The translations under genes were made by a program, and so were the position numbers. Positions 1-64,000 of a stretch of 64,000 bases of DNA are shown piece after piece. Each line of letters starts with the position of its first letter. The stretch's first letter is position 1. Below the pieces are notes generated by a model. It saw only the letters and a program-made list of their open reading frames with translations, searched no databases and was not told the origin of the DNA. The stretch covers positions 1-64,000 of the forward strand of contig JADPRS010000014.1 in NCBI GenBank assembly GCA_015686845.1, given 5' to 3'. Source of the stretch: Lutibacter sp. B2 (lineage in GTDB: Bacteria > Bacillota > Clostridia > Peptostreptococcales > Thermotaleaceae).

Positions 1-376
1 TCCAACTTGCGTCGTTCCAGTTATGCTTTGAACAGTCGCTGTAGGTGCTACTTGCGCCACTATGATTGCGACGATTGCGCCTGTTTTAGCACTTTCTACT
101 GGATCTCCTGTTGTTGTTCCTGTGGAAGCTACCGGAGTTACTTCAAAGCTTATGTATTTTTCAATGTCTGCCGCTTGAAGCACATAGGTAATTGCTGTTG
201 CTCCTGCAATTGCTGCTTTATTTGTCCCGGATGCATCATCTGAACGATACCACTTGTAGGTTGACGTACCTTCTGCATCTGAGTTCACATCGCTATAGGT
301 GTAATGCCCTGTTAATGTCTGTCCAACTTGCGTCGTTCCAGTTATGCTTTGAACAGTCGCTGTAGGTGCTACTTGC
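1..376 (-). repeat. Ig-like domain repeat with 321-bp period
   Basis: Bases 1-55 are identical to bases 322-376, giving a 321-bp (107-residue) repeat period in the surface protein. The first copy in reading order is complete; the next begins at the window edge. Identity at the nucleotide level points to recent amplification or gene conversion. Confidence 0.9.
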
Positions 377-1968
377 ACTTCTATAACCGCATTAAAGGCA
401 CTTAACCCAGCACCGGTAATCTCAAATTCGTCGCTAGTAGTAGCGTCATTGGTATATTGCTGTTTTGCTCCATCCGTATAAACCGTATAGGTAGTAACAT
501 CACTTGGCAACGTAACAGCCATTGATTGATAATGAGATGCCGGTGTCCACTCAATAACCGGATCGAGCACAGTGCCTACGGAAGTGCGCATCTCTGTTTT
601 CGTATTACTAGTTTTAGCTGAAGTAAATGTTGCCATTAAAATGTATGAGTTTATAGTGCTTCCCGCAACACCCTGAATTGCAAGATCGCCATATTCACTT
701 AACGCTGTTATTTTAGCGGACGCATCAATAGTAATCAGAGCACCTAAGCTTCCAACTCCACCACCGATGCCCGCAGCCTGGCGGTCACCTATAGCTATAA
801 CAGTTGAATTTTCAGTAATCGTTATCGTCCCTCCATCGGCAGCATCTTCTCCACTCCCCACGCCTGCACCCTTATCTCTGCTTGTGGCTGTAACAATTGA
901 ATTACCGCTAATCGTTATTGCTCCGCCGTTACCAACATCACCCCCACCAATACCTGCACCGCCAAAACTACCGCCTGTGGCTGTAACAGTTGGATTTTCA
1001 GTAATCGTTATTGTACCGCCTGCACTGCGGGATGCACCACCAATACCTGCACCATAACCTGTGCTTGTAGCGGTTACTATCCCACCGCTTATGTCAATCG
1101 TACCTCCATCCTTCAGTGCGCCGCCGCCAATGCCGGCACCTTCACCATTTCCTGTAGCGGTTACCATTCCACCGCTTATGCTGACAGAGGCACTCGTCCC
1201 AGCCATACTTCCGCTTCCGATTCCTGCGCCTTTATCCCCACCTGTAGCCGTAATTGTTCCGCCGGTTATAGTAATAGTACCATTGTTTCCACCGTTACCG
1301 TTTCCTATGCCTGCACCATAATCACCACCTATGGCTTCAACACTTCCACTGTTTATTGTTATTGTACCTGCACTCCCCATATATCCACCACCGATACCTG
1401 CAGCAGCATATCCACCTGTAGCAGTTACCGTTCCGTCATTTATGGTTATTGTACCTGCATTTTCAGTTTTTCCTCCACCAATGCCTGCAGCCCATGATCC
1501 TCCTGTTGCATTGAGAGAGCCACTCCCATCAATGCTCAGAGTTGCACCAGTTGGAGCTTGTAATCCAGCTTTATTTTCTCCGCTTTTTAATATATTCGTA
1601 CCGTCAAGAGTTAAATTTACCGTTGCATCGGTCATGTCAAAAGCGCAAGCATCCGGAATTCCACTTATATCGATGTCCACATCGTTTAACGTAATATTAG
1701 CGGTAATCCCACTTTGAACCACAATTCTATCCGCTGTTGTAGTTGCTGAGTTTATGCTGACTGGCGTATCGCTTACTATTGTAAGGACATCTCCTGCATA
1801 TGTATAATCTATATCTAGCTCTCCACCAGTTACCGTCAAGCCCCCTGCTGCATACACCGCATCAGTTACCGTCAAGCCCCCTGCTGCATACACCGGAAAC
1901 ATTGAGACCGGTAGCATGGCTAAAACCATGCACAATATCACTAATAAACTTGTTGTTTTTCTTTTCAT
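1..1968 (-). CDS. Large secreted repeat protein, N-terminal part (runs off left edge)
   Basis: An open frame of 656 codons starts at ATG 1968 behind an AGGAGG site and leaves the window without a stop. It opens with a signal peptide (MKRKTTSLL, hydrophobic core, VYA-AGG cleavage). Residues about 130-400 form nine coils of 25-30 residues built on GAGIGGG and GTITI..G.VTATGG, which suggests a right-handed beta-helix like those in clostridial carbohydrate-binding domain proteins. After a linker come Ig-like repeats of 107 residues (TVQSITGTTQVGQ, YKWYRSD, AADIEKYISFEVTP), a module common in SLH-anchored Firmicutes proteins. The C-terminal anchor is not visible. Base composition is clearly richer in GC than the flanks. 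Adhesion or polysaccharide binding is inferred. Confidence 0.85.
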   Translation of the reverse strand, partial: MKRKTTSLLVILCMVLAMLPVSMFPVYAAGGLTVTDAVYAAGGLTVTGGELDIDYTYAGDVLTIVSDTPVSINSATTTADRIVVQSGITANITLNDVDIDISGIPDACAFDMTDATVNLTLDGTNILKSGENKAGLQAPTGATLSIDGSGSLNATGGSWAAGIGGGKTENAGTITINDGTVTATGGYAAAGIGGGYMGSAGTITINSGSVEAIGGDYGAGIGNGNGGNNGTITITGGTITATGGDKGAGIGSGSMAGTSASVSISGGMVTATGNGEGAGIGGGALKDGGTIDISGGIVTATSTGYGAGIGGASRSAGGTITITENPTVTATGGSFGGAGIGGGDVGNGGAITISGNSIVTATSRDKGAGVGSGEDAADGGTITITENSTVIAIGDRQAAGIGGGVGSLGALITIDASAKITALSEYGDLAIQGVAGSTINSYILMATFTSAKTSNTKTEMRTSVGTVLDPVIEWTPASHYQSMAVTLPSDVTTYTVYTDGAKQQYTNDATTSDEFEITGAGLSAFNAVIEVQVAPTATVQSITGTTQVGQTLTGHYTYSDVNSDAEGTSTYKWYRSDDASGTNKAAIAGATAITYVLQAADIEKYISFEVTPVASTGTTTGDPVESAKTGAIVAIIVAQVAPTATVQSITGTTQVG
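1827..1895 (-). repeat. 36-bp tandem duplication at the signal peptide cleavage site
   Basis: A 33-nt identical block occurs at 1827-1859 and again at 1863-1895, a period of exactly 36 bp. In the protein this repeats VYAAGGLTVT with a two-residue joint, so two consecutive signal-peptidase-like sites (VYA-AGG) stand 12 residues apart. The duplication is in frame. Confidence 0.95.
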
Positions 1969-2026
1969 ATTTTCTTTCCTCCTATTTTTATCTGTCCACG
2001 ATACTTGCTTATTTCTTACTGGGCAT

Positions 2027-2215
2027 ATCTGTTTTCTTACATCTTCAGGCAAAGAGTCTTTCGTAATAGAACGCCTTGCTTTCATGCTTTCTATGATTGT
2101 TTCGCATCCGTGCGCGACATGCCATTCGATTAACTCCAAAAGAGAAATTAAAATTTACCATTGTGCGGATATTTGTGCACCAATTTGTGGCATGGCATTC
2201 TTAATGTTTTCATCC
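2027..2215 (-). pseudogene. lemA fragment, broken second copy
   Basis: The minus strand from ATG 2215 reads MDENIKNAMPQIGAQISAQW, then a TAA stop, then in the same frame ILISLLELIEW and SMKARRSITKDSLPEDVRKQ. This follows, residue by residue, the intact-frame LemA-like gene at 2719-3270 (MDENINNAMLQIG, TSLLELTKG, QARRSITKGSSPDDVIKQ). Similarity stops just before the leader of the surface protein gene. It is a truncated duplicate with a nonsense mutation and no possible full product. Confidence 0.85.
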
Positions 2216-2323
2216 ATACCAGCACCCATTTTCGCTGATGCCACTATACTAACCTTACCCCCTTCTATTCCTGACATCAAATTATTTACCAAGCCTTTTG
2301 AGGGATAACACATATCTTATTCC

Positions 2324-2596
2324 TCAAAAGGGGCAATGATTCCCGAAATCTAAAGGTGCCCTTGCACATCGTTCTGTGGATTTACAACCCACTCTCAAGC
2401 CAACATCCCCAATATCCTTAGTGTATACATTGCCATTTACAGGTTCATAAGTAAAACCCGCATCCATAAGTTCATTTGAATATGCTTCAAGCTGTTATCA
2501 CAACCTCTTCTGTACCCCCACACGCCGTCATTGCAAAAATGCATAGAATCAACGTCAAAGCCATTACTAATAGATAGTGATAATTTTTTTCATCAT
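2324..2596 (-). pseudogene. Frameshifted small lipoprotein relic
   Basis: Behind GGAGAATT the frame starts ATG ATG AAA AAA ATT and soon hits TAG. A second frame carries a lipoprotein signal (LLVMALTLILCIFAMTAC, then GGTEEV) and ends at TGA; the first frame then resumes (SNELMDAGFTYEPVNGNVY) to a TGA at 2324-2326. Two compensating frameshifts would restore one lipoprotein of about 90 residues. No family was recognised for the mature part. Confidence 0.65.
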
Positions 2597-2718
2597 AATT
2601 CTCCTTTTCTTCTTATGCATCAACTTATTATTTTTATGTATAATTCACAGGTTTACACGTCTATCTTCATATCTAAACGTCTATTTTATGGATTTTACTA
2701 TTACAAATAACTAATCTT

Positions 2719-3270
2719 TTAGGCAGTACCCCTACCATTTTCAGGCTTTTCATTCTGTTCTTCTAAATAAGCTCGCTTGGAAAATCCAAGAATACCTGCA
2801 GCCATAGATGCCGGAAACATACGGATAGAATGATTTAATTTTGTCACACTATCGTTATAAATCAGCCTGCTAGTAGAAATCATCTTTTCATATTGATTCA
2901 CAGCATTCATTGTTTTGATATATGTACTATCCGCCTTTAAATCTGGATAGCTTTCTGCCACTGCTATAATTTTATCCTTAGCCTCAGCAATAATATTTGC
3001 CTGTTTAATCACATCGTCAGGAGAAGATCCCTTCGTTATAGAGCGTCTTGCTTGAATGGTCTCTTTTATCGTCTTGTATTCATGTTCAGCATATCCCTTG
3101 GTTAACTCCAAAAGGGAAGTCAACGCATCCCATCTTGATGATACCTGAACGCCAATTTGTAACATGGCATTGTTAATATTTTCATCCATTACCACAAGAA
3201 TACGCTATACAGAAATGATCCAAAAAATAAGCGCCACAATAATAATTCCATATGCAATAATGTAATACAT
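2719..3270 (-). pseudogene. lemA-like gene interrupted by one amber codon
   Basis: From ATG 3270, behind GGAGGAAAACTT, the frame encodes one membrane helix (MYYIIAYGIIIVALIFWIIS), then a TAG at 3207-3205, then continues in frame through a LemA domain (SLLELTKGYAEHEYKTIKE, RRSITKG, YPDLKAD) to the stop at 2719. With the amber codon read through, the length (183 residues) and domain order match typical LemA proteins. A product starting at GTG 3195 would be 158 residues, lack the membrane anchor and have no visible ribosome-binding site. I call it a recently inactivated gene; restart or readthrough remains possible. LemA function is poorly known. Confidence 0.75.
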
Positions 3271-3497
3271 AAGTTTTCCTCCGTATTTTTACAGTACAGC
3301 AAAATTGCTATTTTCTAATTCCCTTTATAGGTTCTAAAGCCTATGTTAAGCAGTTCTGCCTACAGTAATCAACTCATTGTAATTTTGATATTTAAGGTTT
3401 ACACTAAAATCATAGCAGATTTATCCTTACTAAAATGTCCCATGCATGAATTGATACATTTTTGACATAAAACGACTAGCTTATAGGATTACTTCAT

Positions 3498-3505
3498 GAT
3501 ATAAT
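3498..3505 (+). promoter_or_regulatory. Extended -10 promoter element for the LytTR regulator
   Basis: TGATATAAT lies about 35 bp before the start codon and fits an extended -10 box. A convincing -35 at the usual distance was not seen. Confidence 0.4.
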
Positions 3506-3540
3506 ATGTTTTATAAAATAATAGAATTAGGCGGGTTTTT

Positions 3541-4266
3541 ATGTTAAAAATAGCTATTTGCGATGATAATATTTCAGATCTCTCGAATATAGTTTCCATC
3601 ATAGAAGATTATCGGTCTTTGCAAAGAGATAAAAATGACATTAAATATACAGCATTTCAAAATGCTGCTGATTTAATTGCAGCAATGGAGAGTGGACAAG
3701 AGTACAACCTAGTACTATTAGATATTTTAATGCCTTTTATTACAGGAATGGATGCAGCGAAGGAAATACGGCAATTCAATCAAGACGTCAAAATCATTTT
3801 TATGACCTCTTCTCCCGAGTTTGCAGTTGAATCTTATTCCGTAGATGCGTATTATTACGCGCTGAAGCCTGTTTGGAAGAAAAAGCTGTTTGTCTTGTTG
3901 GATAAGGTGATTTCTGAAACGGAAATCCAATCGGGTGCAAGTTTTTTAATAAAAAGCAGAACTGGATTGACTAGGATTTATATCAAACGATTGGAATTTG
4001 TGGAGGTAGTTGGCAGAACCATACTCTATCATCTAACGGCTGGCTCTGTCGTAGAGGCGATTGGTTCTTTGCGTGAACTTGAAAAAGAGCTTCTATCCAA
4101 CCCTTGCTTTATCAAGACGCATCGCTCATATATCATTAATATGGAACATATCGACACCATCAGCCAAAGGGAAATCAAAATGCAGTCGCACGCCTTAGTG
4201 CCAATGGCAAAGGCGAATTGCAATACAGTTAAGTCGGCTTATATCACATTTGCATTTAAGGAGTAA
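3541..4266 (+). CDS. LytTR-family response regulator (AgrA/LytR type)
   Basis: The product (241 residues) has a receiver domain (1-120) with the acidic pair D8/D9, the phosphoacceptor D61 in VLLDILMP, T89 and K109, followed by a LytTR DNA-binding domain (about 137-238) with the typical KTHRSYIINMEHI segment. Such regulators pair with GHKL sensor kinases encoded directly downstream. Here the kinase frame begins at 4269 but is destroyed, so this is an orphan regulator. Codon use is less AT-rich than in the core genes, which hints at transfer. Its targets are unknown. Confidence 0.9.
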   Translation: MLKIAICDDNISDLSNIVSIIEDYRSLQRDKNDIKYTAFQNAADLIAAMESGQEYNLVLLDILMPFITGMDAAKEIRQFNQDVKIIFMTSSPEFAVESYSVDAYYYALKPVWKKKLFVLLDKVISETEIQSGASFLIKSRTGLTRIYIKRLEFVEVVGRTILYHLTAGSVVEAIGSLRELEKELLSNPCFIKTHRSYIINMEHIDTISQREIKMQSHALVPMAKANCNTVKSAYITFAFKE

Positions 4267-4268
4267 AC

Positions 4269-4809
4269 ATGCTGGATTATATACGATCGATTCTAAGCCT
4301 TATTTTTGCAATCAGCGTGATGTAAAATCAAATACAAGAAGAACCGCTATCGTGATTGTTTTGGATAGGTTTATTTTGTTCCATTACGGTTACCCATTTT
4401 TTATGCAACTATATCCCCTTCTTGTCCACCTTCCAGTATTTTTAGCTTTTATGTTCGTATCAAAGTTTAAAGCAACCAAGGTGTTTTTTATTCTTTCGAC
4501 TGTTATTGCAATCAGTACGTCATTATTTATTCTATTGGAATGTATAATATCCACGAGGTAATAGACAAATTCAGTGTTAAGTATGGTGTGCTGTTTAAAA
4601 TCATGTTCAAAAACAAACATGACAAGCTCTTCATATAAATTACGAACAGCTACGAAAGCAAAGTGGCGTTTTCGGATGATATGCCTATAAGCACAAAGGA
4701 AAATCATGGTCTTGGCACGAAAAGTATTGCAGCGATAGCATAAAAATACGGCGGTGTGTATTCTTTCACCTCCGTATATGGAGTCTTTACTAAAAGCATC
4801 ATCTTGTAG
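4269..4809 (+). pseudogene. Degraded GHKL sensor histidine kinase
   Basis: Three pieces remain. ATG 4269 starts MLDYIRSILSLIFAISVM and stops; another frame (about 4340-4561) keeps a membrane segment with YGYPFFMQLYPLLVHLPVF, typical of AgrC-like kinases; and 4606-4809 reads FKNKHDKLFI, stop, ITNSYESKVAFSDD, ENHGLGTKSIAAIA, stop, KYGGVYSF, which is the G-box end of a GHKL ATPase domain. About 540 bp stand where about 1300 would be expected, so there is also an internal deletion. Confidence 0.85.
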
Positions 4810-4879
4810 TAAAGTAGAGCGGTATCAAATCTCAAGGACAACAAAAAACGACTATGCAATAATAAGAAGATAATTTCTG

Positions 4880-5153
4880 CATGTAAGTATTTCTGCAAAT
4901 TCTAGTGTCACTTGAGCAGTAAGCAAATGGTCTTTCTTTTCTTTCTCTAACCATCCATACATATTGCTAGGAGCAATATCACTTCCTTTCAAAATGCTTT
5001 AACACTGGCGGACTTAGAAGAATAGTATTTTTCTATAATTTCTATTTTTTCTTTTTCAGTAAATCTAGGACTCATAAATTAAACACCTCCCATTAGCTAG
5101 CAGTGTAACTAATTTGAAGGTGCTATTCTATACGTCTTATTGTGTAGCGCTTA
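4880..5153 (-). mobile_element. Remnant of an IS66-family element (terminal end plus tnpA fragment)
   Basis: Reading leftwards from 5153 the sequence begins GTAAGCGCTACACAATAAG, which fits the GTAAGCG ends typical of IS66-family elements. After GGAGGTG an ATG at 5075 opens MSPRFTEKEKIEIIEKYY, a helix-turn-helix transposase start. A frameshift follows KAF; the next frame gives APSNMYGWLEKEKKD, again typical of the family. The rest of the element, including tnpB, tnpC and the other end, is missing. Confidence 0.65.
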
Positions 5154-5184
5154 CCATAAACACCATATTTCTACTCATTTCAAA

Positions 5185-5223
5185 GGGGCAAAAATCGTAT
5201 TTTTTTAGTCCGATTTTTGCCCC
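5185..5223 (-). terminator. Strong hairpin between the IS66 end and the RlmCD-like gene
   Basis: GGGGCAAAAATCG at 5185-5197 pairs perfectly with 5211-5223 (13 bp, 13-nt loop). On the minus strand it follows the stop of the methyltransferase gene by 39 bases, so it is probably its terminator, although only a short T run follows. Confidence 0.5.
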
Positions 5224-5261
5224 AATTTCACTTTCAACCCACAACATATTGTGGATATATT

Positions 5262-6641
5262 CTATTTTTCACCCTTAAAACCACATTTTGTCATCAGAAC
5301 CACACACTCCACATGCATCGTATGCGGAAACATATCTACGGGTTGTACCTCTTCTGCCTTGTACCCTCTCTCATCAAGATACTTAAGATCCCTTGCCAAA
5401 GTAGCAGGATTGCAAGAAACATAAACAACTCTTTTCGGATTCATCTTAACAATGGTATCTAAGACAACCTCATCACAGCCCTTTCTTGGTGGATCTACCA
5501 CTACCACATCCGCTTTTATCCCTTTCTCATAAAGCTTAGGCACGACTTCTTCTGCTGCACCAGAAAAAAACTCAGCATTATCAATATCATTGATTTTTGC
5601 ATTTTCTTTTGCATCCTCTATAGCCGCATCTACAATCTCTATCCCATATACCTTTTTAGCCTTCTGTGCTAAAAATAAAGATATAGTCCCTATTCCACAA
5701 TAAATATCATATACAATCTCATCCCCTGTAAGTCCTGCATACTCTAATGCCTTTTCATATAATACTTTCGTTTGCACTGGATTTACTTGAAAGAATGAAA
5801 GAGGTGATATTTTAAATTGTAAATCTCCTATAGTATCAACGATGAAATCTTGCCCATATAAAGTCTTATTCTCTACTCCTAAAATACGATTGCCTTTTTT
5901 CGTATTCATATTTTGTACAATACTTGTAATACCAGGTATATTTTCTTTTAACATATTAACCATCTTATTTTTATATAATATCTCTTTTCCATTAGTTATA
6001 ATTACTACCATAATCTGATCTGTAGCAAAAGCTACCTTTGTTAAAATATGGCGAATTAATCCTTTGCCGCTTTTCTCATCATATACAGAAATACTATTTT
6101 CATTTATAAATTGTCTCATTACCTTTATAATCTTTTCATTGATAGGATGTTGTATGTTGCATAGATCTGCATCAACAATCGTATGTGTTTTCTTTTTATA
6201 AAATCCTATAAGTGTTTTCCCATCTATACACCCTACTGGAAATTGTGCTTTATTTCTATAATTATATGGATTGTCCATTCCTACTGTATCGTGAATCATA
6301 ACATTTTCTAACTTTCCAATTCTTTCAATATCATCTTTTACTATTCTTGTTTTTAATTCTAATTGTGCAGAATACTCCATGTTTTGCGTTTGACACCCTC
6401 CACAAACCCTTGTAATACTGCAGACAGGTTCTATGCGGTTCTTTGATGGGGTGACTAGTTTCACGATTTTACCCATTGCATAATCTTTCTTTACCATATC
6501 TATTTTAGCCTTCACTTCATCCCCTGGTACTGCACCATCTACAAATGCGGTAAATCCATCAATCTTACCAATACCTTCTCCACGGGTTCCTAGTTCCTCA
6601 ATTTTTACTGTATAGATTTCATTTTTTATGATACCATTCAT
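5262..6641 (-). CDS. rlmD: 23S rRNA (uracil-5-)-methyltransferase, RlmCD/RumA family
   Basis: The product (459 residues) places the methyl group of S-adenosylmethionine on C5 of uridines in 23S rRNA. It has an N-terminal TRAM domain (about 1-62), four iron-sulfur cysteines (C74, C80, C83, C161), the FFQVNP motif (283-288), the methionine-binding motif YDIYCGIGT (311-319), DPPRKG (383-388) and the nucleophile C410 in VSCNPATLARDL. Start ATG follows AAGGAGAATAA. Firmicutes usually carry one or two paralogues with RlmC and/or RlmD activity; the site specificity cannot be told from sequence, so the symbol is tentative. Confidence 0.88.
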   Translation of the reverse strand: MNGIIKNEIYTVKIEELGTRGEGIGKIDGFTAFVDGAVPGDEVKAKIDMVKKDYAMGKIVKLVTPSKNRIEPVCSITRVCGGCQTQNMEYSAQLELKTRIVKDDIERIGKLENVMIHDTVGMDNPYNYRNKAQFPVGCIDGKTLIGFYKKKTHTIVDADLCNIQHPINEKIIKVMRQFINENSISVYDEKSGKGLIRHILTKVAFATDQIMVVIITNGKEILYKNKMVNMLKENIPGITSIVQNMNTKKGNRILGVENKTLYGQDFIVDTIGDLQFKISPLSFFQVNPVQTKVLYEKALEYAGLTGDEIVYDIYCGIGTISLFLAQKAKKVYGIEIVDAAIEDAKENAKINDIDNAEFFSGAAEEVVPKLYEKGIKADVVVVDPPRKGCDEVVLDTIVKMNPKRVVYVSCNPATLARDLKYLDERGYKAEEVQPVDMFPHTMHVECVVLMTKCGFKGEK

Positions 6642-6737
6642 TCATTTATTCTCCTTCTATTTCAATCTCTAATTTTCTCACTCTATAGTCTTTATTATAC
6701 TGTAACCTATATAAAAATAAAATAAAAGCAAAAAAAC

Positions 6738-6755
6738 AGGACCTTTTTAGGTCCT
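6738..6755 (-). terminator. Terminator of the thioesterase-fxsA unit
   Basis: AGGACCT pairs with AGGTCCT around a four-base loop and is followed on the minus strand by a G and a run of seven T. It lies downstream of fxsA. The remaining bases of the 6642-6864 gap show nothing else. Confidence 0.85.
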
Positions 6756-6864
6756 ACAAGTAGAATCAGTTACTTCCTGTGATTTTAAAAGCCATATCAT
6801 AGATTATAAGACATAATTTTTATTTTTATACATGTTTAAGCATATTTTTAAAAAAATAATGCAT

Positions 6865-7260
6865 TTATCTTCTAAAATAAAAATTTGCATTGCCTTCTTC
6901 TATCATTTTTTGTATTTTCCTTTTTATGTACACTTTAATCAGTTCTCTTGGAATAGGAAGGACTAATAAAAATCCAAGGGTATCTGTTAATATTCCTGGA
7001 GTAAGTAACATTGCTCCTCCTACAAGAACGCACAACCCATTAAGTAGTTGATCACCAGGCATTCTTCCTGATTGCATTTCATGTCTTATTCTAAACAAGA
7101 TCTCTTTTCCTTGAGATTTTGCAAAATAGGCTCCAAGGACACCCGTAAATATAACGATTCCTAAGGTATATATAAATCCAATATTGTTACTTAATTTCAA
7201 TAATATAGTTAATTCTACTAATGGCACTATTGTAAACAATAAAATTAGTCGAATCAACAT
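6865..7260 (-). CDS. FxsA-family membrane protein
   Basis: This 131-residue protein has the FxsA fold signature: an N-terminal hydrophobic hairpin (LIRLILLFTIVPLVELTIL, IGFIYTLGIVIFTGVLGAYFAK), a middle cytoplasmic stretch and GGAMLLTPGILTDTLGFLL. FxsA was named for relieving exclusion of phage T7 by F plasmid in E. coli; its normal role is unknown. I choose ATG 7260, which overlaps the stop of the upstream thioesterase (TAATG), implying translational coupling. A further upstream ATG in frame lies inside that gene. Confidence 0.85.
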   Translation of the reverse strand: MLIRLILLFTIVPLVELTILLKLSNNIGFIYTLGIVIFTGVLGAYFAKSQGKEILFRIRHEMQSGRMPGDQLLNGLCVLVGGAMLLTPGILTDTLGFLLVLPIPRELIKVYIKRKIQKMIEEGNANFYFRR

Positions 7261-7688
7261 TATAATCCCACCTTTTCCATACATTCACTTAACATATTCC
7301 ATACTTTAGGATTTGTTCTTTTAAAATTTACAGGTTTCAAATTTTTATTTACAAAAGCATGTGTTGTCGAACCTGTGGCTAATATGGTTTCATCTTTTTT
7401 TCTTATTACTTCATATTGAAATTCTAATCGTACGCCTTTTAGATTTTTGATTGTTGTTCTAATAGACAATTCATCATCATACTTTGCAGAATCTTTATAG
7501 CTACATTGACTTTCAATAACAGGCAATATAATTCCTTCTTCTTCAAGTTGTGCATAAGTATATCCTAGCGATCTAAAAAATTCTGTTCTACCTACTTCAA
7601 ACCATGTGTAATAATTTCCATAATAAACGACCCCCATCTGGTCCGTCTCTTCATATCTTACTCTAATAAATGCATCGTTATAGTACAT
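7260..7688 (-). CDS. Acyl-CoA thioesterase, YbgC/FadM type (hot-dog fold)
   Basis: A 142-residue hot-dog thioesterase. Near the N-terminus it shows VRYEETDQMGVVYYGNYYTWFEVGR split over the active helix, with D17-type aspartate (TDQMG) as catalytic residue in the YbgC/4-hydroxybenzoyl-CoA thioesterase family. The substrate is probably an acyl-CoA but cannot be named. It forms a coupled pair with the following fxsA gene and lies just after the pyk terminator. Confidence 0.85.
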   Translation of the reverse strand: MYYNDAFIRVRYEETDQMGVVYYGNYYTWFEVGRTEFFRSLGYTYAQLEEEGIILPVIESQCSYKDSAKYDDELSIRTTIKNLKGVRLEFQYEVIRKKDETILATGSTTHAFVNKNLKPVNFKRTNPKVWNMLSECMEKVGL

Positions 7689-7718
7689 AAAAACTAACCC
7701 CCCCTTTAAATATGTATA

Positions 7719-7751
7719 AAATCAGCCGAACTTAGAAAGTTCAGCTGATTT
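7719..7751 (-). terminator. Terminator of the dnaE-pfkA-pyk operon
   Basis: AAATCAGC (7719-7726) pairs with GCTGATTT (7744-7751), one mismatch, then GAACTT with AAGTTC around a 3-nt loop. It directly follows the pyk stop on the minus strand. Confidence 0.85.
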
Positions 7752-7754
7752 TTA

Positions 7755-9509
7755 CTATAATACAGTTGCTTTTCCGATGTACACTAATCCTCTAAGTGTA
7801 TCTACGGTTATTGTGTCTCCATCTTTTAAAACTTTTGTTGCATCTAAAGCTCCAACGATTGTTGGTTTTTCGAAGTGCAACCCAACTATAGCCGCATGAG
7901 AAGTAAGTCCTCCTGCTTCTACTATAATTGCAGATGCTTCTTTCATATATGGAACCATATCCTTATCTGTACCAACAGCTACTAGGATATCTCCTTCTTT
8001 AAATTTTTCTGCTGCTTCTTGTGCGTTATTTACTATACACACTTTTCCTACAACTGATTTTTTACCAACGCCAGCACCTCTAACTACAACATCTCCTACT
8101 ACATGAACTTTAATCGTATTCGTAGTTCCTGCAATTCCTACTGGCACACCAGCAGTAATAATTACTAAATCTCCACTTTTAATTAATCCAGCTTTTAAAG
8201 ATTTTTTTACTGATAAGTCAAAAACTTCATCTGTTGAATGTCCTGATTCAACTAAAACTGGATATGCACCTCTTATTATAGCCATTCTTCTCATTACTTT
8301 TTCAGATGTTGTTGCCACAATGATCGGTGCTTTTGGTCTAAACTTAGATACCATTCTTGCAGTATATCCTGATGATGTTGCTGTAATAATTCCTGATGCA
8401 CCTAAATCTTGTGCGGTATTGCATGTTGCATGACTGACTGCATCCGTAATACTATTTTCTTTTCCTACAGCCTTCTCTCTTAAAATAGCTTTATAATCTA
8501 ATGATTCTTCTGCACTCATTGCAATATTTGCCATAGTTTTAACTGCTTCTCTTGGATATTTACCTGCTGCCGTCTCTCCCGATAACATAATAGCATCTGT
8601 ACCATCAAAAATTGCATTGGCAACATCTGTCACTTCAGCTCTTGTAGGTCTAGGGTTTCTCATCATAGAATCTAACATTTGTGTTGCTGTTACAACTGGC
8701 TTACCTACTGCGTTACATGCTTTAATAATTGTTTTTTGAACCAATGGAATTTGCTCTGTTGGAATTTCAACACCTAAGTCTCCCCTTGCAACCATGATTC
8801 CATCAGAAACTTCTATGATTTTTTCAATATTGTTAACGCCCTCTTGATTTTCTATTTTTGATATTATTTGAATATCTGCAGCATTATGCGCTTCTAATAT
8901 TTCTCTAATAGCTAATACATCCTCTGATTTTCTTACAAATGATGCAGCAATAAAGTCTATACCTTGTTCTATACCAAAGATTATATCGTTTCTGTCTCTT
9001 TCTGTAATAGCAGGCAATTTAATTTTTACGCCTGGTACATTGATCCCTTTATTATCTTTAACGATGCCTGTATTTTTAATTAAACACTTAATTTCAGTAT
9101 CTTGTACCTCTAATACTTCTAATTCAATTAAGCCATCATCTATCAAAATAGTATTTCCTGGTACTACATCATTGCAAAGTTCTTCATATGTTACACTACC
9201 AATCGTTTCATCCCCTACTATATCTCTAGTGGTTATTGTAAAAGGTTTCCCTTCTTCTAAAAGAATCTCTGGTTTGTTGAATCTTCTAGTACGAATTTCT
9301 GGTCCTTTCGTATCCAACATGATGGCTACTGACATTCCTAGTTCTTCGCTAATTTCCTTTATAGTATCTATGCGTTCCTTGTGTTCTTCGTGATTTCCAT
9401 GGGAGAAATTTAAACGAGCAACATTTAATCCTCTTTCAAATAATTCTCTTAAAACCTCTTTTTCTTGGCTAGCTGGCCCAATGGTACAAATGATTTTTGT
9501 CTTTCTCAT
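7755..9509 (-). CDS. pyk: Pyruvate kinase with C-terminal PEP-utiliser-like domain
   Basis: Converts phosphoenolpyruvate and ADP to pyruvate and ATP, the last step of glycolysis. The A/B domains carry CTIGPAS, ARLNFSHG, ISKIENQEG, VARGDLGVE and TATQMLDSM; the C-terminal extension (about 475-584) has the GGLTSHAAIVG motif of the phosphohistidine swivel domain, as in Bacillus and Clostridium enzymes of about 585 residues. I choose ATG 9509 (MRKTKII), 8 nt after GGAGG; the more upstream ATG at 9524 precedes that site. It is cotranscribed with pfkA 15 bases upstream. Confidence 0.95.
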   Translation of the reverse strand: MRKTKIICTIGPASQEKEVLRELFERGLNVARLNFSHGNHEEHKERIDTIKEISEELGMSVAIMLDTKGPEIRTRRFNKPEILLEEGKPFTITTRDIVGDETIGSVTYEELCNDVVPGNTILIDDGLIELEVLEVQDTEIKCLIKNTGIVKDNKGINVPGVKIKLPAITERDRNDIIFGIEQGIDFIAASFVRKSEDVLAIREILEAHNAADIQIISKIENQEGVNNIEKIIEVSDGIMVARGDLGVEIPTEQIPLVQKTIIKACNAVGKPVVTATQMLDSMMRNPRPTRAEVTDVANAIFDGTDAIMLSGETAAGKYPREAVKTMANIAMSAEESLDYKAILREKAVGKENSITDAVSHATCNTAQDLGASGIITATSSGYTARMVSKFRPKAPIIVATTSEKVMRRMAIIRGAYPVLVESGHSTDEVFDLSVKKSLKAGLIKSGDLVIITAGVPVGIAGTTNTIKVHVVGDVVVRGAGVGKKSVVGKVCIVNNAQEAAEKFKEGDILVAVGTDKDMVPYMKEASAIIVEAGGLTSHAAIVGLHFEKPTIVGALDATKVLKDGDTITVDTLRGLVYIGKATVL

Positions 9510-9524
9510 ATACATCGCCTCCAT

Positions 9525-10487
9525 TTATATTGATAAAACTTTTGCTAGTTCATATAATTCTGTATTTATTTCTTTCTTTATTAAAAGTGCTTCTGAGATA
9601 TCCAAATCGCAAATTTCTCCTTTGCTCATCCCAACAGCTCTACTTCCTTTCCCTTCTATCAATAATTTAACTGCTGTTTCTCCCAATCTACTAGCCAATA
9701 CTCGATCAAATACAGTTGGACTTCCTCCTCTTTGCAAATGACCAAGAATCGTAAGCCTAGTCTCTACTCCTGCTCTTTCATCTATTTGATTTTTAAATTC
9801 ATAAGAGCTTTCTACCACTCCTTCTGCAAGCATTATAATACTATGTCTCTTACCCCTATTTCTGCTTTGAATTAATCTTTTACAAATTTCATCTATAGAT
9901 AATGGTACTTCAGGAATCACTATACTTTCAGCCCCTCCTGCAATACCAGCATACAATGCTATATCTCCACAATGTCTTCCCATAACTTCTATAATATTTA
10001 TTCGATCATGAGAAGCTGATGTGTCCCTAAGATTACTTATTGCATTTACTACAGTACCCACTGCTGTCATAAATCCAATGGTATATTCTGTGTATGCTAA
10101 GTCATTATCTATGGTTCCTGGTAATCCAATTGTAGGAATTCCTGCTTTACTAAGTGCTTCAGCACCTCTTAAAGAACCATCTCCACCTATAACTACCAGT
10201 CCATCTATACCAAAAATTTCCATTACATTTAAAGCTTTCTTAAATCCTTTTTCTTCTTGAAACTCCAAACATCTTGCACTTCTTAGGATCGTTCCACCTT
10301 TATGTATAATGTCAGCTACTGAAGAAAGGTTCATTTTCTCAATGTCTCCATTTATAAGGCCTTCATATCCTCTTTTTATTCCTACAACTTCTAGACCATT
10401 ATATATTCCAGCTCTTACAACCGCTCTAATGGCTGCATTCATTCCAGGTGCATCTCCCCCACTAGTAAGAATACCTATTTTTTTCAT
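9525..10487 (-). CDS. pfkA: ATP-dependent 6-phosphofructokinase
   Basis: Phosphorylates fructose 6-phosphate to the 1,6-bisphosphate. The 320-residue length fits bacterial PfkA. It has [12 protein letters not shown] (10-21), GGDGS (101-105, ATP use; a glycine at position 104 marks ATP rather than pyrophosphate as donor), TIDND with catalytic D127, and EVMGRHCG. The order dnaE-pfkA-pyk is conserved in many Firmicutes and puts two glycolytic control points in one transcript. Confidence 0.96.
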
Positions 10488-10530
10488 ACTTTCCCCTCCT
10501 TATTTTACGTCAATAGTAATTAAAATATTT

Positions 10531-13500
10531 TTATACTATCTTAACACAATCTTGTCCTACTAATGTTTGTAATTTTTCAATCAATTCTTTCTCTAGTGTT
10601 ACCCATAGTTCTTTATTCGCTTGAAATTTGCTATTTTCTGCTTCTATATATAAATATACGGGTACATTACCTCTATATTGTATAAGTATAGATTGTATTT
10701 CCTTAAACAGAAAATCTTTGTCCTTACTTTTTTCTATTTTAAGATATAATTTCTCTTTCGGATTTTTCTTTTCTGAAGGTAAGGTATTGTCTTTCGTCAA
10801 AGGAATTACCTTATCTGCAATAATTTTGGGCTCTTCATCTTCCCTTAAACTTAGTTTTCCTTCAATAATAACAGTATGATCTTCATATATACAATTCATG
10901 TACTTATCATATATTTTAGGAAATACCAACACTTCTATTTGTCCAAATAAATCTTCTAAGGTTATAAACGACATCATATTATTACTTTTAGTTAATTTAG
11001 TCTGATTATTTAAAATCAAACCGCCTATCCTAATATACATTCCATCTCTTTTTTCAATTTCTTGATGATTTTGCCCTATTTCCATAAGGTTCCCTATATT
11101 AAATTTAGAAATGCTTTTTAATTCCTTTTCATATTCTGCTAAAGGATGTCCACTTATATACAGTCCTAATACTTCTTTTTCCATAGATAGAAGTAATTTT
11201 TGCGAGAACTCTTCAATATTGGGTAATGAATCATTTCTGTCTTTAGGTGAATTTTGCTCTAGCCCTTGAAATAACGAAATTTGTCCTTCTATATTTCTTC
11301 TTCTATCTTGTTGTACTCCTTCAATTACCCTTTCATATATAGCAAGTAATTGAGCTCTATTTCCTCCTAAACCATCAAATGCTCCACTTTTTATCAAACT
11401 TTCTATGGCTCTTTTGTTCATCTGTCGTATATCTACTTTATCAAAGAAGTCATTAAAATCAGTAAATTCCCCCTTGATTTCTCTAGCTTCTACGATTGCA
11501 TCAATGACACCTGCTCCTACGTTTTTAACTGCTAAGAGCCCAAATCTAATTTGCCCATTTTCTACCGTAAATTTTGCATAACTTTTATTAATGTTAGGTT
11601 GTAATATATCAATTTTTTTGTTTTTGCAGTCTTGGATATATTGGCTCACTTTATCTGTATTTCCCATTATACTTGTCATGAGTGCTGCCATAAATTCAAC
11701 AGGATAATAGCATTTTAAATAAGCCGTCTCATATCCTAATACTGCATATGCTGCTGCATGAGATTTGTTGAAAGCATATTTTGCAAAATCTGTCATATCA
11801 TCATAAATTTGATTTGCTGCTTTTTCATCTATTCCATTGTTAATACATCCTGTAATCTCCATGTTTCCATTTTCATCTTTTTTACCATATATAAAATATT
11901 GTCTTTCCTCTTCCATGACGCTCATTTTCTTTTTACCCATTGCACGACGAACTAAATCACTTCTTCCGTAAGAATATCCACCTAAATCTCTTACGACTTG
12001 CATTACTTGTTCCTGGTAGACTAAACATCCATAGGTAACATTTAAGATTTTCTCTAGCGTTGGATGTAGATATTGTATCTTTTCTGGTGTTTTTTTATTT
12101 TCTATATATTTAGGGATAGAATCCATTGGTCCTGGACGATATAGTGAAATTCCAGCGACTATATCTTCAAAACAATCAGGTCTAAGTTCTTTCATAAATT
12201 GTCTCATTCCAGAACTTTCTAGCTGGAATACGCCTAAAGTGTCTCCCTTACTAATCAACTCATAGGTATTCGCATCATCATAGTCCATTTTTGAAAATTC
12301 AATTTTAACACCATGATTTTTCTCAATATTAGATAATGCATCTCGAATAACAGTTAGATTCCTAAGACCTAGAAAATCCATTTTTAAAAGTCCTAGTTCT
12401 TCTAATGTACCCATCGTAAATTGAGTTGTTATACCTTCATTATGCATATATAAAGGAACATACTCATCTATGGCTTCCTTAGAAATCACTACACCTGCTG
12501 CATGGGTCGATGCATGTCTTGGCATTCCTTCCACTGCTTTGGCTACGTCTATAAGATATTTGGATTGTTCATCTGCTTTATATAGTTTTTTAAAATCAGG
12601 ACTTATTTCTAATGCCTTTTGTATATTAATTCCTAATTGCATAGGAATCGCTTTTGCTATTTTATCTACATTAATATAGGGCATATTAATAGCTCGTCCT
12701 ACATCTCTTATTGCAGCTCTTGCTGCCATGGTACCAAACGTAATAATTTGAGCCACTTTTTCTTTACCATATTTTTCTATTACATAATCAATTACTTCTT
12801 GTCTTCTTTCATAACAAAAATCAATATCGATGTCGGGCATTGACACTCTTTCTGGATTTAAAAAACGCTCAAAGATTAGATTATATTTAATCGGGTCTAT
12901 ATCTGTAATTCCTAATGTATACGCTACAATGCTACCAGCTGCAGAACCTCTACCGGGTCCTACCATAATACCCTTTTCCTTTGCATATCTTATGAAATCC
13001 CATACGATTAAAAAATACTCTACATATCCCATATTCTCAATGGTACGAAGTTCATATTCTAATCGATCTTGAATTTCTTTACTAACGATATCATATCTCT
13101 CTTTTAATCCTTTATTACATAAACTTTTAAGGTATTCTTTTTTCGTATACGCTTTAGGAACATCATAGTTAGGTAAATAGATCTTACTAAAATCAAAATT
13201 CACCTCACACCTATTTGCAATCTTTACTGTATTATCTATTGCCTCTGATGCATACGGAAATAAATCCATCATCTCTTCTGGAGATTTTAGATAAAATTCT
13301 TTTGTAGGAAACTTCATTCGATCTTGTTCTTGAATAGTTTTCCCCGTCTGTATACATAACAATACATCATGTACATCTGCATCATCTTTTGTTAGATAAT
13401 GTATATCATTCGTTGCAACTAATGGAATATCTGTATCTTTGCTTAATTTAATTAATTGTCGATTTACTTTTTTCTGTTCTTCTATCCCATGATCCTGAAG

Positions 13501-14019
13501 TTCAAGATAGAAATGATCTTTCCCAAATATATTTTGTAAGTTTAATGCTTGTTTTTTTGCTTCTTCATAATTATCGAACATTAATTGTTGTTGAATATTT
13601 CCTGCTAAGCATGCACTAAGTGCAATGATTCCTTCGCTATGCTTTTCAAGAACGGATAGATCTACACGAGGCTTATAGTAAAATCCTTTTACATATCCTA
13701 AAGATACAATTTTCATAAGATTTTTATAGCCTTCTTGGTTTTTAGCAAGCAAAATTAAATGACCCATTTTTTTATCTTTTATAGGTTCTTTATCATTCAT
13801 CGTTCTACTTGCAGTATATACTTCACATCCTATAATAGGCTTTATTCCTTGTTTTTTAGCTTCTTTGTAAAAATCAATTACACCAAACATATTTCCATGA
13901 TCCGTAATAGCTACGGCGTTCATGCCAAGTTCTTTTACTTTTTTCATTAATTGTTTAATTCGAACAGCCCCATCAAGTAGGCTATATTCTGTATGCACAT
14001 GTAAATGTACAAAATCCAT
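10531..14019 (-). CDS. dnaE: DNA polymerase III alpha subunit, DnaE type
   Basis: A 1162-residue C-family polymerase. Order: PHP domain (HLHVHTEYSLLDGAV at residues 5-19, ITDHGNMFG), palm with GPGRGSAAGS and the catalytic aspartates in MPDIDIDF, fingers (FGTMAARAAIRDVGRA, VYQEQVM), helix-hairpin-helix and a C-terminal OB domain (IRIGGLI...FITLEDLFGQIEVLVFP). In Firmicutes DnaE works beside PolC in replication, probably extending primers on the lagging strand. It heads the dnaE-pfkA-pyk unit. Confidence 0.95.
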   Translation of the reverse strand: MDFVHLHVHTEYSLLDGAVRIKQLMKKVKELGMNAVAITDHGNMFGVIDFYKEAKKQGIKPIIGCEVYTASRTMNDKEPIKDKKMGHLILLAKNQEGYKNLMKIVSLGYVKGFYYKPRVDLSVLEKHSEGIIALSACLAGNIQQQLMFDNYEEAKKQALNLQNIFGKDHFYLELQDHGIEEQKKVNRQLIKLSKDTDIPLVATNDIHYLTKDDADVHDVLLCIQTGKTIQEQDRMKFPTKEFYLKSPEEMMDLFPYASEAIDNTVKIANRCEVNFDFSKIYLPNYDVPKAYTKKEYLKSLCNKGLKERYDIVSKEIQDRLEYELRTIENMGYVEYFLIVWDFIRYAKEKGIMVGPGRGSAAGSIVAYTLGITDIDPIKYNLIFERFLNPERVSMPDIDIDFCYERRQEVIDYVIEKYGKEKVAQIITFGTMAARAAIRDVGRAINMPYINVDKIAKAIPMQLGINIQKALEISPDFKKLYKADEQSKYLIDVAKAVEGMPRHASTHAAGVVISKEAIDEYVPLYMHNEGITTQFTMGTLEELGLLKMDFLGLRNLTVIRDALSNIEKNHGVKIEFSKMDYDDANTYELISKGDTLGVFQLESSGMRQFMKELRPDCFEDIVAGISLYRPGPMDSIPKYIENKKTPEKIQYLHPTLEKILNVTYGCLVYQEQVMQVVRDLGGYSYGRSDLVRRAMGKKKMSVMEEERQYFIYGKKDENGNMEITGCINNGIDEKAANQIYDDMTDFAKYAFNKSHAAAYAVLGYETAYLKCYYPVEFMAALMTSIMGNTDKVSQYIQDCKNKKIDILQPNINKSYAKFTVENGQIRFGLLAVKNVGAGVIDAIVEAREIKGEFTDFNDFFDKVDIRQMNKRAIESLIKSGAFDGLGGNRAQLLAIYERVIEGVQQDRRRNIEGQISLFQGLEQNSPKDRNDSLPNIEEFSQKLLLSMEKEVLGLYISGHPLAEYEKELKSISKFNIGNLMEIGQNHQEIEKRDGMYIRIGGLILNNQTKLTKSNNMMSFITLEDLFGQIEVLVFPKIYDKYMNCIYEDHTVIIEGKLSLREDEEPKIIADKVIPLTKDNTLPSEKKNPKEKLYLKIEKSKDKDFLFKEIQSILIQYRGNVPVYLYIEAENSKFQANKELWVTLEKELIEKLQTLVGQDCVKIV

Positions 14020-14090
14020 CTTGGCTCCTCCTTTCTTTTCTATATAAATTTATATTTTTTAGCACACGTTCTACATTCATACATAAAAAA

Positions 14091-14119
14091 ATAAGGTATG
14101 AACATACTTCATACCTTAT
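14091..14119 (-). terminator. Terminator after the hpr gene
   Basis: A 12-bp perfect stem (ATAAGGTATGAA with TTCATACCTTAT, 5-nt loop) is followed on the minus strand by a run of T. It ends the whiA-hpr transcript before dnaE. Confidence 0.88.
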
Positions 14120-14201
14120 ATTATATCAAATTTTTTATACATTCTGTAATATATCAATCATTTCAATTAAAAGTATCATCCCCATCTATGTAAGAAGCAG
14201 C

Positions 14202-14468
14202 TTATTGATCTAACAATTTCTCTTCAATAAGATTTTCAATTTCTTTCATTGCTTGTTCTTCGTCTAATCCATTAATTTTTACAGTTATAACCTCTCCTCG
14301 TGCTATCCCGAGTGCCATTATTCCCATAATACTCTTTGCATTAATGATTTTAGTATCCTTTTGAATAAATATTTCAGAAGAAAATTTATTTGTCAATTGT
14401 ACAAATAAAGCAGCAGGTCTTGCATGCAATCCTAATTTGTTCTTGATTGTAAACGCTCTTTGAATCAC
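14202..14468 (-). CDS. ptsH: HPr phosphocarrier protein of the PTS
   Basis: The 88-residue HPr has both key sites: H15 in KLGLHARPAA (phosphorylated by enzyme I) and S46 in NAKSIMGIM (target of HprK). Because H15 is present it can carry phosphate; it is not a Crh, which sits at the same place beside whiA/yvcK in Bacillus but lacks the histidine. I choose GTG 14468, preceded by GAGGGGGGAATAAA; the ATG at 14486 lies upstream of that site. It overlaps the region just past the whiA stop and is in the same transcript. HprK is encoded 12 kb away at 26918-27832. Confidence 0.92.
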   Translation of the reverse strand: MIQRAFTIKNKLGLHARPAALFVQLTNKFSSEIFIQKDTKIINAKSIMGIMALGIARGEVITVKINGLDEEQAMKEIENLIEEKLLDQ

Positions 14469-14469
14469 T

Positions 14470-15426
14470 TTATTCCCCCCTCGCATTTTTTAACTTTTCT
14501 GCAATTTTTTCTATTTTTCTCAACCTATGATTTACCCCTGATTTGCCAACTTCCGGATTTAACATTTCCCCTAACTCCTTCAAGCTAGCTTCTCTATAAT
14601 TCAATCTAAGTTCTGCTATTTCTCGAAGTCCATCTGGAAGAATTTTAAATCCTTTGGTTTTTTGTATATATTCAATATTTCTTATTTGACGAATAGAAGC
14701 ATTTACGATTTTGCTTAAATTAGCTGTCTCGCAATTCACAATACGATTTACATTGTTTCTCATTTGTTTTACTATTCGAATATTTTCAAGGTTCAATAAA
14801 GCTGAATAGGCACCCATAATATTCAATAGATCAACAATACAATCTCCTTCTTTTAAATAAACTACATAACTGTGTTTTCTTTGTACAATTTTTGCACTTA
14901 AACCGAAATATTGAATTAATTCCTTTAAGTCTTCACTGTATTCCTCATTACTCGTGACCAATTCTAAATGATAAGTCTTTGATGGATCACTTACAGATCC
15001 TGCGCCTAAAAAAGCACCTCTTAAATAAGCTCTTTTACAACATTCTTTTTCTATAATATCCTTAGGAATCCTATACTCTAATTCAAATTGATCTTGTCTT
15101 ATACATAAAATACCTACACTTTTCAGGATATCGTTTGCCCCATCATTACTATTAATAATAATGACATAATGATTATTTTTTTTCAACAATCTATTTTTTC
15201 GAACTCTTAACTCTGTATGAATACCAAAACATTTTTTAATCAAGGTGAAAATTTTTCTAGCAATAGCAGCATTTTCTGTCAAAATCTTAATATTTAATTT
15301 TTGAAATCCTATCAATTGAATCGTTCCACTCATACGAATTAAAGCTGATAATTCTGCTAATCTACAACATGCATCCTCTGGAACTTCTCTAGATAATTCA
15401 TTTTTTGTTTTCATAGAAAATGACAT
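14470..15426 (-). CDS. whiA: DNA-binding protein WhiA
   Basis: The 318-residue protein has the WhiA layout: N-terminal degenerate LAGLIDADG homing-endonuclease fold (1-210, including YLRGAFLGAGSVSDP) and a C-terminal helix-turn-helix (NLSKIVNAS, LRLNYREASLKELGEMLNP, GVNHRLRKI). In Streptomyces it controls sporulation septation; in Bacillus it affects cell division and chromosome segregation. It lies in the usual rapZ-yvcK-whiA-hpr neighbourhood, but a small gene on the plus strand separates it from yvcK here. Confidence 0.95.
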   Translation of the reverse strand: MSFSMKTKNELSREVPEDACCRLAELSALIRMSGTIQLIGFQKLNIKILTENAAIARKIFTLIKKCFGIHTELRVRKNRLLKKNNHYVIIINSNDGANDILKSVGILCIRQDQFELEYRIPKDIIEKECCKRAYLRGAFLGAGSVSDPSKTYHLELVTSNEEYSEDLKELIQYFGLSAKIVQRKHSYVVYLKEGDCIVDLLNIMGAYSALLNLENIRIVKQMRNNVNRIVNCETANLSKIVNASIRQIRNIEYIQKTKGFKILPDGLREIAELRLNYREASLKELGEMLNPEVGKSGVNHRLRKIEKIAEKLKNARGE

Positions 15427-15625
15427 CTTTCCACCTGCTTTTACTTTATAGTTTTTTCATACTCTAAATGATAAAAATTAATTTATGATAACATATAACT
15501 TTTCTTAATATTATAACATAAAACCATATGTCTTTAATTAATAAATCATTACCATTTTTTATATTACATATGTTATTAGTATTTGCACATAATAATAATG
15601 TAATTATTTAAAGGAGGTATGGGCA

Positions 15626-15790
15626 ATGGAACAACCAACATTACAAGTAAAGTGTCATGTAAGCAATTGTAAATACAATCAAACTAATTATTGCATCGCT
15701 CAAAAAATTGATGTAGCACCTCAAAATGGAAGCTTTAGTAACTCTAGTTATGACACTGTATGCTCAACTTTTGAACCTAAAAATTCATAA
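15626..15790 (+). CDS. DUF1540 small cysteine protein
   Basis: A 54-residue gene starts at ATG 15626 after AAGGAGGT (15611-15618). The product has four cysteines (C10, C15, C23, C46) in the pattern CHVSNCKYNQTNYC with VCSTFEP near the end, which fits the DUF1540 family of clostridial and bacillar small proteins, presumably metal-binding. Many spore formers carry several; function is unknown. It is on the opposite strand to its neighbours, between whiA and yvcK, and has its own terminator. Confidence 0.88.
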   Translation: MEQPTLQVKCHVSNCKYNQTNYCIAQKIDVAPQNGSFSNSSYDTVCSTFEPKNS

Positions 15791-15795
15791 TTTTA

Positions 15796-15836
15796 TCAAT
15801 AAAAGATCTCATTTATAAATGAGGTCTTTTATTGAT
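15796..15836. terminator. Bidirectional terminator between the DUF1540 gene and yvcK
   Basis: A hairpin of the form ATCAATAAAAGA-TCTCATTT-ATA-AATGAG-(g)TCTTTTATTGAT with flanking T and A runs serves the convergent DUF1540 gene and yvcK. Confidence 0.8.
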
Positions 15837-15837
15837 T

Positions 15838-17103
15838 CTAACATTTAAACTTGTCTTTTAATAAATAATAATCCAAAATTTTTGTTTTATCCGTTGAATA
15901 TTTTTCTTCTAATACTAGCTTGATGAGCAATTGAGACAATTTATACGCATCATGCCTTATATACTTCTTTTTAATATTCACAAAAGAATCTTCTATAATA
16001 GAGATCCCTTGCTCTCGTAATTTTTTTCTATCCTTTTCTGTAATCTGTATGGGCTTTGCTCCATCTGTTATATATTTTTCTAATATCTCAGATGGGATCT
16101 CTTCATTATTTACAAATACATAATCAATAACACCTTTTTTCATATGACCTATAATTGCTTCAACATGTTCATATACACTATAATCATCCGTCTCACCTGG
16201 CTGTGTCATTACATTACTTATATAAACTTTAGTAGCAACTGATTTTTTTATAGCTTTTGTAATATCTTTTACTAGAAGATTTGGAATAATACTTGTATAT
16301 AAGCTTCCTGGTCCTAATATGATCACATCAGCTTCATAGATTGCCTCAATACATTCTTGAGGTGGTTTTGCATTATTCGGTTTAATAAAAACTTCTTCTA
16401 TTTCACTTTTCAATTCTTTTGTCTTTAATGGAATTTGTGACTCTCCCTTTATTACATCTCCATTTTTTAATTTTGCATAGAGGGTAATATCCTCTAATGT
16501 CACAGGTAAAACTTTACCTGTGACTGCTAAAACATCATTAATTTTCTTTATTGTCTCTTCAAAATTTGTAGAAATTCCATTCATAGCTGCAATAAGCAAG
16601 TTTCCAAAGCTTTGTCCTTTTAACATTCCCTCTGTAAACCTATATTGAAGTAATTTTTCCATAATAGGCTCTGTATCCGCTAACGCTAAAATACAATTTC
16701 GTATATCTCCTGGAGGTAACATTCCCAAATCTTCCCTTAAAACCCCTGAGCCGCCTCCATCATCTGCTACTGTTACAATAGCAGTTAGATTCGTTGTAAA
16801 TTGCTTTAAACCCCTAAGTAAAATAGATAACCCTGTTCCGCCTCCGATTACCACTATTTTAGGTGCTTTTTTTAATATTTTTTCCTCATTTATTTTTTTA
16901 TGGTTAACAATTTCGTTGATTCTGTTCCTTCTAACTAAAGATACAATAATAATAACCATACCCGCTAATACAATACTAAAATAATAAGGCGTTATCAACT
17001 TCATCTCTAGCATCTTAAAAATTATAGGACCCACTCCAATGATCACGAAGATGAATCCTATAATCATACCTGCACACCATTTTTTATTCTCTATCCCTTT
17101 CAT
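15838..17103 (-). CDS. yvcK: YvcK/CofD-like protein (gluconeogenesis factor family) with membrane anchor
   Basis: The 421-residue protein begins with two hydrophobic segments (about 10-30 and 37-58), then a CofD-like domain with VVIGGGTGLSILLRGL (84-99), VADDGGGSG and the nucleotide-binding GNLLIAAM. In Bacillus YvcK is needed for growth on gluconeogenic carbon and for cell shape and binds UDP-sugars; many clostridial forms carry the N-terminal membrane part seen here. It is 1 base from rapZ and ends the murB-PHP-rapZ-yvcK unit. Confidence 0.93.
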   Translation of the reverse strand: MKGIENKKWCAGMIIGFIFVIIGVGPIIFKMLEMKLITPYYFSIVLAGMVIIIVSLVRRNRINEIVNHKKINEEKILKKAPKIVVIGGGTGLSILLRGLKQFTTNLTAIVTVADDGGGSGVLREDLGMLPPGDIRNCILALADTEPIMEKLLQYRFTEGMLKGQSFGNLLIAAMNGISTNFEETIKKINDVLAVTGKVLPVTLEDITLYAKLKNGDVIKGESQIPLKTKELKSEIEEVFIKPNNAKPPQECIEAIYEADVIILGPGSLYTSIIPNLLVKDITKAIKKSVATKVYISNVMTQPGETDDYSVYEHVEAIIGHMKKGVIDYVFVNNEEIPSEILEKYITDGAKPIQITEKDRKKLREQGISIIEDSFVNIKKKYIRHDAYKLSQLLIKLVLEEKYSTDKTKILDYYLLKDKFKC

Positions 17104-17104
17104 C

Positions 17105-17977
17105 CTATTTATTACTCCCTGCCAAACGTATTACATCTCTGTGATTAATCGTTGTTCTATGTCCTTTTTTCTTTAAAGTTTCATATAGTATATTCGCAAC
17201 CGTTACAGAACGATGCTTTCCCCCTGTGCATCCAATGGCAATTACGACTTGGGTCTTTCCTTCCTTCACATAAAAAGGAATCAAAAAATCAATCATATCA
17301 TTTAATTTTTTAACAAATTCAATACTTTCAGGCCATTTCATAACATACTCACGTATACACTGATCATTTCCAGTAAATTCTCTTAACTCTTCAATATAAT
17401 GAGGATTAGGAAGAAAACGAACATCAAATACTAAATCTGCATCTAATAAAATTCCCCTTTTAAACCCAAAAGATTGAACAGATACAGTAATATTATTGCT
17501 CTTTCCACCCTCTACATATATTTTCTTTATTTCTTCTTTTAACTGATATGTTTTTAAATTTGAAGTGTCTATAATATGCATTGCTCTTTTCTTTAACTTT
17601 TCAAGTTTTTTTCTTTCTGCATTAATTCCCTCTGTAATAGGTCTTCCACTACTTAAAGGATGGCTTCTTCTTGCTTCTTTAAATCTTTTAATAAGGACTT
17701 CATCGGAAGCTTCTAAAAATAGAATTTCATAATCATATCCTTGATTTTGCAACTCATCTAAACTTTCAAATAAATCATTAAAAAACTTTCCGCCTCGAAT
17801 ATCTAAAACCAATGCTATTTTTTCCACTTCTCCTTGTGCATGAAAACAAAGTTCTGCAAACTTTGGAATTAATGCTGGAGGAAGATTATCAACACAGTAA
17901 AATCCTAAATCTTCCATACTCTTCATAGCTTGGCTTTTTCCAGCTCCAGATAATCCTGTAATAATAACGAATTTCAT
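17105..17977 (-). CDS. rapZ: RapZ (YvcJ) nucleotide-binding RNase adapter
   Basis: The 290-residue P-loop protein has Walker A GLSGAGKS (8-15), [18 protein letters not shown], and a C-terminal domain with [11 protein letters not shown] and HRD. In E. coli RapZ steers sRNA decay controlling GlmS; the Bacillus protein YvcJ hydrolyses GTP and affects competence. It overlaps the PHP gene by one base and is followed by yvcK, a strongly conserved order. Confidence 0.95.
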
Positions 17978-18723
17978 TATATCTCTCCTTTAGCTTCTTT
18001 CGCATTTACAATTTGTTCTGCACATAATCCTGCCTCTATGGCTCTTTTTATACCCGCTTCAACATTGCCTACATCTTGGGGTCTATGTGCATCACTATTG
18101 ATTACAAATTTTACGCCTTCTTTCATTGCAATTTTTATACCCTCAACGGTTAAATATCCATGAGGGCTATTGATTTCTAGAAGCGTATTTCTATCTACAG
18201 CCGCCTTTGCTATTTCTCTAATATCTACCGTTCCTTTATCTCCTGGATGGGTTATAATATCTATATTATATTGATAAATGGCCTTTATGATTGCATCTGT
18301 ATTACGGATTCTAGCCTTTTTATCTAAAAATGTAAAATTTTTACTCAAAAAATTTCTACCATGTATTCTAATATCTTCTATTAGATTAGAAGATACGGCT
18401 CCAAAGTGATAACCCGCTAATAAAATATCTGTATTCTTTAAAAAATCTTCATCCACATCTAATGCCCCATTAAATCCTATCACATTTGCCTCCACTCCTA
18501 ATTTCACTTTAATTGGAATATTAGAAGCATTTAAATCATCGATCTCTTTTCGCATCTTATGTATATCATCTTTTTTAATTCCATATATTTTATGCCCATA
18601 GCTATGATCCGTAATGGCAATTTCTTTAAGCCCTCTTTTAATTGCATACTCAACATTCTCTTTAATCGTACCTTTTCCATGACTATATATGGTATGGGTA
18701 TGATAATCAGCAAAAATTTTCAT
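17977..18723 (-). CDS. PHP-domain phosphoesterase, YcdX-like
   Basis: This 248-residue metal-dependent hydrolase has the PHP motifs [14 protein letters not shown] (N-terminus), [24 protein letters not shown] and [11 protein letters not shown], which supply the histidines and aspartates for up to three metal ions. The family includes YcdX and histidinol phosphatases; the substrate here is unknown. It lies between murB and rapZ, a recurrent clostridial arrangement, with a one-base overlap to rapZ. Confidence 0.88.
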
Positions 18724-18729
18724 TTGTTA

Positions 18730-19656
18730 TCACCTTATATCTCCTATAAATTTCACTTCTGACTTTAACTCAATGCCAAACTTGTCTTTAACTGTCTTTT
18801 GAATCAATCTAATTAAATCCATTACATCCTTAGCAGTAGCATTATCTGCATTTACTACAAACCCGCTATGCAGTTCCGATACCTGTGCACCACCTACGCG
18901 TACACCTTTCAAACCCGCATCCTGAATCAATTTACCCGCAAAATTGCCAACGGGTCTTTTAAATGTACTCCCTGCACTCGGCAAACTTAGAGGCTGTTTT
19001 GTAGTTCTTCGTTGTGTAAACTCTTTTATTTTCGCTTTTATTTCTTCAACGTCTCCTTTTTCTAACTTCAACTCTACCTCTAAGACAATATAGTCTTTCT
19101 TTTGAACGATACTATTTCTATACTCTAATTGTAGCTCATCTTTCGTTAAATAAACTATTTTTCCATAACTATTAATAACAGAAGCGCCCATAATAACATC
19201 TTTTATTTCTCCATCATAAGCGCCTGCATTCATAGCCACAGCACCTCCCAAAGTCCCAGGAATGCCATTTGCAAATTCAAATCCTCTAAGATTATTTTTT
19301 ACAACCATTTGAGATAATAATGATAATAAAACGCCTGCTTGAGCAGTAACTTGTTCTCCTTCTATATCTACTTTATTAAAATTTTGTCCAATTTTTATTA
19401 CTGCCCCTTTTATACCCGCATCCGAAACTAATATATTGCTTCCATTTCCTATTATATAATATTCAATATTTTGATCTTTGAAGATTTTTATTGCATACTG
19501 TAACTCATCAACAGAATTAGGTAATATCATAAAATCTACTGGTCCTCCAATTTTAAAAGATGTATGCTTAGACATAGGCTCATCTCTTAAAACATGCTCT
19601 GGACAGATTTTTTTTATCAACTCATTATATACACAATCTATCTGCATATGATCCAC
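18730..19656 (-). CDS. murB: UDP-N-acetylenolpyruvoylglucosamine reductase
   Basis: MurB reduces UDP-GlcNAc-enolpyruvate to UDP-MurNAc with NADPH and FAD in peptidoglycan synthesis. The 308-residue type II form shows the FAD-binding ILPNSVDELQYAIK and IIGNGSNILVSD, GFEFANGIPGTLGGAVAMNAGAY over the core, catalytic serine in PSAGSTFKRP and the C-terminal glutamate in LKSEVKFIG. It begins the murB-PHP-rapZ-yvcK operon. Confidence 0.95.
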   Translation of the reverse strand: MDHMQIDCVYNELIKKICPEHVLRDEPMSKHTSFKIGGPVDFMILPNSVDELQYAIKIFKDQNIEYYIIGNGSNILVSDAGIKGAVIKIGQNFNKVDIEGEQVTAQAGVLLSLLSQMVVKNNLRGFEFANGIPGTLGGAVAMNAGAYDGEIKDVIMGASVINSYGKIVYLTKDELQLEYRNSIVQKKDYIVLEVELKLEKGDVEEIKAKIKEFTQRRTTKQPLSLPSAGSTFKRPVGNFAGKLIQDAGLKGVRVGGAQVSELHSGFVVNADNATAKDVMDLIRLIQKTVKDKFGIELKSEVKFIGDIR

Positions 19657-19735
19657 TCCTTATTTATCTAAATACCTATTATTTCAAGTATACATATTAA
19701 AAACTTCAAACACAAGGATATATTCTGTATCATTT

Positions 19736-21091
19736 TTATGGTCTACTGTTATTCATCTTTTGATACATAAAAATCTTGGTTTTAGCATCTTCTAATGCTT
19801 TATTAACCCTCTTATCCTTCAATAAAACCTGTCTAATTTGACTTTGAATAAATCCCTCTATCTCTACCCAGTTTGAATGCATAGGAATATTTTGTGCATC
19901 CTCTAAACTTTTTTCTATTCTATTCATAAACCGATTATCTTGATAGATTTCTCCCACACTCTTTTTAACTGGAAACATACCAATTTTTGTAAGCTCTTTT
20001 TGATATTTATCTTGTGATAAAAACTTCAAGAATTTAACACATACTTGTAATTTTTCCTTATCTTCTTGTTTAAATATTCCATATGCAGAAGTGATCTTAG
20101 CTACAGAAACAGAATCTCCTTTTCCTCCTATAGGATATTTCGCTATTTCGAATTCAAATCCTTCCCCTTTTTGTTGTAATTTACTAAGTGCATTAATTGC
20201 CCATGTTCCTGTAGGATATACTGCAACCTTTTTTTCTTCACAAAAACTTTTCCAAGCCTTAGATTCAGAATTCTCACCAAAATCACTCGGCGTAACTTTA
20301 TACTTTAATTTTAAATCTGCTAATTTTTGCAATCCACTTTCTGCACTTTTTCCATAGAATTTGTACTTTAAATTAGGGTCAAAAACCTTTGCTCCATCAG
20401 AAAGAAGAATCCCCCATATATTATAATCATTTGGACCAATAAAAGAATTAAAACCATATACATCATTATGCCCATCTCCATCTTGATCATATGTTAATTT
20501 TTTTAAAGTATCTACAAATTCACTATATGTCCATTGACCATTTTGAGGGGGTCTTACCCCTTTTTCGTTAAATAAATCCATATTTAATATCATCGTATAG
20601 GTACTCATCATACATGGAAATCCCCAAATACTTCCATGCTCACTTACAGCATCCAATGCTTGTTTTTTATAATCCTGCTTTTCTTCTTGTGTAAAAAAAG
20701 CATCTACTGGTTCAAGTATATTTTGGCATATTATACCTACATCCGCACCCACCGGTGCAATATCTGGATATGTTTTAGTCCTGATAGCCGTTTCTATTTC
20801 AATAGGTCCTGAATCAAATCCAATGGGTTTCAAATCTATATATACCCCTGGATTTTCTTTCTCAAATTTTTTTATTTTACTAACAATCCATCCATAGTTG
20901 CTTCCGCTTACAATATCTACTCTAGGATAATCCCAAAAAGTAATGATTCCTTTCCAATCCTCTTTCTTATGCTCTATTTTTCCTTCTACATAAGGCTTAA
21001 AATATATAAATACAAATGGTCCAGCCATAATAAAAATACACAACAAAATAATAAACAACGACATCATTGGTCGATGTTTTCTTTTTTTCAT
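19736..21091 (-). CDS. Membrane-anchored extracellular solute-binding protein, family 1
   Basis: The 451-residue protein has one N-terminal hydrophobic helix (about 10-30) after a basic stretch, with no lipobox cysteine, so it is probably held by an uncleaved anchor. The rest resembles sugar-binding ABC proteins: TFWDYPR, FEKENPGVYIDLKPI, YPDIAPVGADV, GSIWGFPCMMSTYTMILNMD, DGDGHNDVYGF, VAVYPTGTWA, FLKFLSQDKYQKE. No permease or ATPase gene lies beside it, so its transporter or other role is unknown. It sits alone between the hydrogenase terminator and murB. Confidence 0.8.
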   Translation of the reverse strand: MKKRKHRPMMSLFIILLCIFIMAGPFVFIYFKPYVEGKIEHKKEDWKGIITFWDYPRVDIVSGSNYGWIVSKIKKFEKENPGVYIDLKPIGFDSGPIEIETAIRTKTYPDIAPVGADVGIICQNILEPVDAFFTQEEKQDYKKQALDAVSEHGSIWGFPCMMSTYTMILNMDLFNEKGVRPPQNGQWTYSEFVDTLKKLTYDQDGDGHNDVYGFNSFIGPNDYNIWGILLSDGAKVFDPNLKYKFYGKSAESGLQKLADLKLKYKVTPSDFGENSESKAWKSFCEEKKVAVYPTGTWAINALSKLQQKGEGFEFEIAKYPIGGKGDSVSVAKITSAYGIFKQEDKEKLQVCVKFLKFLSQDKYQKELTKIGMFPVKKSVGEIYQDNRFMNRIEKSLEDAQNIPMHSNWVEIEGFIQSQIRQVLLKDKRVNKALEDAKTKIFMYQKMNNSRP

Positions 21092-21159
21092 AGCCTACAC
21101 CCCCTATTATCATATTTATTACTGTATATTTAACCTTATTCCAAGCAATTTCAAAAATA

Positions 21160-21188
21160 AAAAAGATGCTCCTTAAAAGCATCTTTTT
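21160..21188 (-). terminator. Terminator of the hydrogenase operon
   Basis: An 11-bp perfect stem (AAAAAGATGCT with AGCATCTTTTT, 7-nt loop) follows the hydA stop on the minus strand. Confidence 0.9.
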
Positions 21189-21204
21189 ATGTGAATTCTT
21201 TTCA

Positions 21205-22959
21205 TTATTTAGTTACAGGAAATTTTTCTTTCTTCGTATAATGCGTATGTAATAATTCATGTGCTTTATGACTATTGGGTTTTTCTAAAAATTCATCGTA
21301 TAATTTCTTTATCATTGGATTTTCATAAGACTTTCTATAGTCCATAATTTCATCCTCTTCATATAAAGCCCTTGCTCTTTCCACACGAACGTCTATATCC
21401 ATTAATGTTTTTGCTGATACATGTGGCTGTCCTCCACCATTTACACATCCACCACTACAACCCATTATTTCAATAAAATGATACTCTTTTTCTCCACTTT
21501 TCACCATATCCAATAATTTTGCAGCACTCTTCGTTCCATGAACAATGGCAACTTTAATATTCTTTCCACCTAAAGTAACCTCGGCCTCTTTAATATCTTC
21601 TATTCCTCTTACTGCACTATATTCTATTTTCTCTAATGACTTTTCCTCTAGAACATCAGCAACGGTTCTTAATGCAGCTTCCATTACGCCACCTGTTGCA
21701 CCAAAGATAACACCTGCTCCAGTATATTCTCCAAGTAAATCTTGGTCAAATTTTTCATCTTCTAGTTCTAAGAACTTAATTCTTGCTTGCTTAATCATCC
21801 TCCCTAATTCTCTAGTAGTAAGTACTGCATCTACATCTCTTCTTCCATTAACATGCATTTCCTCTCTTGCTGATTCCGTTTTTTTAGAAGTACATGGCAT
21901 AATGGAAACAATAAATATTTTCTTTGGGTCTATTTCTTTTTTATCTGCAAAATAAGATTTTACAATTGTGCCCATCATTTGATGTGGCGATTTACAAGTA
22001 GATAAATTCTCTAACAGATCTGGATAATTAAATTCACAGAAACGAATCCAACCAGGGCAACAAGAAGTAATCATAGGCAATTCCCCACCATTTTGAATAC
22101 GATTTAATAATTCATGACCTTCTTCCATAATGGTTAAATCTGCTGCGAAATTTGTATCAAATACCCGATCAAATCCTATTCTTTTTAATGACGCAATCAT
22201 TTTCCCTGTAACTCTTGTCCCTATTGGAAGATCAAATACTTCTCCTAGTGCAGCCCTTACCGCTGGTGCGGTTTGAACTACTACGAATGTATCTGGATCT
22301 TCTATTGCATCCCATACTTTTTCAATATCATCCTTTTCTTTCAGTGCAGCTACTGGGCAAGCAAGAATACACTGACCACAATAGATACATGGTGTATCTG
22401 CCATGCTCATACCAAACGCAGGCCCAACCTGTGTATTAAACCCTCTATTAACAAACTCTAATATACCTATTTTTTGTACGTTTTTACACATACTTACACA
22501 TCTTCCACAAAGAATACATTTACTAGTATCTCTGACAATTGAATGAGACAATTCATCAATAACTTCTTCTGTTTTTACTCCTTCATAGGGAATTTCTCTA
22601 ATTCCTAATTCTTCAGATACAGCTTGGAGTTCACAGTTTTTATTTCTTACACAAGTTAAACATTCACGATTATGATTTGATAAAATAAGTTCTACTGTTG
22701 ATTTACGTGCATCTCTTACTTTCTTTGTATTTGTTTTAACGACCATACCTTCTGCAACTGGATGTACGCAAGAAGCTTGTAATGCCTTTGCTCCTTTTAC
22801 CTCTACTACACAAACACGACAGTCTGCTACTTCATTTATTTCCTTTAAATAGCATAGTGTAGGAATATCAATTCCAGCTTGTTTTGCTGCTAGAAGGATC
22901 GTATAGTCTTTCGGAACTGTAACTTCGATATGATCTATAGTTAAAGTGACTTTTTCCAC
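21205..22959 (-). CDS. hydA: [FeFe] hydrogenase catalytic subunit, NADH-dependent group
   Basis: Reduces protons to H2 at the H-cluster. The 584 residues hold a plant-type 2Fe-2S domain (C36, C47, C50, C64), a His-Cys cluster (H96, C100, C103, C109), two 4Fe-4S clusters (C148/151/154/158; C191/194/197/201) and the H-cluster motifs TSCCPGW (298-304), MPCTSKK (354-360) and MGCSGGC (499-505). The last is usually ACPGGC or GCPGGC; here a serine replaces the proline. With the NuoE- and NuoF-like subunits upstream it should form the trimeric enzyme that couples NADH and ferredoxin oxidation (electron confurcation) in fermentative clostridia. Confidence 0.95.
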   Translation of the reverse strand: MEKVTLTIDHIEVTVPKDYTILLAAKQAGIDIPTLCYLKEINEVADCRVCVVEVKGAKALQASCVHPVAEGMVVKTNTKKVRDARKSTVELILSNHNRECLTCVRNKNCELQAVSEELGIREIPYEGVKTEEVIDELSHSIVRDTSKCILCGRCVSMCKNVQKIGILEFVNRGFNTQVGPAFGMSMADTPCIYCGQCILACPVAALKEKDDIEKVWDAIEDPDTFVVVQTAPAVRAALGEVFDLPIGTRVTGKMIASLKRIGFDRVFDTNFAADLTIMEEGHELLNRIQNGGELPMITSCCPGWIRFCEFNYPDLLENLSTCKSPHQMMGTIVKSYFADKKEIDPKKIFIVSIMPCTSKKTESAREEMHVNGRRDVDAVLTTRELGRMIKQARIKFLELEDEKFDQDLLGEYTGAGVIFGATGGVMEAALRTVADVLEEKSLEKIEYSAVRGIEDIKEAEVTLGGKNIKVAIVHGTKSAAKLLDMVKSGEKEYHFIEIMGCSGGCVNGGGQPHVSAKTLMDIDVRVERARALYEEDEIMDYRKSYENPMIKKLYDEFLEKPNSHKAHELLHTHYTKKEKFPVTK

Positions 22960-22984
22960 TTATTTCACTCTCCTTGAACAATAA

Positions 22985-24781
22985 TTATTTCTTTGAAATT
23001 GCTTTAAATGGACAAGCATCCATACAGGCTCCACATTTAATACATTTTTTTGTATCGATTTTATATACTTCTTTTCCTTTGATGCCATCTATACAACCTT
23101 CTGGACATTTTTTCGCACAAATACCACATTTCTTACATAAATCAGAATCTACATTATAAGAAAGTAAATCTTTGCAAACGCCTGCTGGACATCGCTTCTC
23201 TTTTACATGTGCCTCGTACTCATGTCTAAAATATCTTAAAGTAGATAACACTGGATTTGGTGCAGTCTGACCTAACCCGCAAAGAGATGAAACTTTTATA
23301 CTATCAGCCAATCTTTCAAGCTTATCTATATCCTCTAACTCGCCTTTACCAGATGTTATTTTTTCTAAGATCTCAAGCATTCTCTTTGTTCCAATACGAC
23401 ATGGTGGACACTTACCACAGGATTCATCTACTGTAAAATCCAAGAAAAATCTTGCAATATCAACCATACAATTATCTTCATCCATAATAATCATACCACC
23501 TGATCCCATCATAGAACCAAGCTCAATTAAATTATCATAATCTATAGGTGTATCTAAATACTCAGCAGTAATACATCCTCCAGAGGGTCCTCCTGTTTGC
23601 ACGGCTTTAAATTTCTTGCCATTTGGAATTCCTCCGCCTATTTCATAGATTACTTCTCTTAAAGTAGTTCCCATAGGAATTTCAACGAGTCCTGTATTAT
23701 TAATTTTTCCCCCAAGTGCAAATACCTTTGTTCCCTTTGATTTTTCGGTTCCCATACTTGCAAACCATTCTGGCCCATTTAAAATAATTTGTGTAATGTT
23801 CGCATAGGTTTCTACATTATTAAGCAGCGTTGGTTTTCCCCATAAACCTTTAATGGCAGGAAAAGGTGGTCTTGGTCTTGGCATTCCTCTTTTTCCTTCT
23901 ATAGAGTTTAGTAGTGCTGTTTCTTCTCCACATACAAATGCGCCTGCTCCAAGTCTGATCTCTACATCAAATGAAAAGCCTGTCCCAAATATATTTTTAC
24001 CTAACAATCCATATTCTCTAGCTTGTTTAATAGCGATCTCAAGTCTATGAACTGCAATAGGATACTCTGCTCTTATATAAATATATCCTTGATTAGAACC
24101 TACCGCATATCCAGCAATTGCCATTGCTTCTAATACTGTATGGGGATCTCCTTCTAGGACTGAACGATCCATAAATGCGCCTGGATCTCCTTCATCTGCA
24201 TTACAGGCTACATATTTTATATCGCCCTCTGCTTTATATGTGAATTCCCACTTAATTCCGGATGGAAATCCTCCACCTCCACGACCTCTAAGACCTGATT
24301 TTTTAATTGTATTGATTACATCTTCAGGTGTCATTTCTGTCAATACTTTTCCTAATGCTTTATATCCATCATATGCAATATATTCCTCAATATTTTCTGG
24401 ATTAATTGCACCACAATTTTTAAGGGCTATTCTTTTTTGTTTTTTATAAAAATCTATTTCATCTATCGGAAGTATTTGATCTTCATGTATAACATCCTTA
24501 TATAATAAGTCTTTTACAATTATTCCCTTCAATAGATGTTCTTCTGTAATTCTAGAAATATCTTCTACCTTTATATGACTATAAAAAGTACCTTCTGGAT
24601 AAACAATAACAATAGGTCCTGCCTCACAAAGACCAAAACATCCTGTTTTAACAAGTTTTACTTCATTTTCTATCCCCTGCTTTTTTAGTTCCTTCTCAAA
24701 AGTATGAATTAATGTTTGAGAACCTGAAGAAGTACATCCTGTACCTCCACAGATAAGAACATGGGCTCTATATAATTCCAT
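22985..24781 (-). CDS. hydB: NuoF-like flavoprotein subunit of the NADH-dependent hydrogenase
   Basis: The 598-residue subunit binds NADH and FMN. Domains in order: thioredoxin-like 2Fe-2S (C11, C16, C48, C52 region), the Nqo1 core with GLRGRGGGGFPSG and ACNADEGDPGAF, SLBB, the 4Fe-4S motif SCGKCPPCRIGT, and two C-terminal ferredoxin clusters (CKKCGICAKKCPEGC and CIKCGACMDACPF). The extra ends distinguish hydrogenase HydB from NuoF. It lies 25 bases before hydA. Confidence 0.95.
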   Translation of the reverse strand: MELYRAHVLICGGTGCTSSGSQTLIHTFEKELKKQGIENEVKLVKTGCFGLCEAGPIVIVYPEGTFYSHIKVEDISRITEEHLLKGIIVKDLLYKDVIHEDQILPIDEIDFYKKQKRIALKNCGAINPENIEEYIAYDGYKALGKVLTEMTPEDVINTIKKSGLRGRGGGGFPSGIKWEFTYKAEGDIKYVACNADEGDPGAFMDRSVLEGDPHTVLEAMAIAGYAVGSNQGYIYIRAEYPIAVHRLEIAIKQAREYGLLGKNIFGTGFSFDVEIRLGAGAFVCGEETALLNSIEGKRGMPRPRPPFPAIKGLWGKPTLLNNVETYANITQIILNGPEWFASMGTEKSKGTKVFALGGKINNTGLVEIPMGTTLREVIYEIGGGIPNGKKFKAVQTGGPSGGCITAEYLDTPIDYDNLIELGSMMGSGGMIIMDEDNCMVDIARFFLDFTVDESCGKCPPCRIGTKRMLEILEKITSGKGELEDIDKLERLADSIKVSSLCGLGQTAPNPVLSTLRYFRHEYEAHVKEKRCPAGVCKDLLSYNVDSDLCKKCGICAKKCPEGCIDGIKGKEVYKIDTKKCIKCGACMDACPFKAISKK

Positions 24782-24805
24782 GATACTTTCCTCCCCACAA
24801 AAAAA

Positions 24806-25174
24806 TTATTCTATTGCACCAATAGTATATTCATCTACAATTTTGCCATTAACAATATGTTCTTCAATAATTCTTCTTGCTTTCTCTGCTGTTATTTCTA
24901 CATAAGTAACCTTTTCTTCTCCCTCTTTATATACTTCTATCATTGGTTCAAGCCTACATACACCAATACAACCAGTCTGAACCACAGAAACATCATTTAA
25001 ATTTCTTTTTTGTACTTCTGCTACTAATTCTAATAGTACGGGTCTTGCCCCTGCAGAAATTCCACAAGTATCCATCCCCACTACAATCTTAATGCCATGC
25101 TTCGAATCTCTTATATCAACTTTTTTTCGTGCCTGCTCACGAATCTTTGCTAATTCATCTAAAGATTTCATCAT
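24806..25174 (-). CDS. (2Fe-2S) ferredoxin-domain protein of the hydrogenase operon
   Basis: A thioredoxin-like [2Fe-2S] protein of about 122 residues with cysteine pairs in GMDTCGISAGARP and VQTGCIGVCRLEP. Homologues often sit between the NuoE- and NuoF-like genes of trimeric hydrogenases and formate dehydrogenases; it may be an accessory electron-transfer subunit, but the exact role is uncertain. The start lies after GAGGGTGAT; ATG 25174 or 25171 fit, whereas an upstream GTG (25180) overlaps that site. Confidence 0.88.
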   Translation of the reverse strand: MMKSLDELAKIREQARKKVDIRDSKHGIKIVVGMDTCGISAGARPVLLELVAEVQKRNLNDVSVVQTGCIGVCRLEPMIEVYKEGEEKVTYVEITAEKARRIIEEHIVNGKIVDEYTIGAIE

Positions 25175-25201
25175 GATCACCCTCTTCCTTTAGAATTAAA
25201 C

Positions 25202-25675
25202 CTAATATTTTTTTATAATATCTGGAATATCTTTCTCTACCAATCTTCCATACACATCATCATTGACTGTCATTACGGGTGCCAATCCACAAGCACCAAT
25301 ACATCTTGTTGCATCTAATGTAAATTTTCCATCTGGTGTAGTCTCTCCTACTTCAATATTTAATTCTCTTTTTATTCTTTCTACAACTTGTTGTGCTCCT
25401 TTTACATAACAAGCTGTTCCTAAACATACGCCAATAGCATATTTCCCTTTAGGCTGTAATGTAAATTGAGAATAAAAAGTTACAACACCATAAATCTCAG
25501 CTAATGGAATATCTAAATTTTCAGAAATTTTCTTTTGTACTTCCATTGGTACACATCCAAAAATCTTTTGAGCTTCATTTAAAATAGGCATTAAAGCACC
25601 TTTTTTGTGCTTATTTTCACGAATAATTTGCTCAAGATTATCAAAATTTTCCTTTGTTAAAACTGATTCAATCAT
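25202..25675 (-). CDS. hydC: NuoE-like subunit of the NADH-dependent hydrogenase
   Basis: The 157-residue subunit has the NuoE fold with a single [2Fe-2S] cluster bound by C84 and C89 (CLGTACYVKGA) and C125 and C129 (CIGACGLAP), plus the helical N-terminal part (PILNEAQKIFGCVP) and EIYGVVTFYSQF. It begins the four-gene hydrogenase operon and starts at ATG behind AAGGAGGAA. Confidence 0.95.
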   Translation of the reverse strand: MIESVLTKENFDNLEQIIRENKHKKGALMPILNEAQKIFGCVPMEVQKKISENLDIPLAEIYGVVTFYSQFTLQPKGKYAIGVCLGTACYVKGAQQVVERIKRELNIEVGETTPDGKFTLDATRCIGACGLAPVMTVNDDVYGRLVEKDIPDIIKKY

Positions 25676-25761
25676 TTCATTTCCTCCTTTTCTATCATGT
25701 CAATTTTCATTATGCAATTTAAATATATTATTTCATCAAATTATTATATAAGTCACTTTCT

Positions 25762-25800
25762 ATATTATACCAAAATCGAGCAGTTTTTGCATTATCTGTC
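25762..25800 (-). promoter_or_regulatory. Probable promoter of the hydrogenase operon
   Basis: On the minus strand TGGTATAAT (TATAAT at 25769-25764) is an extended -10 box about 90 bp before the first hydrogenase start codon. The -35 is weak. No Rex-type palindrome was found here. The rest of the gap 25676-25957 holds the terminator listed next. Confidence 0.45.
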
Positions 25801-25916
25801 ATAATCTTTTTTAAAAATTTATATTAATTAATTCGTAGGATACCTTTTTCTTCATTCTAAAGACTTTTTCAAATTTTCTGTCTTTTCATTTTGTAATTAC
25901 CCATAAATTATAAAAT

Positions 25917-25950
25917 AATCTGCATTTGTATTTACATACAAATGCAGATT
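25917..25950 (-). terminator. Terminator of the FNT channel gene
   Basis: A 15-bp perfect stem (ATCTGCATTTGTAT with ATACAAATGCAGAT plus one closing pair, loop TTAC) followed by T-rich sequence lies just downstream of the channel gene. Confidence 0.9.
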
Positions 25951-25957
25951 ATTTTTA

Positions 25958-26800
25958 TTATTCTTTTTTTAAATACACAAACCAATAAACCATTCCTACA
26001 AATAAGGCGCCTCCAATAATATTTCCGATGGTAACAGGAATCAAATTTTTAATCACAAAATTTGTCCAATTTAACTGACTTAATACTTCATCAGATAAAT
26101 GTGATGCTGCTGCCCATTCAGGATTTACTTTAGCTAAGATTCCAGCTGGCACATAATACATATTTGCAATACTATGTTCAAATCCAGATGTTATGAATAA
26201 CCATATTGGAAAAAATATAGCAAATATTTTTCCGATCATTGTCTTTGCCCCATAAGCTAACCATACCGCTAAACAAACTAACCAGTTTGCCATAATTCCT
26301 AATACGATAGCACTCATAAATGGTAATCCTACTTTATATGCTGCAATCTTTATGGTTACTCCGCCTAAAACATTTCCGCCCATATGAAATAGTCCAGATT
26401 CTACCATCATCCAAGTAACAAATATGGACCCTATAAAATTTCCAATGTATACAACAACCCAATTTTTAAACATGGCGCTCCATTTGGTTTTTCCTTCTAA
26501 CACACTCATGATGATCAAATTATTTCCAGTAAACAATTCTCCTCCTGCTAGTAAAACTAACATAAGCCCTGTTCCGAAAATAGATCCTGCCAATATTTTT
26601 CCCAGACCATATAATTTAGGATCTGCAAATAAATTAAAAGCACCCGTATTTGAACCCTCTGCTGCAAATGCAATAAATGCACCTGCTAAAATACTTAGCA
26701 TTAATTGATTTTTTAAAGATATATTTACTTTTTTTATCCCGTTTTCCACAGTCACTTTAGCAATTTCTGGTGGTGTTAAGTAGCCCTTTGTATCCATCAC
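25958..26800 (-). CDS. Formate/nitrite transporter family channel (FocA-like)
   Basis: A membrane protein of about 280 residues with six helices and the FNT signatures: AGAFIAFA near the first helix, GTGLMLVLLAGGELFTGNN, and TSGFEHSIANMY containing the conserved pore histidine of FocA. It probably moves formate, possibly hydrosulfide or nitrite. GTG 26800 lies 7 nt after AAGGAGG; ATG 26797 is the alternative. Being next to the hydrogenase operon suggests formate handling during fermentation, but no formate dehydrogenase or pyruvate formate-lyase is in view. Confidence 0.9.
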   Translation of the reverse strand: MMDTKGYLTPPEIAKVTVENGIKKVNISLKNQLMLSILAGAFIAFAAEGSNTGAFNLFADPKLYGLGKILAGSIFGTGLMLVLLAGGELFTGNNLIIMSVLEGKTKWSAMFKNWVVVYIGNFIGSIFVTWMMVESGLFHMGGNVLGGVTIKIAAYKVGLPFMSAIVLGIMANWLVCLAVWLAYGAKTMIGKIFAIFFPIWLFITSGFEHSIANMYYVPAGILAKVNPEWAAASHLSDEVLSQLNWTNFVIKNLIPVTIGNIIGGALFVGMVYWFVYLKKE

Positions 26801-26917
26801 TTTCATTCCTCCTTGACTTTAGATTATATTATTAAAAAATATCCTAATTAATATTTATAATATAGCTCCTCCGTCATTAAAACGTCAATACCATGAAAGT
26901 AATAGTGCCTATCACCT

Positions 26918-27832
26918 TTATTCTTCTAAATGCATCATAAGTCTATCACTTAATGTTTCCGCAGCATTAAATCCCATTATTTTCTGCTTATAATTTCTAG
27001 CTGCCACCTCAATAATCATGGCTAAATTTCTTCCAGGTTTTATAGGAATCGTTAATTTTTCGATTTCTATTCCTAACATTTCCATATGCTCATTGTCTAA
27101 TCCTAATCGATTATATTCTTTTCCTTGTTTCCAATTTTCCAATTCTATAACCAGTTCAATCATTTTTTCATCTCTCACTGCTCCTACACCATATAAATGC
27201 TTTATATCCAAGATTCCAATTCCTCGAATCTCCATAAAATGCCTGATTATTTCAGGGGCAGTACCTTCCAATGTATTATCCTTTCTTTTAATCTCTACAG
27301 CATCATCTGAAATCAACCTATGACCTCTCTTTATAAGCTCTAATGCAGTTTCGCTTTTTCCAATACCACTTTCGCCAATCATAAAAATTCCAATACCATA
27401 TACATCCACAAGTACACCATGTCTTGTCATTACTGGTGCTAGTTTATCTTCTAAATAATTTGTAATCACACTTATGAATTTTGTAGTAGAAATTTTTTTA
27501 CGAAATATGGGACGCTTAAATTTTTTAGCCGCTTCTATAAATTCTTCATGGACTTCTAACTCTCTAGTAATGATTAAACAAGGCATTTCATGCGATAACA
27601 ATTGTTCAGCTCTTTTTTCTCTAACCTTTGCATTTAAACCATCAAAATAAGTCCATTCAACCTTTCCAATAATTTGAACTCGCTCATACGCAAAATATTT
27701 ATAAAATCCTGCAAGTTGAAGCCCTGGTCTATTTACATCACTACTTTCAATTTTTCCATCGATCTCTTCTGGACTATAAATAATTTCTAAATCTAGGTCT
27801 TTCATTAATTGTTTTACGGTTACACAAGGCAT
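26918..27832 (-). CDS. hprK: HPr kinase/phosphorylase
   Basis: Phosphorylates and dephosphorylates HPr at serine 46 and so governs carbon catabolite control. The 304-residue protein has the N-terminal domain (1-130), the catalytic H138 in TRHGVLVDVYG, the P-loop GESGIGKS (153-160) and the family signature EIRGIGILDI. It follows uvrC by 8 bases. Its substrate HPr, with S46, is at 14202-14468. Confidence 0.96.
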   Translation of the reverse strand: MPCVTVKQLMKDLDLEIIYSPEEIDGKIESSDVNRPGLQLAGFYKYFAYERVQIIGKVEWTYFDGLNAKVREKRAEQLLSHEMPCLIITRELEVHEEFIEAAKKFKRPIFRKKISTTKFISVITNYLEDKLAPVMTRHGVLVDVYGIGIFMIGESGIGKSETALELIKRGHRLISDDAVEIKRKDNTLEGTAPEIIRHFMEIRGIGILDIKHLYGVGAVRDEKMIELVIELENWKQGKEYNRLGLDNEHMEMLGIEIEKLTIPIKPGRNLAMIIEVAARNYKQKIMGFNAAETLSDRLMMHLEE

Positions 27833-27840
27833 ATCTCCAC

Positions 27841-29679
27841 CTACTCCTCTTTAGATTTTTTCAAGAAAAAATTATAAATCTCTTTTGCAGCATTATAATT
27901 CATTCCTTCTACTTTGTTTAATTCATCTATCGATGCTTTTTTAATTTTTTCAATAGAACCAAAATGCTTAAGTAAAGAAGTTTTTCTTTTGGGTCCAATT
28001 CCTTTAATTTCATCTAAAACAGATTGTACTAATGTCTTTCCCCTTAAGCTTTTATGATAACTAATCGCAAATCTATGTGCCTCTTCCTGAATTCTACCAA
28101 TTAATTGATATACATTAAGATCTTTGTGTATTGAACGTTTTCTTCCTTGATAGATTAAATCTTTGGTTTTATGATGCTCATCTTTTACCATTCCTGCAAC
28201 TGGAATACTCACTTTTAACGCATTTAAAACTTCACTAACAGCATTTACATGACCAAGGCCTCCATCAATTAACATAACATCTGGAAATCTATTAAATTGT
28301 CCCTCTATCCCCCTTTTAAGTCTACGATAAATGACTTCTTGCATGCTCCCATAGTCATTAGGGCCTTCTATGGTTTTGATCTTAAATCTCCTATAATCAC
28401 TATATTTTGCCTTTCCATTTTCAAACACGACCATAGAAGCCACCGCATGTACCCCTTGTATATTTGATATATCATACGCTTCAATTCTACGGGGACGCTT
28501 ATCTAATTCTAAATAGTTCCCTAATGATTCTAAAGCACCTTCATATTTTTCTTGATCTCTAACTAATTTTTCACTAAACTGTTTTAATATTTCTACTGCA
28601 TTCTTATGAACCATTTCTACAAATTTTCTTTTTTCTCCTTTTTGAGGAATTTTTATTACTAGTTTTGATTCTCTTTTATCCGATAGCCATTTCTCAATAA
28701 TTTCTTGATCATCAATGGGGTCTTGAATCAATATTTCTTTCGGTATAAATGCTGTGCCAGAATAAAATTGTTTTATAAATGCACTAATAACTTCCCCTCG
28801 TTCTTCCTCTTCTGATAGATCTAACATATAATGTTCTCTTCCTATTAATTTTCCATGTCTAATAAAGAAAATCATTACACATATATTCTCAATCCCTCTA
28901 GCCATAGCAATTACATCTATATCTATTTCAAAAGGAAATACCACCTTTTGTTTTTCCTTTATACTATTTATAGCCATCATTTGATCCCTATATTCTGCTG
29001 CCTTCTCAAAATTCATTTTACTAGAAGCTTCCATCATCTTATTTTCAATTTCACTTAAAAGTTGTCCATGTTTTCCACTTAAAAATAGTATTATCTCATT
29101 GATCATTTTACTATATTCTTCATGAGACACTTCTCCTCTGCATGGCCCTAGACATTTATTAATATGATAATTAAGACAAGGTCTTTCACTAATTTTGTCT
29201 AAATTTCTCCCACAGGTCCTTAATGGATAAAATCTTTTTAACAACTCAATGGTTTTATTGACTGCACCAATCTGTGTATAGGGACCGAAATACCTCGCAC
29301 CATCTTTTATTACTTTTCGTGTCTTTATGAGCCTTGGGAATTTTTCATTTACTGTGATTTTTATATATGGATATTGTTTATCATCTTTTAGTAAAACATT
29401 ATATTTAGGTTTATATTTCTTTATTAAATTATTTTCTAAGATCAATGCCTCAACTTCAGAATCTGTAATGATATATTCAAACTCTTCAATATTTAAAACC
29501 ATTGCTCTAACTTTAGGAGGATGATTTTTTGATGACTGGAAATATTGTCTCACTCTATTTTTTAGAGATACAGCCTTTCCAACATAAATAACCTCATCTG
29601 ATTTATTTTTCATAAGGTACACACCTGGTTTTTCTGGTAACAATTTTAAATGCTTCTTTAGATCAAACATATTTCTCAT
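27841..29679 (-). CDS. uvrC: Excinuclease ABC subunit C
   Basis: Makes both incisions in nucleotide excision repair. The 612 residues include the GIY-YIG nuclease (KPGVYLMKNK, VIYVGKA), the cysteine-rich CLNYHINKCLGPCRG, a UVR helix (SKMNFEKAAEYRDQM), the RNase H-like domain (EAYDISNIQG, VMLIDGGLGHVNAV) and a C-terminal double helix-hairpin-helix (IKGIGPKRKTSLLKHFGS). An in-frame ATG nine bases inside is an alternative start. It leads hprK. Confidence 0.96.
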   Translation of the reverse strand: MRNMFDLKKHLKLLPEKPGVYLMKNKSDEVIYVGKAVSLKNRVRQYFQSSKNHPPKVRAMVLNIEEFEYIITDSEVEALILENNLIKKYKPKYNVLLKDDKQYPYIKITVNEKFPRLIKTRKVIKDGARYFGPYTQIGAVNKTIELLKRFYPLRTCGRNLDKISERPCLNYHINKCLGPCRGEVSHEEYSKMINEIILFLSGKHGQLLSEIENKMMEASSKMNFEKAAEYRDQMMAINSIKEKQKVVFPFEIDIDVIAMARGIENICVMIFFIRHGKLIGREHYMLDLSEEEERGEVISAFIKQFYSGTAFIPKEILIQDPIDDQEIIEKWLSDKRESKLVIKIPQKGEKRKFVEMVHKNAVEILKQFSEKLVRDQEKYEGALESLGNYLELDKRPRRIEAYDISNIQGVHAVASMVVFENGKAKYSDYRRFKIKTIEGPNDYGSMQEVIYRRLKRGIEGQFNRFPDVMLIDGGLGHVNAVSEVLNALKVSIPVAGMVKDEHHKTKDLIYQGRKRSIHKDLNVYQLIGRIQEEAHRFAISYHKSLRGKTLVQSVLDEIKGIGPKRKTSLLKHFGSIEKIKKASIDELNKVEGMNYNAAKEIYNFFLKKSKEE

Positions 29680-29804
29680 CTCACCCTTTAAAAATCATAT
29701 TCATTTTTAACTATTTATTTTCTCCTATTTTTAAAATAATATGTATAATATTTTAATTTTTTGTTCATACTTAAAATATTAAGATTATAAAAGGAGGAAT
29801 ATTT

Positions 29805-30356
29805 ATGTTTCATTATATCAAAAAAGTCATTGGATGTTTACTTATATTGGTCATGGCCTCATCTATAAGTTTTGGGTTAAATCAATTTACAAAGGTAAAT
29901 GCATTATTAAAGGAAATTCATTTTAAAATACAAGATGAGATCCCTGCTGATTCTAACGTTCTTTTTTACGAAGATCATATATATATCCCACTAAAATTTG
30001 TATCTCAAAAATTAAATCACACCATGGATTGGAATGAAAAAACACAAACAATAACAATGAATAATTCTAAACCATTCTTAGACTTTGAAGATGTCAATCC
30101 CTCTATAGGAGAAGAGTTTGTCTATGGTGAAATTCTAAGTATCGATAAAAACAAAAGAATTCTAACCATTGATCAGCATATAGATGATAATAGTAGCCCT
30201 CATTATAATATAGATGTTTCTAAAGATGCAATTATTATTTTACAGCGAAATGAAAAAGCAATGAATATCGCTTTTCATGACTTAAAAATTGGAGATGTGA
30301 TTGGCATTGTTTTAACTAAAAATAAAGTTGCTCGTGGAATCATTTTAATCGATTGA
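29805..30356 (+). CDS. Secreted protein with copper-amine-oxidase N-terminal (stalk) domain
   Basis: The 183-residue product has a signal peptide (about 1-30) and one stalk-type repeat (NVLFYEDHIYIPLKFVSQKL, WNEKTQTITM) that is common in clostridial cell-surface proteins and probably mediates wall or protein contacts. The C-terminal part (100-183) looks like a small beta-barrel (GEILSIDKNKRILTIDQ, FHDLKIGDVIGIVL) without a recognised name. It starts at ATG behind AAAGGAGGAA and is monocistronic. Confidence 0.75.
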   Translation: MFHYIKKVIGCLLILVMASSISFGLNQFTKVNALLKEIHFKIQDEIPADSNVLFYEDHIYIPLKFVSQKLNHTMDWNEKTQTITMNNSKPFLDFEDVNPSIGEEFVYGEILSIDKNKRILTIDQHIDDNSSPHYNIDVSKDAIIILQRNEKAMNIAFHDLKIGDVIGIVLTKNKVARGIILID

Positions 30357-30477
30357 TCTATGAACAATCGATATCATTTATTCTTTACATGTTGATGCAT
30401 AAATGATACAATTAATATTAATAATCATTATATTTTATAGTGATTAAATATTTAGTTTTCTTATACGAGGTGATAAT

Positions 30478-30702
30478 ATGGTTCCTTTAAATACTATAGG
30501 TAGCGGTGAAATAGTCTATATTAAAAGTTTAAACGGTGGCAAGAAATTTATTCAACGTGTTTCTGATTTAGGATTTACTATAGATGCAGAAATTAGAGTT
30601 GTTGAAAATAGCTTTTGCGGTCCTATCATGGTCGTTGTGAAAGAGTCAAAAATAGGACTTGGACCTGGCGAAGCAAGTAAAATCATTGTATATCAAAAAT
30701 AA
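30478..30702 (+). CDS. feoA: FeoA-domain protein
   Basis: A 74-residue SH3-like FeoA domain protein (VYIKSLNGGKKFIQRVSDLGF, DAEIRVVENS, GPIMVVVKES, ASKIIVYQK). FeoA works with the FeoB ferrous-iron permease, but no feoB is adjacent; the gene stands alone between its promoter gap and a strong terminator. A role in iron uptake is therefore only presumed. Confidence 0.85.
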   Translation: MVPLNTIGSGEIVYIKSLNGGKKFIQRVSDLGFTIDAEIRVVENSFCGPIMVVVKESKIGLGPGEASKIIVYQK

Positions 30703-30709
30703 GCGCATT

Positions 30710-30740
30710 AAAAGCCTATAGGATCATCCTATAGGCTTTT
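30710..30740 (+). terminator. Terminator of feoA
   Basis: A 14-bp perfect stem (AAAAGCCTATAGGA with its complement, loop TCA) followed by T-rich sequence. Confidence 0.92.
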
Positions 30741-30850
30741 ACTTTTATATTGATTAAATATCCATATAATTAATATTTTAACTATTATAGAATATTTCTT
30801 ATAACCATTACACATAATAATCATAGTATATAATAAGCGAAGGTGATGTT

Positions 30851-31705
30851 ATGGACAAAGTCGGTCTTGTTTTACCCGGTGGAGGAATGAGAGGCGTTTA
30901 TACTTCAGGTGTAGTTGATTTTTTCCTCCATAGAAACTTAAATTTCCCATATATAGTAGGTGTTTCTGCTGGAGCTTGTAATGGCTCAGCCTATATATCT
31001 CGTCAACATGGTCTTGGTAAAACCCTCTATACAAAATATCTCAATGACAAAAGATACGTCAATTTTAAAAACGTATTTACTAATAACAATAGTATTTTAG
31101 GTATGGACTTTATATTTGACGAAATCCCAAATAAGCTCGAACCTTTTGACTTTGATTCATTTAATAAAGCCAATGAAAAATTCATTATTACAGCAACGGA
31201 TTGTGATAGTGGAAAAGCAGTATACTTCAATAAAGATGATTCTCTAGATTTACTTAAAGCAATGAGAGCCTCTAGTAGCTTACCTTTCGTAAGCCCTATG
31301 GTAAAATACTTAGATATGAACCTACTCGATGGAGCTCTTTCCGATCCTATTCCCATAAAAAAATCTCAAACCGATGGAAATAATAAAAATATAGTTGTTC
31401 TTACAGGTGAGGAAAAATCAAACACAAAGGCACGATACCTCAGAAGACTTGCAAAACAATTTTATCCAGATCATCCTCAAATTATAAATGCGATTGGTAA
31501 CTTCTACGATGTATACAACGATTCATTAAACTATATTAATCATCAGCAAAAAAATGGTGAAGTTTTTATTATATCTCCAAGCGAACCCATCAAATTAAAT
31601 GCAATCAGTAAAAATTATGCAAACATAAATAAATTATATCAACTAGGCTATGATGATGCTTCAAACGCATATAATGCCTTGTTAAATTATTCAAATAATA
31701 ACTAA
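30851..31705 (+). CDS. Patatin-like phospholipase (RssA/YlbK type)
   Basis: The 284-residue lipid hydrolase has the oxyanion-hole motif LPGGGMRGVYTSGV (8-21), the nucleophile S39 in GVSAG and the catalytic D160 in LLDGALSDPIP, so the Ser-Asp dyad is complete. The DUF6363-like C-terminal part continues to 284. No signal peptide; it probably acts in the cytoplasm or at the inner membrane face. Substrate unknown. Confidence 0.9.
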   Translation: MDKVGLVLPGGGMRGVYTSGVVDFFLHRNLNFPYIVGVSAGACNGSAYISRQHGLGKTLYTKYLNDKRYVNFKNVFTNNNSILGMDFIFDEIPNKLEPFDFDSFNKANEKFIITATDCDSGKAVYFNKDDSLDLLKAMRASSSLPFVSPMVKYLDMNLLDGALSDPIPIKKSQTDGNNKNIVVLTGEEKSNTKARYLRRLAKQFYPDHPQIINAIGNFYDVYNDSLNYINHQQKNGEVFIISPSEPIKLNAISKNYANINKLYQLGYDDASNAYNALLNYSNNN

Positions 31706-31737
31706 AAGCTTGCTTTTCACATGAAAAACAAGCTTTT
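31704..31737 (+). terminator. Terminator of the patatin gene
   Basis: AAAAGCTTG pairs with CAAGCTTTT with an inner TTTTC/GAAAA extension, overlapping the stop codon. Confidence 0.8.
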
Positions 31738-31770
31738 GGTTATTTCTTACTAGATCAATTATTCTTCAGC

Positions 31771-32628
31771 TTATAAATTTTGGTTCCTAATATAGTAAAA
31801 TAAATATTGTTGTGCAATTCCACAATCCTCACCAAAGTACTCTATTGCAAATTTATTAACTTCCTTTACACTGGTTTTTTTTAAGCCATAATACGTAGTT
31901 AGAATTTTTTTAACCCACGTATCAACAGGAAATGCAGTGGTTTTCTTGCAAGAAAACAGTAAAATGCAATCTGCAACTTTATCCCCTACACCTGTTAATT
32001 TCTTCAATTCTTTTCTAGCATCTTCAAGGTTCATATTTTGAATCAAATCCAAATCAACTTGTTTCTCTAAAATCACTTTCGTCGTTTTATGAATATAAGC
32101 ATCCCTATATCCTACTCCACATTTTCGTAGATCGTCAACAGTGGCAATACTCAATTGACTTGGAGATGGAAAACTATAATATTTCTTCCCATCTATCTCA
32201 TCAATGAAATCTCCATATTTTTCACAGATTATATCAATGGATTTCTTAATTCTAGGAATATTATTATTTCCCGATATGATAAACGATATAATCATTTCCC
32301 ACAAATCTTGGTTTAATATTCTTATTCCCTCACCAAACAAAATTGCACTGTCAAGATGTATATCTTTTCCTTTTAAACCCTTGATCAATTGTCCATAATC
32401 TCTATCCATGTCAAAATAATTTTTCCATATTTTCTGATGATCTTCTTTATTGGCACCCTTAATAATGACTTTATCTTTTTCTTGAATTACATTTATTACT
32501 TTTCCAAATGCAACGCCTGTATAACCACCATTTTGATCTTTTTCCCACCTAAAAGCTTGACCACTTTCAGCAATTTGCTCAATTGAAAACTTCTTTACAC
32601 CCTCTATTACAAATTCACTTCTCATCAT
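31771..32628 (-). CDS. ogg: 8-oxoguanine DNA glycosylase/AP lyase (OGG1 type)
   Basis: Removes oxidised guanine from DNA. The 285-residue protein has the N-terminal OGG domain (ESGQAFRW, about 21-28), the substrate-contact segment ISFIISGNNNIPRIKK (114-129), and the HhH-GPD core LTGVGDKVADCILLF with the Schiff-base lysine K217 and catalytic D236 in PVDTW. This OGG1-like form is widespread in clostridia. It is transcribed alone, convergent with the patatin gene. Confidence 0.9.
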   Translation of the reverse strand: MMRSEFVIEGVKKFSIEQIAESGQAFRWEKDQNGGYTGVAFGKVINVIQEKDKVIIKGANKEDHQKIWKNYFDMDRDYGQLIKGLKGKDIHLDSAILFGEGIRILNQDLWEMIISFIISGNNNIPRIKKSIDIICEKYGDFIDEIDGKKYYSFPSPSQLSIATVDDLRKCGVGYRDAYIHKTTKVILEKQVDLDLIQNMNLEDARKELKKLTGVGDKVADCILLFSCKKTTAFPVDTWVKKILTTYYGLKKTSVKEVNKFAIEYFGEDCGIAQQYLFYYIRNQNL

Positions 32629-32855
32629 ATTTAATTGCTCCTAGCTAAAAATCCTTCTAATTATTTTTTCTGTTATCACTAACTTATTTTCTGTATGAAT
32701 TTTTCAACTTTTCTACTCTGATTATTAGTTATTCCCTTTTTTCTATCAGATTAATCTTCATCTAAAAAAAATAATCTCTTATCATTATAATAGCATGGAT
32801 TTACATTTATTTGTCTAAAATACTAATAAGACTTTTATATAAAGGAATGATTTTT

Positions 32856-33929
32856 ATGCATAAACACATTTATCAATCAAAAACCATTTACAAATTTATA
32901 AAAAAGGTATTTCCACAAGTGAAAAAAGAATTATCCCACTGGAAAAATTACGCTGATGCAATCCCTGATGAAGTATTATCTCATCAAGCCATCTCAAGTA
33001 TACAAAAGAAGACTTTCCACGCCCAAGGAGGATGTATTTACAGTCTATATTATGGTAAAGTCAACAAAGAACTCATTCGATTTATTGTAGCCCTTCAAAC
33101 AATTAGTGATTATCTTGATAATCTATGTGACCGAGTAGGTGTCGGAAATGAAAAATCTTTTTTACAGCTTCATTATGCCATTACAGATAGTTTAAATCCC
33201 GATGAAAATTTTCATGATTATTATAAGTATTATCCTTATACGAATGACGGAGGTTACCTCTATGCTTTAGTAAAAACGTGTAAAAATTATATAAATACAT
33301 TGCCAAGTTTTCATTTGGTTCAAGACAACGCTTTATTTTTAGGGAAATTATATAGTGAAATGCAAAGCTACAAACATATATCAAAAGATAGAAGAGAACA
33401 AGCATTAGATGCTTGGGCAAGTAATCATCTTCATTTGTATACAAATCTATCTATATGGGAATTTTCTGCTGCAGCAGGTTCGACACTAGGAATATTTCTA
33501 CTTTGTACCCTCAGTGAAAATAAAAAATTAGATGAAATAACCGTAAAAAAGGCAATGAATGCCTATTTTCCTTATATATGTGGACTTCATATTTTACTCG
33601 ATTATTTTATTGATGAAAGAGAAGATCTACTTGAAGGAGATTTAAATTTTGTATCTTACTATCAAGATGATCTAGAAAAAGAAAAAAGACTAACTTATTT
33701 TTTAAAAGAATCTCTTAGTAAAGCTTTACATCTTGAAAATTCATTATTCCACATAACGGTTATCGAAGGACTCTTATCCATGTATCTTTCTGATCCAAAA
33801 ACAGATTTTGAAGTTGAAAGAAATATTTCTAAAAAAATATTGAAAACTTCCTATTACACTACAAATATTCTCTATTCTTCCTGCAAATTATTAAGAGTAA
33901 AAAAAATAATAGGACATGGTTCAAAGTGA
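32856..33929 (+). CDS. YtpB-like tetraprenyl-beta-curcumene synthase (DUF2600)
   Basis: The product (357 residues) belongs to the DUF2600 family, whose Bacillus member YtpB cyclises heptaprenyl diphosphate to tetraprenyl-beta-curcumene, a C35 sesquarterpene. Family-type acidic motifs are seen in QTISDYLDNLCDRVG, GLHILLDYFIDEREDLLEGD and LNFVSYY. I choose ATG 32856, ten bases after AAAGGA; an in-frame ATG at 32811 has no such site. A polyprenyl diphosphate synthase lies convergent next to it and could supply the substrate. The product in this organism is unknown. Confidence 0.85.
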   Translation: MHKHIYQSKTIYKFIKKVFPQVKKELSHWKNYADAIPDEVLSHQAISSIQKKTFHAQGGCIYSLYYGKVNKELIRFIVALQTISDYLDNLCDRVGVGNEKSFLQLHYAITDSLNPDENFHDYYKYYPYTNDGGYLYALVKTCKNYINTLPSFHLVQDNALFLGKLYSEMQSYKHISKDRREQALDAWASNHLHLYTNLSIWEFSAAAGSTLGIFLLCTLSENKKLDEITVKKAMNAYFPYICGLHILLDYFIDEREDLLEGDLNFVSYYQDDLEKEKRLTYFLKESLSKALHLENSLFHITVIEGLLSMYLSDPKTDFEVERNISKKILKTSYYTTNILYSSCKLLRVKKIIGHGSK

Positions 33930-33949
33930 AGTGATAAGGTAAATAAAAA

Positions 33950-33970
33950 AACCCATTAAATCAATGGGTT
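33950..33970. terminator. Shared terminator between the terpene synthase and polyprenyl synthase
   Basis: AACCCATT pairs with AATGGGTT (8 bp, 5-nt loop), with A and T runs on either side, so it can serve both convergent genes. Confidence 0.8.
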
Positions 33971-34940
33971 ATTTATTCCGAATCAATACCTTCTCTGCAA
34001 TTCCTATGAGCATATCCTTATAAACTGAATCCTCTATAATATTTAATGCTTCTTGTGCTTTTTCTACACAATGTTGTGCTTCATTAAAAGCTTTCTCTAA
34101 AGAATCACTATCCTTTAAAACCCTTAAAATTTGATGATCATTTTCTCCTATGGTACCTTTTTCAAATATTTCCTTTATCCAATCCTTATATTCTCGTTGA
34201 TCCATTAATTTTAATATAGGTAAGGTAATATTTCCTTCTTTTAAGTCACTTCCTACTGGCTTTCCTAGTATGTTTTCATCTCCTGTAAAATCTAATACAT
34301 CATCTATGATTTGATACGCATATCCCAAATTTTCTCCATAAATCCTAAACGCTTCTATTTGTTCTTCATCTGCACCTGCTGTTATTGCTCCTGCTTGAGT
34401 ACATGCAGCAATTAAAACACCCGTCTTTTGATAAATACGACGATAATAATCTTCATGGGTTTGATCTAAATTAAATAAATTTTCTGCTTGAAAAATCTCT
34501 CCATCACACATTTTACTAATGGCATCCACAATCACTTCCATGCTTCTTACAAGTTTATGCTTAGAAAGAATTCCAAAAGCCTTTGCGAATAAATAATCCC
34601 CTACTAAGACAGCCGTATGATTCCCTTTTTGTGCATTGATCGTGGCCTCGTTACGTCTCATGACTGATTCATCAATGATATCATCATGAACTAAAGATGC
34701 CATATGGATACATTCACAAGCTGCTGCAGCTTGTATTCCTTCTTTCGTTATTTTTCCAAAACATCCTGCTGTACAAAGAACAAGAGCAGGACGTATTCTC
34801 TTTCCGCCTGATGTAATCAATCTTTTACATATGTTAGAAGTGTTTTCATGGCTATCTTTTAATATATTAAATAATTCTTCCTCTACTAAATTCATCCCTA
34901 TTAGTTCTTTGATTTTTAATCTTTCCGCTGTTTTAATCAA
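33969..34940 (-). CDS. Polyprenyl diphosphate synthase (HepT/IspB type)
   Basis: The 323-residue all-helical enzyme extends allylic diphosphates with isopentenyl diphosphate. The first aspartate motif is VHDDIIDES, the second QIIDDVLDF, with GGKRIRPALVL near the N-terminus and SDLKEGNITLPI after the second motif. Length and motifs fit long-chain (C30-C40) synthases. Without menaquinone genes nearby, its chain length and use cannot be fixed; the adjacent YtpB-like gene suggests a C35 product (inference). Confidence 0.9.
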   Translation of the reverse strand: MIKTAERLKIKELIGMNLVEEELFNILKDSHENTSNICKRLITSGGKRIRPALVLCTAGCFGKITKEGIQAAAACECIHMASLVHDDIIDESVMRRNEATINAQKGNHTAVLVGDYLFAKAFGILSKHKLVRSMEVIVDAISKMCDGEIFQAENLFNLDQTHEDYYRRIYQKTGVLIAACTQAGAITAGADEEQIEAFRIYGENLGYAYQIIDDVLDFTGDENILGKPVGSDLKEGNITLPILKLMDQREYKDWIKEIFEKGTIGENDHQILRVLKDSDSLEKAFNEAQHCVEKAQEALNIIEDSVYKDMLIGIAEKVLIRNK

Positions 34941-35131
34941 GTTTTCAACCTACTTTCTATATTCTCTTTATAGAAAGTATTTGCCAATTTCAAGACATAT
35001 AAACATTTATTTCTTTAAACTATTGAATTTAAAAATAACAACAAACTCAAATTTATGAGTTCTTTGTTTATTCTGTTAACTCATATGTGATTATAAAAAA
35101 CAAATCATTTAATGCTCAATATACACAACAT

Positions 35132-35164
35132 AATGTTGACTATATTCAACATTATCATTATAAT
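35132..35164 (+). promoter_or_regulatory. Consensus promoter with palindromic operator before the XRE gene
   Basis: TTGACT (35136-35141) and TATAAT (35159-35164) are 17 bp apart, a near-perfect sigma-A promoter. An 8-bp inverted repeat (AATGTTGA at 35132-35139, TCAACATT at 35146-35153, 6-nt spacer) covers the -35 and the spacer. Binding of the encoded repressor there would block transcription, so autoregulation is likely. Confidence 0.8.
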
Positions 35165-35185
35165 GAATATTATCGGAGGTGTTTT

Positions 35186-35413
35186 ATGGCAAAACGTAAA
35201 AAAATATTTAATACAAAAATAAAAGTTCTTAGAGCTGAAAGAAATTTAACCCAAGAAGATTTAGCAATAGATTTAGGCGTAAATAGGGGAACAATTTTAG
35301 AAATTGAAAGGGGCACTTTTAATCCTTCCCTTAAACTTGCCTTCTCTATAGCAAAATATTTTGATAAAACCATCGATGAAATTTTCCAACCATTGGAGGA
35401 GATTGAAGAATGA
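35186..35413 (+). CDS. XRE-family transcriptional regulator (Cro/C1 HTH)
   Basis: A 75-residue protein that is almost only a helix-turn-helix domain: IKVLRAERNLTQEDLAIDLGV, NRGTILEIERG, PSLKLAFSIAKYFDKTIDEIF. The start is ATG 35186, 7 nt after CGGAGG; upstream in-frame codons overlap the promoter. It ends in ATGA, overlapping the next gene, a membrane protein, so the two are coupled. Such pairs of small XRE repressor plus membrane protein are common in Firmicutes, but their roles are seldom known. Confidence 0.92.
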   Translation: MAKRKKIFNTKIKVLRAERNLTQEDLAIDLGVNRGTILEIERGTFNPSLKLAFSIAKYFDKTIDEIFQPLEEIEE

Positions 35414-36033
35414 TTAATTTAGGAGAACAGTTACTAAGTATACAATCAGGATTGGCCTCTATTATAAGTGCACTATTTTTATTACTCTTATTAATGGATA
35501 AAGATGAATTGGAGCAATCTGCATTTAATAATTCATTAAAAATTTCTACTGTAATAACCATCCTATCCTTACTTGGATATAGCTTATACATGCCATTATC
35601 AGGATTTGCAAAGGTTAGTATTAATATACTCTTTTATGGAATCGAAGGTATGTGTATATTGACGTCATTACTATATTACATGGATTTAAAAGGCATTACT
35701 TTTGAAGTTAAGATTAAAAATCAGCGAGTAGCAAATATATTAATATATAGTTCAACCACTATAAGTGTTCTTGCAACAATTAGCCTGTTATTTGAATTTA
35801 CATTTTTCGAAAATAAAATAGGATTCATTAGATATGACGAATTAATTTTATTTATAAATATAATATTAATTTCAATAATAATACCTCTACTTCCAAAGAG
35901 AAAACAACTTGACCGGAAGGAATATAAAAAATTACAGAAAGAGCTTGATAAAAGCTTTAACATTCTATATGCAATTTATAGCATACTCATGTTATTAATT
36001 ATTTCATATTTAATTTACCAAAAAGTAATTTAG
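35410..36033 (+). CDS. Membrane protein of unknown function, coupled to the XRE regulator
   Basis: I do not recognise a family. The 207-residue protein has about six hydrophobic segments (near 8-30, 43-63, 67-92, 101-123, 133-155, 180-203), two charged loops (after DKDELEQSA and around PKRKQLDRKEYKKLQKELDK) and no signal peptide. The start overlaps the regulator stop by four bases, so both are made from one message. A role in membrane stress or drug response would be a guess. Confidence 0.75.
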   Translation: MINLGEQLLSIQSGLASIISALFLLLLLMDKDELEQSAFNNSLKISTVITILSLLGYSLYMPLSGFAKVSINILFYGIEGMCILTSLLYYMDLKGITFEVKIKNQRVANILIYSSTTISVLATISLLFEFTFFENKIGFIRYDELILFINIILISIIIPLLPKRKQLDRKEYKKLQKELDKSFNILYAIYSILMLLIISYLIYQKVI

Positions 36034-36073
36034 ATTGTACATGAATAAATAGTTTCTTACCTATATATTCAAA

Positions 36074-36105
36074 AAAGAATAGTATCCATAATGGATACTA
36101 TTCTT
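36074..36105. terminator. Convergent terminator between the membrane protein and yxeA-like gene
   Basis: AAAGAATAGTATCC pairs with GGATACTATTCTTT around a short loop, flanked by A and T runs. Confidence 0.85.
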
Positions 36106-36107
36106 TC

Positions 36108-36512
36108 CTATTTCCCGAGCAATTTTTCTTTTACTATTTGCGGCAACTGATTTTCTTGCACCTCTTTATAGTCTGCTATACTATTTATTTTCTTTTCACT
36201 TTGACTAATAGTCTCAATGCTTAAAAAAGCACCTATCTTCAAATTCTTATTTGCATCAAATCGTACCTTTATCTCTTTACCTTCTTTGTTATATGCAACC
36301 GTTTCATAATAGTATCTGTAAAAATCCTCTGATACTTTTTCACCATTTTTTACTTCCTGCTCAAGTAATATTCTTTCACCATCTTCTGTGATCTGCACAA
36401 AGTATTCTTCATGCCCTAAGTGTTTAAGATTAAACCAGTTGTTTTTTTCAGCTACACCTAAAAATACAATACTTACTAAAACAATAACTAATACCGTTGT
36501 TATCTTTTTCAT
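36108..36512 (-). CDS. YxeA family protein (DUF1093)
   Basis: The 134-residue product has an N-terminal signal or anchor helix (about 4-21) and the YxeA fold features: HEEYFVQITEDGER, YETVAYNKEGKEIKVRFDANKNLKIGAFLSI split over strands, and ADYKEVQENQLP near the end. Bacillus YxeA lies beside a bacitracin-type ABC transporter; here no transporter is adjacent. Function unknown, probably extracytoplasmic. Confidence 0.8.
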   Translation of the reverse strand: MKKITTVLVIVLVSIVFLGVAEKNNWFNLKHLGHEEYFVQITEDGERILLEQEVKNGEKVSEDFYRYYYETVAYNKEGKEIKVRFDANKNLKIGAFLSIETISQSEKKINSIADYKEVQENQLPQIVKEKLLGK

Positions 36513-36672
36513 ATAATAACACCTCTTCTTTTAAATTTTTTTCTACCTATTACAAATTCATTTTGCTTCATAAGCAATCACCTCATAATGTATTATCATC
36601 ATAATACCAAGTTTTAATTTGTTTGTCAATATTTATTTATCGTAAAACAATAAATAAATATCGTTTAAAATA

Positions 36673-36701
36673 AAAAAGTCCCTTACCATCGGTAAAGAAC
36701 C
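36673..36701 (-). terminator. Terminator of the small membrane protein gene
   Basis: On the minus strand CTTTACC pairs with GGTAAGG (one G-T pair), followed by GACTTTTTT. Confidence 0.6.
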
Positions 36702-36738
36702 AACATATCTTTTTCTTCAAATACAATATTCATTCCTA

Positions 36739-37137
36739 TCAAGCATAATAAATATCTATCTTTTTATTACGCTTCTTTGCTAGCCCTACTATTTTCTCTA
36801 CATTTTCAGCATCTACAATGGCTTTTTGCCCCATATCTTCCTTTGCAAAAAACATCAGAGCTTTATCATTTCTTTTTTGAATACTAATATGCTTCATTTG
36901 AGCAAACTTGATCATTTTTTCTTTTTTTCTTCTTATTCTCTTTATTTGAATCAATACGCCTTCATCCTCGATAGAAACTTCTTTTTCATATAAAGAAACA
37001 TAAATCAAAAGTACGCCTATGAATACCTTAAGATACTGCTGATCCTTTATGGAATCCCCAATCAATACGATTAAAATTCCTACGATCAAATATTGATACA
37101 CAGAAGATAGTTTGTTATGCTTATAAGTCTTAATCAT
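36739..37137 (-). CDS. Small membrane protein, unknown
   Basis: No family was recognised. The 132-residue protein has two close hydrophobic segments (about 13-27 and 34-50) and a basic cytoplasmic domain that looks like a short bPH-type sheet (KEVSIEDEGVLIQIKRIRRKKEKM, KHISIQKRNDKALMFF in separate strands). It starts at ATG after AGGAAGAATA and is monocistronic. Confidence 0.65.
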   Translation of the reverse strand: MIKTYKHNKLSSVYQYLIVGILIVLIGDSIKDQQYLKVFIGVLLIYVSLYEKEVSIEDEGVLIQIKRIRRKKEKMIKFAQMKHISIQKRNDKALMFFAKEDMGQKAIVDAENVEKIVGLAKKRNKKIDIYYA

Positions 37138-37293
37138 ATTATTCTTCCTTTCTAAGCCTATTTATTTTTGTGTATGCATTAATATAACATTGTAGATCAA
37201 CAAATACATTATATCTATTCCTTATACTATCACATTAATTACCATATTTTCAATCTTTATTAGAATTTTTAGATTATTTCGTCACAGTATAAA

Positions 37294-37328
37294 AAAATGA
37301 AGAGCCCATTATTACGACTCTTCATTTT
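37294..37328 (-). terminator. Terminator of recJ
   Basis: AAAATGAAGAG pairs with CTCTTCATTTT (11 bp) around a 13-nt loop, just after the recJ stop. Confidence 0.8.
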
Positions 37329-37336
37329 CTATTCTT

Positions 37337-39106
37337 CTATCTATAATCTTGTATCACAATCTGTAAAGTTCTATTTCCTCTATACTCGTTAATGGAAGGT
37401 AAATACGTTATGTCTATCTCTATATTATTAGGCTGTCCTGCAAAAGCATTGTTCAACGCTTCACGCCCAAACTTACCAGCAAGATACTCTTGCATGGAAT
37501 CCACGTTTCCAAAGTGAATGCCTGTTAAAATTCTTCCATTTTTGCTTACTAATGCCATTTTCATAACCTTATAATCCTTGCCCAATATATCAATTTTCTT
37601 AATTTTTACACCTTTCTCTGCAAATAGTGGTTTACGATTTCCTTTTCCAAAAGGTTCTAATATCTTTAATTCTTCTGGTAAATGATTGGATACCATATCC
37701 AGTGGAACATGGGCGTCTATATAAACGATTGGAATAAGATCCTCTTCTGTTAAGATTGTTTTCTCATTTAATTGATCTCTTAGCTTATCTATATTTGAAA
37801 AATCTAAAGAAAGCCCTGCTGCCATAGGGTGTCCACCAAACTTACATAATAAATCTTTGCATCTTGATAACTCTTCAAACATATTATATACTTCTATAGA
37901 TCTTGCCGAACCTTTGGCCATTCCTTCTTCTTTTGATTTTGTTAAAACAATCGTAGGTTTATTATATTTATCTTTTACTCTACCTGCTATAATACCTGCT
38001 ATACTCTCATGAATACTTGGCTCATATACGACTAACACTTTATCCTTTATAAGCTTACTTGATTCTATCTGTTCAACAACTTTTTCAAGTCCAGCTATTG
38101 TCATGGCTTTTCTTTGTTCATTTAAATCATGTAGCTTTTTTGCATATATTTCTGCTTTTACAGGATCTTTTGTTAAAAACAGTTTTACTGCCATTTCAGC
38201 ACTGTCTAACCTTCCAGAAGCATTGATACATGGTCCTAATACAAATCCTAAGGAATACGTATTTACTGCTTTGTCTTCCATTCCGGTGGCCTTAATAAGG
38301 GCTTGTAATCCTATGTTATTTGTTGTATTTATTCTTTTTAAACCTTCCCTTACAATAACTCTATTTTCATCTATTAAGTCCACGACATCACAAACAGTGG
38401 CCATAGCAACAAACTCTAATAATTCATAGGACTCTTCTATGGGAATATTCATTTCTTCATAAAGAACTTGAATAAATTTAAAGGCAACGCCAGCTCCACA
38501 AAGTTCCTTAAAAGGGTACTCACAATCTAATCTTTTAGGATTTATAACGGCATCTGCTTCAGGTAAGAAATATTCTTTTTCTTCTTTCTCATTTTCAACA
38601 TAAGGAATATCGTGATGATCCGTTACGATTACGCTCATACCTAATTCCTTTGCAAGTTTTACGGGTTCTGCTGCTGATATGCCATTATCACAAGTGATGA
38701 TCACATCAATACCATCCCTTTTAGCTTCTTCTATAATTCGTTCATTGATTCCATACCCATCCATAACCCTATGAGGAATTACATAATCTACATTGGCTCC
38801 ACATCGTTTTAGTCCATTATAAAAGGTTATAACTGAGGAAGTTCCATCTTGATCATAATCCCCACAAATCCTTATTTTAAGCCTTTTATAGATACTTTCT
38901 TTGATTCTATTTACACCTAATTCCATATCTTTCATACCTCTTGGATTATGGAATTTATTTATATCTGGATTTATGAAACTATCTATTAATTTAAAATCTT
39001 TTATATTTCTATTTATTATTATTTTACAAATAAGTTCACTTACACCAAAATTACTTGATAGCTTTTTATAATCAGCTTTACTATTTTTTAATATCCATTT
39101 TTGCAA
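37337..39106 (-). CDS. recJ: Single-stranded-DNA-specific exonuclease RecJ
   Basis: A 5'-3' exonuclease in recombination and mismatch repair. The 589-residue protein has the DHH metal motifs ICGDYDQDGTSS (motif I), TCDNGISA, VTDHHDIP, INPKR, the FKFI linker, the DHHA1 part (CKFGGHPMAAGLSL) and a C-terminal OB fold (VKIKKIDILG). It starts at TTG 39106, 9 nt after GAGGGG. Its length is at the short end of the family, without the C-terminal extensions of some clostridial forms. Confidence 0.93.
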   Translation of the reverse strand: MQKWILKNSKADYKKLSSNFGVSELICKIIINRNIKDFKLIDSFINPDINKFHNPRGMKDMELGVNRIKESIYKRLKIRICGDYDQDGTSSVITFYNGLKRCGANVDYVIPHRVMDGYGINERIIEEAKRDGIDVIITCDNGISAAEPVKLAKELGMSVIVTDHHDIPYVENEKEEKEYFLPEADAVINPKRLDCEYPFKELCGAGVAFKFIQVLYEEMNIPIEESYELLEFVAMATVCDVVDLIDENRVIVREGLKRINTTNNIGLQALIKATGMEDKAVNTYSLGFVLGPCINASGRLDSAEMAVKLFLTKDPVKAEIYAKKLHDLNEQRKAMTIAGLEKVVEQIESSKLIKDKVLVVYEPSIHESIAGIIAGRVKDKYNKPTIVLTKSKEEGMAKGSARSIEVYNMFEELSRCKDLLCKFGGHPMAAGLSLDFSNIDKLRDQLNEKTILTEEDLIPIVYIDAHVPLDMVSNHLPEELKILEPFGKGNRKPLFAEKGVKIKKIDILGKDYKVMKMALVSKNGRILTGIHFGNVDSMQEYLAGKFGREALNNAFAGQPNNIEIDITYLPSINEYRGNRTLQIVIQDYR

Positions 39107-39167
39107 AGTACAATCCCCTCTTTCCTTTTAACATGATTTTAATTTTATAACTATTTTTACTACTATG

Positions 39168-39225
39168 AAAATACCCCATAGGGTCGACTTTTTTATTTGT
39201 CTACTCTATAGGGTACTTTTTTTTA
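39168..39225 (-). terminator. Terminator of the ftsE-ftsX-envC-like operon
   Basis: On the minus strand TACCCTATAG pairs with CTATGGGGTA (one G-T pair) around an extended loop and is followed by TTTTC. It lies 25 bases after the peptidase stop. Confidence 0.65.
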
Positions 39226-39250
39226 AAAATCAGCCTTTTTTACTTATGTC

Positions 39251-40378
39251 CTATCTTCCTTTAAGCCACGGAAGTGGATCCGTATATTGACCATTTTTTC
39301 TTACCTCAAAATGTAGATGCGGTCCGGTAGAGTTTCCGGTACTACCTGATTTGGTAATTGCCTGTCCTCTTTTTACATTTTGCCCTACTTTTACAAGCAA
39401 CGTAGAATTGTGTGCATATAAAGTAACAATTCCGCCCCCATGGTCAACCATAACTGCTTTTCCATATCCACCATACCAGTTAGCCATAATGACCTTTCCA
39501 TCTCCTGCAGCAACTATGGTTTTTCCATAAGGTACACCAACATCTATTCCTGTATGCATTTTCTTTCTCTTTAATATTGGATGAATTCTATATCCAAAAG
39601 GAGAAGTAATTCTTGTATATCCTGGCGCAGGCCAATTTAATTGCCCCCCCACATACTTACCAGTAGATTGCTTCCTTCTAATTTCCTCTGAAAGCTTATT
39701 TGCATAAGCATTTAATTCATCTATTTGTTTTTCAAATTTCTTGCTATCTTGTTTTATTAACTCTTTTGTTTTAATCATTTCTCCTATATCTATTTTTAAT
39801 TGTTTTTGTTTTGTCTCCATATTACTGATCATAATAGACAGATTTCTTTCATAAGCTTCAAGCTTTTTCTTTTTCTCATCTATCTCTTCTCTTCTTTGTT
39901 TCATAATTTCTAATAATTCCATATCCTGATTAAAAATTTTCTTTACCATATCCAAATTTGAAAGAAGATCAATAACGCTGTCAGACTCTAATAAAACTTG
40001 CATATATCCAACCTCTCCATTTTTGTACATAGCCCGAAGCCTCTTAAGCATTATATCATCTTGTTCTGTAACTTGTTGCGTAGCATCTTCTAATTCCTTT
40101 TTTGCAACCTCAATATTCTTTTTAGTTTGTGAAATTTTAGAATTTAAGTTTTCAATTTCATTTTGGTTGTTATCTATTTTGGCATCTAATGTATTCATTT
40201 GAGCAGTAACATTTTTTTCTTTCTCTTTATTGTTACTTAATTTATCTTTAAAATCTTTTATTGTATTTTTTACATTGTTTAATTTATCTTTTTCGATACT
40301 ACTATTATCTGCAAAGCTGTTTCCTGTAAAAATCAACATGACAATGCAAATGAATAAAACGATTCGTTTTTTATACAT
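39251..40378 (-). CDS. EnvC-like murein hydrolase activator / M23 peptidase
   Basis: The 375-residue secreted protein has a signal peptide (1-23), two long coiled-coil segments (about 28-110 and 160-240) and a LytM/M23 domain (250-373) with MHTGIDVG, YAHNS and GPHLHFE, which keep the zinc ligands H-x3-D and HxH. So it may be an active endopeptidase rather than only an activator. Encoded directly after ftsX, it is probably the periplasm-side partner that FtsEX controls, like PcsB or CwlO. Confidence 0.92.
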   Translation of the reverse strand: MYKKRIVLFICIVMLIFTGNSFADNSSIEKDKLNNVKNTIKDFKDKLSNNKEKEKNVTAQMNTLDAKIDNNQNEIENLNSKISQTKKNIEVAKKELEDATQQVTEQDDIMLKRLRAMYKNGEVGYMQVLLESDSVIDLLSNLDMVKKIFNQDMELLEIMKQRREEIDEKKKKLEAYERNLSIMISNMETKQKQLKIDIGEMIKTKELIKQDSKKFEKQIDELNAYANKLSEEIRRKQSTGKYVGGQLNWPAPGYTRITSPFGYRIHPILKRKKMHTGIDVGVPYGKTIVAAGDGKVIMANWYGGYGKAVMVDHGGGIVTLYAHNSTLLVKVGQNVKRGQAITKSGSTGNSTGPHLHFEVRKNGQYTDPLPWLKGR

Positions 40379-40393
40379 TTTCTCCTCCTACTC

Positions 40394-41296
40394 TTAAACC
40401 CTAAGAAATTTCCTCATAGAAATAATACTTCCTAAAACCCCTATTCCAATACCTAAAACAGCAATTATAATGGCTATACTTTTAATAAATACAGGGGCCG
40501 GAACCATATATACAGCAATCATTACGTATACTTTTTGTGTAATCAAATCAAAAACGTATTTGTATCCAAAGCTTATAACTCCTATTGCAATGGCAGAACC
40601 CATTACCCCTAATATCATCCCCTCAATCATAAATGGACAACGTATAAACCAATTAGTAGCCCCTACATATTTCATAATACCAATTTCTTTTTTTCTAGCT
40701 ATAACTGTTAGCTTTATAGTGTTCGCAACAACAAACATAGAAATAAGAATTAATACGCCAATGACAATCAATCCTGCTAATCTAATAAAATCTGTTATTT
40801 TTAATATTTTCTCAACAAGGTCTTTATAGTATCTCACTTCTTCTAGTCCTTGTAATCCTTTTACTCTTTTTACTACTTCATCTGCATATCTCATATCCAT
40901 CAATTCTACTACATATGAATTTGGTAGAGGATTTTTCTGTAGTCCCTCTAAAAGATATCCATTTTCTCCCCACTTTTTCTTCATATTATCTAGTGCTTTT
41001 TCCTTTGATAAAAAATATACGCTTTTTACTCCATCTATACTTTTTACACTTTTACCTATGTTCTGCATATCGCCATCACTTAAATCGTCCTCTAAGTCTA
41101 GCTGTATCGTATCAAATTGCCCTTTTGTAATTTCTGAAAAACTATTTATATTGATTACAATCATAAATACAATTCCTAAAATCATGAGTACAGAAGCAAT
41201 AGAAGTAATAGATGCTATACTCATCATTCTATTACGCCAAGACCCCTTAATGCCTTGCTTTATAGAGTATATTATCGTTCTAGTCTTCATAGCCAT
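40394..41296 (-). CDS. ftsX: Cell-division ABC transporter permease FtsX
   Basis: FtsX with four membrane helices: one near residue 30-55 (VLMILGIVFMIVININS), a large extracellular loop (60-160) that senses or drives the hydrolase, then three helices near the C-terminus. Family marks include KQGIKGSWRNRMMS and ARKKEIGIMKYVGATNWFIR. I choose ATG 41296, 5 nt after AAGGG; it overlaps the ftsE stop. Another in-frame ATG (41290) is possible; ATG 41338 lies deep inside ftsE. Confidence 0.92.
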   Translation of the reverse strand: MAMKTRTIIYSIKQGIKGSWRNRMMSIASITSIASVLMILGIVFMIVININSFSEITKGQFDTIQLDLEDDLSDGDMQNIGKSVKSIDGVKSVYFLSKEKALDNMKKKWGENGYLLEGLQKNPLPNSYVVELMDMRYADEVVKRVKGLQGLEEVRYYKDLVEKILKITDFIRLAGLIVIGVLILISMFVVANTIKLTVIARKKEIGIMKYVGATNWFIRCPFMIEGMILGVMGSAIAIGVISFGYKYVFDLITQKVYVMIAVYMVPAPVFIKSIAIIIAVLGIGIGVLGSIISMRKFLRV

Positions 41297-41966
41297 ACAC
41301 ACCCTTCTGATCATCTCGTACAATTTTGCCATTTTCAATTGCTATAACCCTTTGTTGCATCATATCTACAATGTCTTTTGCATGGGTTGCCATCAATATT
41401 GTTGTTCCTCTTCTATTAATTTGTTTTAAAAGTTTCATGGTCTCCCATGCGGTCTCTGGATCTAAATTTCCAGTTGGTTCATCTGCAATTAGCACGGATG
41501 GATTATTTACAATCGCCCTTGCTATTGCTACTCTTTGTTGTTCTCCACCGGAGAGCTGATGTGGAAACATATTCGCCCTATCACTAATTCCTACCAGTGC
41601 TAGTACGTTTGGGACTTGTCTACGTATTTCCTTAGGACTTGTATTGATCACTGCCATAGCAAAAGCTACATTTTCATATACAGTCTTATCTTGAAGCAAT
41701 CTAAAGTCTTGAAATACCACGCCCATTTTTCTCCTCAAATGAGGAATCTTTCTTTGACTAATCCTTGTGATATCCTTCCCATCAATTTTAATTTTTCCTA
41801 TTGTGGGATCTATTTCTTTTAATAGAAGCTTAATAAAAGTAGATTTACCCGAACCACTAGGCCCCACTAAAAATACAAATTCGCCTCTATCTATATTTAC
41901 AGTCATATCCGAAAGTGCCATTTTATCTTCCTGATATTGTTTTGTCACATTTAAAAATTTTATCAT
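41280..41966 (-). CDS. ftsE: Cell-division ABC transporter ATPase FtsE
   Basis: The 228-residue ATPase has Walker A GPSGSGKST (35-43), Q-loop VVFQDFRLL, signature LSGGEQQRVAIARA and Walker B VLIADEPTGNLD. It works with FtsX to turn on cell-wall hydrolases at division or during elongation. It heads the ftsE-ftsX-envC-like operon. Confidence 0.96.
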   Translation of the reverse strand: MIKFLNVTKQYQEDKMALSDMTVNIDRGEFVFLVGPSGSGKSTFIKLLLKEIDPTIGKIKIDGKDITRISQRKIPHLRRKMGVVFQDFRLLQDKTVYENVAFAMAVINTSPKEIRRQVPNVLALVGISDRANMFPHQLSGGEQQRVAIARAIVNNPSVLIADEPTGNLDPETAWETMKLLKQINRRGTTILMATHAKDIVDMMQQRVIAIENGKIVRDDQKGVYGYED

Positions 41967-42194
41967 TCTATCAACTCCTACTATTCTATATAATTCTACA
42001 TAACATATAATATTCCCTCTTACATTTTACCATGATTTTTAATGTATTTTGTCCAAAATGAGTATATTTTTTATTTTAATTTATAAATCCCCAAATATCG
42101 AATGTAATTTATATCAATTACACTAATTTCTTGAAGGATAACTATTATTTATAGCGAAATTTATATTAATATACTTTTTAAAGGAGTGGATCAT

Positions 42195-42779
42195 GTGAAA
42201 AAACAATTACGCTCAGAAATATTAAATGAAAGAAAAAATTTACCCATTCCGATTGTATCAGAAAAAAGTGGAAAAATTTCCGAATTACTTAAGAGTATGA
42301 ATCTTTATAAAAATGCTCAGAGCGTTATGGTCTATATTGATTTTAGGAATGAAGTTAAGACAAATGATATAATCAATGACTTACTTTCTAAAAACAAAAG
42401 AGTAGTCATTCCTATTAGCATCCCTGAAACTAGAGAAATGATTTTATCCCAATTATTAAATCCAGGAAAAGAGTTAACAAAGGGAACCTATGGAATTTTA
42501 GAACCTAAAAAAGAATATATAAGAGAAGTAAATCCAGAAACCATTGATTTAATCTTAGTTCCTGGGGTAGCTTTTGATGAGGAAGGATATAGACTTGGAT
42601 ACGGTGGAGGATATTATGATCGTTTCCTAGATAAATTGACTAAAAATATACCTTCCATTGCATTAGCCTTTGATCTTCAAATCATGGAAAAAGTTCCAAG
42701 AGATGTTCATGATCATGCTGTAGATTCTATTGTTACAGAAAGCAGAATCATCTCGTGCAATCAAAAAGACCAACAGTAA
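42195..42779 (+). CDS. 5-formyltetrahydrofolate cyclo-ligase
   Basis: Converts 5-formyl-THF to 5,10-methenyl-THF with ATP. The 194-residue product shows the N-terminal KKQLRSEILNERKNL, the substrate loop EVKTNDII, and the nucleotide-binding DLILVPGVAFDEEG with RLGYGGGYYDRFL. I choose GTG 42195, 8 nt after AAGGAG; the GTG at 42186 overlaps that site. It is the only plus-strand gene between 36 and 61 kb, monocistronic with its own terminator. Confidence 0.92.
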   Translation: MKKQLRSEILNERKNLPIPIVSEKSGKISELLKSMNLYKNAQSVMVYIDFRNEVKTNDIINDLLSKNKRVVIPISIPETREMILSQLLNPGKELTKGTYGILEPKKEYIREVNPETIDLILVPGVAFDEEGYRLGYGGGYYDRFLDKLTKNIPSIALAFDLQIMEKVPRDVHDHAVDSIVTESRIISCNQKDQQ

Positions 42780-42794
42780 AATGTTGGTCTTTTT
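42763..42794 (+). terminator. Terminator of the cyclo-ligase gene
   Basis: AAAAAGACCAACA pairs with TGTTGGTCTTTTT (13 bp), overlapping the stop codon. Confidence 0.9.
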
Positions 42795-42795
42795 A

Positions 42796-45198
42796 TTAAT
42801 GGATGGATGCATCCTTTTTTTTATTTTTTGTGGAAAATTGTTTTAGTTTTTCATTTACGAGATAGAAAACTGTATTTTCAGTGTAATCTCCATCTTCACC
42901 GCTTGCCTTCATTCCTGTAAGAATTTCTATTCCTTCTTCAATGTTTTTAATGGCATAAATATGGAATACCCCTTTTTCAATTGCTTCAATCACTTCATCA
43001 TTTAACATTAAATTTTTCACATTTTGATGTGGAATCATAACCCCTTGCTTACCTGTTAAACCTTTTAATTTACATACTTTATAAAACCCTTCTATTTTTT
43101 CATTCACACCACCAATTGGTTGTATCTCTCCTCTTTGGTTTACAGATCCTGTAACTGCTATAGATTGCTTAATGGGTACTTCAGAAAGGCTAGAAAGTAG
43201 GGCATATAGTTCTGTACTAGATGCACTATCTCCATCTATGCCTGAATACAATTGTTCAAATACAATATTCGCTGATAAGGCTAAATGTCTTTCCTTAGCA
43301 AATTTACTTCCTATATATCCATTTAAAATGAGTACGCCTTTATCATGAATGCTACCACTTTTTTTGACTTCTCTTTCTATATTGATAATTCCATCTTTTC
43401 CTATATACGTAGTAACCGTTATTTTACTTGGCTTTCCAAATGAATACTCTCCTGTCCCCGTCACTGCTAGACCATTGATTTCTCCAACTTTTTCACCGTC
43501 TACCTCTAAAAGCAATGTTCCCTCTTCAAACATCTCTAATATCTTTTCTTCATATTTATTATTTCTTTTTATTTTATTTAAAATTGCCATATTTACATGT
43601 TCTATACCAACGATATCATCATTCATCTTCTTTGCATATCGATCTGCCTCATATACAATTTCCACCACTTTATTAAATTGTGCACTTAATTTTTTCTGAT
43701 TTTCTGCAATTCTTGAACTATACTCAATGATTTTAGCCACAGCCTGTTTATCAAAATGCTTTAAATTCTCTTTTTCACAATGGGTAGCAATGAATCTTGC
43801 CATTTTATAAATAGTTTCATCATTTCTATCCATCTCAATATCAAAATCTGCCATGATTTTAAATAATTTTTTAAAGTCCTCATCATAGTGATACAGTAAT
43901 TGATAAGTATATGGGTCTCCAATCAAAATTACTTTTATATCTATTGGAATAGGCTCTGGTTTAAGGGTTGATGTAATCAGATATCCATATTGTTTATCTA
44001 ATCCCTCTATTTCTATTTTATTTGTCTTAAGTACTCTCTTCAATGCATCCCATGCAAAAGAATTTGATAGTAAATCTTTCGCTTGTAATATCAAGTAGCC
44101 TCCATTTGCACGATGTAATGCACCAGGCTTAATCTGTGTTATATCCGTTTTCATAACACCTAATTCATTCTTATATTCAACTCTACCTATTAAATTATAA
44201 TAGTTAGGATTTGTCTCATTAATAATAGGCGCATATTCTAATTCACTATGATCTATGAACAAATTAACTTTGTATCTGTCAAAAAAAGACTCTGTCGATC
44301 TCACCTGAAATATAGCCAATGGGTTATTTGCATCTTTTGTCTTTTCTGATTTAAATTCATGAATGTGTTCTACTATATCCTCTTTTAAATCCTTTAAATA
44401 CGCCTGTACACATCGGGAATCTAAAAATTTATCCTTCATTTTACTTATATAAAAATCAACTGCATTACATCCCATCTTTTTATCTAATTCTTTTACTTTT
44501 ACTCTAAATTCTTCTTCTAATGAACGTAATTTATTGAAACCTTCAATAGATTCAACGCTCAAATTAGCAGAATTTACTCTTAAGGTTTCCGTCTCTTCTG
44601 TAGAAAGATTTTTATATTCTTCTTCATTTAGTGCTTTCCCTTCTTTTAAAGGCATTGTAATTAATCCTCGTTCTGTTTTAATAAATATAAATCCATATTG
44701 TTTAGCAATACTATTTAATGCTTCAATCCCTTCTTGGGTATAATTTTGATATTCCTGAATTAATGCATTTTTTTGATTTTCATAATCCTTGCTCATAAAA
44801 ACCTGAGGTATTTCTTTTTTAAATCTTTCAACGATATCTGCTATACTTTCCTTTAAAATCTTGCCCTTACCACTTTTAACTTTAATTGCAATAGGGCTAT
44901 CTGGCTTTTGAAAATTCCTAACATATACCCAGTCATCTGGTCTTTTATTTTTTTGTGCCTTATCTTTTACAATTGCATGTACATAACTATTTCTACCTGT
45001 TCCACTTTGTCCAGATACAAAAATATTGTATCCGTTCTTCTTTATATCTAATCCAAATTCTAATGCATCCGTAGCCCTGTTTTGCCCTATAATACCTTCC
45101 AAGGGTTTTAAATCTTGTGTCGTATTAAAATCTAACTGATCCATATTAATCTTATTTTTTAATCTATTATGATCTACTTCATATTTTTCTATATTCAT
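42796..45198 (-). CDS. Lon-family (S16) ATP-dependent protease, LonB-like
   Basis: The 800-residue protein combines an N-terminal AAA-type module (GQNRATDALEFGLDI, SGQSGTGRNSYV as P-loop-like region at about 58-69) with a long helical insertion and a C-terminal S16 protease domain (about 570-770) whose catalytic serine lies in GDSASSTEL and lysine in GGVNEKIEGFY. The P-loop reads GQSGTGRN with arginine in place of the lysine, as in the AAA_32 family, so it may not act as a classical ATPase. It is distinct from standard Lon, which has an N-terminal substrate domain. Confidence 0.85.
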   Translation of the reverse strand: MNIEKYEVDHNRLKNKINMDQLDFNTTQDLKPLEGIIGQNRATDALEFGLDIKKNGYNIFVSGQSGTGRNSYVHAIVKDKAQKNKRPDDWVYVRNFQKPDSPIAIKVKSGKGKILKESIADIVERFKKEIPQVFMSKDYENQKNALIQEYQNYTQEGIEALNSIAKQYGFIFIKTERGLITMPLKEGKALNEEEYKNLSTEETETLRVNSANLSVESIEGFNKLRSLEEEFRVKVKELDKKMGCNAVDFYISKMKDKFLDSRCVQAYLKDLKEDIVEHIHEFKSEKTKDANNPLAIFQVRSTESFFDRYKVNLFIDHSELEYAPIINETNPNYYNLIGRVEYKNELGVMKTDITQIKPGALHRANGGYLILQAKDLLSNSFAWDALKRVLKTNKIEIEGLDKQYGYLITSTLKPEPIPIDIKVILIGDPYTYQLLYHYDEDFKKLFKIMADFDIEMDRNDETIYKMARFIATHCEKENLKHFDKQAVAKIIEYSSRIAENQKKLSAQFNKVVEIVYEADRYAKKMNDDIVGIEHVNMAILNKIKRNNKYEEKILEMFEEGTLLLEVDGEKVGEINGLAVTGTGEYSFGKPSKITVTTYIGKDGIINIEREVKKSGSIHDKGVLILNGYIGSKFAKERHLALSANIVFEQLYSGIDGDSASSTELYALLSSLSEVPIKQSIAVTGSVNQRGEIQPIGGVNEKIEGFYKVCKLKGLTGKQGVMIPHQNVKNLMLNDEVIEAIEKGVFHIYAIKNIEEGIEILTGMKASGEDGDYTENTVFYLVNEKLKQFSTKNKKKDASIH

Positions 45199-45264
45199 TT
45201 TTTCACTCTCCTTTCCTTAGTGTTCAAAATTTTTCATTTTCTTATGTATTAAAATTTCAAAAAA

Positions 45265-45291
45265 AAAGAAACGTCGTAAAAACGTTTCTTT
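45265..45291 (-). terminator. Terminator of the PrcB-domain gene
   Basis: AAAGAAACG pairs with CGTTTCTTT and is followed on the minus strand by a long T run. Confidence 0.88.
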
Positions 45292-45751
45292 AATCATCAT
45301 ATTTTACTTTTAATTCAATGGTATCTGGTAACTTTTTAAGATTCGTTTTTACTACTACATATGGATATGTAATCACTTGTTTTACAACATCTCCTTGCTT
45401 AGGGTCTTTAAATGTACTATAAACAATCAAGCCCATTTTATCATCCTGTTTTTCTTTTTCAATTTTATCTATTTTAACGGTATATCCTCCAGTAGCTTTT
45501 TCTCCACGTGTAGCAATGACGAATACTTCATCCTCTACCTTACATGCCAATGTTCTTTCTAAGCTTTTATATCTTGGCAATATTTCTTGAATTTTTTCAG
45601 GTATTGACCCCTCACTCATAACTTCAAAAGACACTGTATCATCACCCTTTACAAAATACTTTATACCGAAAATAAGACCTATAATTACGGCTATAATTAC
45701 AACTCCCCACAAAAATTTTTTCCAGTTTAGCGATCCCCAAATTTTTTTCAT
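45290..45751 (-). CDS. Membrane-anchored PrcB C-terminal domain protein
   Basis: A protein of 153 residues: an N-terminal helix (about 10-31) anchors a PrcB_C-type domain (FVIATRGEKATGGYTVKI, VVKQVITYPYVVVK over two strands). In Treponema PrcB is part of the dentilisin protease complex; in Firmicutes the domain appears alone in surface proteins of unknown role. I choose ATG 45751 behind AAGGGGGGATTGAG; a farther upstream ATG at 45808 lacks such a site. Confidence 0.75.
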   Translation of the reverse strand: MKKIWGSLNWKKFLWGVVIIAVIIGLIFGIKYFVKGDDTVSFEVMSEGSIPEKIQEILPRYKSLERTLACKVEDEVFVIATRGEKATGGYTVKIDKIEKEKQDDKMGLIVYSTFKDPKQGDVVKQVITYPYVVVKTNLKKLPDTIELKVKYDD

Positions 45752-45822
45752 CTCAATCCCCCCTTTTTTCCCTTCACTATAGTAAATACTATTCTTTAAA
45801 TGGTACAAATATTCCTCTCCTA

Positions 45823-45868
45823 ATTAGAAAAAGGTACTATCTTATTAAAGATAGTACCTTTTTCTAAT
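45823..45868 (-). terminator. Terminator of the split transketolase operon
   Basis: A 21-bp perfect stem (45823-45843 with 45848-45868, loop ATTA), the longest terminator stem in the window, directly after the transketolase stop. Confidence 0.92.
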
Positions 45869-45870
45869 AT

Positions 45871-46809
45871 TTATTTCTTTTTCATTATTTCTTTTACTGC
45901 TCCTGCAATATCACTTGCCGTCAATCCATACTTTTTCATTAAATCAGCCGGCTTACCTGATTCTCCAAAAGTATCTTTTGTACCGATTCTTTTCATAGGT
46001 ACAGGTGTCCCTTCTACTAATACTTCTGCTACTGCTGAACCTAGTCCTCCGATGATATTATGTTCTTCAGCTGTAACGATTGCACCCGTTTCTTGTGCAG
46101 CCTTTAAAATAAGATCCGTATCTATAGGTTTGATTGTATGTATATCTATTACTCTTGCATCAATACCATCTGCTTTTAACATCTCTTTTGCCTCAAGAGC
46201 CTCTGCTACCATGATACCTGTTGCAATAATCGTTACGTCTTTTCCATCTTTTAATTGTATTCCTTTTCCAATTTCAAATTCAAAATTTTCATCATATAAA
46301 ACAGGCACGCCTAATCTTCCTAATCTCACATAAACAGGACCTTCATACTCAGCAATTTTTAAAATTGCTTTTCTAGTTGAAACTGCATCTGCTGGATTAA
46401 TTACTACCATATTTGGAAGAACTCTCATACAAGCAATATCTTCTAAGGCTTGATGACTTGCACCATCTTCTCCTACTGTAACCCCTGCATGGGTTGCACA
46501 TATTTTTACATTTAATTTAGGATAACAAATTGAATTTCTAATAATTTCAAAAGCTCTTCCGCTTGCAAACATAGCAAATGTACTTGCAAATGGTATTTTT
46601 CCAGAAGCAGCAAGTCCTGCAGCAGTACCCATTAAGTTTTGCTCTGCGATTCCCATATTGAAAAATCTATCTGGAAACTCTTTTAAAAATCCATTGGTTT
46701 TTGTAGACTTTGATAAATCAGCATCTAATACTACTACATTTTTATTTTTATTTCCTACTTCTATCAATGCTTCTCCATATGCTTCTCTTGTAGCGATTTT
46801 TTTTGTCAT
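45871..46809 (-). CDS. Transketolase, C-terminal subunit (split form)
   Basis: The 312-residue half carries the pyrimidine-binding and C-terminal domains: ATREAYGEALIEVG, VLDADLSKST, NMGIAEQNLMGTAAGLA with the activating glutamate, THAGVTVGEDGASHQ and the C-terminal swivel (VTAEEHNIIGGLGSAVAE). With the N-terminal half it moves two-carbon ketol units in the pentose phosphate route. Its ATG overlaps the stop of the N-terminal gene (TAATG), so the halves are made together. Confidence 0.94.
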   Translation of the reverse strand: MTKKIATREAYGEALIEVGNKNKNVVVLDADLSKSTKTNGFLKEFPDRFFNMGIAEQNLMGTAAGLAASGKIPFASTFAMFASGRAFEIIRNSICYPKLNVKICATHAGVTVGEDGASHQALEDIACMRVLPNMVVINPADAVSTRKAILKIAEYEGPVYVRLGRLGVPVLYDENFEFEIGKGIQLKDGKDVTIIATGIMVAEALEAKEMLKADGIDARVIDIHTIKPIDTDLILKAAQETGAIVTAEEHNIIGGLGSAVAEVLVEGTPVPMKRIGTKDTFGESGKPADLMKKYGLTASDIAGAVKEIMKKK

Positions 46810-47642
46810 TATTGAGCACCTCCTAATTCTTCAAGTGCCTGTTTAGCTTGTTCATCACTAGGAGCACTTCCATGCCATCCTGCTTCATTTTCCATGAATG
46901 ATACGCCTTTTCCTTTTATTGTCTTGGCGATAATTATAGTAGGCTGATTTTTCACTTCTTCTACTGCATCAAAGGCTTTGATGATTTGTTCAAAATCATG
47001 TCCATCAATTTCAATTACATTCCATCCAAAGCTTTCCCATTTTTCTACAATTGGATGAATATTCATAACATCTTCATTCTTACCATCTATTTGTAGTCCA
47101 TTAAAGTCTAATATTGCCGTTAAATTATCTAACTTGTAATGACTAGCAGCCATTGCAGCTTCCCACACAATACCCTCTTGAACTTCTCCATCTCCAAGTA
47201 ATGCATATATTCTATTCTCTTTTTTATCTAGCTTTGAAGCTAATGCCATTCCTATTGTAGCAGACAATCCTTGTCCTAAAGATCCTGTAGACATTTCAAT
47301 GCCAGGCGTTCCTTTCATATCAGGATGTCCTTGAAGCATAGCACCTATGTGTCTTAATTTTAATAGTTCTTCTTCATTAAAAAATCCTCTTTCTGCTAAT
47401 GTTGCATATAGTACAGGTGCAGCATGACCTTTAGATAGTACAAATTTATCTCGATCTTCCATCTTTGGATTTTTAGGATCGATTTTCATTTTATGAAAAT
47501 ATAGTACTGTTAAAATATCTGCTGCAGATAATGATCCTCCTGGATGTCCCGAAGCCGCAGCATGTACAGCTTTAATGATCCCTTGGCGAATTTTTGAAGA
47601 TGTATTTCTTAATTGGTTATAGTCTACCTTTTGCAAAATCAA
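46809..47642 (-). CDS. Transketolase, N-terminal subunit (split form)
   Basis: The 277-residue half binds thiamine diphosphate: [51 protein letters not shown], and the GDGEVQEG...[10 protein letters not shown] metal-diphosphate motif (GDG...N). Split transketolases are common in clostridia and archaea. It begins the two-gene unit behind GAGGAATT. Confidence 0.94.
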
Positions 47643-47657
47643 TTCCTCCTCAATAAA

Positions 47658-48518
47658 TTATCTTTTAAATCCTTCTCCTAGTACTTCATGAACTGTATTT
47701 ACAATGACAAAAGCATTTTCATCAATTTCATAAACGAGCTTTTTGAGTTTCGTAATTTGAGAACGATCTATAACACATAGAAGCACGTCTCTACTATTTC
47801 CAGTATACATTCCTCTTCCATTTAAAACAGTTACGCCTCTATATAATTTTTTATTGATCTCTTCTCCAATTATTTGGCCGTGTTCAGAAATAATATAAAA
47901 AGCCTTTGCATAGTTTAACCCTTCTACAATAAAATCTGCCATTTTAACAATGATATATAATGTAAGTGCAGAATACAAGGATATTTCTAAACTTTTATTG
48001 ACAGCCCCAGCTGTAAGTACAACAAAAAAATCGAAAATCATCATGAACTTTGCCTTACTCACATCAGGAAAATACTTATTTAGTATAGATCCTGCTAAAT
48101 CAGTACCTCCAGTTGATCCTCCAGCACGAAATACCAATCCAATACCCATTCCTACAAATACACCGCCATACAAACTAGACAACAGTATATCATGTACCAC
48201 ATTGATATTTTCTCCTAAAACAATCATTATTAATCTCATAAATACGGAAATGCTTAAGGTTCCATATACTGCTTTAACACCAAACTTTTTTCCTAATACA
48301 AATACACCCACAATAAACATAGGTAAATTAATTACTAAATTGGTAATATCCATAGGGATGCCAAATACTTTTTGAATTACAATAGCTAATCCAGTTACTC
48401 CCCCTGGTGCAATCGTATGTGGTTTCAAGAAAAATACCAATCCAAATGCACTACTAAATGTTCCAATGGTTAGTAGTAGATACTCAAACATAATATGATC
48501 ACTAATTTTTTTTGTCAT
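47658..48518 (-). CDS. YitT family membrane protein (DUF161/DUF2179)
   Basis: The 286-residue protein has five or six helices with GLVFFLKPHTIAPGGVTGLA and FRAGGSTGGTDLAG, the glycine-rich marks of YitT proteins, and a C-terminal DUF2179 domain (about 205-286: KLYRGVTVLNGRGMYTG, VLLCVIDRSQ, FVIVNTVHEVLGEGF). Function is unknown; the family is often multi-copy in Firmicutes. It lies 15 bases before the transketolase genes. Confidence 0.9.
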   Translation of the reverse strand: MTKKISDHIMFEYLLLTIGTFSSAFGLVFFLKPHTIAPGGVTGLAIVIQKVFGIPMDITNLVINLPMFIVGVFVLGKKFGVKAVYGTLSISVFMRLIMIVLGENINVVHDILLSSLYGGVFVGMGIGLVFRAGGSTGGTDLAGSILNKYFPDVSKAKFMMIFDFFVVLTAGAVNKSLEISLYSALTLYIIVKMADFIVEGLNYAKAFYIISEHGQIIGEEINKKLYRGVTVLNGRGMYTGNSRDVLLCVIDRSQITKLKKLVYEIDENAFVIVNTVHEVLGEGFKR

Positions 48519-48591
48519 ATCCTCACCTCGAACATTATATCATAATCAAAATTCTATTCAATTTATTTTTTCCATTTTATCACTTATTCCC

Positions 48592-49320
48592 CTATATTTC
48601 TTTACTTAGTAATACTTTTATCATAAATTTAGGTAACATCATCATTCTTTTATAACGCCATGGTTCTTTCTTCAATCTATAAAGCCACTCTAATCCTAAT
48701 TTTTGATATATTTCAGGTGCTCTTTGTGCTGTGCCAGCCCAAATATCAACACTTCCACCAACGCCCATGGCAACCCTTACTTTTAATTGGCTTTTATATT
48801 GATCCATCCATTTTTCTTGCTTTGGTGCACCTAATCCTGTAAATAGAATATCCGGTTCACTTTTATTAATATTTTCAATAATTTCTTGTTCTTCTTCTAA
48901 TTTGAAATATCCACTTCTATTTCCAACCACATTAATATTCGGAAACTTTTTCAGAATATTTTCAGTTGCCTTTTCTGATACCCCTGGTTTTCCTCCAAAT
49001 ATATAAATCTTTTTACTATTTCGGTCACAATACTCCAAAACTTTATACATTAAATCTACACCCGTAACTCTATCTGTTAACCCTTTTCTTTTTATCTTTG
49101 ATGCATAAATCAGTCCAATTCCATCAGGAATAACTAAATCTGCATTTTTAATCACATTTAAAAGTTTATGATCTTTTTGTGCTTCCATTACAATCTCTGT
49201 ATTTGGGGTAATAATAGTACTGCAAGATTCCTCTTCTAATAATCTTATGAATCTTTCTCTTGCATCATTTAAATTTCCTTTATCTATGGGAACACCCATA
49301 ATCTCTACCCTATCTCTCAT
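48592..49320 (-). CDS. tagA: WecG/TagA/CpsF family glycosyltransferase
   Basis: The 242-residue enzyme transfers N-acetylmannosamine or a similar sugar to undecaprenyl-linked GlcNAc in wall polymer synthesis (TagA in Bacillus). Marks: TPNTEIVMEAQKD, IPDGIGLIYASKI, RVTGVDLMYKVLE, GLGAPKQEKWM and GVGGSVDIWAGTAQRAPE. It overlaps csaB by 11 bases at the end of a surface-polymer cluster. Confidence 0.9.
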   Translation of the reverse strand: MRDRVEIMGVPIDKGNLNDARERFIRLLEEESCSTIITPNTEIVMEAQKDHKLLNVIKNADLVIPDGIGLIYASKIKRKGLTDRVTGVDLMYKVLEYCDRNSKKIYIFGGKPGVSEKATENILKKFPNINVVGNRSGYFKLEEEQEIIENINKSEPDILFTGLGAPKQEKWMDQYKSQLKVRVAMGVGGSVDIWAGTAQRAPEIYQKLGLEWLYRLKKEPWRYKRMMMLPKFMIKVLLSKEI

Positions 49321-50428
49321 GGTTCCCCTCCCTATGCTGTAACAGCTTCATAACCAATTCTTCATTTTTTTCTAATTTCTTTTGTAAATTATTAACTTCA
49401 TTCATTATCAGTTCTTGCTCTTTACATAGTCTTTTTTGTTTCCCTTCAATTTCTAGCAATAAATCTTCATATGCTAAATCCTCTACACTACATAAAACTT
49501 TTAATCCCAGCAACTCCATAAAACTATTGATCTTAGGATCATAAGATATGGCAATCATAGGCACTTTCATAATAGCGGCAAAAATCAGAGAATGTAATCT
49601 AACGCCTACTAGCATTTGTAAGTTTCCTACAATGCCCAACATTTCATTAATATCATATCTATTTTTAATAAATATTCCTTGGTTCTTCATATTTTTTTGA
49701 ATATCCTCTATTATTTTCATATCCTCTCCAAGATGAAAAGGAATAAATACTACCTCTACGCCAAAATCTGCTATAAGCTTGTCCGCTGTTTTTCCAATAA
49801 TCTCATTAAATCTTTCATCATTCTTCCAACCCCTCATAGCAAAACCAATCAGTGGCTTTTTTCCTACATCTGTCAATCCCTCTTTTTTTAAGATCTTTTC
49901 CCCTAATTTTAAATCCCCTTTAGGCAAATTAATCACAGGATCAGCAGTAACATATATAGACGGATTCATAACACCCATATTTAACAATTCTTCCTTGGAT
50001 TTTTCATCTCTAACCGTAATTTCATCCACTTTATTAAGAATCCATTGTGTTAAATATCTATTTATTTTTCTATTGATTGGTCCAATCCCTTGGCTATAAA
50101 TCAATACTTTTTTCCCAAGCAAAATAGCTATAAACATGATTATTAAATAATAAGTAATACTTCTGTGACTCGTAACATCTTGTAATAAACTTCCTCCACC
50201 ACTAATAAATACATCACAATCTTTAATGGATCGATAAATTTCTTTTATATTTTTTCTATCGATAGCATGAACTTGATGTTTTTCAGAAGTTGAACTAGGA
50301 TTTGCAGATAAAACAGTAATATCTATATCTTTTATTTGCTTTTTTAAATTTGATATTATAGATGTAAGAATGGATTCATCTCCAACATTATTAAATCCAT
50401 AATATCCTGAAATAGTAATCCTATGCAT
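49310..50428 (-). CDS. csaB: Polysaccharide pyruvyl transferase CsaB
   Basis: The 372-residue protein adds pyruvate ketals to secondary cell-wall polymer, the modification needed for binding SLH-domain S-layer proteins. It has the family motifs GYYGFNNVGDESILTSII (N-terminus), FISGGGSLLQDVTSHRS, YSQGIGPI, and GVRLHSLIFAAIMKVPMIAISYD split over the C-terminal domain, followed by a charged coiled-coil tail (330-372). Overlaps DUF5693 by 8 and tagA by 11 bases. Confidence 0.93.
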   Translation of the reverse strand: MHRITISGYYGFNNVGDESILTSIISNLKKQIKDIDITVLSANPSSTSEKHQVHAIDRKNIKEIYRSIKDCDVFISGGGSLLQDVTSHRSITYYLIIMFIAILLGKKVLIYSQGIGPINRKINRYLTQWILNKVDEITVRDEKSKEELLNMGVMNPSIYVTADPVINLPKGDLKLGEKILKKEGLTDVGKKPLIGFAMRGWKNDERFNEIIGKTADKLIADFGVEVVFIPFHLGEDMKIIEDIQKNMKNQGIFIKNRYDINEMLGIVGNLQMLVGVRLHSLIFAAIMKVPMIAISYDPKINSFMELLGLKVLCSVEDLAYEDLLLEIEGKQKRLCKEQELIMNEVNNLQKKLEKNEELVMKLLQHREGNHER

Positions 50429-52571
50429 CCAGTTTTTCTCCTCTCAACCTTCTGAAAATCCACATAAATACTTCTACTAATAACATATAAACCACGCCAA
50501 TAATGATTCCTAACAATAAGGAATACGCCGTTCTAGTAAAAGACAATACCATTGGCGTTCTCAAATGGCAAAATGTATTTACAACAGATGTTTGTCCTAA
50601 AACTGCTACTAATGAAGAAATAAAAATCAAGGGTTTATATCCTCTACATGCAGATAATACACATACCATAAGTGCTGGAAAAGCGATTAAAAACTCTTTG
50701 CTACGAGGTCTAGCAAATAATTTTTCTTCCAATATATTTCTAAAAATCATCTCTATATTTGAGGGCTGTATATTCGTTTCATGTCCTGTTCTTGCAATAT
50801 ATATATATCCTATGCCTAAAACTGCTATTCCTATAATCACATGTATGATTTTCACATGATCCAATACTATTTTTTTTACATCTTCTATACAAAATCTAGG
50901 TATTTTATATTCCTTGTCTTTCTTATACCCAAAATACACAAGATATCCTATGCATAAAATAAGGATCGGTGTTAACTGAGCAAATTTAACGCCTCTAAAA
51001 ATATCCATTTCTAAAAGATATTCAATATCAGATAATAGGGTCCCAACCATTAATGAACCTATAAATGAAATACCACAAGCTATACATAAATCTTTAATAG
51101 CCAATATAATTACCTTTAATATATTTTTAGACTTTTTATCTTCTGTTAGATATACACTCGTTTTATTAAACAAATAAAGCATACTCAAAGATGGAAATAC
51201 AATAGCCGCACTCAGTGCCAATAGTTTATCTGCTGATGATATTTTCATCAGTCCAACAACACCCAGCATTCCAATTGCCAAAAGAATTAATTTTATTCTT
51301 TTATTCATACCAAACATATATGTTAATAAAAGAATTCCTGCTGCCACAATTCCAAATCCCATAATCATCTTAGAGACTACAGGCACATGTCTTTCTTTCA
51401 TAGGAATAACTCTTCCTAACGTCATTTTATGGCTTGCAATTCTTCCTTTGAATCTATCAAACATATCTTCATATGCTTTATACTCTGTAACATATATGCG
51501 ATCATCTTCTTTAAAAGGTTTAAAGTATATTAATCTAACATTTCTTTCTGTAACGGCTCTATAAAGTGTATTTTCAATTTCCTCTGCACCTTCATAATTA
51601 TAGTACTTAAACCTTTTTTGAATATATGGCCATACTGAGAATATTCTAGTGGTCTTATAATCCAATTCTCGTGTTAGTTCATAAAGCCCACCTTGTTTTA
51701 TATGTTCTCTTTGAACGGCAGATTCAATCATACCTACTAAAGTATCCTGCTCATTCATATACTCTTTTAAAATTTCCATATTTTCTTTATATCCTAATAC
51801 ATCTGACCCTGCAAAAATCATATATTTAGGATTTATATCTAAATTTTTATAATCATCAATAACTGCTTTTAGTAATTTTTCTTCGCCCCAGCCTTCATAA
51901 TAATAAGGTCTTGGTACTACTTTTAGTCCGCTTTCTTTTATTTGACTAATTTTTTCTTCATCAAACCCAATACCTAATTTAATAAGCTTTGATGAATATA
52001 ATACAGATTCTTGGGTTAAAAGTTTCCCCTCAGAATCTACAAGTTTATCTCCTTGCGTATATAACGAATCCTTTATATTTCCATCCAGATATACAATATA
52101 CTTGTTTTCACCTTCAAAACCCTTAAATTTACTTAATTCGTATCTACTCTTTAATCCATTTTTTATTCTATTATAAATTTTTTCATCGTCAGTGGTTACC
52201 AAAACATCAAATTTGTCTATATTTCTTTGTTCTAAAAAATCTATGGCAGATGTAGGATATGATTCTTTCCAATTCACTTTATTTATTACGTTCCCTACCA
52301 TTTCAACCTTTATAGGTTTAGCCTCATCCATGAGAGACTCAATACTATCTTCGTTTAATGCTACACCATATACGCCTAATTCTTTGAATTTAGCAAACCA
52401 CCAAACCAAATCATGTTCTGATTGTTGTGCCATATTTTTAAATTCTAAGTAATCTAATACAATATCTACATTTTTACTTTTTGACTCATTTGAAATTCTT
52501 CCAATGGCAATAACGGACGACACTAATATAGCGCCTATTATAATAGCAATTAATACAGGATTTTTCTTCAC
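50421..52571 (-). CDS. DUF5693 membrane protein of the csaB cluster
   Basis: The 716-residue protein has an N-terminal helix, an extracytoplasmic domain of about 350 residues (IVLDYLEFKNMAQQ, FKELGVYGVALNEDS, MIESAVQREHIKQGGL) and about ten helices in the C-terminal half. The DUF5693 family is regularly encoded between csaB and a MurJ-like flippase in clostridia, so a role in polymer assembly or export is inferred. No catalytic residues can be named. Confidence 0.8.
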   Translation of the reverse strand: MKKNPVLIAIIIGAILVSSVIAIGRISNESKSKNVDIVLDYLEFKNMAQQSEHDLVWWFAKFKELGVYGVALNEDSIESLMDEAKPIKVEMVGNVINKVNWKESYPTSAIDFLEQRNIDKFDVLVTTDDEKIYNRIKNGLKSRYELSKFKGFEGENKYIVYLDGNIKDSLYTQGDKLVDSEGKLLTQESVLYSSKLIKLGIGFDEEKISQIKESGLKVVPRPYYYEGWGEEKLLKAVIDDYKNLDINPKYMIFAGSDVLGYKENMEILKEYMNEQDTLVGMIESAVQREHIKQGGLYELTRELDYKTTRIFSVWPYIQKRFKYYNYEGAEEIENTLYRAVTERNVRLIYFKPFKEDDRIYVTEYKAYEDMFDRFKGRIASHKMTLGRVIPMKERHVPVVSKMIMGFGIVAAGILLLTYMFGMNKRIKLILLAIGMLGVVGLMKISSADKLLALSAAIVFPSLSMLYLFNKTSVYLTEDKKSKNILKVIILAIKDLCIACGISFIGSLMVGTLLSDIEYLLEMDIFRGVKFAQLTPILILCIGYLVYFGYKKDKEYKIPRFCIEDVKKIVLDHVKIIHVIIGIAVLGIGYIYIARTGHETNIQPSNIEMIFRNILEEKLFARPRSKEFLIAFPALMVCVLSACRGYKPLIFISSLVAVLGQTSVVNTFCHLRTPMVLSFTRTAYSLLLGIIIGVVYMLLVEVFMWIFRRLRGEKLDA

Positions 52572-52604
52572 ATGATCACATCCTTTGTTATTTATAATTT
52601 CATA

Positions 52605-54167
52605 TTATTTATTCATAAATCTTGGTTTTATAAAATCATTATATATAAGCATTGCTCCATCTATTTTAAATTTCAACGTTACAAATGCATATATACTCCC
52701 GCCTATAAAACTTGGAACTAAAACAGCAATAAGCTTGTACCCTATTTTCATACTAAAAAAATATTGTTTCAATACAATTTGGCTAAACAATACAACCATG
52801 GCCATAACAGTGCAACTTATGCCTACCTTTGTAAACGTTCTTAGTAATTTACTTACATCTAAATAATTCATCTTTTTCTTAAATGAATGCAATAATCCAA
52901 ATGCACCAATTAAAGATGCACATGCAGTTGAAATAGCCAATCCAGCAATATCAAACCTTTTTACTAGAACAATATTTAAAATAGCATTAATACCCACAAC
53001 GAGTATAGCATATATAACAGGAAATTTTATATTATTACGTGCATAAAAAGCTCTATTGATTAAATCTTGAATCCCAAATCCAACCATCCCTGTAGAATAA
53101 CAAGCAAGCGCAATCCCTGTAGTTAAAGTTGCATTTTCTCCAAAAGCACCTCTTTGAAAAATCAAACCAATAATTTCATTTCTAAGTAGAATAATACCTG
53201 TCATCATTGGTAATAAAATAAAAATCATTATTTCTACAATTCTTAGCACAAACTTGGCATATTCCTTTTGTCCAAGCTTTGCTGATTTTTCTGCAAATTT
53301 AGGAAACATTACCATACCAATTGCTAACACGGTAGTAGATGTAATGGCTTGATACATCATATTTGCATAATGCAAAGAAGATATGGTTCCCTGCTTTAAA
53401 AATGATGCTTGTTTTTCATCTAGCAAAATATTCAATTGTACAGAAGCTGCAACAATAATCATTGGTAAAATGATTTTAAATACATTTTTTACATTTTCAT
53501 CTTTAAAATCAATTTTAAAATGATATCTGTATCCCTCTCCATATAGGTACGGAATCTGTATTATAAATTGTAACATCCATCCAATTAATGTAACAACCGC
53601 TAACCCTTTAACTCCATATTTTTGCGACAAAAAACACAAATACAATATGGCAATACTATTCGCCGGAAAACTTATAATAGAAGTTATTTTAAATCTTCCT
53701 AATGCTTGTAATAAAGATACAAACATATACGTAATACTTATACATATTAGAATTGGAAACATAATTTTTACTAACTGAATCGTTAACTCTAATTGTTCCC
53801 CTTTAAAACCACTTGCTAAAATGCTCATAATTGGTTTAGCAAATAGGATACACACAACAGTAACTATAGATGATAATAATATAAAAATATTTAATAATTT
53901 ATTTGTAAAATCAAATGCTGCTTGTCTATCTTTATTCGTTATTTGTTTTACAATAATAGGAATAGCACCTGTAATCAAAGCAGTTCCAAGGCTTACAAAA
54001 ATAATAGAAGTGCTATTTAATGCCATCAAATATGCATCTGATACCATATCAGTCCCTAATTTACTTCCTACTAATATATCTCTAAAAAAACCTAGGAATT
54101 TAGCAAAAAACGTAAAAATAATAACTGCAAAAATTGTTTTTGCTACACTTTTATAATTACTCATCAT
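52605..54167 (-). CDS. murJ: MurJ/MviN-type lipid flippase
   Basis: The 520-residue protein has about fourteen helices and the MviN/MurJ features: FFAKFLGFFRDILVGSKLG near the start, ITGAIPIIV, VASVQLNILLDEKQAS-type segment, GTISSLHYANMMYQ, and PLMTGIILLRNEIIGLIFQRGAF split over helices. It could flip lipid II or, given the csaB-tagA neighbours, a polymer-linked lipid. The ATG after GGAGGAAA has a second ATG directly following. Confidence 0.88.
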   Translation of the reverse strand: MMSNYKSVAKTIFAVIIFTFFAKFLGFFRDILVGSKLGTDMVSDAYLMALNSTSIIFVSLGTALITGAIPIIVKQITNKDRQAAFDFTNKLLNIFILLSSIVTVVCILFAKPIMSILASGFKGEQLELTIQLVKIMFPILICISITYMFVSLLQALGRFKITSIISFPANSIAILYLCFLSQKYGVKGLAVVTLIGWMLQFIIQIPYLYGEGYRYHFKIDFKDENVKNVFKIILPMIIVAASVQLNILLDEKQASFLKQGTISSLHYANMMYQAITSTTVLAIGMVMFPKFAEKSAKLGQKEYAKFVLRIVEIMIFILLPMMTGIILLRNEIIGLIFQRGAFGENATLTTGIALACYSTGMVGFGIQDLINRAFYARNNIKFPVIYAILVVGINAILNIVLVKRFDIAGLAISTACASLIGAFGLLHSFKKKMNYLDVSKLLRTFTKVGISCTVMAMVVLFSQIVLKQYFFSMKIGYKLIAVLVPSFIGGSIYAFVTLKFKIDGAMLIYNDFIKPRFMNK

Positions 54168-54182
54168 TTTCCTCCATTGCCA

Positions 54183-54206
54183 AAAAAAAACGCCTCAGCG
54201 CTTTTT
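54183..54206 (-). terminator. Terminator before murJ
   Basis: On the minus strand AAAAAAAGCGC, loop TGAG, GCGTTTTTTTTT forms a stem with A-U pairs continuing below the C-G pairs. It follows the secreted-protein gene; a small further inverted repeat (ACCTA with TAGGT, 54216-54236) lies between that gene's stop and this hairpin. Confidence 0.65.
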
Positions 54207-54245
54207 TTATAATTCACCTAGCCGATGATCGTAGGTAGGTATCTA

Positions 54246-54734
54246 TTATTGAATTTCATAACTACCTTTTATAAGTATGAATGTCTTATCTACAAGTACA
54301 TTAATCCCTCTACCATCACCCCTTGGTAGTAATAATAAATGATTTAAAGGTACATTTTCTCCAGTATTTAAATCTTTTCCAGAAATCAAATCAGCAATAC
54401 CTCCTGCTTCACTAGCTATTGCTTCTACCTTACCTGAACGAATAATCATCTCTGTACTTGCTTCACCAATGATCTTTTGCCCTTTATGTACTTCTATTAT
54501 TTCAAATTTAGGAAATACTTGTACCTGCTCACTTCCAGTTTTTTTAGCAACCTCTTCAATCTTTTGATCTATGTAATATTTCAACTGCGTATTTCGTTTT
54601 TCTACATATTTCTGAGTAACTATGGGGTCATTTTCTGACCCTGGTTCAAAAGAACCGGCTTTACTTATAGGCGAAAATAAAACCATAATAAACATAAAAC
54701 TAAACACCATGATTAAAATCTGACTTTTTTTCAT
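54246..54734 (-). CDS. Secreted protein of unknown function
   Basis: I do not recognise a characterised family. The 162-residue protein has a signal peptide (1-26, cleavage after SKA) and a mature part starting GSFEPGSENDPIVTQKYVE, a short helix, and beta-rich segments (FEIIEVHKGQKIIGEAS, EMIIRSGKVEAIASEAGGIADLI over strands, LPRGDGRGI). Similar small proteins with the GSENDPIVTQ start are seen in clostridia. It lies between endoA and murJ and has its own terminator. Confidence 0.7.
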   Translation of the reverse strand: MKKSQILIMVFSFMFIMVLFSPISKAGSFEPGSENDPIVTQKYVEKRNTQLKYYIDQKIEEVAKKTGSEQVQVFPKFEIIEVHKGQKIIGEASTEMIIRSGKVEAIASEAGGIADLISGKDLNTGENVPLNHLLLLPRGDGRGINVLVDKTFILIKGSYEIQ

Positions 54735-54777
54735 TTATTTTCTCCCTCTGTTCATTTCCTAGGCAATATTTGAGTCC

Positions 54778-55128
54778 CTAGAAATCAATTAATCCAAAAC
54801 TTATTAGTAATGCTTCATCTACTTTACGCATCATTTCTTCATCTGAATGACCGATTTTTTCCCTTAATCGCTTTTTATCGATTGTTCTAATCTGTTCTAA
54901 CAATATAACGGAGTCCTTCGGTAATCCATATTCTGATGCACCTATTTCCAAATGAGTTGGCAGTTTAGCCTTATTAATTTGAGAAGTAACTGCCGCAACA
55001 ATAATGGTTGGACTATACTTGTTTCCCACATCATTTTGAACAACTAAAACCGGACGTACTCCTCCTTGTTCCGATCCTACAACCGGACTTAAGTCCGCAT
55101 AAAAAATATCTCCTCTTTTTATAATCAC
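54778..55128 (-). CDS. ndoA: MazF-family mRNA endoribonuclease toxin (EndoA/NdoA)
   Basis: The 116-residue toxin matches EndoA in length and sequence: [21 protein letters not shown] with the glycine-rich loop, [26 protein letters not shown] and [13 protein letters not shown]. It cleaves mRNA at short sites when not bound by its antitoxin. I choose GTG 55128, which follows the antitoxin stop by one base and gives the standard N-terminus MIIKRGD; an upstream in-frame GTG (55137) overlaps the antitoxin gene. Confidence 0.92.
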
Positions 55129-55129
55129 A

Positions 55130-55405
55130 CTATTCACACTCCGCTAATTTCTCTTCATATCTCTCCAGTGCACAAATATCTAAATCTAATCCCACTTCTG
55201 ACAATACAAGATTCATAGCGCCCATTTCTCGATATCCATTTTTCATCATTTCTCTAATCTCTATTTTTCTTCTTTCTCTAATATATAATTTCATAGCTTC
55301 TCTAATAAATTCACTTCTATTTCGTTTTTCTGTCTCTACAATACAATCCACTTCTTGTAAAAGACTATTTGGCAAACTAATCATAATCCGTTTAGACTCA
55401 GCCAT
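55130..55405 (-). CDS. ndoAI: Ribbon-helix-helix antitoxin of EndoA (EndoAI type)
   Basis: The 91-residue antitoxin begins with a ribbon-helix-helix DNA-binding domain ([35 protein letters not shown]) and ends in an acidic segment ([20 protein letters not shown]) suited to bind the toxin. It lies between alr and endoA, the usual order in Bacillus and clostridia, where the pair is chromosomal. Confidence 0.9.
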
Positions 55406-55551
55406 GTCCTACCTCCTACAGCTTCAAAATAGTATATATTTCAATATATATATTTAGTATTTATAAATTCATACACTTTATTATATAATATTCATTATAA
55501 GTGTGTCAATATGACTGCTTTTTTATACTCTAATTGGCAATTTCATATACC

Positions 55552-56730
55552 TTATTCAGAAAGTAAATAATCTTTAATTTTTATTATTTTCTGATCCTTT
55601 ATATATACTCTTGGTACACGTCTTCCAATCATGCATACAATTTCATAATTAATCGTATCTAATTTTTTAGCTATATCATCAGCTGAAATACTATTTTTCC
55701 CATCACTACCGATCAAAATCACTTCGTCATTTGAATGAATTTCATCTAAAACTGTTACATTAATCATGCATTGATCCATACAAATCCTACCTACAATAGG
55801 AACTTTATGCCCTTTTACTAAAACCTCTCCTTTGCCTGATAACATTCTAGTAAATCCATCTGCATATCCAACAGGCAATGTAGCAATTTTTGAACTTTTA
55901 GAAGTAGAATACGTTAGTCCATATCCAATCCCTACCCCTTCATCTACATTCTTCACATGGGTAATGCGTGCCTTTACAGATAAAACTGGTTTCAAAGTAA
56001 GGCTTTCCATATTCACTTCATTTGATGGATACAATCCATATAGTATAATTCCTGCTCTGACCATATCCAAATGCATGGATGGCAAATCCATAATAGCTGC
56101 ACTATTTCCTACATGTTTAATAGGAATACTTACCCCTTCTCTTTGAAGTGATTTAAAGACATCTTCAAACCGATTATATTGTATCTGTGTAAATGACTTA
56201 TCTAATTGATCTGCAGCAGCAAAATGAGTAAACATTCCTTCTATCATTACATTAGATAGATTCGAAATTTTTTTAATGGTTTTTATAGAATCATCATTTG
56301 GTTGAAATCCTAAACGATTCATTCCAGTATCAATTTTTATATGTATTTTTACTTTTTTACATAACTTTTTTGCTATATCATTGTAATATTGCGCCTGACT
56401 TAAATTATAAACAGTTTGAGATAGTTCATTTTCAATCACTACCTCGGCAACCTCATTTGGTGTATATCCTAAAATCAATATAGGTACTTCTTTATATTTT
56501 TTTCTTAATTGAACTGCTTCAGATAGGGTTGCTACAATCAACCATTGTGCACCATTTTCAAGAAGTGTATCTGCTATTTCTACTGCACCATGTCCATATC
56601 CATCTGCCTTGATCACAGCGCCGACTTTAATATCCTTATGAACCGTTTTTCGAATTTGTCTCATATTATAAGCTAAGTGATCTAAGTTTATCTCCACCCA
56701 TACAGGTCTTGTTTTTTCTAATCCTAACAT
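55552..56730 (-). CDS. alr: Alanine racemase
   Basis: Makes D-alanine for peptidoglycan with pyridoxal phosphate. The 392-residue enzyme has the PLP lysine K41 in VIKADGYGHGA, a TIM barrel with IDTGMNRLGF, HVGNSAAIMD and RAGIILYGLYPS, and the catalytic tyrosine in VGIGYGLTYSTSK within the C-terminal beta domain. Downstream of the GerS-like gene, as in C. difficile gerS-alr2. Confidence 0.95.
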   Translation of the reverse strand: MLGLEKTRPVWVEINLDHLAYNMRQIRKTVHKDIKVGAVIKADGYGHGAVEIADTLLENGAQWLIVATLSEAVQLRKKYKEVPILILGYTPNEVAEVVIENELSQTVYNLSQAQYYNDIAKKLCKKVKIHIKIDTGMNRLGFQPNDDSIKTIKKISNLSNVMIEGMFTHFAAADQLDKSFTQIQYNRFEDVFKSLQREGVSIPIKHVGNSAAIMDLPSMHLDMVRAGIILYGLYPSNEVNMESLTLKPVLSVKARITHVKNVDEGVGIGYGLTYSTSKSSKIATLPVGYADGFTRMLSGKGEVLVKGHKVPIVGRICMDQCMINVTVLDEIHSNDEVILIGSDGKNSISADDIAKKLDTINYEIVCMIGRRVPRVYIKDQKIIKIKDYLLSE

Positions 56731-56745
56731 TGTTTTATCCCCCTG

Positions 56746-57387
56746 TTATTTTTTAATATCTATCTTAAAAAATCCCTTTGAAAACTTTGTATTATACTCA
56801 AATTTATTATATTTAACTTTAATTCGTACATCTCCCTTTGTATCAAATACCTCAAGCAGTGTTGGTTTCATATCTTCTGCACTTATCCATAACCGTTCTT
56901 TATTGTAGTAAATATGTCCTCCTGGTATCTCCGTTTCAATGATAAGAAATAATTGATCTTCTACCTTTTTACTTTCTATTGTAGCATTCTCTGAATCCAG
57001 GCAATTCTTTAAAAAATATCCTAAAAACATGTTTTTTTCTTGTGAATAAGAAAACCCTTGCATTTGCCAAACCTGTCGTATAGCTGGATGATAAATCCAT
57101 GCTTTTTTTCCATCGGATATAGTAATTTTTCCTTTAAGATTTTGTGGTGATACTATTTGAAGTTTATATTTATTTGGTTTTTCAAACCATTGCCGTATAA
57201 CGTATTCCTGTGGTTCTTTATTCCCGATAGATGTAATTTCTACTTCACAAGAATAACTCTCCATCTTATTGAGCTTTTTTTGTACATCATAAAATAAATC
57301 TTCATTCGTCTTTTCAGATAGATCTTCAGCACAACCTGCTAATACTATGATCATACAAATAAAAATCATAAATATTCTCTTGAGCAA
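56746..57387 (-). CDS. LolA-fold lipoprotein, GerS-like
   Basis: The 213-residue lipoprotein has a signal ending in the lipobox VLAGC and a LolA/LppX-like fold (MESYSCEVEITSIGNKEPQE, WFEKPNKYKLQIVSP, DGKKAWIYHPAIRQVWQM over strands, then EIPGG). In C. difficile GerS, encoded beside alr2, is needed with CwlD for cortex modification and germination; the place before alr supports the same role here (inference). I choose TTG 57387, shortly after GAGGGTGAT; the GTG at 57402 overlaps that site. Confidence 0.8.
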   Translation of the reverse strand: MLKRIFMIFICMIIVLAGCAEDLSEKTNEDLFYDVQKKLNKMESYSCEVEITSIGNKEPQEYVIRQWFEKPNKYKLQIVSPQNLKGKITISDGKKAWIYHPAIRQVWQMQGFSYSQEKNMFLGYFLKNCLDSENATIESKKVEDQLFLIIETEIPGGHIYYNKERLWISAEDMKPTLLEVFDTKGDVRIKVKYNKFEYNTKFSKGFFKIDIKK

Positions 57388-57475
57388 TATAATCACCCTC
57401 ACATAAAAGTCAAATTTGAAAATCTTAATTCTATCTATATTTACGTGATTTTTTTTGATTATATGCTTTGTTTTT

Positions 57476-57841
57476 TTATATGGCTAAAGATTGTGCCACT
57501 GCATAATCTCTACTATGTGATATGGTTATAAAAATCTCTGTTATATTTTTACTATGTGCAATATCTTTTGCTCCATCATATAAGATTACGTTGGGCTTGC
57601 CTAATTTATCTCTTATAATTTCAATATCTGTCCATTTGAAATTTCTAAGCCCTGTTCCTAACACTTTCATTACCGCTTCTTTTGCTGCAAAAGATCCTGC
57701 TATAGTATTGCTTTTGTATTCCCTTTTTTGAAAATATTCAATTTCTCTATCTGTAAATATTCTTTTTAAAAATCTTTCATTCTTATGTATTGCTTTTTCA
57801 ATTCTTTCTATTTCAATAATGTCTATTCCTATTCCTTTCAG
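57476..57841 (-). CDS. acpS: Holo-[acyl-carrier-protein] synthase
   Basis: Transfers 4'-phosphopantetheine from CoA to acyl carrier protein. Marks: GIGIDIIEIERI with the metal aspartate, RIFTDREIEYF, and AGSFAAKEAVMKVLGTG, plus ITISHSRDYAVA at the end. Family alignment places the start at residue K of KGIGIDI; the codon before is CTG, 7 nt after GGAGGG, and I take it as the start (57841). The only classical candidate, GTG 57856, overlaps that ribosome-binding site. A CTG start would be unusual. Confidence 0.9.
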   Translation of the reverse strand: MKGIGIDIIEIERIEKAIHKNERFLKRIFTDREIEYFQKREYKSNTIAGSFAAKEAVMKVLGTGLRNFKWTDIEIIRDKLGKPNVILYDGAKDIAHSKNITEIFITISHSRDYAVAQSLAI

Positions 57842-57932
57842 CGTAATTCCCTCCACAACTTATTTTTTCATATGCCTAGTATTTCTATTTTGTACTTTAC
57901 ATTTCCTTCTTTTAACTTTCTATAATTTCTTG

Positions 57933-58067
57933 TATATAGATAAACAAATTCATCCTTTAATTCTAAAAGGGTGTAATTATATAATAAGGAGTGACTTGCA
58001 ATCTTCATACTTACCGAAACGACGTTTATATAATTACACCCTTGCTATAAAGTTGTTTATCTATATA
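57933..58067. repeat. Two-part perfect inverted repeat, unknown element
   Basis: An outer pair of 15-nt arms (57933-57947 with 58053-58067) and an inner pair of 17-nt arms (57968-57984 with 58026-58042) are both perfectly complementary; the bases between them are not. A 41-nt centre (57985-58025) remains. It lies between acpS and the coiled-coil gene, has no coding potential, and is too long for a simple terminator. It could be a structured RNA or a small palindromic (MITE-like) insertion. Confidence 0.85.
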
Positions 58068-58078
58068 ACAAAAAAGAA

Positions 58079-58094
58079 TACGTAAAATTACGTA
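58079..58094 (-). terminator. Terminator of the coiled-coil protein gene
   Basis: TACGTAA pairs with TTACGTA and is followed on the minus strand by TTCTTTTTTG. It adjoins the long inverted repeat but is separate from it. Confidence 0.65.
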
Positions 58095-58098
58095 CCCT

Positions 58099-58710
58099 CT
58101 AGAAAAATTCTTGATCTATTTTATTTGTTTGTTCATATCCTAAAGTTTTATGGAGATAAGCATATATTTTTTTTTCATTTTCTTCCAAAACAATTTTTTC
58201 TTCATGGGCCTTATATAGCTTTTGACGAATCTTTTCAATTTCATCTTTTAATGTATTGATCATTTTACTTTCTTTCTCTACTTGCTCATAGGCAAGATTA
58301 ACACTCTTTTCCAATAATTCCAAATTTAGTTTTTCAATTTGCTTAGGCAAAGTTTCAATTTGGAACTGATAGTCATCTATTTGATCATTATTAATTAAAA
58401 CCTGATCTCTAGCTAACTCTAATTTATGTAATGCAGATTCATTTTTATTATTATTTACTTCATTTGATAATTCAAGTATTTCTTGCATGACTTTTTTCTT
58501 TTTATTCTTGCATATGATTATTTGTCTTTTGGCATTTTGTTCTTCTTTACATAACTTTTCTAAATCTTTATAGTTTTTTTTCATAGCCTTTGTTGCTTGA
58601 TCTTTAAAAATTTTTTTCCAATGATCATCATAAATCAATACATCTATTTTATTTCTTTTTATAACATCTTCATCTAAAATAATATTTTTTGCCACTTTCA
58701 TGCCCTCCAT
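58099..58710 (-). CDS. Coiled-coil protein of unknown function
   Basis: No family was recognised. About 200 residues, highly charged, with long heptad stretches (about 40-75, 85-125, 130-185) and no membrane helix or signal peptide. The N-terminal 35 residues (NIILDEDVIKRNKIDVLIYD, DDHWKKIF) look folded. The start is unclear: ATG 58710, ATG 58701 and GTG 58695 are all close to GGAGGG, and the last has the best spacing. It follows mgtE by about 80 bases in the same direction. Confidence 0.65.
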   Translation of the reverse strand: MEGMKVAKNIILDEDVIKRNKIDVLIYDDHWKKIFKDQATKAMKKNYKDLEKLCKEEQNAKRQIIICKNKKKKVMQEILELSNEVNNNKNESALHKLELARDQVLINNDQIDDYQFQIETLPKQIEKLNLELLEKSVNLAYEQVEKESKMINTLKDEIEKIRQKLYKAHEEKIVLEENEKKIYAYLHKTLGYEQTNKIDQEFF

Positions 58711-58793
58711 ATTTAATCCTATCCTACCTCATCTTTTATTCTATATCGACAACAAACCCCAAAGTACTTATAGGACTATAGATATATAATTTT

Positions 58794-60131
58794 CTATCCT
58801 ATTCCTAAAAAATAAGTAGCCATGGAAAAATAAACAAATAATGATACTGCATCTACAATGGTCGTGATCATAGGGCTAGCCATAATAGCAGGATCTAGTT
58901 TAAACTTACTTGCTATAATAGGAAGGGTTCCGCCAACTATCTTAGCTATAATTACAACTACGATCAATGTCAAACATACCGTAATACATATATTTAAATC
59001 TACCCCTTGAAAATAAAATAAGCGAATAAAATTTACTACAGATAATATCGTTCCAACAAGGATACTCACTCTAAATTCTTTAAAAACAACTTTAAAAACA
59101 TCTTCTAATTCAATTTCATCTAATGCCATTCCACGAATAATCAATGTGGATGACTGGGCCCCTGCATTTCCGCCTGTACCCATTAACATAGGCATAAACA
59201 CAGCTAATCCAACGACTGATTTCAATACATATTCAAACTTACTTATAATACTTCCCGTAAGAATGGCTGATAGCATAAGTGCTAATAGCCACACAATCCT
59301 TCTTTTCGAAAGAGTAAATACACTCGTATCAAGGTATTCATCCTCTGAAGGCTCCATTGCAGCCATTTTATGAAAGTCTTCTGTATTTTCTTTTTCTATA
59401 ACATCTACAATATCATCTATTGTTATAATTCCGGTTAATCTTTCTTCTTTATCTACAACAGGTAATGCAATAAAATCGTATTTTTTAAATACATGGGCAA
59501 TTTCTTCCTGATCATCATGGGTATAGACTTTAATTACATCTCGTACCATAATATCTTCAACGGTTTTATCATCATCACTAATGACAAGCTTTCGTAAAGA
59601 AACGATTCCCTCTAACTTCCTGTTTTCAGCCATTACATAGCAATTATAAATGGTTTCTCTATCAATCCCTATTTTTTTTATATATGCCATTGCTTCTTTT
59701 AATGTCATTTCTTTTTTTAGTCCCACATATTCAATGGTCATCAAGCTTCCTGCCGAATTTGCAGGATAATTTAAAAACTGATTGATCAGTCTTCTTTTTT
59801 CTTCTTTACTGTTTTTAAGTATCTTTTTGACAATGATTGAAGGCATTTCTTCTAATATATCTATCATATCATCAAAATATAATTCATCCATGATATGATT
59901 CATTTCTCTATCTGTAATAGCATTGATAATTGCCTGTTGATTATCATTGGATAAATTTGCAAAAACCTCTACCGTTATACTCTTTTGTAACATTCTAAAA
60001 AGAATTAATGCATGGTCTGTTTCTAATTCTTCTATAAGTTCCGCTATATCCACTGCATTTAACTTCATTGCTTCATTTCTAGCTTGAGTATATTTTTTAT
60101 TTTCCATTAACTCAATAATATTTTCCTTCAT
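58794..60131 (-). CDS. mgtE: Magnesium transporter MgtE
   Basis: The 445-residue Mg2+ channel has the superhelical N domain (1-125: AELIEELETDHALILFRML), two CBS domains (about 130-250: YVMAENRKLEGIVSLRKL, LPVVDKEERLTGIITIDDI split by strands) that sense Mg2+, the plug helix, and five transmembrane helices (280-445) with PMLMGTGGNAGAQSSTLIIR around the pore. It starts at ATG 60131 after TAGGAGGAG. A structured leader precedes it. Confidence 0.94.
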   Translation of the reverse strand: MKENIIELMENKKYTQARNEAMKLNAVDIAELIEELETDHALILFRMLQKSITVEVFANLSNDNQQAIINAITDREMNHIMDELYFDDMIDILEEMPSIIVKKILKNSKEEKRRLINQFLNYPANSAGSLMTIEYVGLKKEMTLKEAMAYIKKIGIDRETIYNCYVMAENRKLEGIVSLRKLVISDDDKTVEDIMVRDVIKVYTHDDQEEIAHVFKKYDFIALPVVDKEERLTGIITIDDIVDVIEKENTEDFHKMAAMEPSEDEYLDTSVFTLSKRRIVWLLALMLSAILTGSIISKFEYVLKSVVGLAVFMPMLMGTGGNAGAQSSTLIIRGMALDEIELEDVFKVVFKEFRVSILVGTILSVVNFIRLFYFQGVDLNICITVCLTLIVVVIIAKIVGGTLPIIASKFKLDPAIMASPMITTIVDAVSLFVYFSMATYFLGIG

Positions 60132-60278
60132 ATTTTAACTCCTCCTAAGAAGAGCCATAACACAAAAAAGCAATAATGATTATGGCCCTTTGTACTAGCT
60201 TGAATTTTTCTTTATTCCGCCCGGCGACAGGACTCGGTTCCACAACCATCACCAACCTTTCTTCTCTAAAATAAAAAA
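60132..60278 (-). promoter_or_regulatory. Structured 5' leader of mgtE, candidate riboswitch
   Basis: Between the psd terminator and mgtE lies a leader of about 145 nt with a GC-rich core in AT-rich DNA (60214-60256). On the minus strand GGTGA (60253-60249) can pair with TCGCC (60227-60223), enclosing the hairpin GGTT-GTGG-AACC (60247-60236). A second hairpin (GCCATAA with TTATGGC, 60154-60186) comes just before the ribosome-binding site. It does not resemble the M-box I know for Mg2+ genes; its class is unknown. Confidence 0.5.
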
Positions 60279-60296
60279 CTCTACGCAATAGTAGAG
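60279..60296 (-). terminator. Terminator of psd
   Basis: CTCTAC pairs with GTAGAG (loop of six) and is followed on the minus strand by TTTTTTATTTT. Confidence 0.8.
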
Positions 60297-60366
60297 AACA
60301 AATAATTTTTTGTCTTTTTTTATTATATGCTATATTCCTCTATTTATCAAGGTACTGAGCCTGTTA

Positions 60367-61260
60367 TTATATTTTTTTTGCTATGGTCTCTCCCATATTC
60401 ACTTTCGTTTCTATCCCATTCTTAGTATTGATTATAATATCTTCATCAACCTTAAGTTTCCCTTTTTCTATAAATAATATAACAGTAGAGCCTCCAAATT
60501 TAAAATATCCTTTTTCTGCTCCCTTTTCTATAGGCTGATCCACTTCATAAGTCTGTATTATTGACCCTACGCACGTAGCGCCCACTTCAACAAATATCAT
60601 ATCACCAAAATGTTCTGAATTAAAAACAGTAATTTCTCGTTTATTTCTACAATATAAGTTAACAATTTCTTTCAGTGCAATTGGATTTACTGAATAATAC
60701 TTTCCACTAATTTTTTTAACTTCCTTGGCAATACCACTATCAGGAAAATGAAAACGATGATAATCAGCCGGACATAATCTTATCACTATACAAGTACCAT
60801 TTGTGTACTTTTTTGCTAAATTTGTATCAGCGAAAAGTTCTTCTAATTTATACTCAAATCCCTTTACTTGGATCACTTTATTTATATCTATATTTTCATA
60901 AGCAAATATACGTCCATCCGCAGGAGATATAAAATCACTTTCTTCTCTTGAAATGGGTCTTGCCTCTTTTTTAAGTTTTCTTATGAAGAAATCATTAAAG
61001 TGCTTATAGTCACTTATATTTTCTCTTTCAGCTTCACCCATATCAATTTCAATGTCTTTAACAAAAGATTTTATCTTTCTTTTACTATAAGAAAAATCTT
61101 GCAACTTACCATACACACTTGAAAATATTTTTCTTTTAATGATCATCTCTAGCAATCCCATTCCAGTTTTAGAATGATATATCCATTTTAAAACTTGATC
61201 TCCCGCCACTTTTTCTAACTTTTCAAGTCCATTTTTTCTATCTATATAGTAAATTTTCAT
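60367..61260 (-). CDS. psd: Phosphatidylserine decarboxylase proenzyme
   Basis: Makes phosphatidylethanolamine. The 297-residue proenzyme has [21 protein letters not shown] with the catalytic aspartate, [10 protein letters not shown] with histidines, and FGGSTVILF, where self-cleavage before the serine yields the pyruvoyl group. This type II form of about 295 residues is typical of clostridia. Phosphatidylserine synthase is usually the neighbour but is not present here. Confidence 0.94.
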
Positions 61261-61368
61261 CGTTAATCACCCTTTTAATATATTTTTTCTTTATTTATTT
61301 TATCATATCATAATAGATCTACAATAGATTTAATTACTATGAAATATCTATATTTTTTCAATAGATAA

Positions 61369-61397
61369 TTGACTCTTATATTTCATTGTGGTACATT
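61369..61397 (+). promoter_or_regulatory. Promoter of gdhA
   Basis: TTGACT (61369-61374) and TACATT (61392-61397) are 17 bp apart. The -10 is imperfect. The start codon is about 95 bp downstream, leaving room for the operator in the leader. Confidence 0.5.
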
Positions 61398-61436
61398 CTT
61401 ATTAGATTAATTGTTACCATTTTTTCAAACTATAGT

Positions 61437-61454
61437 TTGTTAAGATATTAACAA
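61437..61454 (+). promoter_or_regulatory. Perfect Rex-type operator before gdhA
   Basis: TTGTTAA-GATA-TTAACAA is a perfect 7-4-7 palindrome identical to the clostridial Rex consensus (TTGTTAA, any four, TTAACAA). Rex is the NADH/NAD+-sensing repressor. The site lies 36 bp before the gdhA start and downstream of the predicted promoter, where bound Rex could block elongation or a second promoter. Confidence 0.75.
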
Positions 61455-61457
61455 TAA

Positions 61458-62828
<1,371 letters not shown>

Positions 62829-62847
62829 TAAATTATACATATAATAA

Positions 62848-62880
62848 AAAAAGTCTTCCTTTTAGGAAGACTTTTTTATT
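62848..62880. terminator. Convergent terminator of gdhA and the HD-GYP gene
   Basis: AAAAAAGTCTTCCT pairs with AGGAAGACTTTTTT around a short loop; it overlaps the end of the HD-GYP gene and serves both directions. Confidence 0.88.
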
Positions 62881-64000
62881 GGTTTTTAAATGAATTGCCT
62901 TCATTTAATTGACGAGGAACACATGCATTTGGAATTTCATATCGTATTTGTTTTATTACTATATTTGTTTCTTTCATTAAATCAATAAGCGTCATTTCTA
63001 CTGTGACAGCCAATTGTTTGACTACTTTTATTATGGGTCTTAAAGGAAACTGTGGTTCAATCTTTTCTACTACTCCAATTTCCCCATTGCTAAGCTCTAC
63101 TAAAGTCCCTACTGGATAAGGTATTACCTTTTTTGTGAAAATCTTTACCATCTCAAAATCAAACAATCTTCCTCCAGTGCCCATAATCAACTCTATTGCT
63201 TCATTTTGTGGAACTGCTTTTTTATATGCCCGATCAGAAATTAATGCATCATACGTATCTACAATGGCTACAATTTTTGAGAATATATGAATATGATCTT
63301 GATCCTGTCCATTTGGATATCCACCACCATTTATTCTTTCATGGTGCTGCAAAGCTATTAATCTGGCAGATGGCTTTATATCTTGTCTTTCTTTTAAATA
63401 CTCATACCCTTTTAGTGCATGTTCTTTTACAATGTTTAATTCTTCGTTCGTTAATTTATCTTTTTTATTCGTTATTTCCTTTGGAATAAATATCATTCCT
63501 ATATCATGCATTAATGCACCCATACATAAATCATATAATTGATTTCTATTAAGTCCTATTTCAATCCCTAACACCATTGATAATATAGCCACATTAACAG
63601 AATGTTGATACATATAATTATCCAAACTTTTAATATCTACTAAATTAATCATTATTTCCTTCTGTGATAGCATTTCATCTACAATATTTTTTCCTATAGA
63701 TTCAATTGACTGAAAATGTGTATCCATCATTTGCTTATTTTTCTTATCAAACATCTTATTATTAGATGTATTTATTGATTTACCAATACATTTAAAAGCT
63801 TCTTTAATCATTTTAGATGCCTGATTTCTAATTTGTGGGCTTACAATATCTTCAATCTCATTGTTACTATATTCATCATTAATATAAATAGAATAAATTC
63901 CATTTTCCTTAATTTTACCTATTAAATTCTCCTTAAGCTCCACACCCGTATGAAGTAATACTCTATTTTCTTTATCATATATTGTTTTGCCTATATAACT
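62876..64000 (-). CDS. HD-GYP domain protein, cyclic-di-GMP phosphodiesterase type (cut by right edge)
   Basis: The frame is open to the window end and covers 374 residues; the first codons in view (SYIGKTIYDKENRVLLHTGV) match the common N-terminus of clostridial HD-GYP proteins, so only about 10-20 residues are missing. GTG 63943 is internal and not the start. The domain has the metal motif HDIGMIFIPK, H-x-H (LIALQHHERINGGGYP) and the GYP signature. Such proteins hydrolyse c-di-GMP. A C-terminal part (about 290-374) is of the kind usual for this subfamily. Confidence 0.9.
   Translation of the reverse strand, partial: SYIGKTIYDKENRVLLHTGVELKENLIGKIKENGIYSIYINDEYSNNEIEDIVSPQIRNQASKMIKEAFKCIGKSINTSNNKMFDKKNKQMMDTHFQSIESIGKNIVDEMLSQKEIMINLVDIKSLDNYMYQHSVNVAILSMVLGIEIGLNRNQLYDLCMGALMHDIGMIFIPKEITNKKDKLTNEELNIVKEHALKGYEYLKERQDIKPSARLIALQHHERINGGGYPNGQDQDHIHIFSKIVAIVDTYDALISDRAYKKAVPQNEAIELIMGTGGRLFDFEMVKIFTKKVIPYPVGTLVELSNGEIGVVEKIEPQFPLRPIIKVVKQLAVTVEMTLIDLMKETNIVIKQIRYEIPNACVPRQLNEGNSFKNQ

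Follow-up and report, generated by a model that had tools for sequence, protein, structure and literature searches.

Introduction

The Clostridiaceae operator of the NADH sensor Rex has the consensus TTGTTAANNNNTTAACAA, which PMC8457756 and PMC9600882 quote from Ravcheev et al. 2012, and the targets named in these two papers include butyrate and alcohol, hydrogenase, glycolysis and similar genes. A glutamate dehydrogenase gene of C. thermocellum was reported without differential expression under redox perturbation (PMC4676874), and the 'GdhA' of one Rex study is labelled leucine dehydrogenase (PMC4162614). No report of Rex control of gdhA was found in the literature searched, which consisted of openly licensed papers, with Ravcheev et al. 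2012 represented by the papers that cite it. The site of the nitrogen regulators GlnR and TnrA is TGTNAN7TNACA, with 7 bases between the half-sites, and GlnR site II shows that a site can repress from a position downstream of +1 (PMC6191146). Stem-loops at the 5' end that stabilise mRNAs are also known (PMC7509114).

The window analysed here (64,000 nucleotides of contig JADPRS010000014.1 of Lutibacter sp. B2, Thermotaleaceae) carries a perfect match to the Rex consensus in front of gdhA. The site resembles the Clostridiaceae operator in its 14 fixed bases and its spacing, and a rex gene is present in the genome; unlike that operator, it precedes an apparently NADP-type gdhA, is not conserved and lies downstream of the putative promoter. 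We predict, tentatively and with somewhat less than even confidence, that this 18-mer is a Rex operator in the gdhA leader, gained in this lineage.

Results

The palindromes upstream of gdhA

The features of the region are as follows.

61369 to 61374, plus strand: -35 hexamer TTGACT; the same hexamer and 17-base spacer occur before gdhA in the relatives G010, G001 and G013
61392 to 61397, plus strand: -10 hexamer TACATT, with a putative +1 at about 61404
61410 to 61455, plus strand: inverted repeat of 46 bp, with arms 61410-61432 and 61433-61455, 78% complementary, no spacer
61427 to 61438, no strand assigned: AAACTATAGTTT palindrome, tip of the larger inverted repeat, overlapping the Rex-type site by 2 bases
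61437 to 61454, no strand assigned: Rex consensus match, TTGTTAA-GATA-TTAACAA, by consensus match and matrix score
61477 to 61482, plus strand: Shine-Dalgarno sequence AAGGAG (by eye)
61491 to 62828, plus strand: gdhA, glutamate dehydrogenase, 445 aa, closest to NADP-specific enzymes among solved structures

The 18-bp palindrome TTGTTAAGATATTAACAA at 61437-61454 agrees with the clostridial Rex consensus at 14 of 14 fixed positions (0 mismatches). It was called intergenic by the ORF scan, and 36 bases separate it from the gdhA start codon. Its half-site spacing, TGTTA-N6-TAACA, fits Rex. The first-pass annotation had described this palindrome as the only such site in the window, with a second palindrome of 12 bp abutting it and no such site at an operon claimed to encode a hydrogenase. 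Both palindromes were found where they had been placed, and the 18-mer was the sole 0-mismatch match to the consensus in the window; at the presumed hydrogenase operon, the best core match in the 286 bases on the 5' side had 4 mismatches. The 12-bp palindrome overlaps the 18-mer by 2 bases instead of abutting it.

Frequency of the motif

In the window, 17 matches to the consensus with up to 3 mismatches were found, compared with a mean of 20.6 in shuffles, which is no excess. The whole genome (3,240,965 bases, 77 contigs) contained one exact match, namely the gdhA site, and the reversed control pattern also matched exactly once. Looser matches were without clear excess in this genome, with 89 versus 73 for the control at up to 2 mismatches, 4 versus 5 at up to 1 mismatch and, when the 12-base core was used with no more than 1 mismatch, 42 versus 51. 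Over 16 family genomes there were 2 exact matches versus 6 for the control, the second one lying inside a coding sequence, and a summed 93 versus 82 at up to 1 mismatch. On these counts the Rex motif by itself is weak evidence, and its location is what counts. Under Markov models fitted to the window, 0.0013-0.003 exact matches are expected in the window and 0.07-0.16 in the genome, figures that take no account of the site standing directly in front of a dehydrogenase gene. Chance could produce a perfect match 36 bases upstream of a start codon, but this is unlikely.

A weight matrix was also built from 15 family sites, which were chosen by the analyst. The gdhA site scored 21.0, above all 15 sites that went into the matrix (best 20.8), and it ranked first among gdh upstream regions, where the next score was 15.7.

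Conservation before other gdh genes

Nine family genomes carry a gdhA orthologue (79-87% identical). A scan of the orthologous promoters, which the first-pass annotation had proposed as a check, showed that the site is not kept: in a family search that took in just one genome of the same genus, none of the nine orthologues had a Rex site with fewer than 3 core mismatches in the 120 bases preceding the start codon. Core matches with 3 mismatches were the best, in G001 (at -65), G009 (-37) and G013 (-32), and the other six orthologues had 4 or 5; a 2-mismatch site was present further up in G015, at -195. Among 80 named gdh loci, including two (L072 and L088) with only 97 and 254 bases upstream, no core site with up to 1 mismatch was found within 350 bases, and seven loci had a site with 2 mismatches. 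The 184 gdh upstream regions (up to 300 bases, paralogues included) yielded one exact match, that of the window, none with 1 mismatch and 16 with 2.

When the matrix was run over the 183 other gdh upstream regions, 16 scored 12 or more, whereas shuffled sequences gave 1.7 on average and permuted matrices 2.4. This excess of weak hits was not relied on as support. The hits cluster by genus, many of them start with a -35-like TTGAAA or TTGACA, the sites used to train the matrix had been hand-picked, and the contrast shrinks against real upstream regions (17/123 versus 12/237 at score 10 and 8/123 versus 5/237 at score 12, some of the control regions being the same divergent DNA).

The Rex protein and Rex-like sites

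The absence of a rex gene had been named beforehand as refuting Rex control, and a rex gene was found. The genome has one match, on contig 41 (214 aa; NF003990, 336.9 bits with a cut-off of 233), which also passes the thresholds of several NCBIfam models for Rex and of the Pfam domains, and its closest solved structures are Rex proteins, 3wg9 first. All 16 family genomes matched the Rex DNA-binding family, three of them with two matches, and the DNA-binding stretch FTASQIRQDLNNFGGFGQQGYGY was identical across 16 aligned family Rex proteins, save one residue in two of them.

The relatives contain 89 sites that deviate from the consensus by no more than 1 mismatch, of which 28 were inspected with their neighbours, plus one site of the genome under study; 11 of these 29 distinct sites touch a reading frame. 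Rex-like sites lie 23 bases before abfD in G006 and G007 (HpaB family by Pfam, gene named by eye), 62 bases before an AdhE-type gene and 72 bases before an iron-sulfur operon in G006, and 122 bases before a malic enzyme gene in G008 (the last three identified by eye). Judged by eye, abfD, adhE, the malic enzyme gene and the iron-sulfur operon are usual Rex targets. Sites were also present 324-402 bases before an Asp-Al_Ex permease gene (Pfam) in G006, G007, G009 and G010. A Rex-like element after rex and before bcd (acyl-CoA dehydrogenase, by eye) was present in 12 of 16 genomes with up to 2 core mismatches, and in one more with 3. The conserved element just 3' of rex in L149-L159, L161 and L162 ends in TTAACAA, mostly as TTGAYATnnnATTAACAA, and is followed in the same loci by a terminator-like hairpin with GTAC repeats, before bcd.

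In the genome under study (G000), the rex-bcd element can be aligned with that of the relatives but is eroded, and abfD (91% identical to that of G007) has at best one intact half-site. No homologue of the AdhE-type protein or of the Asp-Al_Ex permease was found in this genome at E 1e-30, an empty result that shows little. When up to 2 mismatches to the 14-base pattern or up to 1 to the core are allowed, the genome has at least 72 sites; of those 72, 17 are intergenic. The best intergenic runner-up among the sites listed was TTGTTAAAAATATAACAA, between tig (by eye) and the glutamate 2,3-aminomutase gene eam (TIGR04368), more than 200 bases from the apparent eam promoter.

G000 C23, 14150 to 14167 (loci L002 and L240): Rex-like site tig/eam, within a longer palindrome (by eye)

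The genome has two close eam copies, and no Rex-like site was found before the second copy or before the eam of G001. A weaker Rex-like site lies 100 bases before a gene resembling a 5-oxoprolinase subunit (by eye).

Promoter and leader of gdhA

The hexamer pair TTGACT-N17-TACATT (61369-61397) recurs before gdhA as TTGACT-N17-TAAATT or TAAGTT in G010, G001 and G013. Because these promoter hexamers, shared with the relatives, lie upstream of it, the 18-mer probably sits in the 5' leader, at about +33 to +50 as counted from the putative +1. The RNA fold predicted from about +1 spans 61405-61459, with the AAACTATAGTTT stretch at its tip. Over 60 nt, z was -5.2 and -5.0 (1 and 0 of 1000 shuffles, respectively, folded equally well), and over 116 nt it was -2.3; the 18-mer on its own is a -3.5 kcal/mol hairpin.

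A -10 element within AAACTATAGTTT (TATAGT) was considered and rejected, as it has no properly spaced -35 (by eye) and the upstream hexamers are common to the relatives. No terminator or attenuator was found in the gdhA leader. Rfam gave 11 sub-threshold hits, none of them on the leader; most were located at the end of gdhA and in the hairpin that follows the gene. The predicted fold allows CATTTCTC (window 61465-61485) to base-pair with GGAGATG at the gdhA Shine-Dalgarno sequence.

The two glutamate dehydrogenases

For the GdhA of the window, the best alignment was with the NADP-specific 5ijz (628 bits); 1bgv, which we take to be the C. symbiosum enzyme, scored lower (518 bits). The order was reversed for a second gdh product, encoded on contig 41 downstream of rex (711 bits with 1bgv, 558 with 5ijz). 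1bgv was taken as NAD-specific, the term used in the title of its mutant 1aup. Following the nucleotide-binding turn, the window GdhA has the motif CDSAGYIVD and the rex-linked enzyme LSGPDGYIYD; the best NCBIfam model is named NADP-specific for both. From these comparisons, the window GdhA appears to be NADP-type and the rex-linked enzyme NAD-type. If this cofactor reading is right, the fermentation enzyme would be expected to be the rex-linked one. That control of gdhA would couple the fermentation of amino acids to the redox state, as proposed earlier, does not follow, because GdhA resembles the NADP-type enzymes and the NAD-type gdh lies in the rex cluster.

Discussion

If the 18-mer is a Rex operator, a Rex dimer bound to it at a low NADH/NAD+ ratio would stop RNA polymerase soon after its departure from the upstream promoter, the operator at about +33 to +50 acting as a putative roadblock. 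A rise in NADH would be predicted to release Rex and allow gdhA to be transcribed. What stands of the operator first proposed is a perfect site in a genome that has rex, with a Rex recognition region as in relatives that have near-consensus sites; set against it, the site is unconserved, is probably in the leader and lies within a larger hairpin. The operator reading is weakened by its absence from all nine orthologous promoters, the lack of a motif excess, the eroded bcd and abfD sites, the NADP-type look of the enzyme, the larger hairpin and the negative C. thermocellum result.

The feature of importance could instead be a 5'-terminal stem-loop of the gdhA mRNA that protects the transcript against decay or tunes its translation, the Rex match being an accident of an A+T-rich hairpin. 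We consider this rather unlikely, though by no means far-fetched. Both palindromes belong to this one structure, and a stem-loop would account for the second palindrome and for the hairpins seen in two relatives. The z of about -5 from about +1 and the inverted repeat at 61410-61455 argue for a stem-loop, although z falls to just -2.3 over 116 nt and the 5' end is itself a predicted one. Among the three relatives that share the promoter hexamers, two had a hairpin of other sequence starting near +1 (G010, z -2.6; G001, z -2.3), and the third, G013, had none (z +0.3). Folding was stronger in the ten family gdhA leaders than in 189 control leaders (Mann-Whitney p 0.009, or 0.024 with the window left out), but 10 of the 189 controls folded equally well (z at or below -3.9), and no structure was seen in three of the ten family leaders. 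With eight genes of another family added (18 in total), the mean z was -0.76 versus -0.55 in 68 controls, and the mean z of 166 other gdh leaders was -0.30. The perfect Rex consensus of an off-centre 18-mer is also left unexplained by a stem-loop. As in the aprE leader of B. subtilis (cited in PMC7509114), the gdhA stem-loop would lie at or near the putative 5' end; unlike that stem-loop, the gdhA hairpin, known by its predicted fold, also holds a perfect protein-binding consensus. The operator and stem-loop readings are not fully exclusive: the same DNA encodes the leader hairpin, and Rex control and an effect on the mRNA could both occur.

Less probable still, and in our view distinctly doubtful, is that an A+T-rich leader happened on the 18-mer and that neither Rex binding nor a hairpin matters. 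The reversed control pattern was as frequent in this genome (1 versus 1) and commoner over 16 genomes (6 versus 2), and the lack of conservation before orthologues and the eroded Rex-like sites elsewhere are consistent with chance. Such an accident must be reconciled with just 0.07-0.16 exact matches expected per genome, and with an estimated few percent of the genome lying within 60 bases before a start codon. Hardly any credence is given to the use of the palindrome by a GlnR/TnrA-type nitrogen regulator. Although gdhA is a nitrogen gene, the TGTTA/TAACA half-sites resemble the TGTNA/TNACA letters of the GlnR/TnrA site and a repressing site downstream of +1 has a precedent (PMC6191146), the half-sites are 6 bases apart and not 7, and this one-base difference in spacing led to the rejection of the candidate. 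The stretch 61261-61490 contained no copy of TGTNAN7TNACA even when 1 mismatch was allowed, and at this stringency the window as a whole had 45 matches versus 47 expected.

Should Rex bind the gdhA site, apparently NADP-linked glutamate synthesis would be placed under an NADH sensor in a clostridium, and a lineage-specific gain to the regulon would stand beside losses at older targets. Should Rex not bind, the site would be a warning that a perfect match to a consensus in an A+T-rich leader may be a hairpin. A more speculative scenario, which we judge very improbable, is a rewiring of Rex in this species, away from the bcd and abfD sites that relatives retain and towards the glutamate node (gdhA best, then tig/eam and 5-oxoprolinase), with the gdhA operator doubling as an RNA hairpin, so that one stretch would serve both DNA and RNA control.

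The rex-gdh cluster in the family

The rex-gdh cluster of this genome lies on contig 41 of G000, 33500-43500 (L147), and those of the relatives are L148-L162. A gdh gene is found a few genes downstream of rex in 15 of the 16 family genomes (not in G008), mostly after bcd-etfBA (by eye). The rex-linked gdh of G013 is without bcd-etf, and a shorter GDH-like protein occupies the rex-linked gdh slot in three genomes. Palindromes of the GTTAAAAAATTAACAA type, which closely resemble the Rex motif, were observed 119-236 bases before the rex-linked gdh in L151, L152, L162, L158 and L159. These palindromes, present in five genomes of three genera, are conserved better than the gdhA site of the window.
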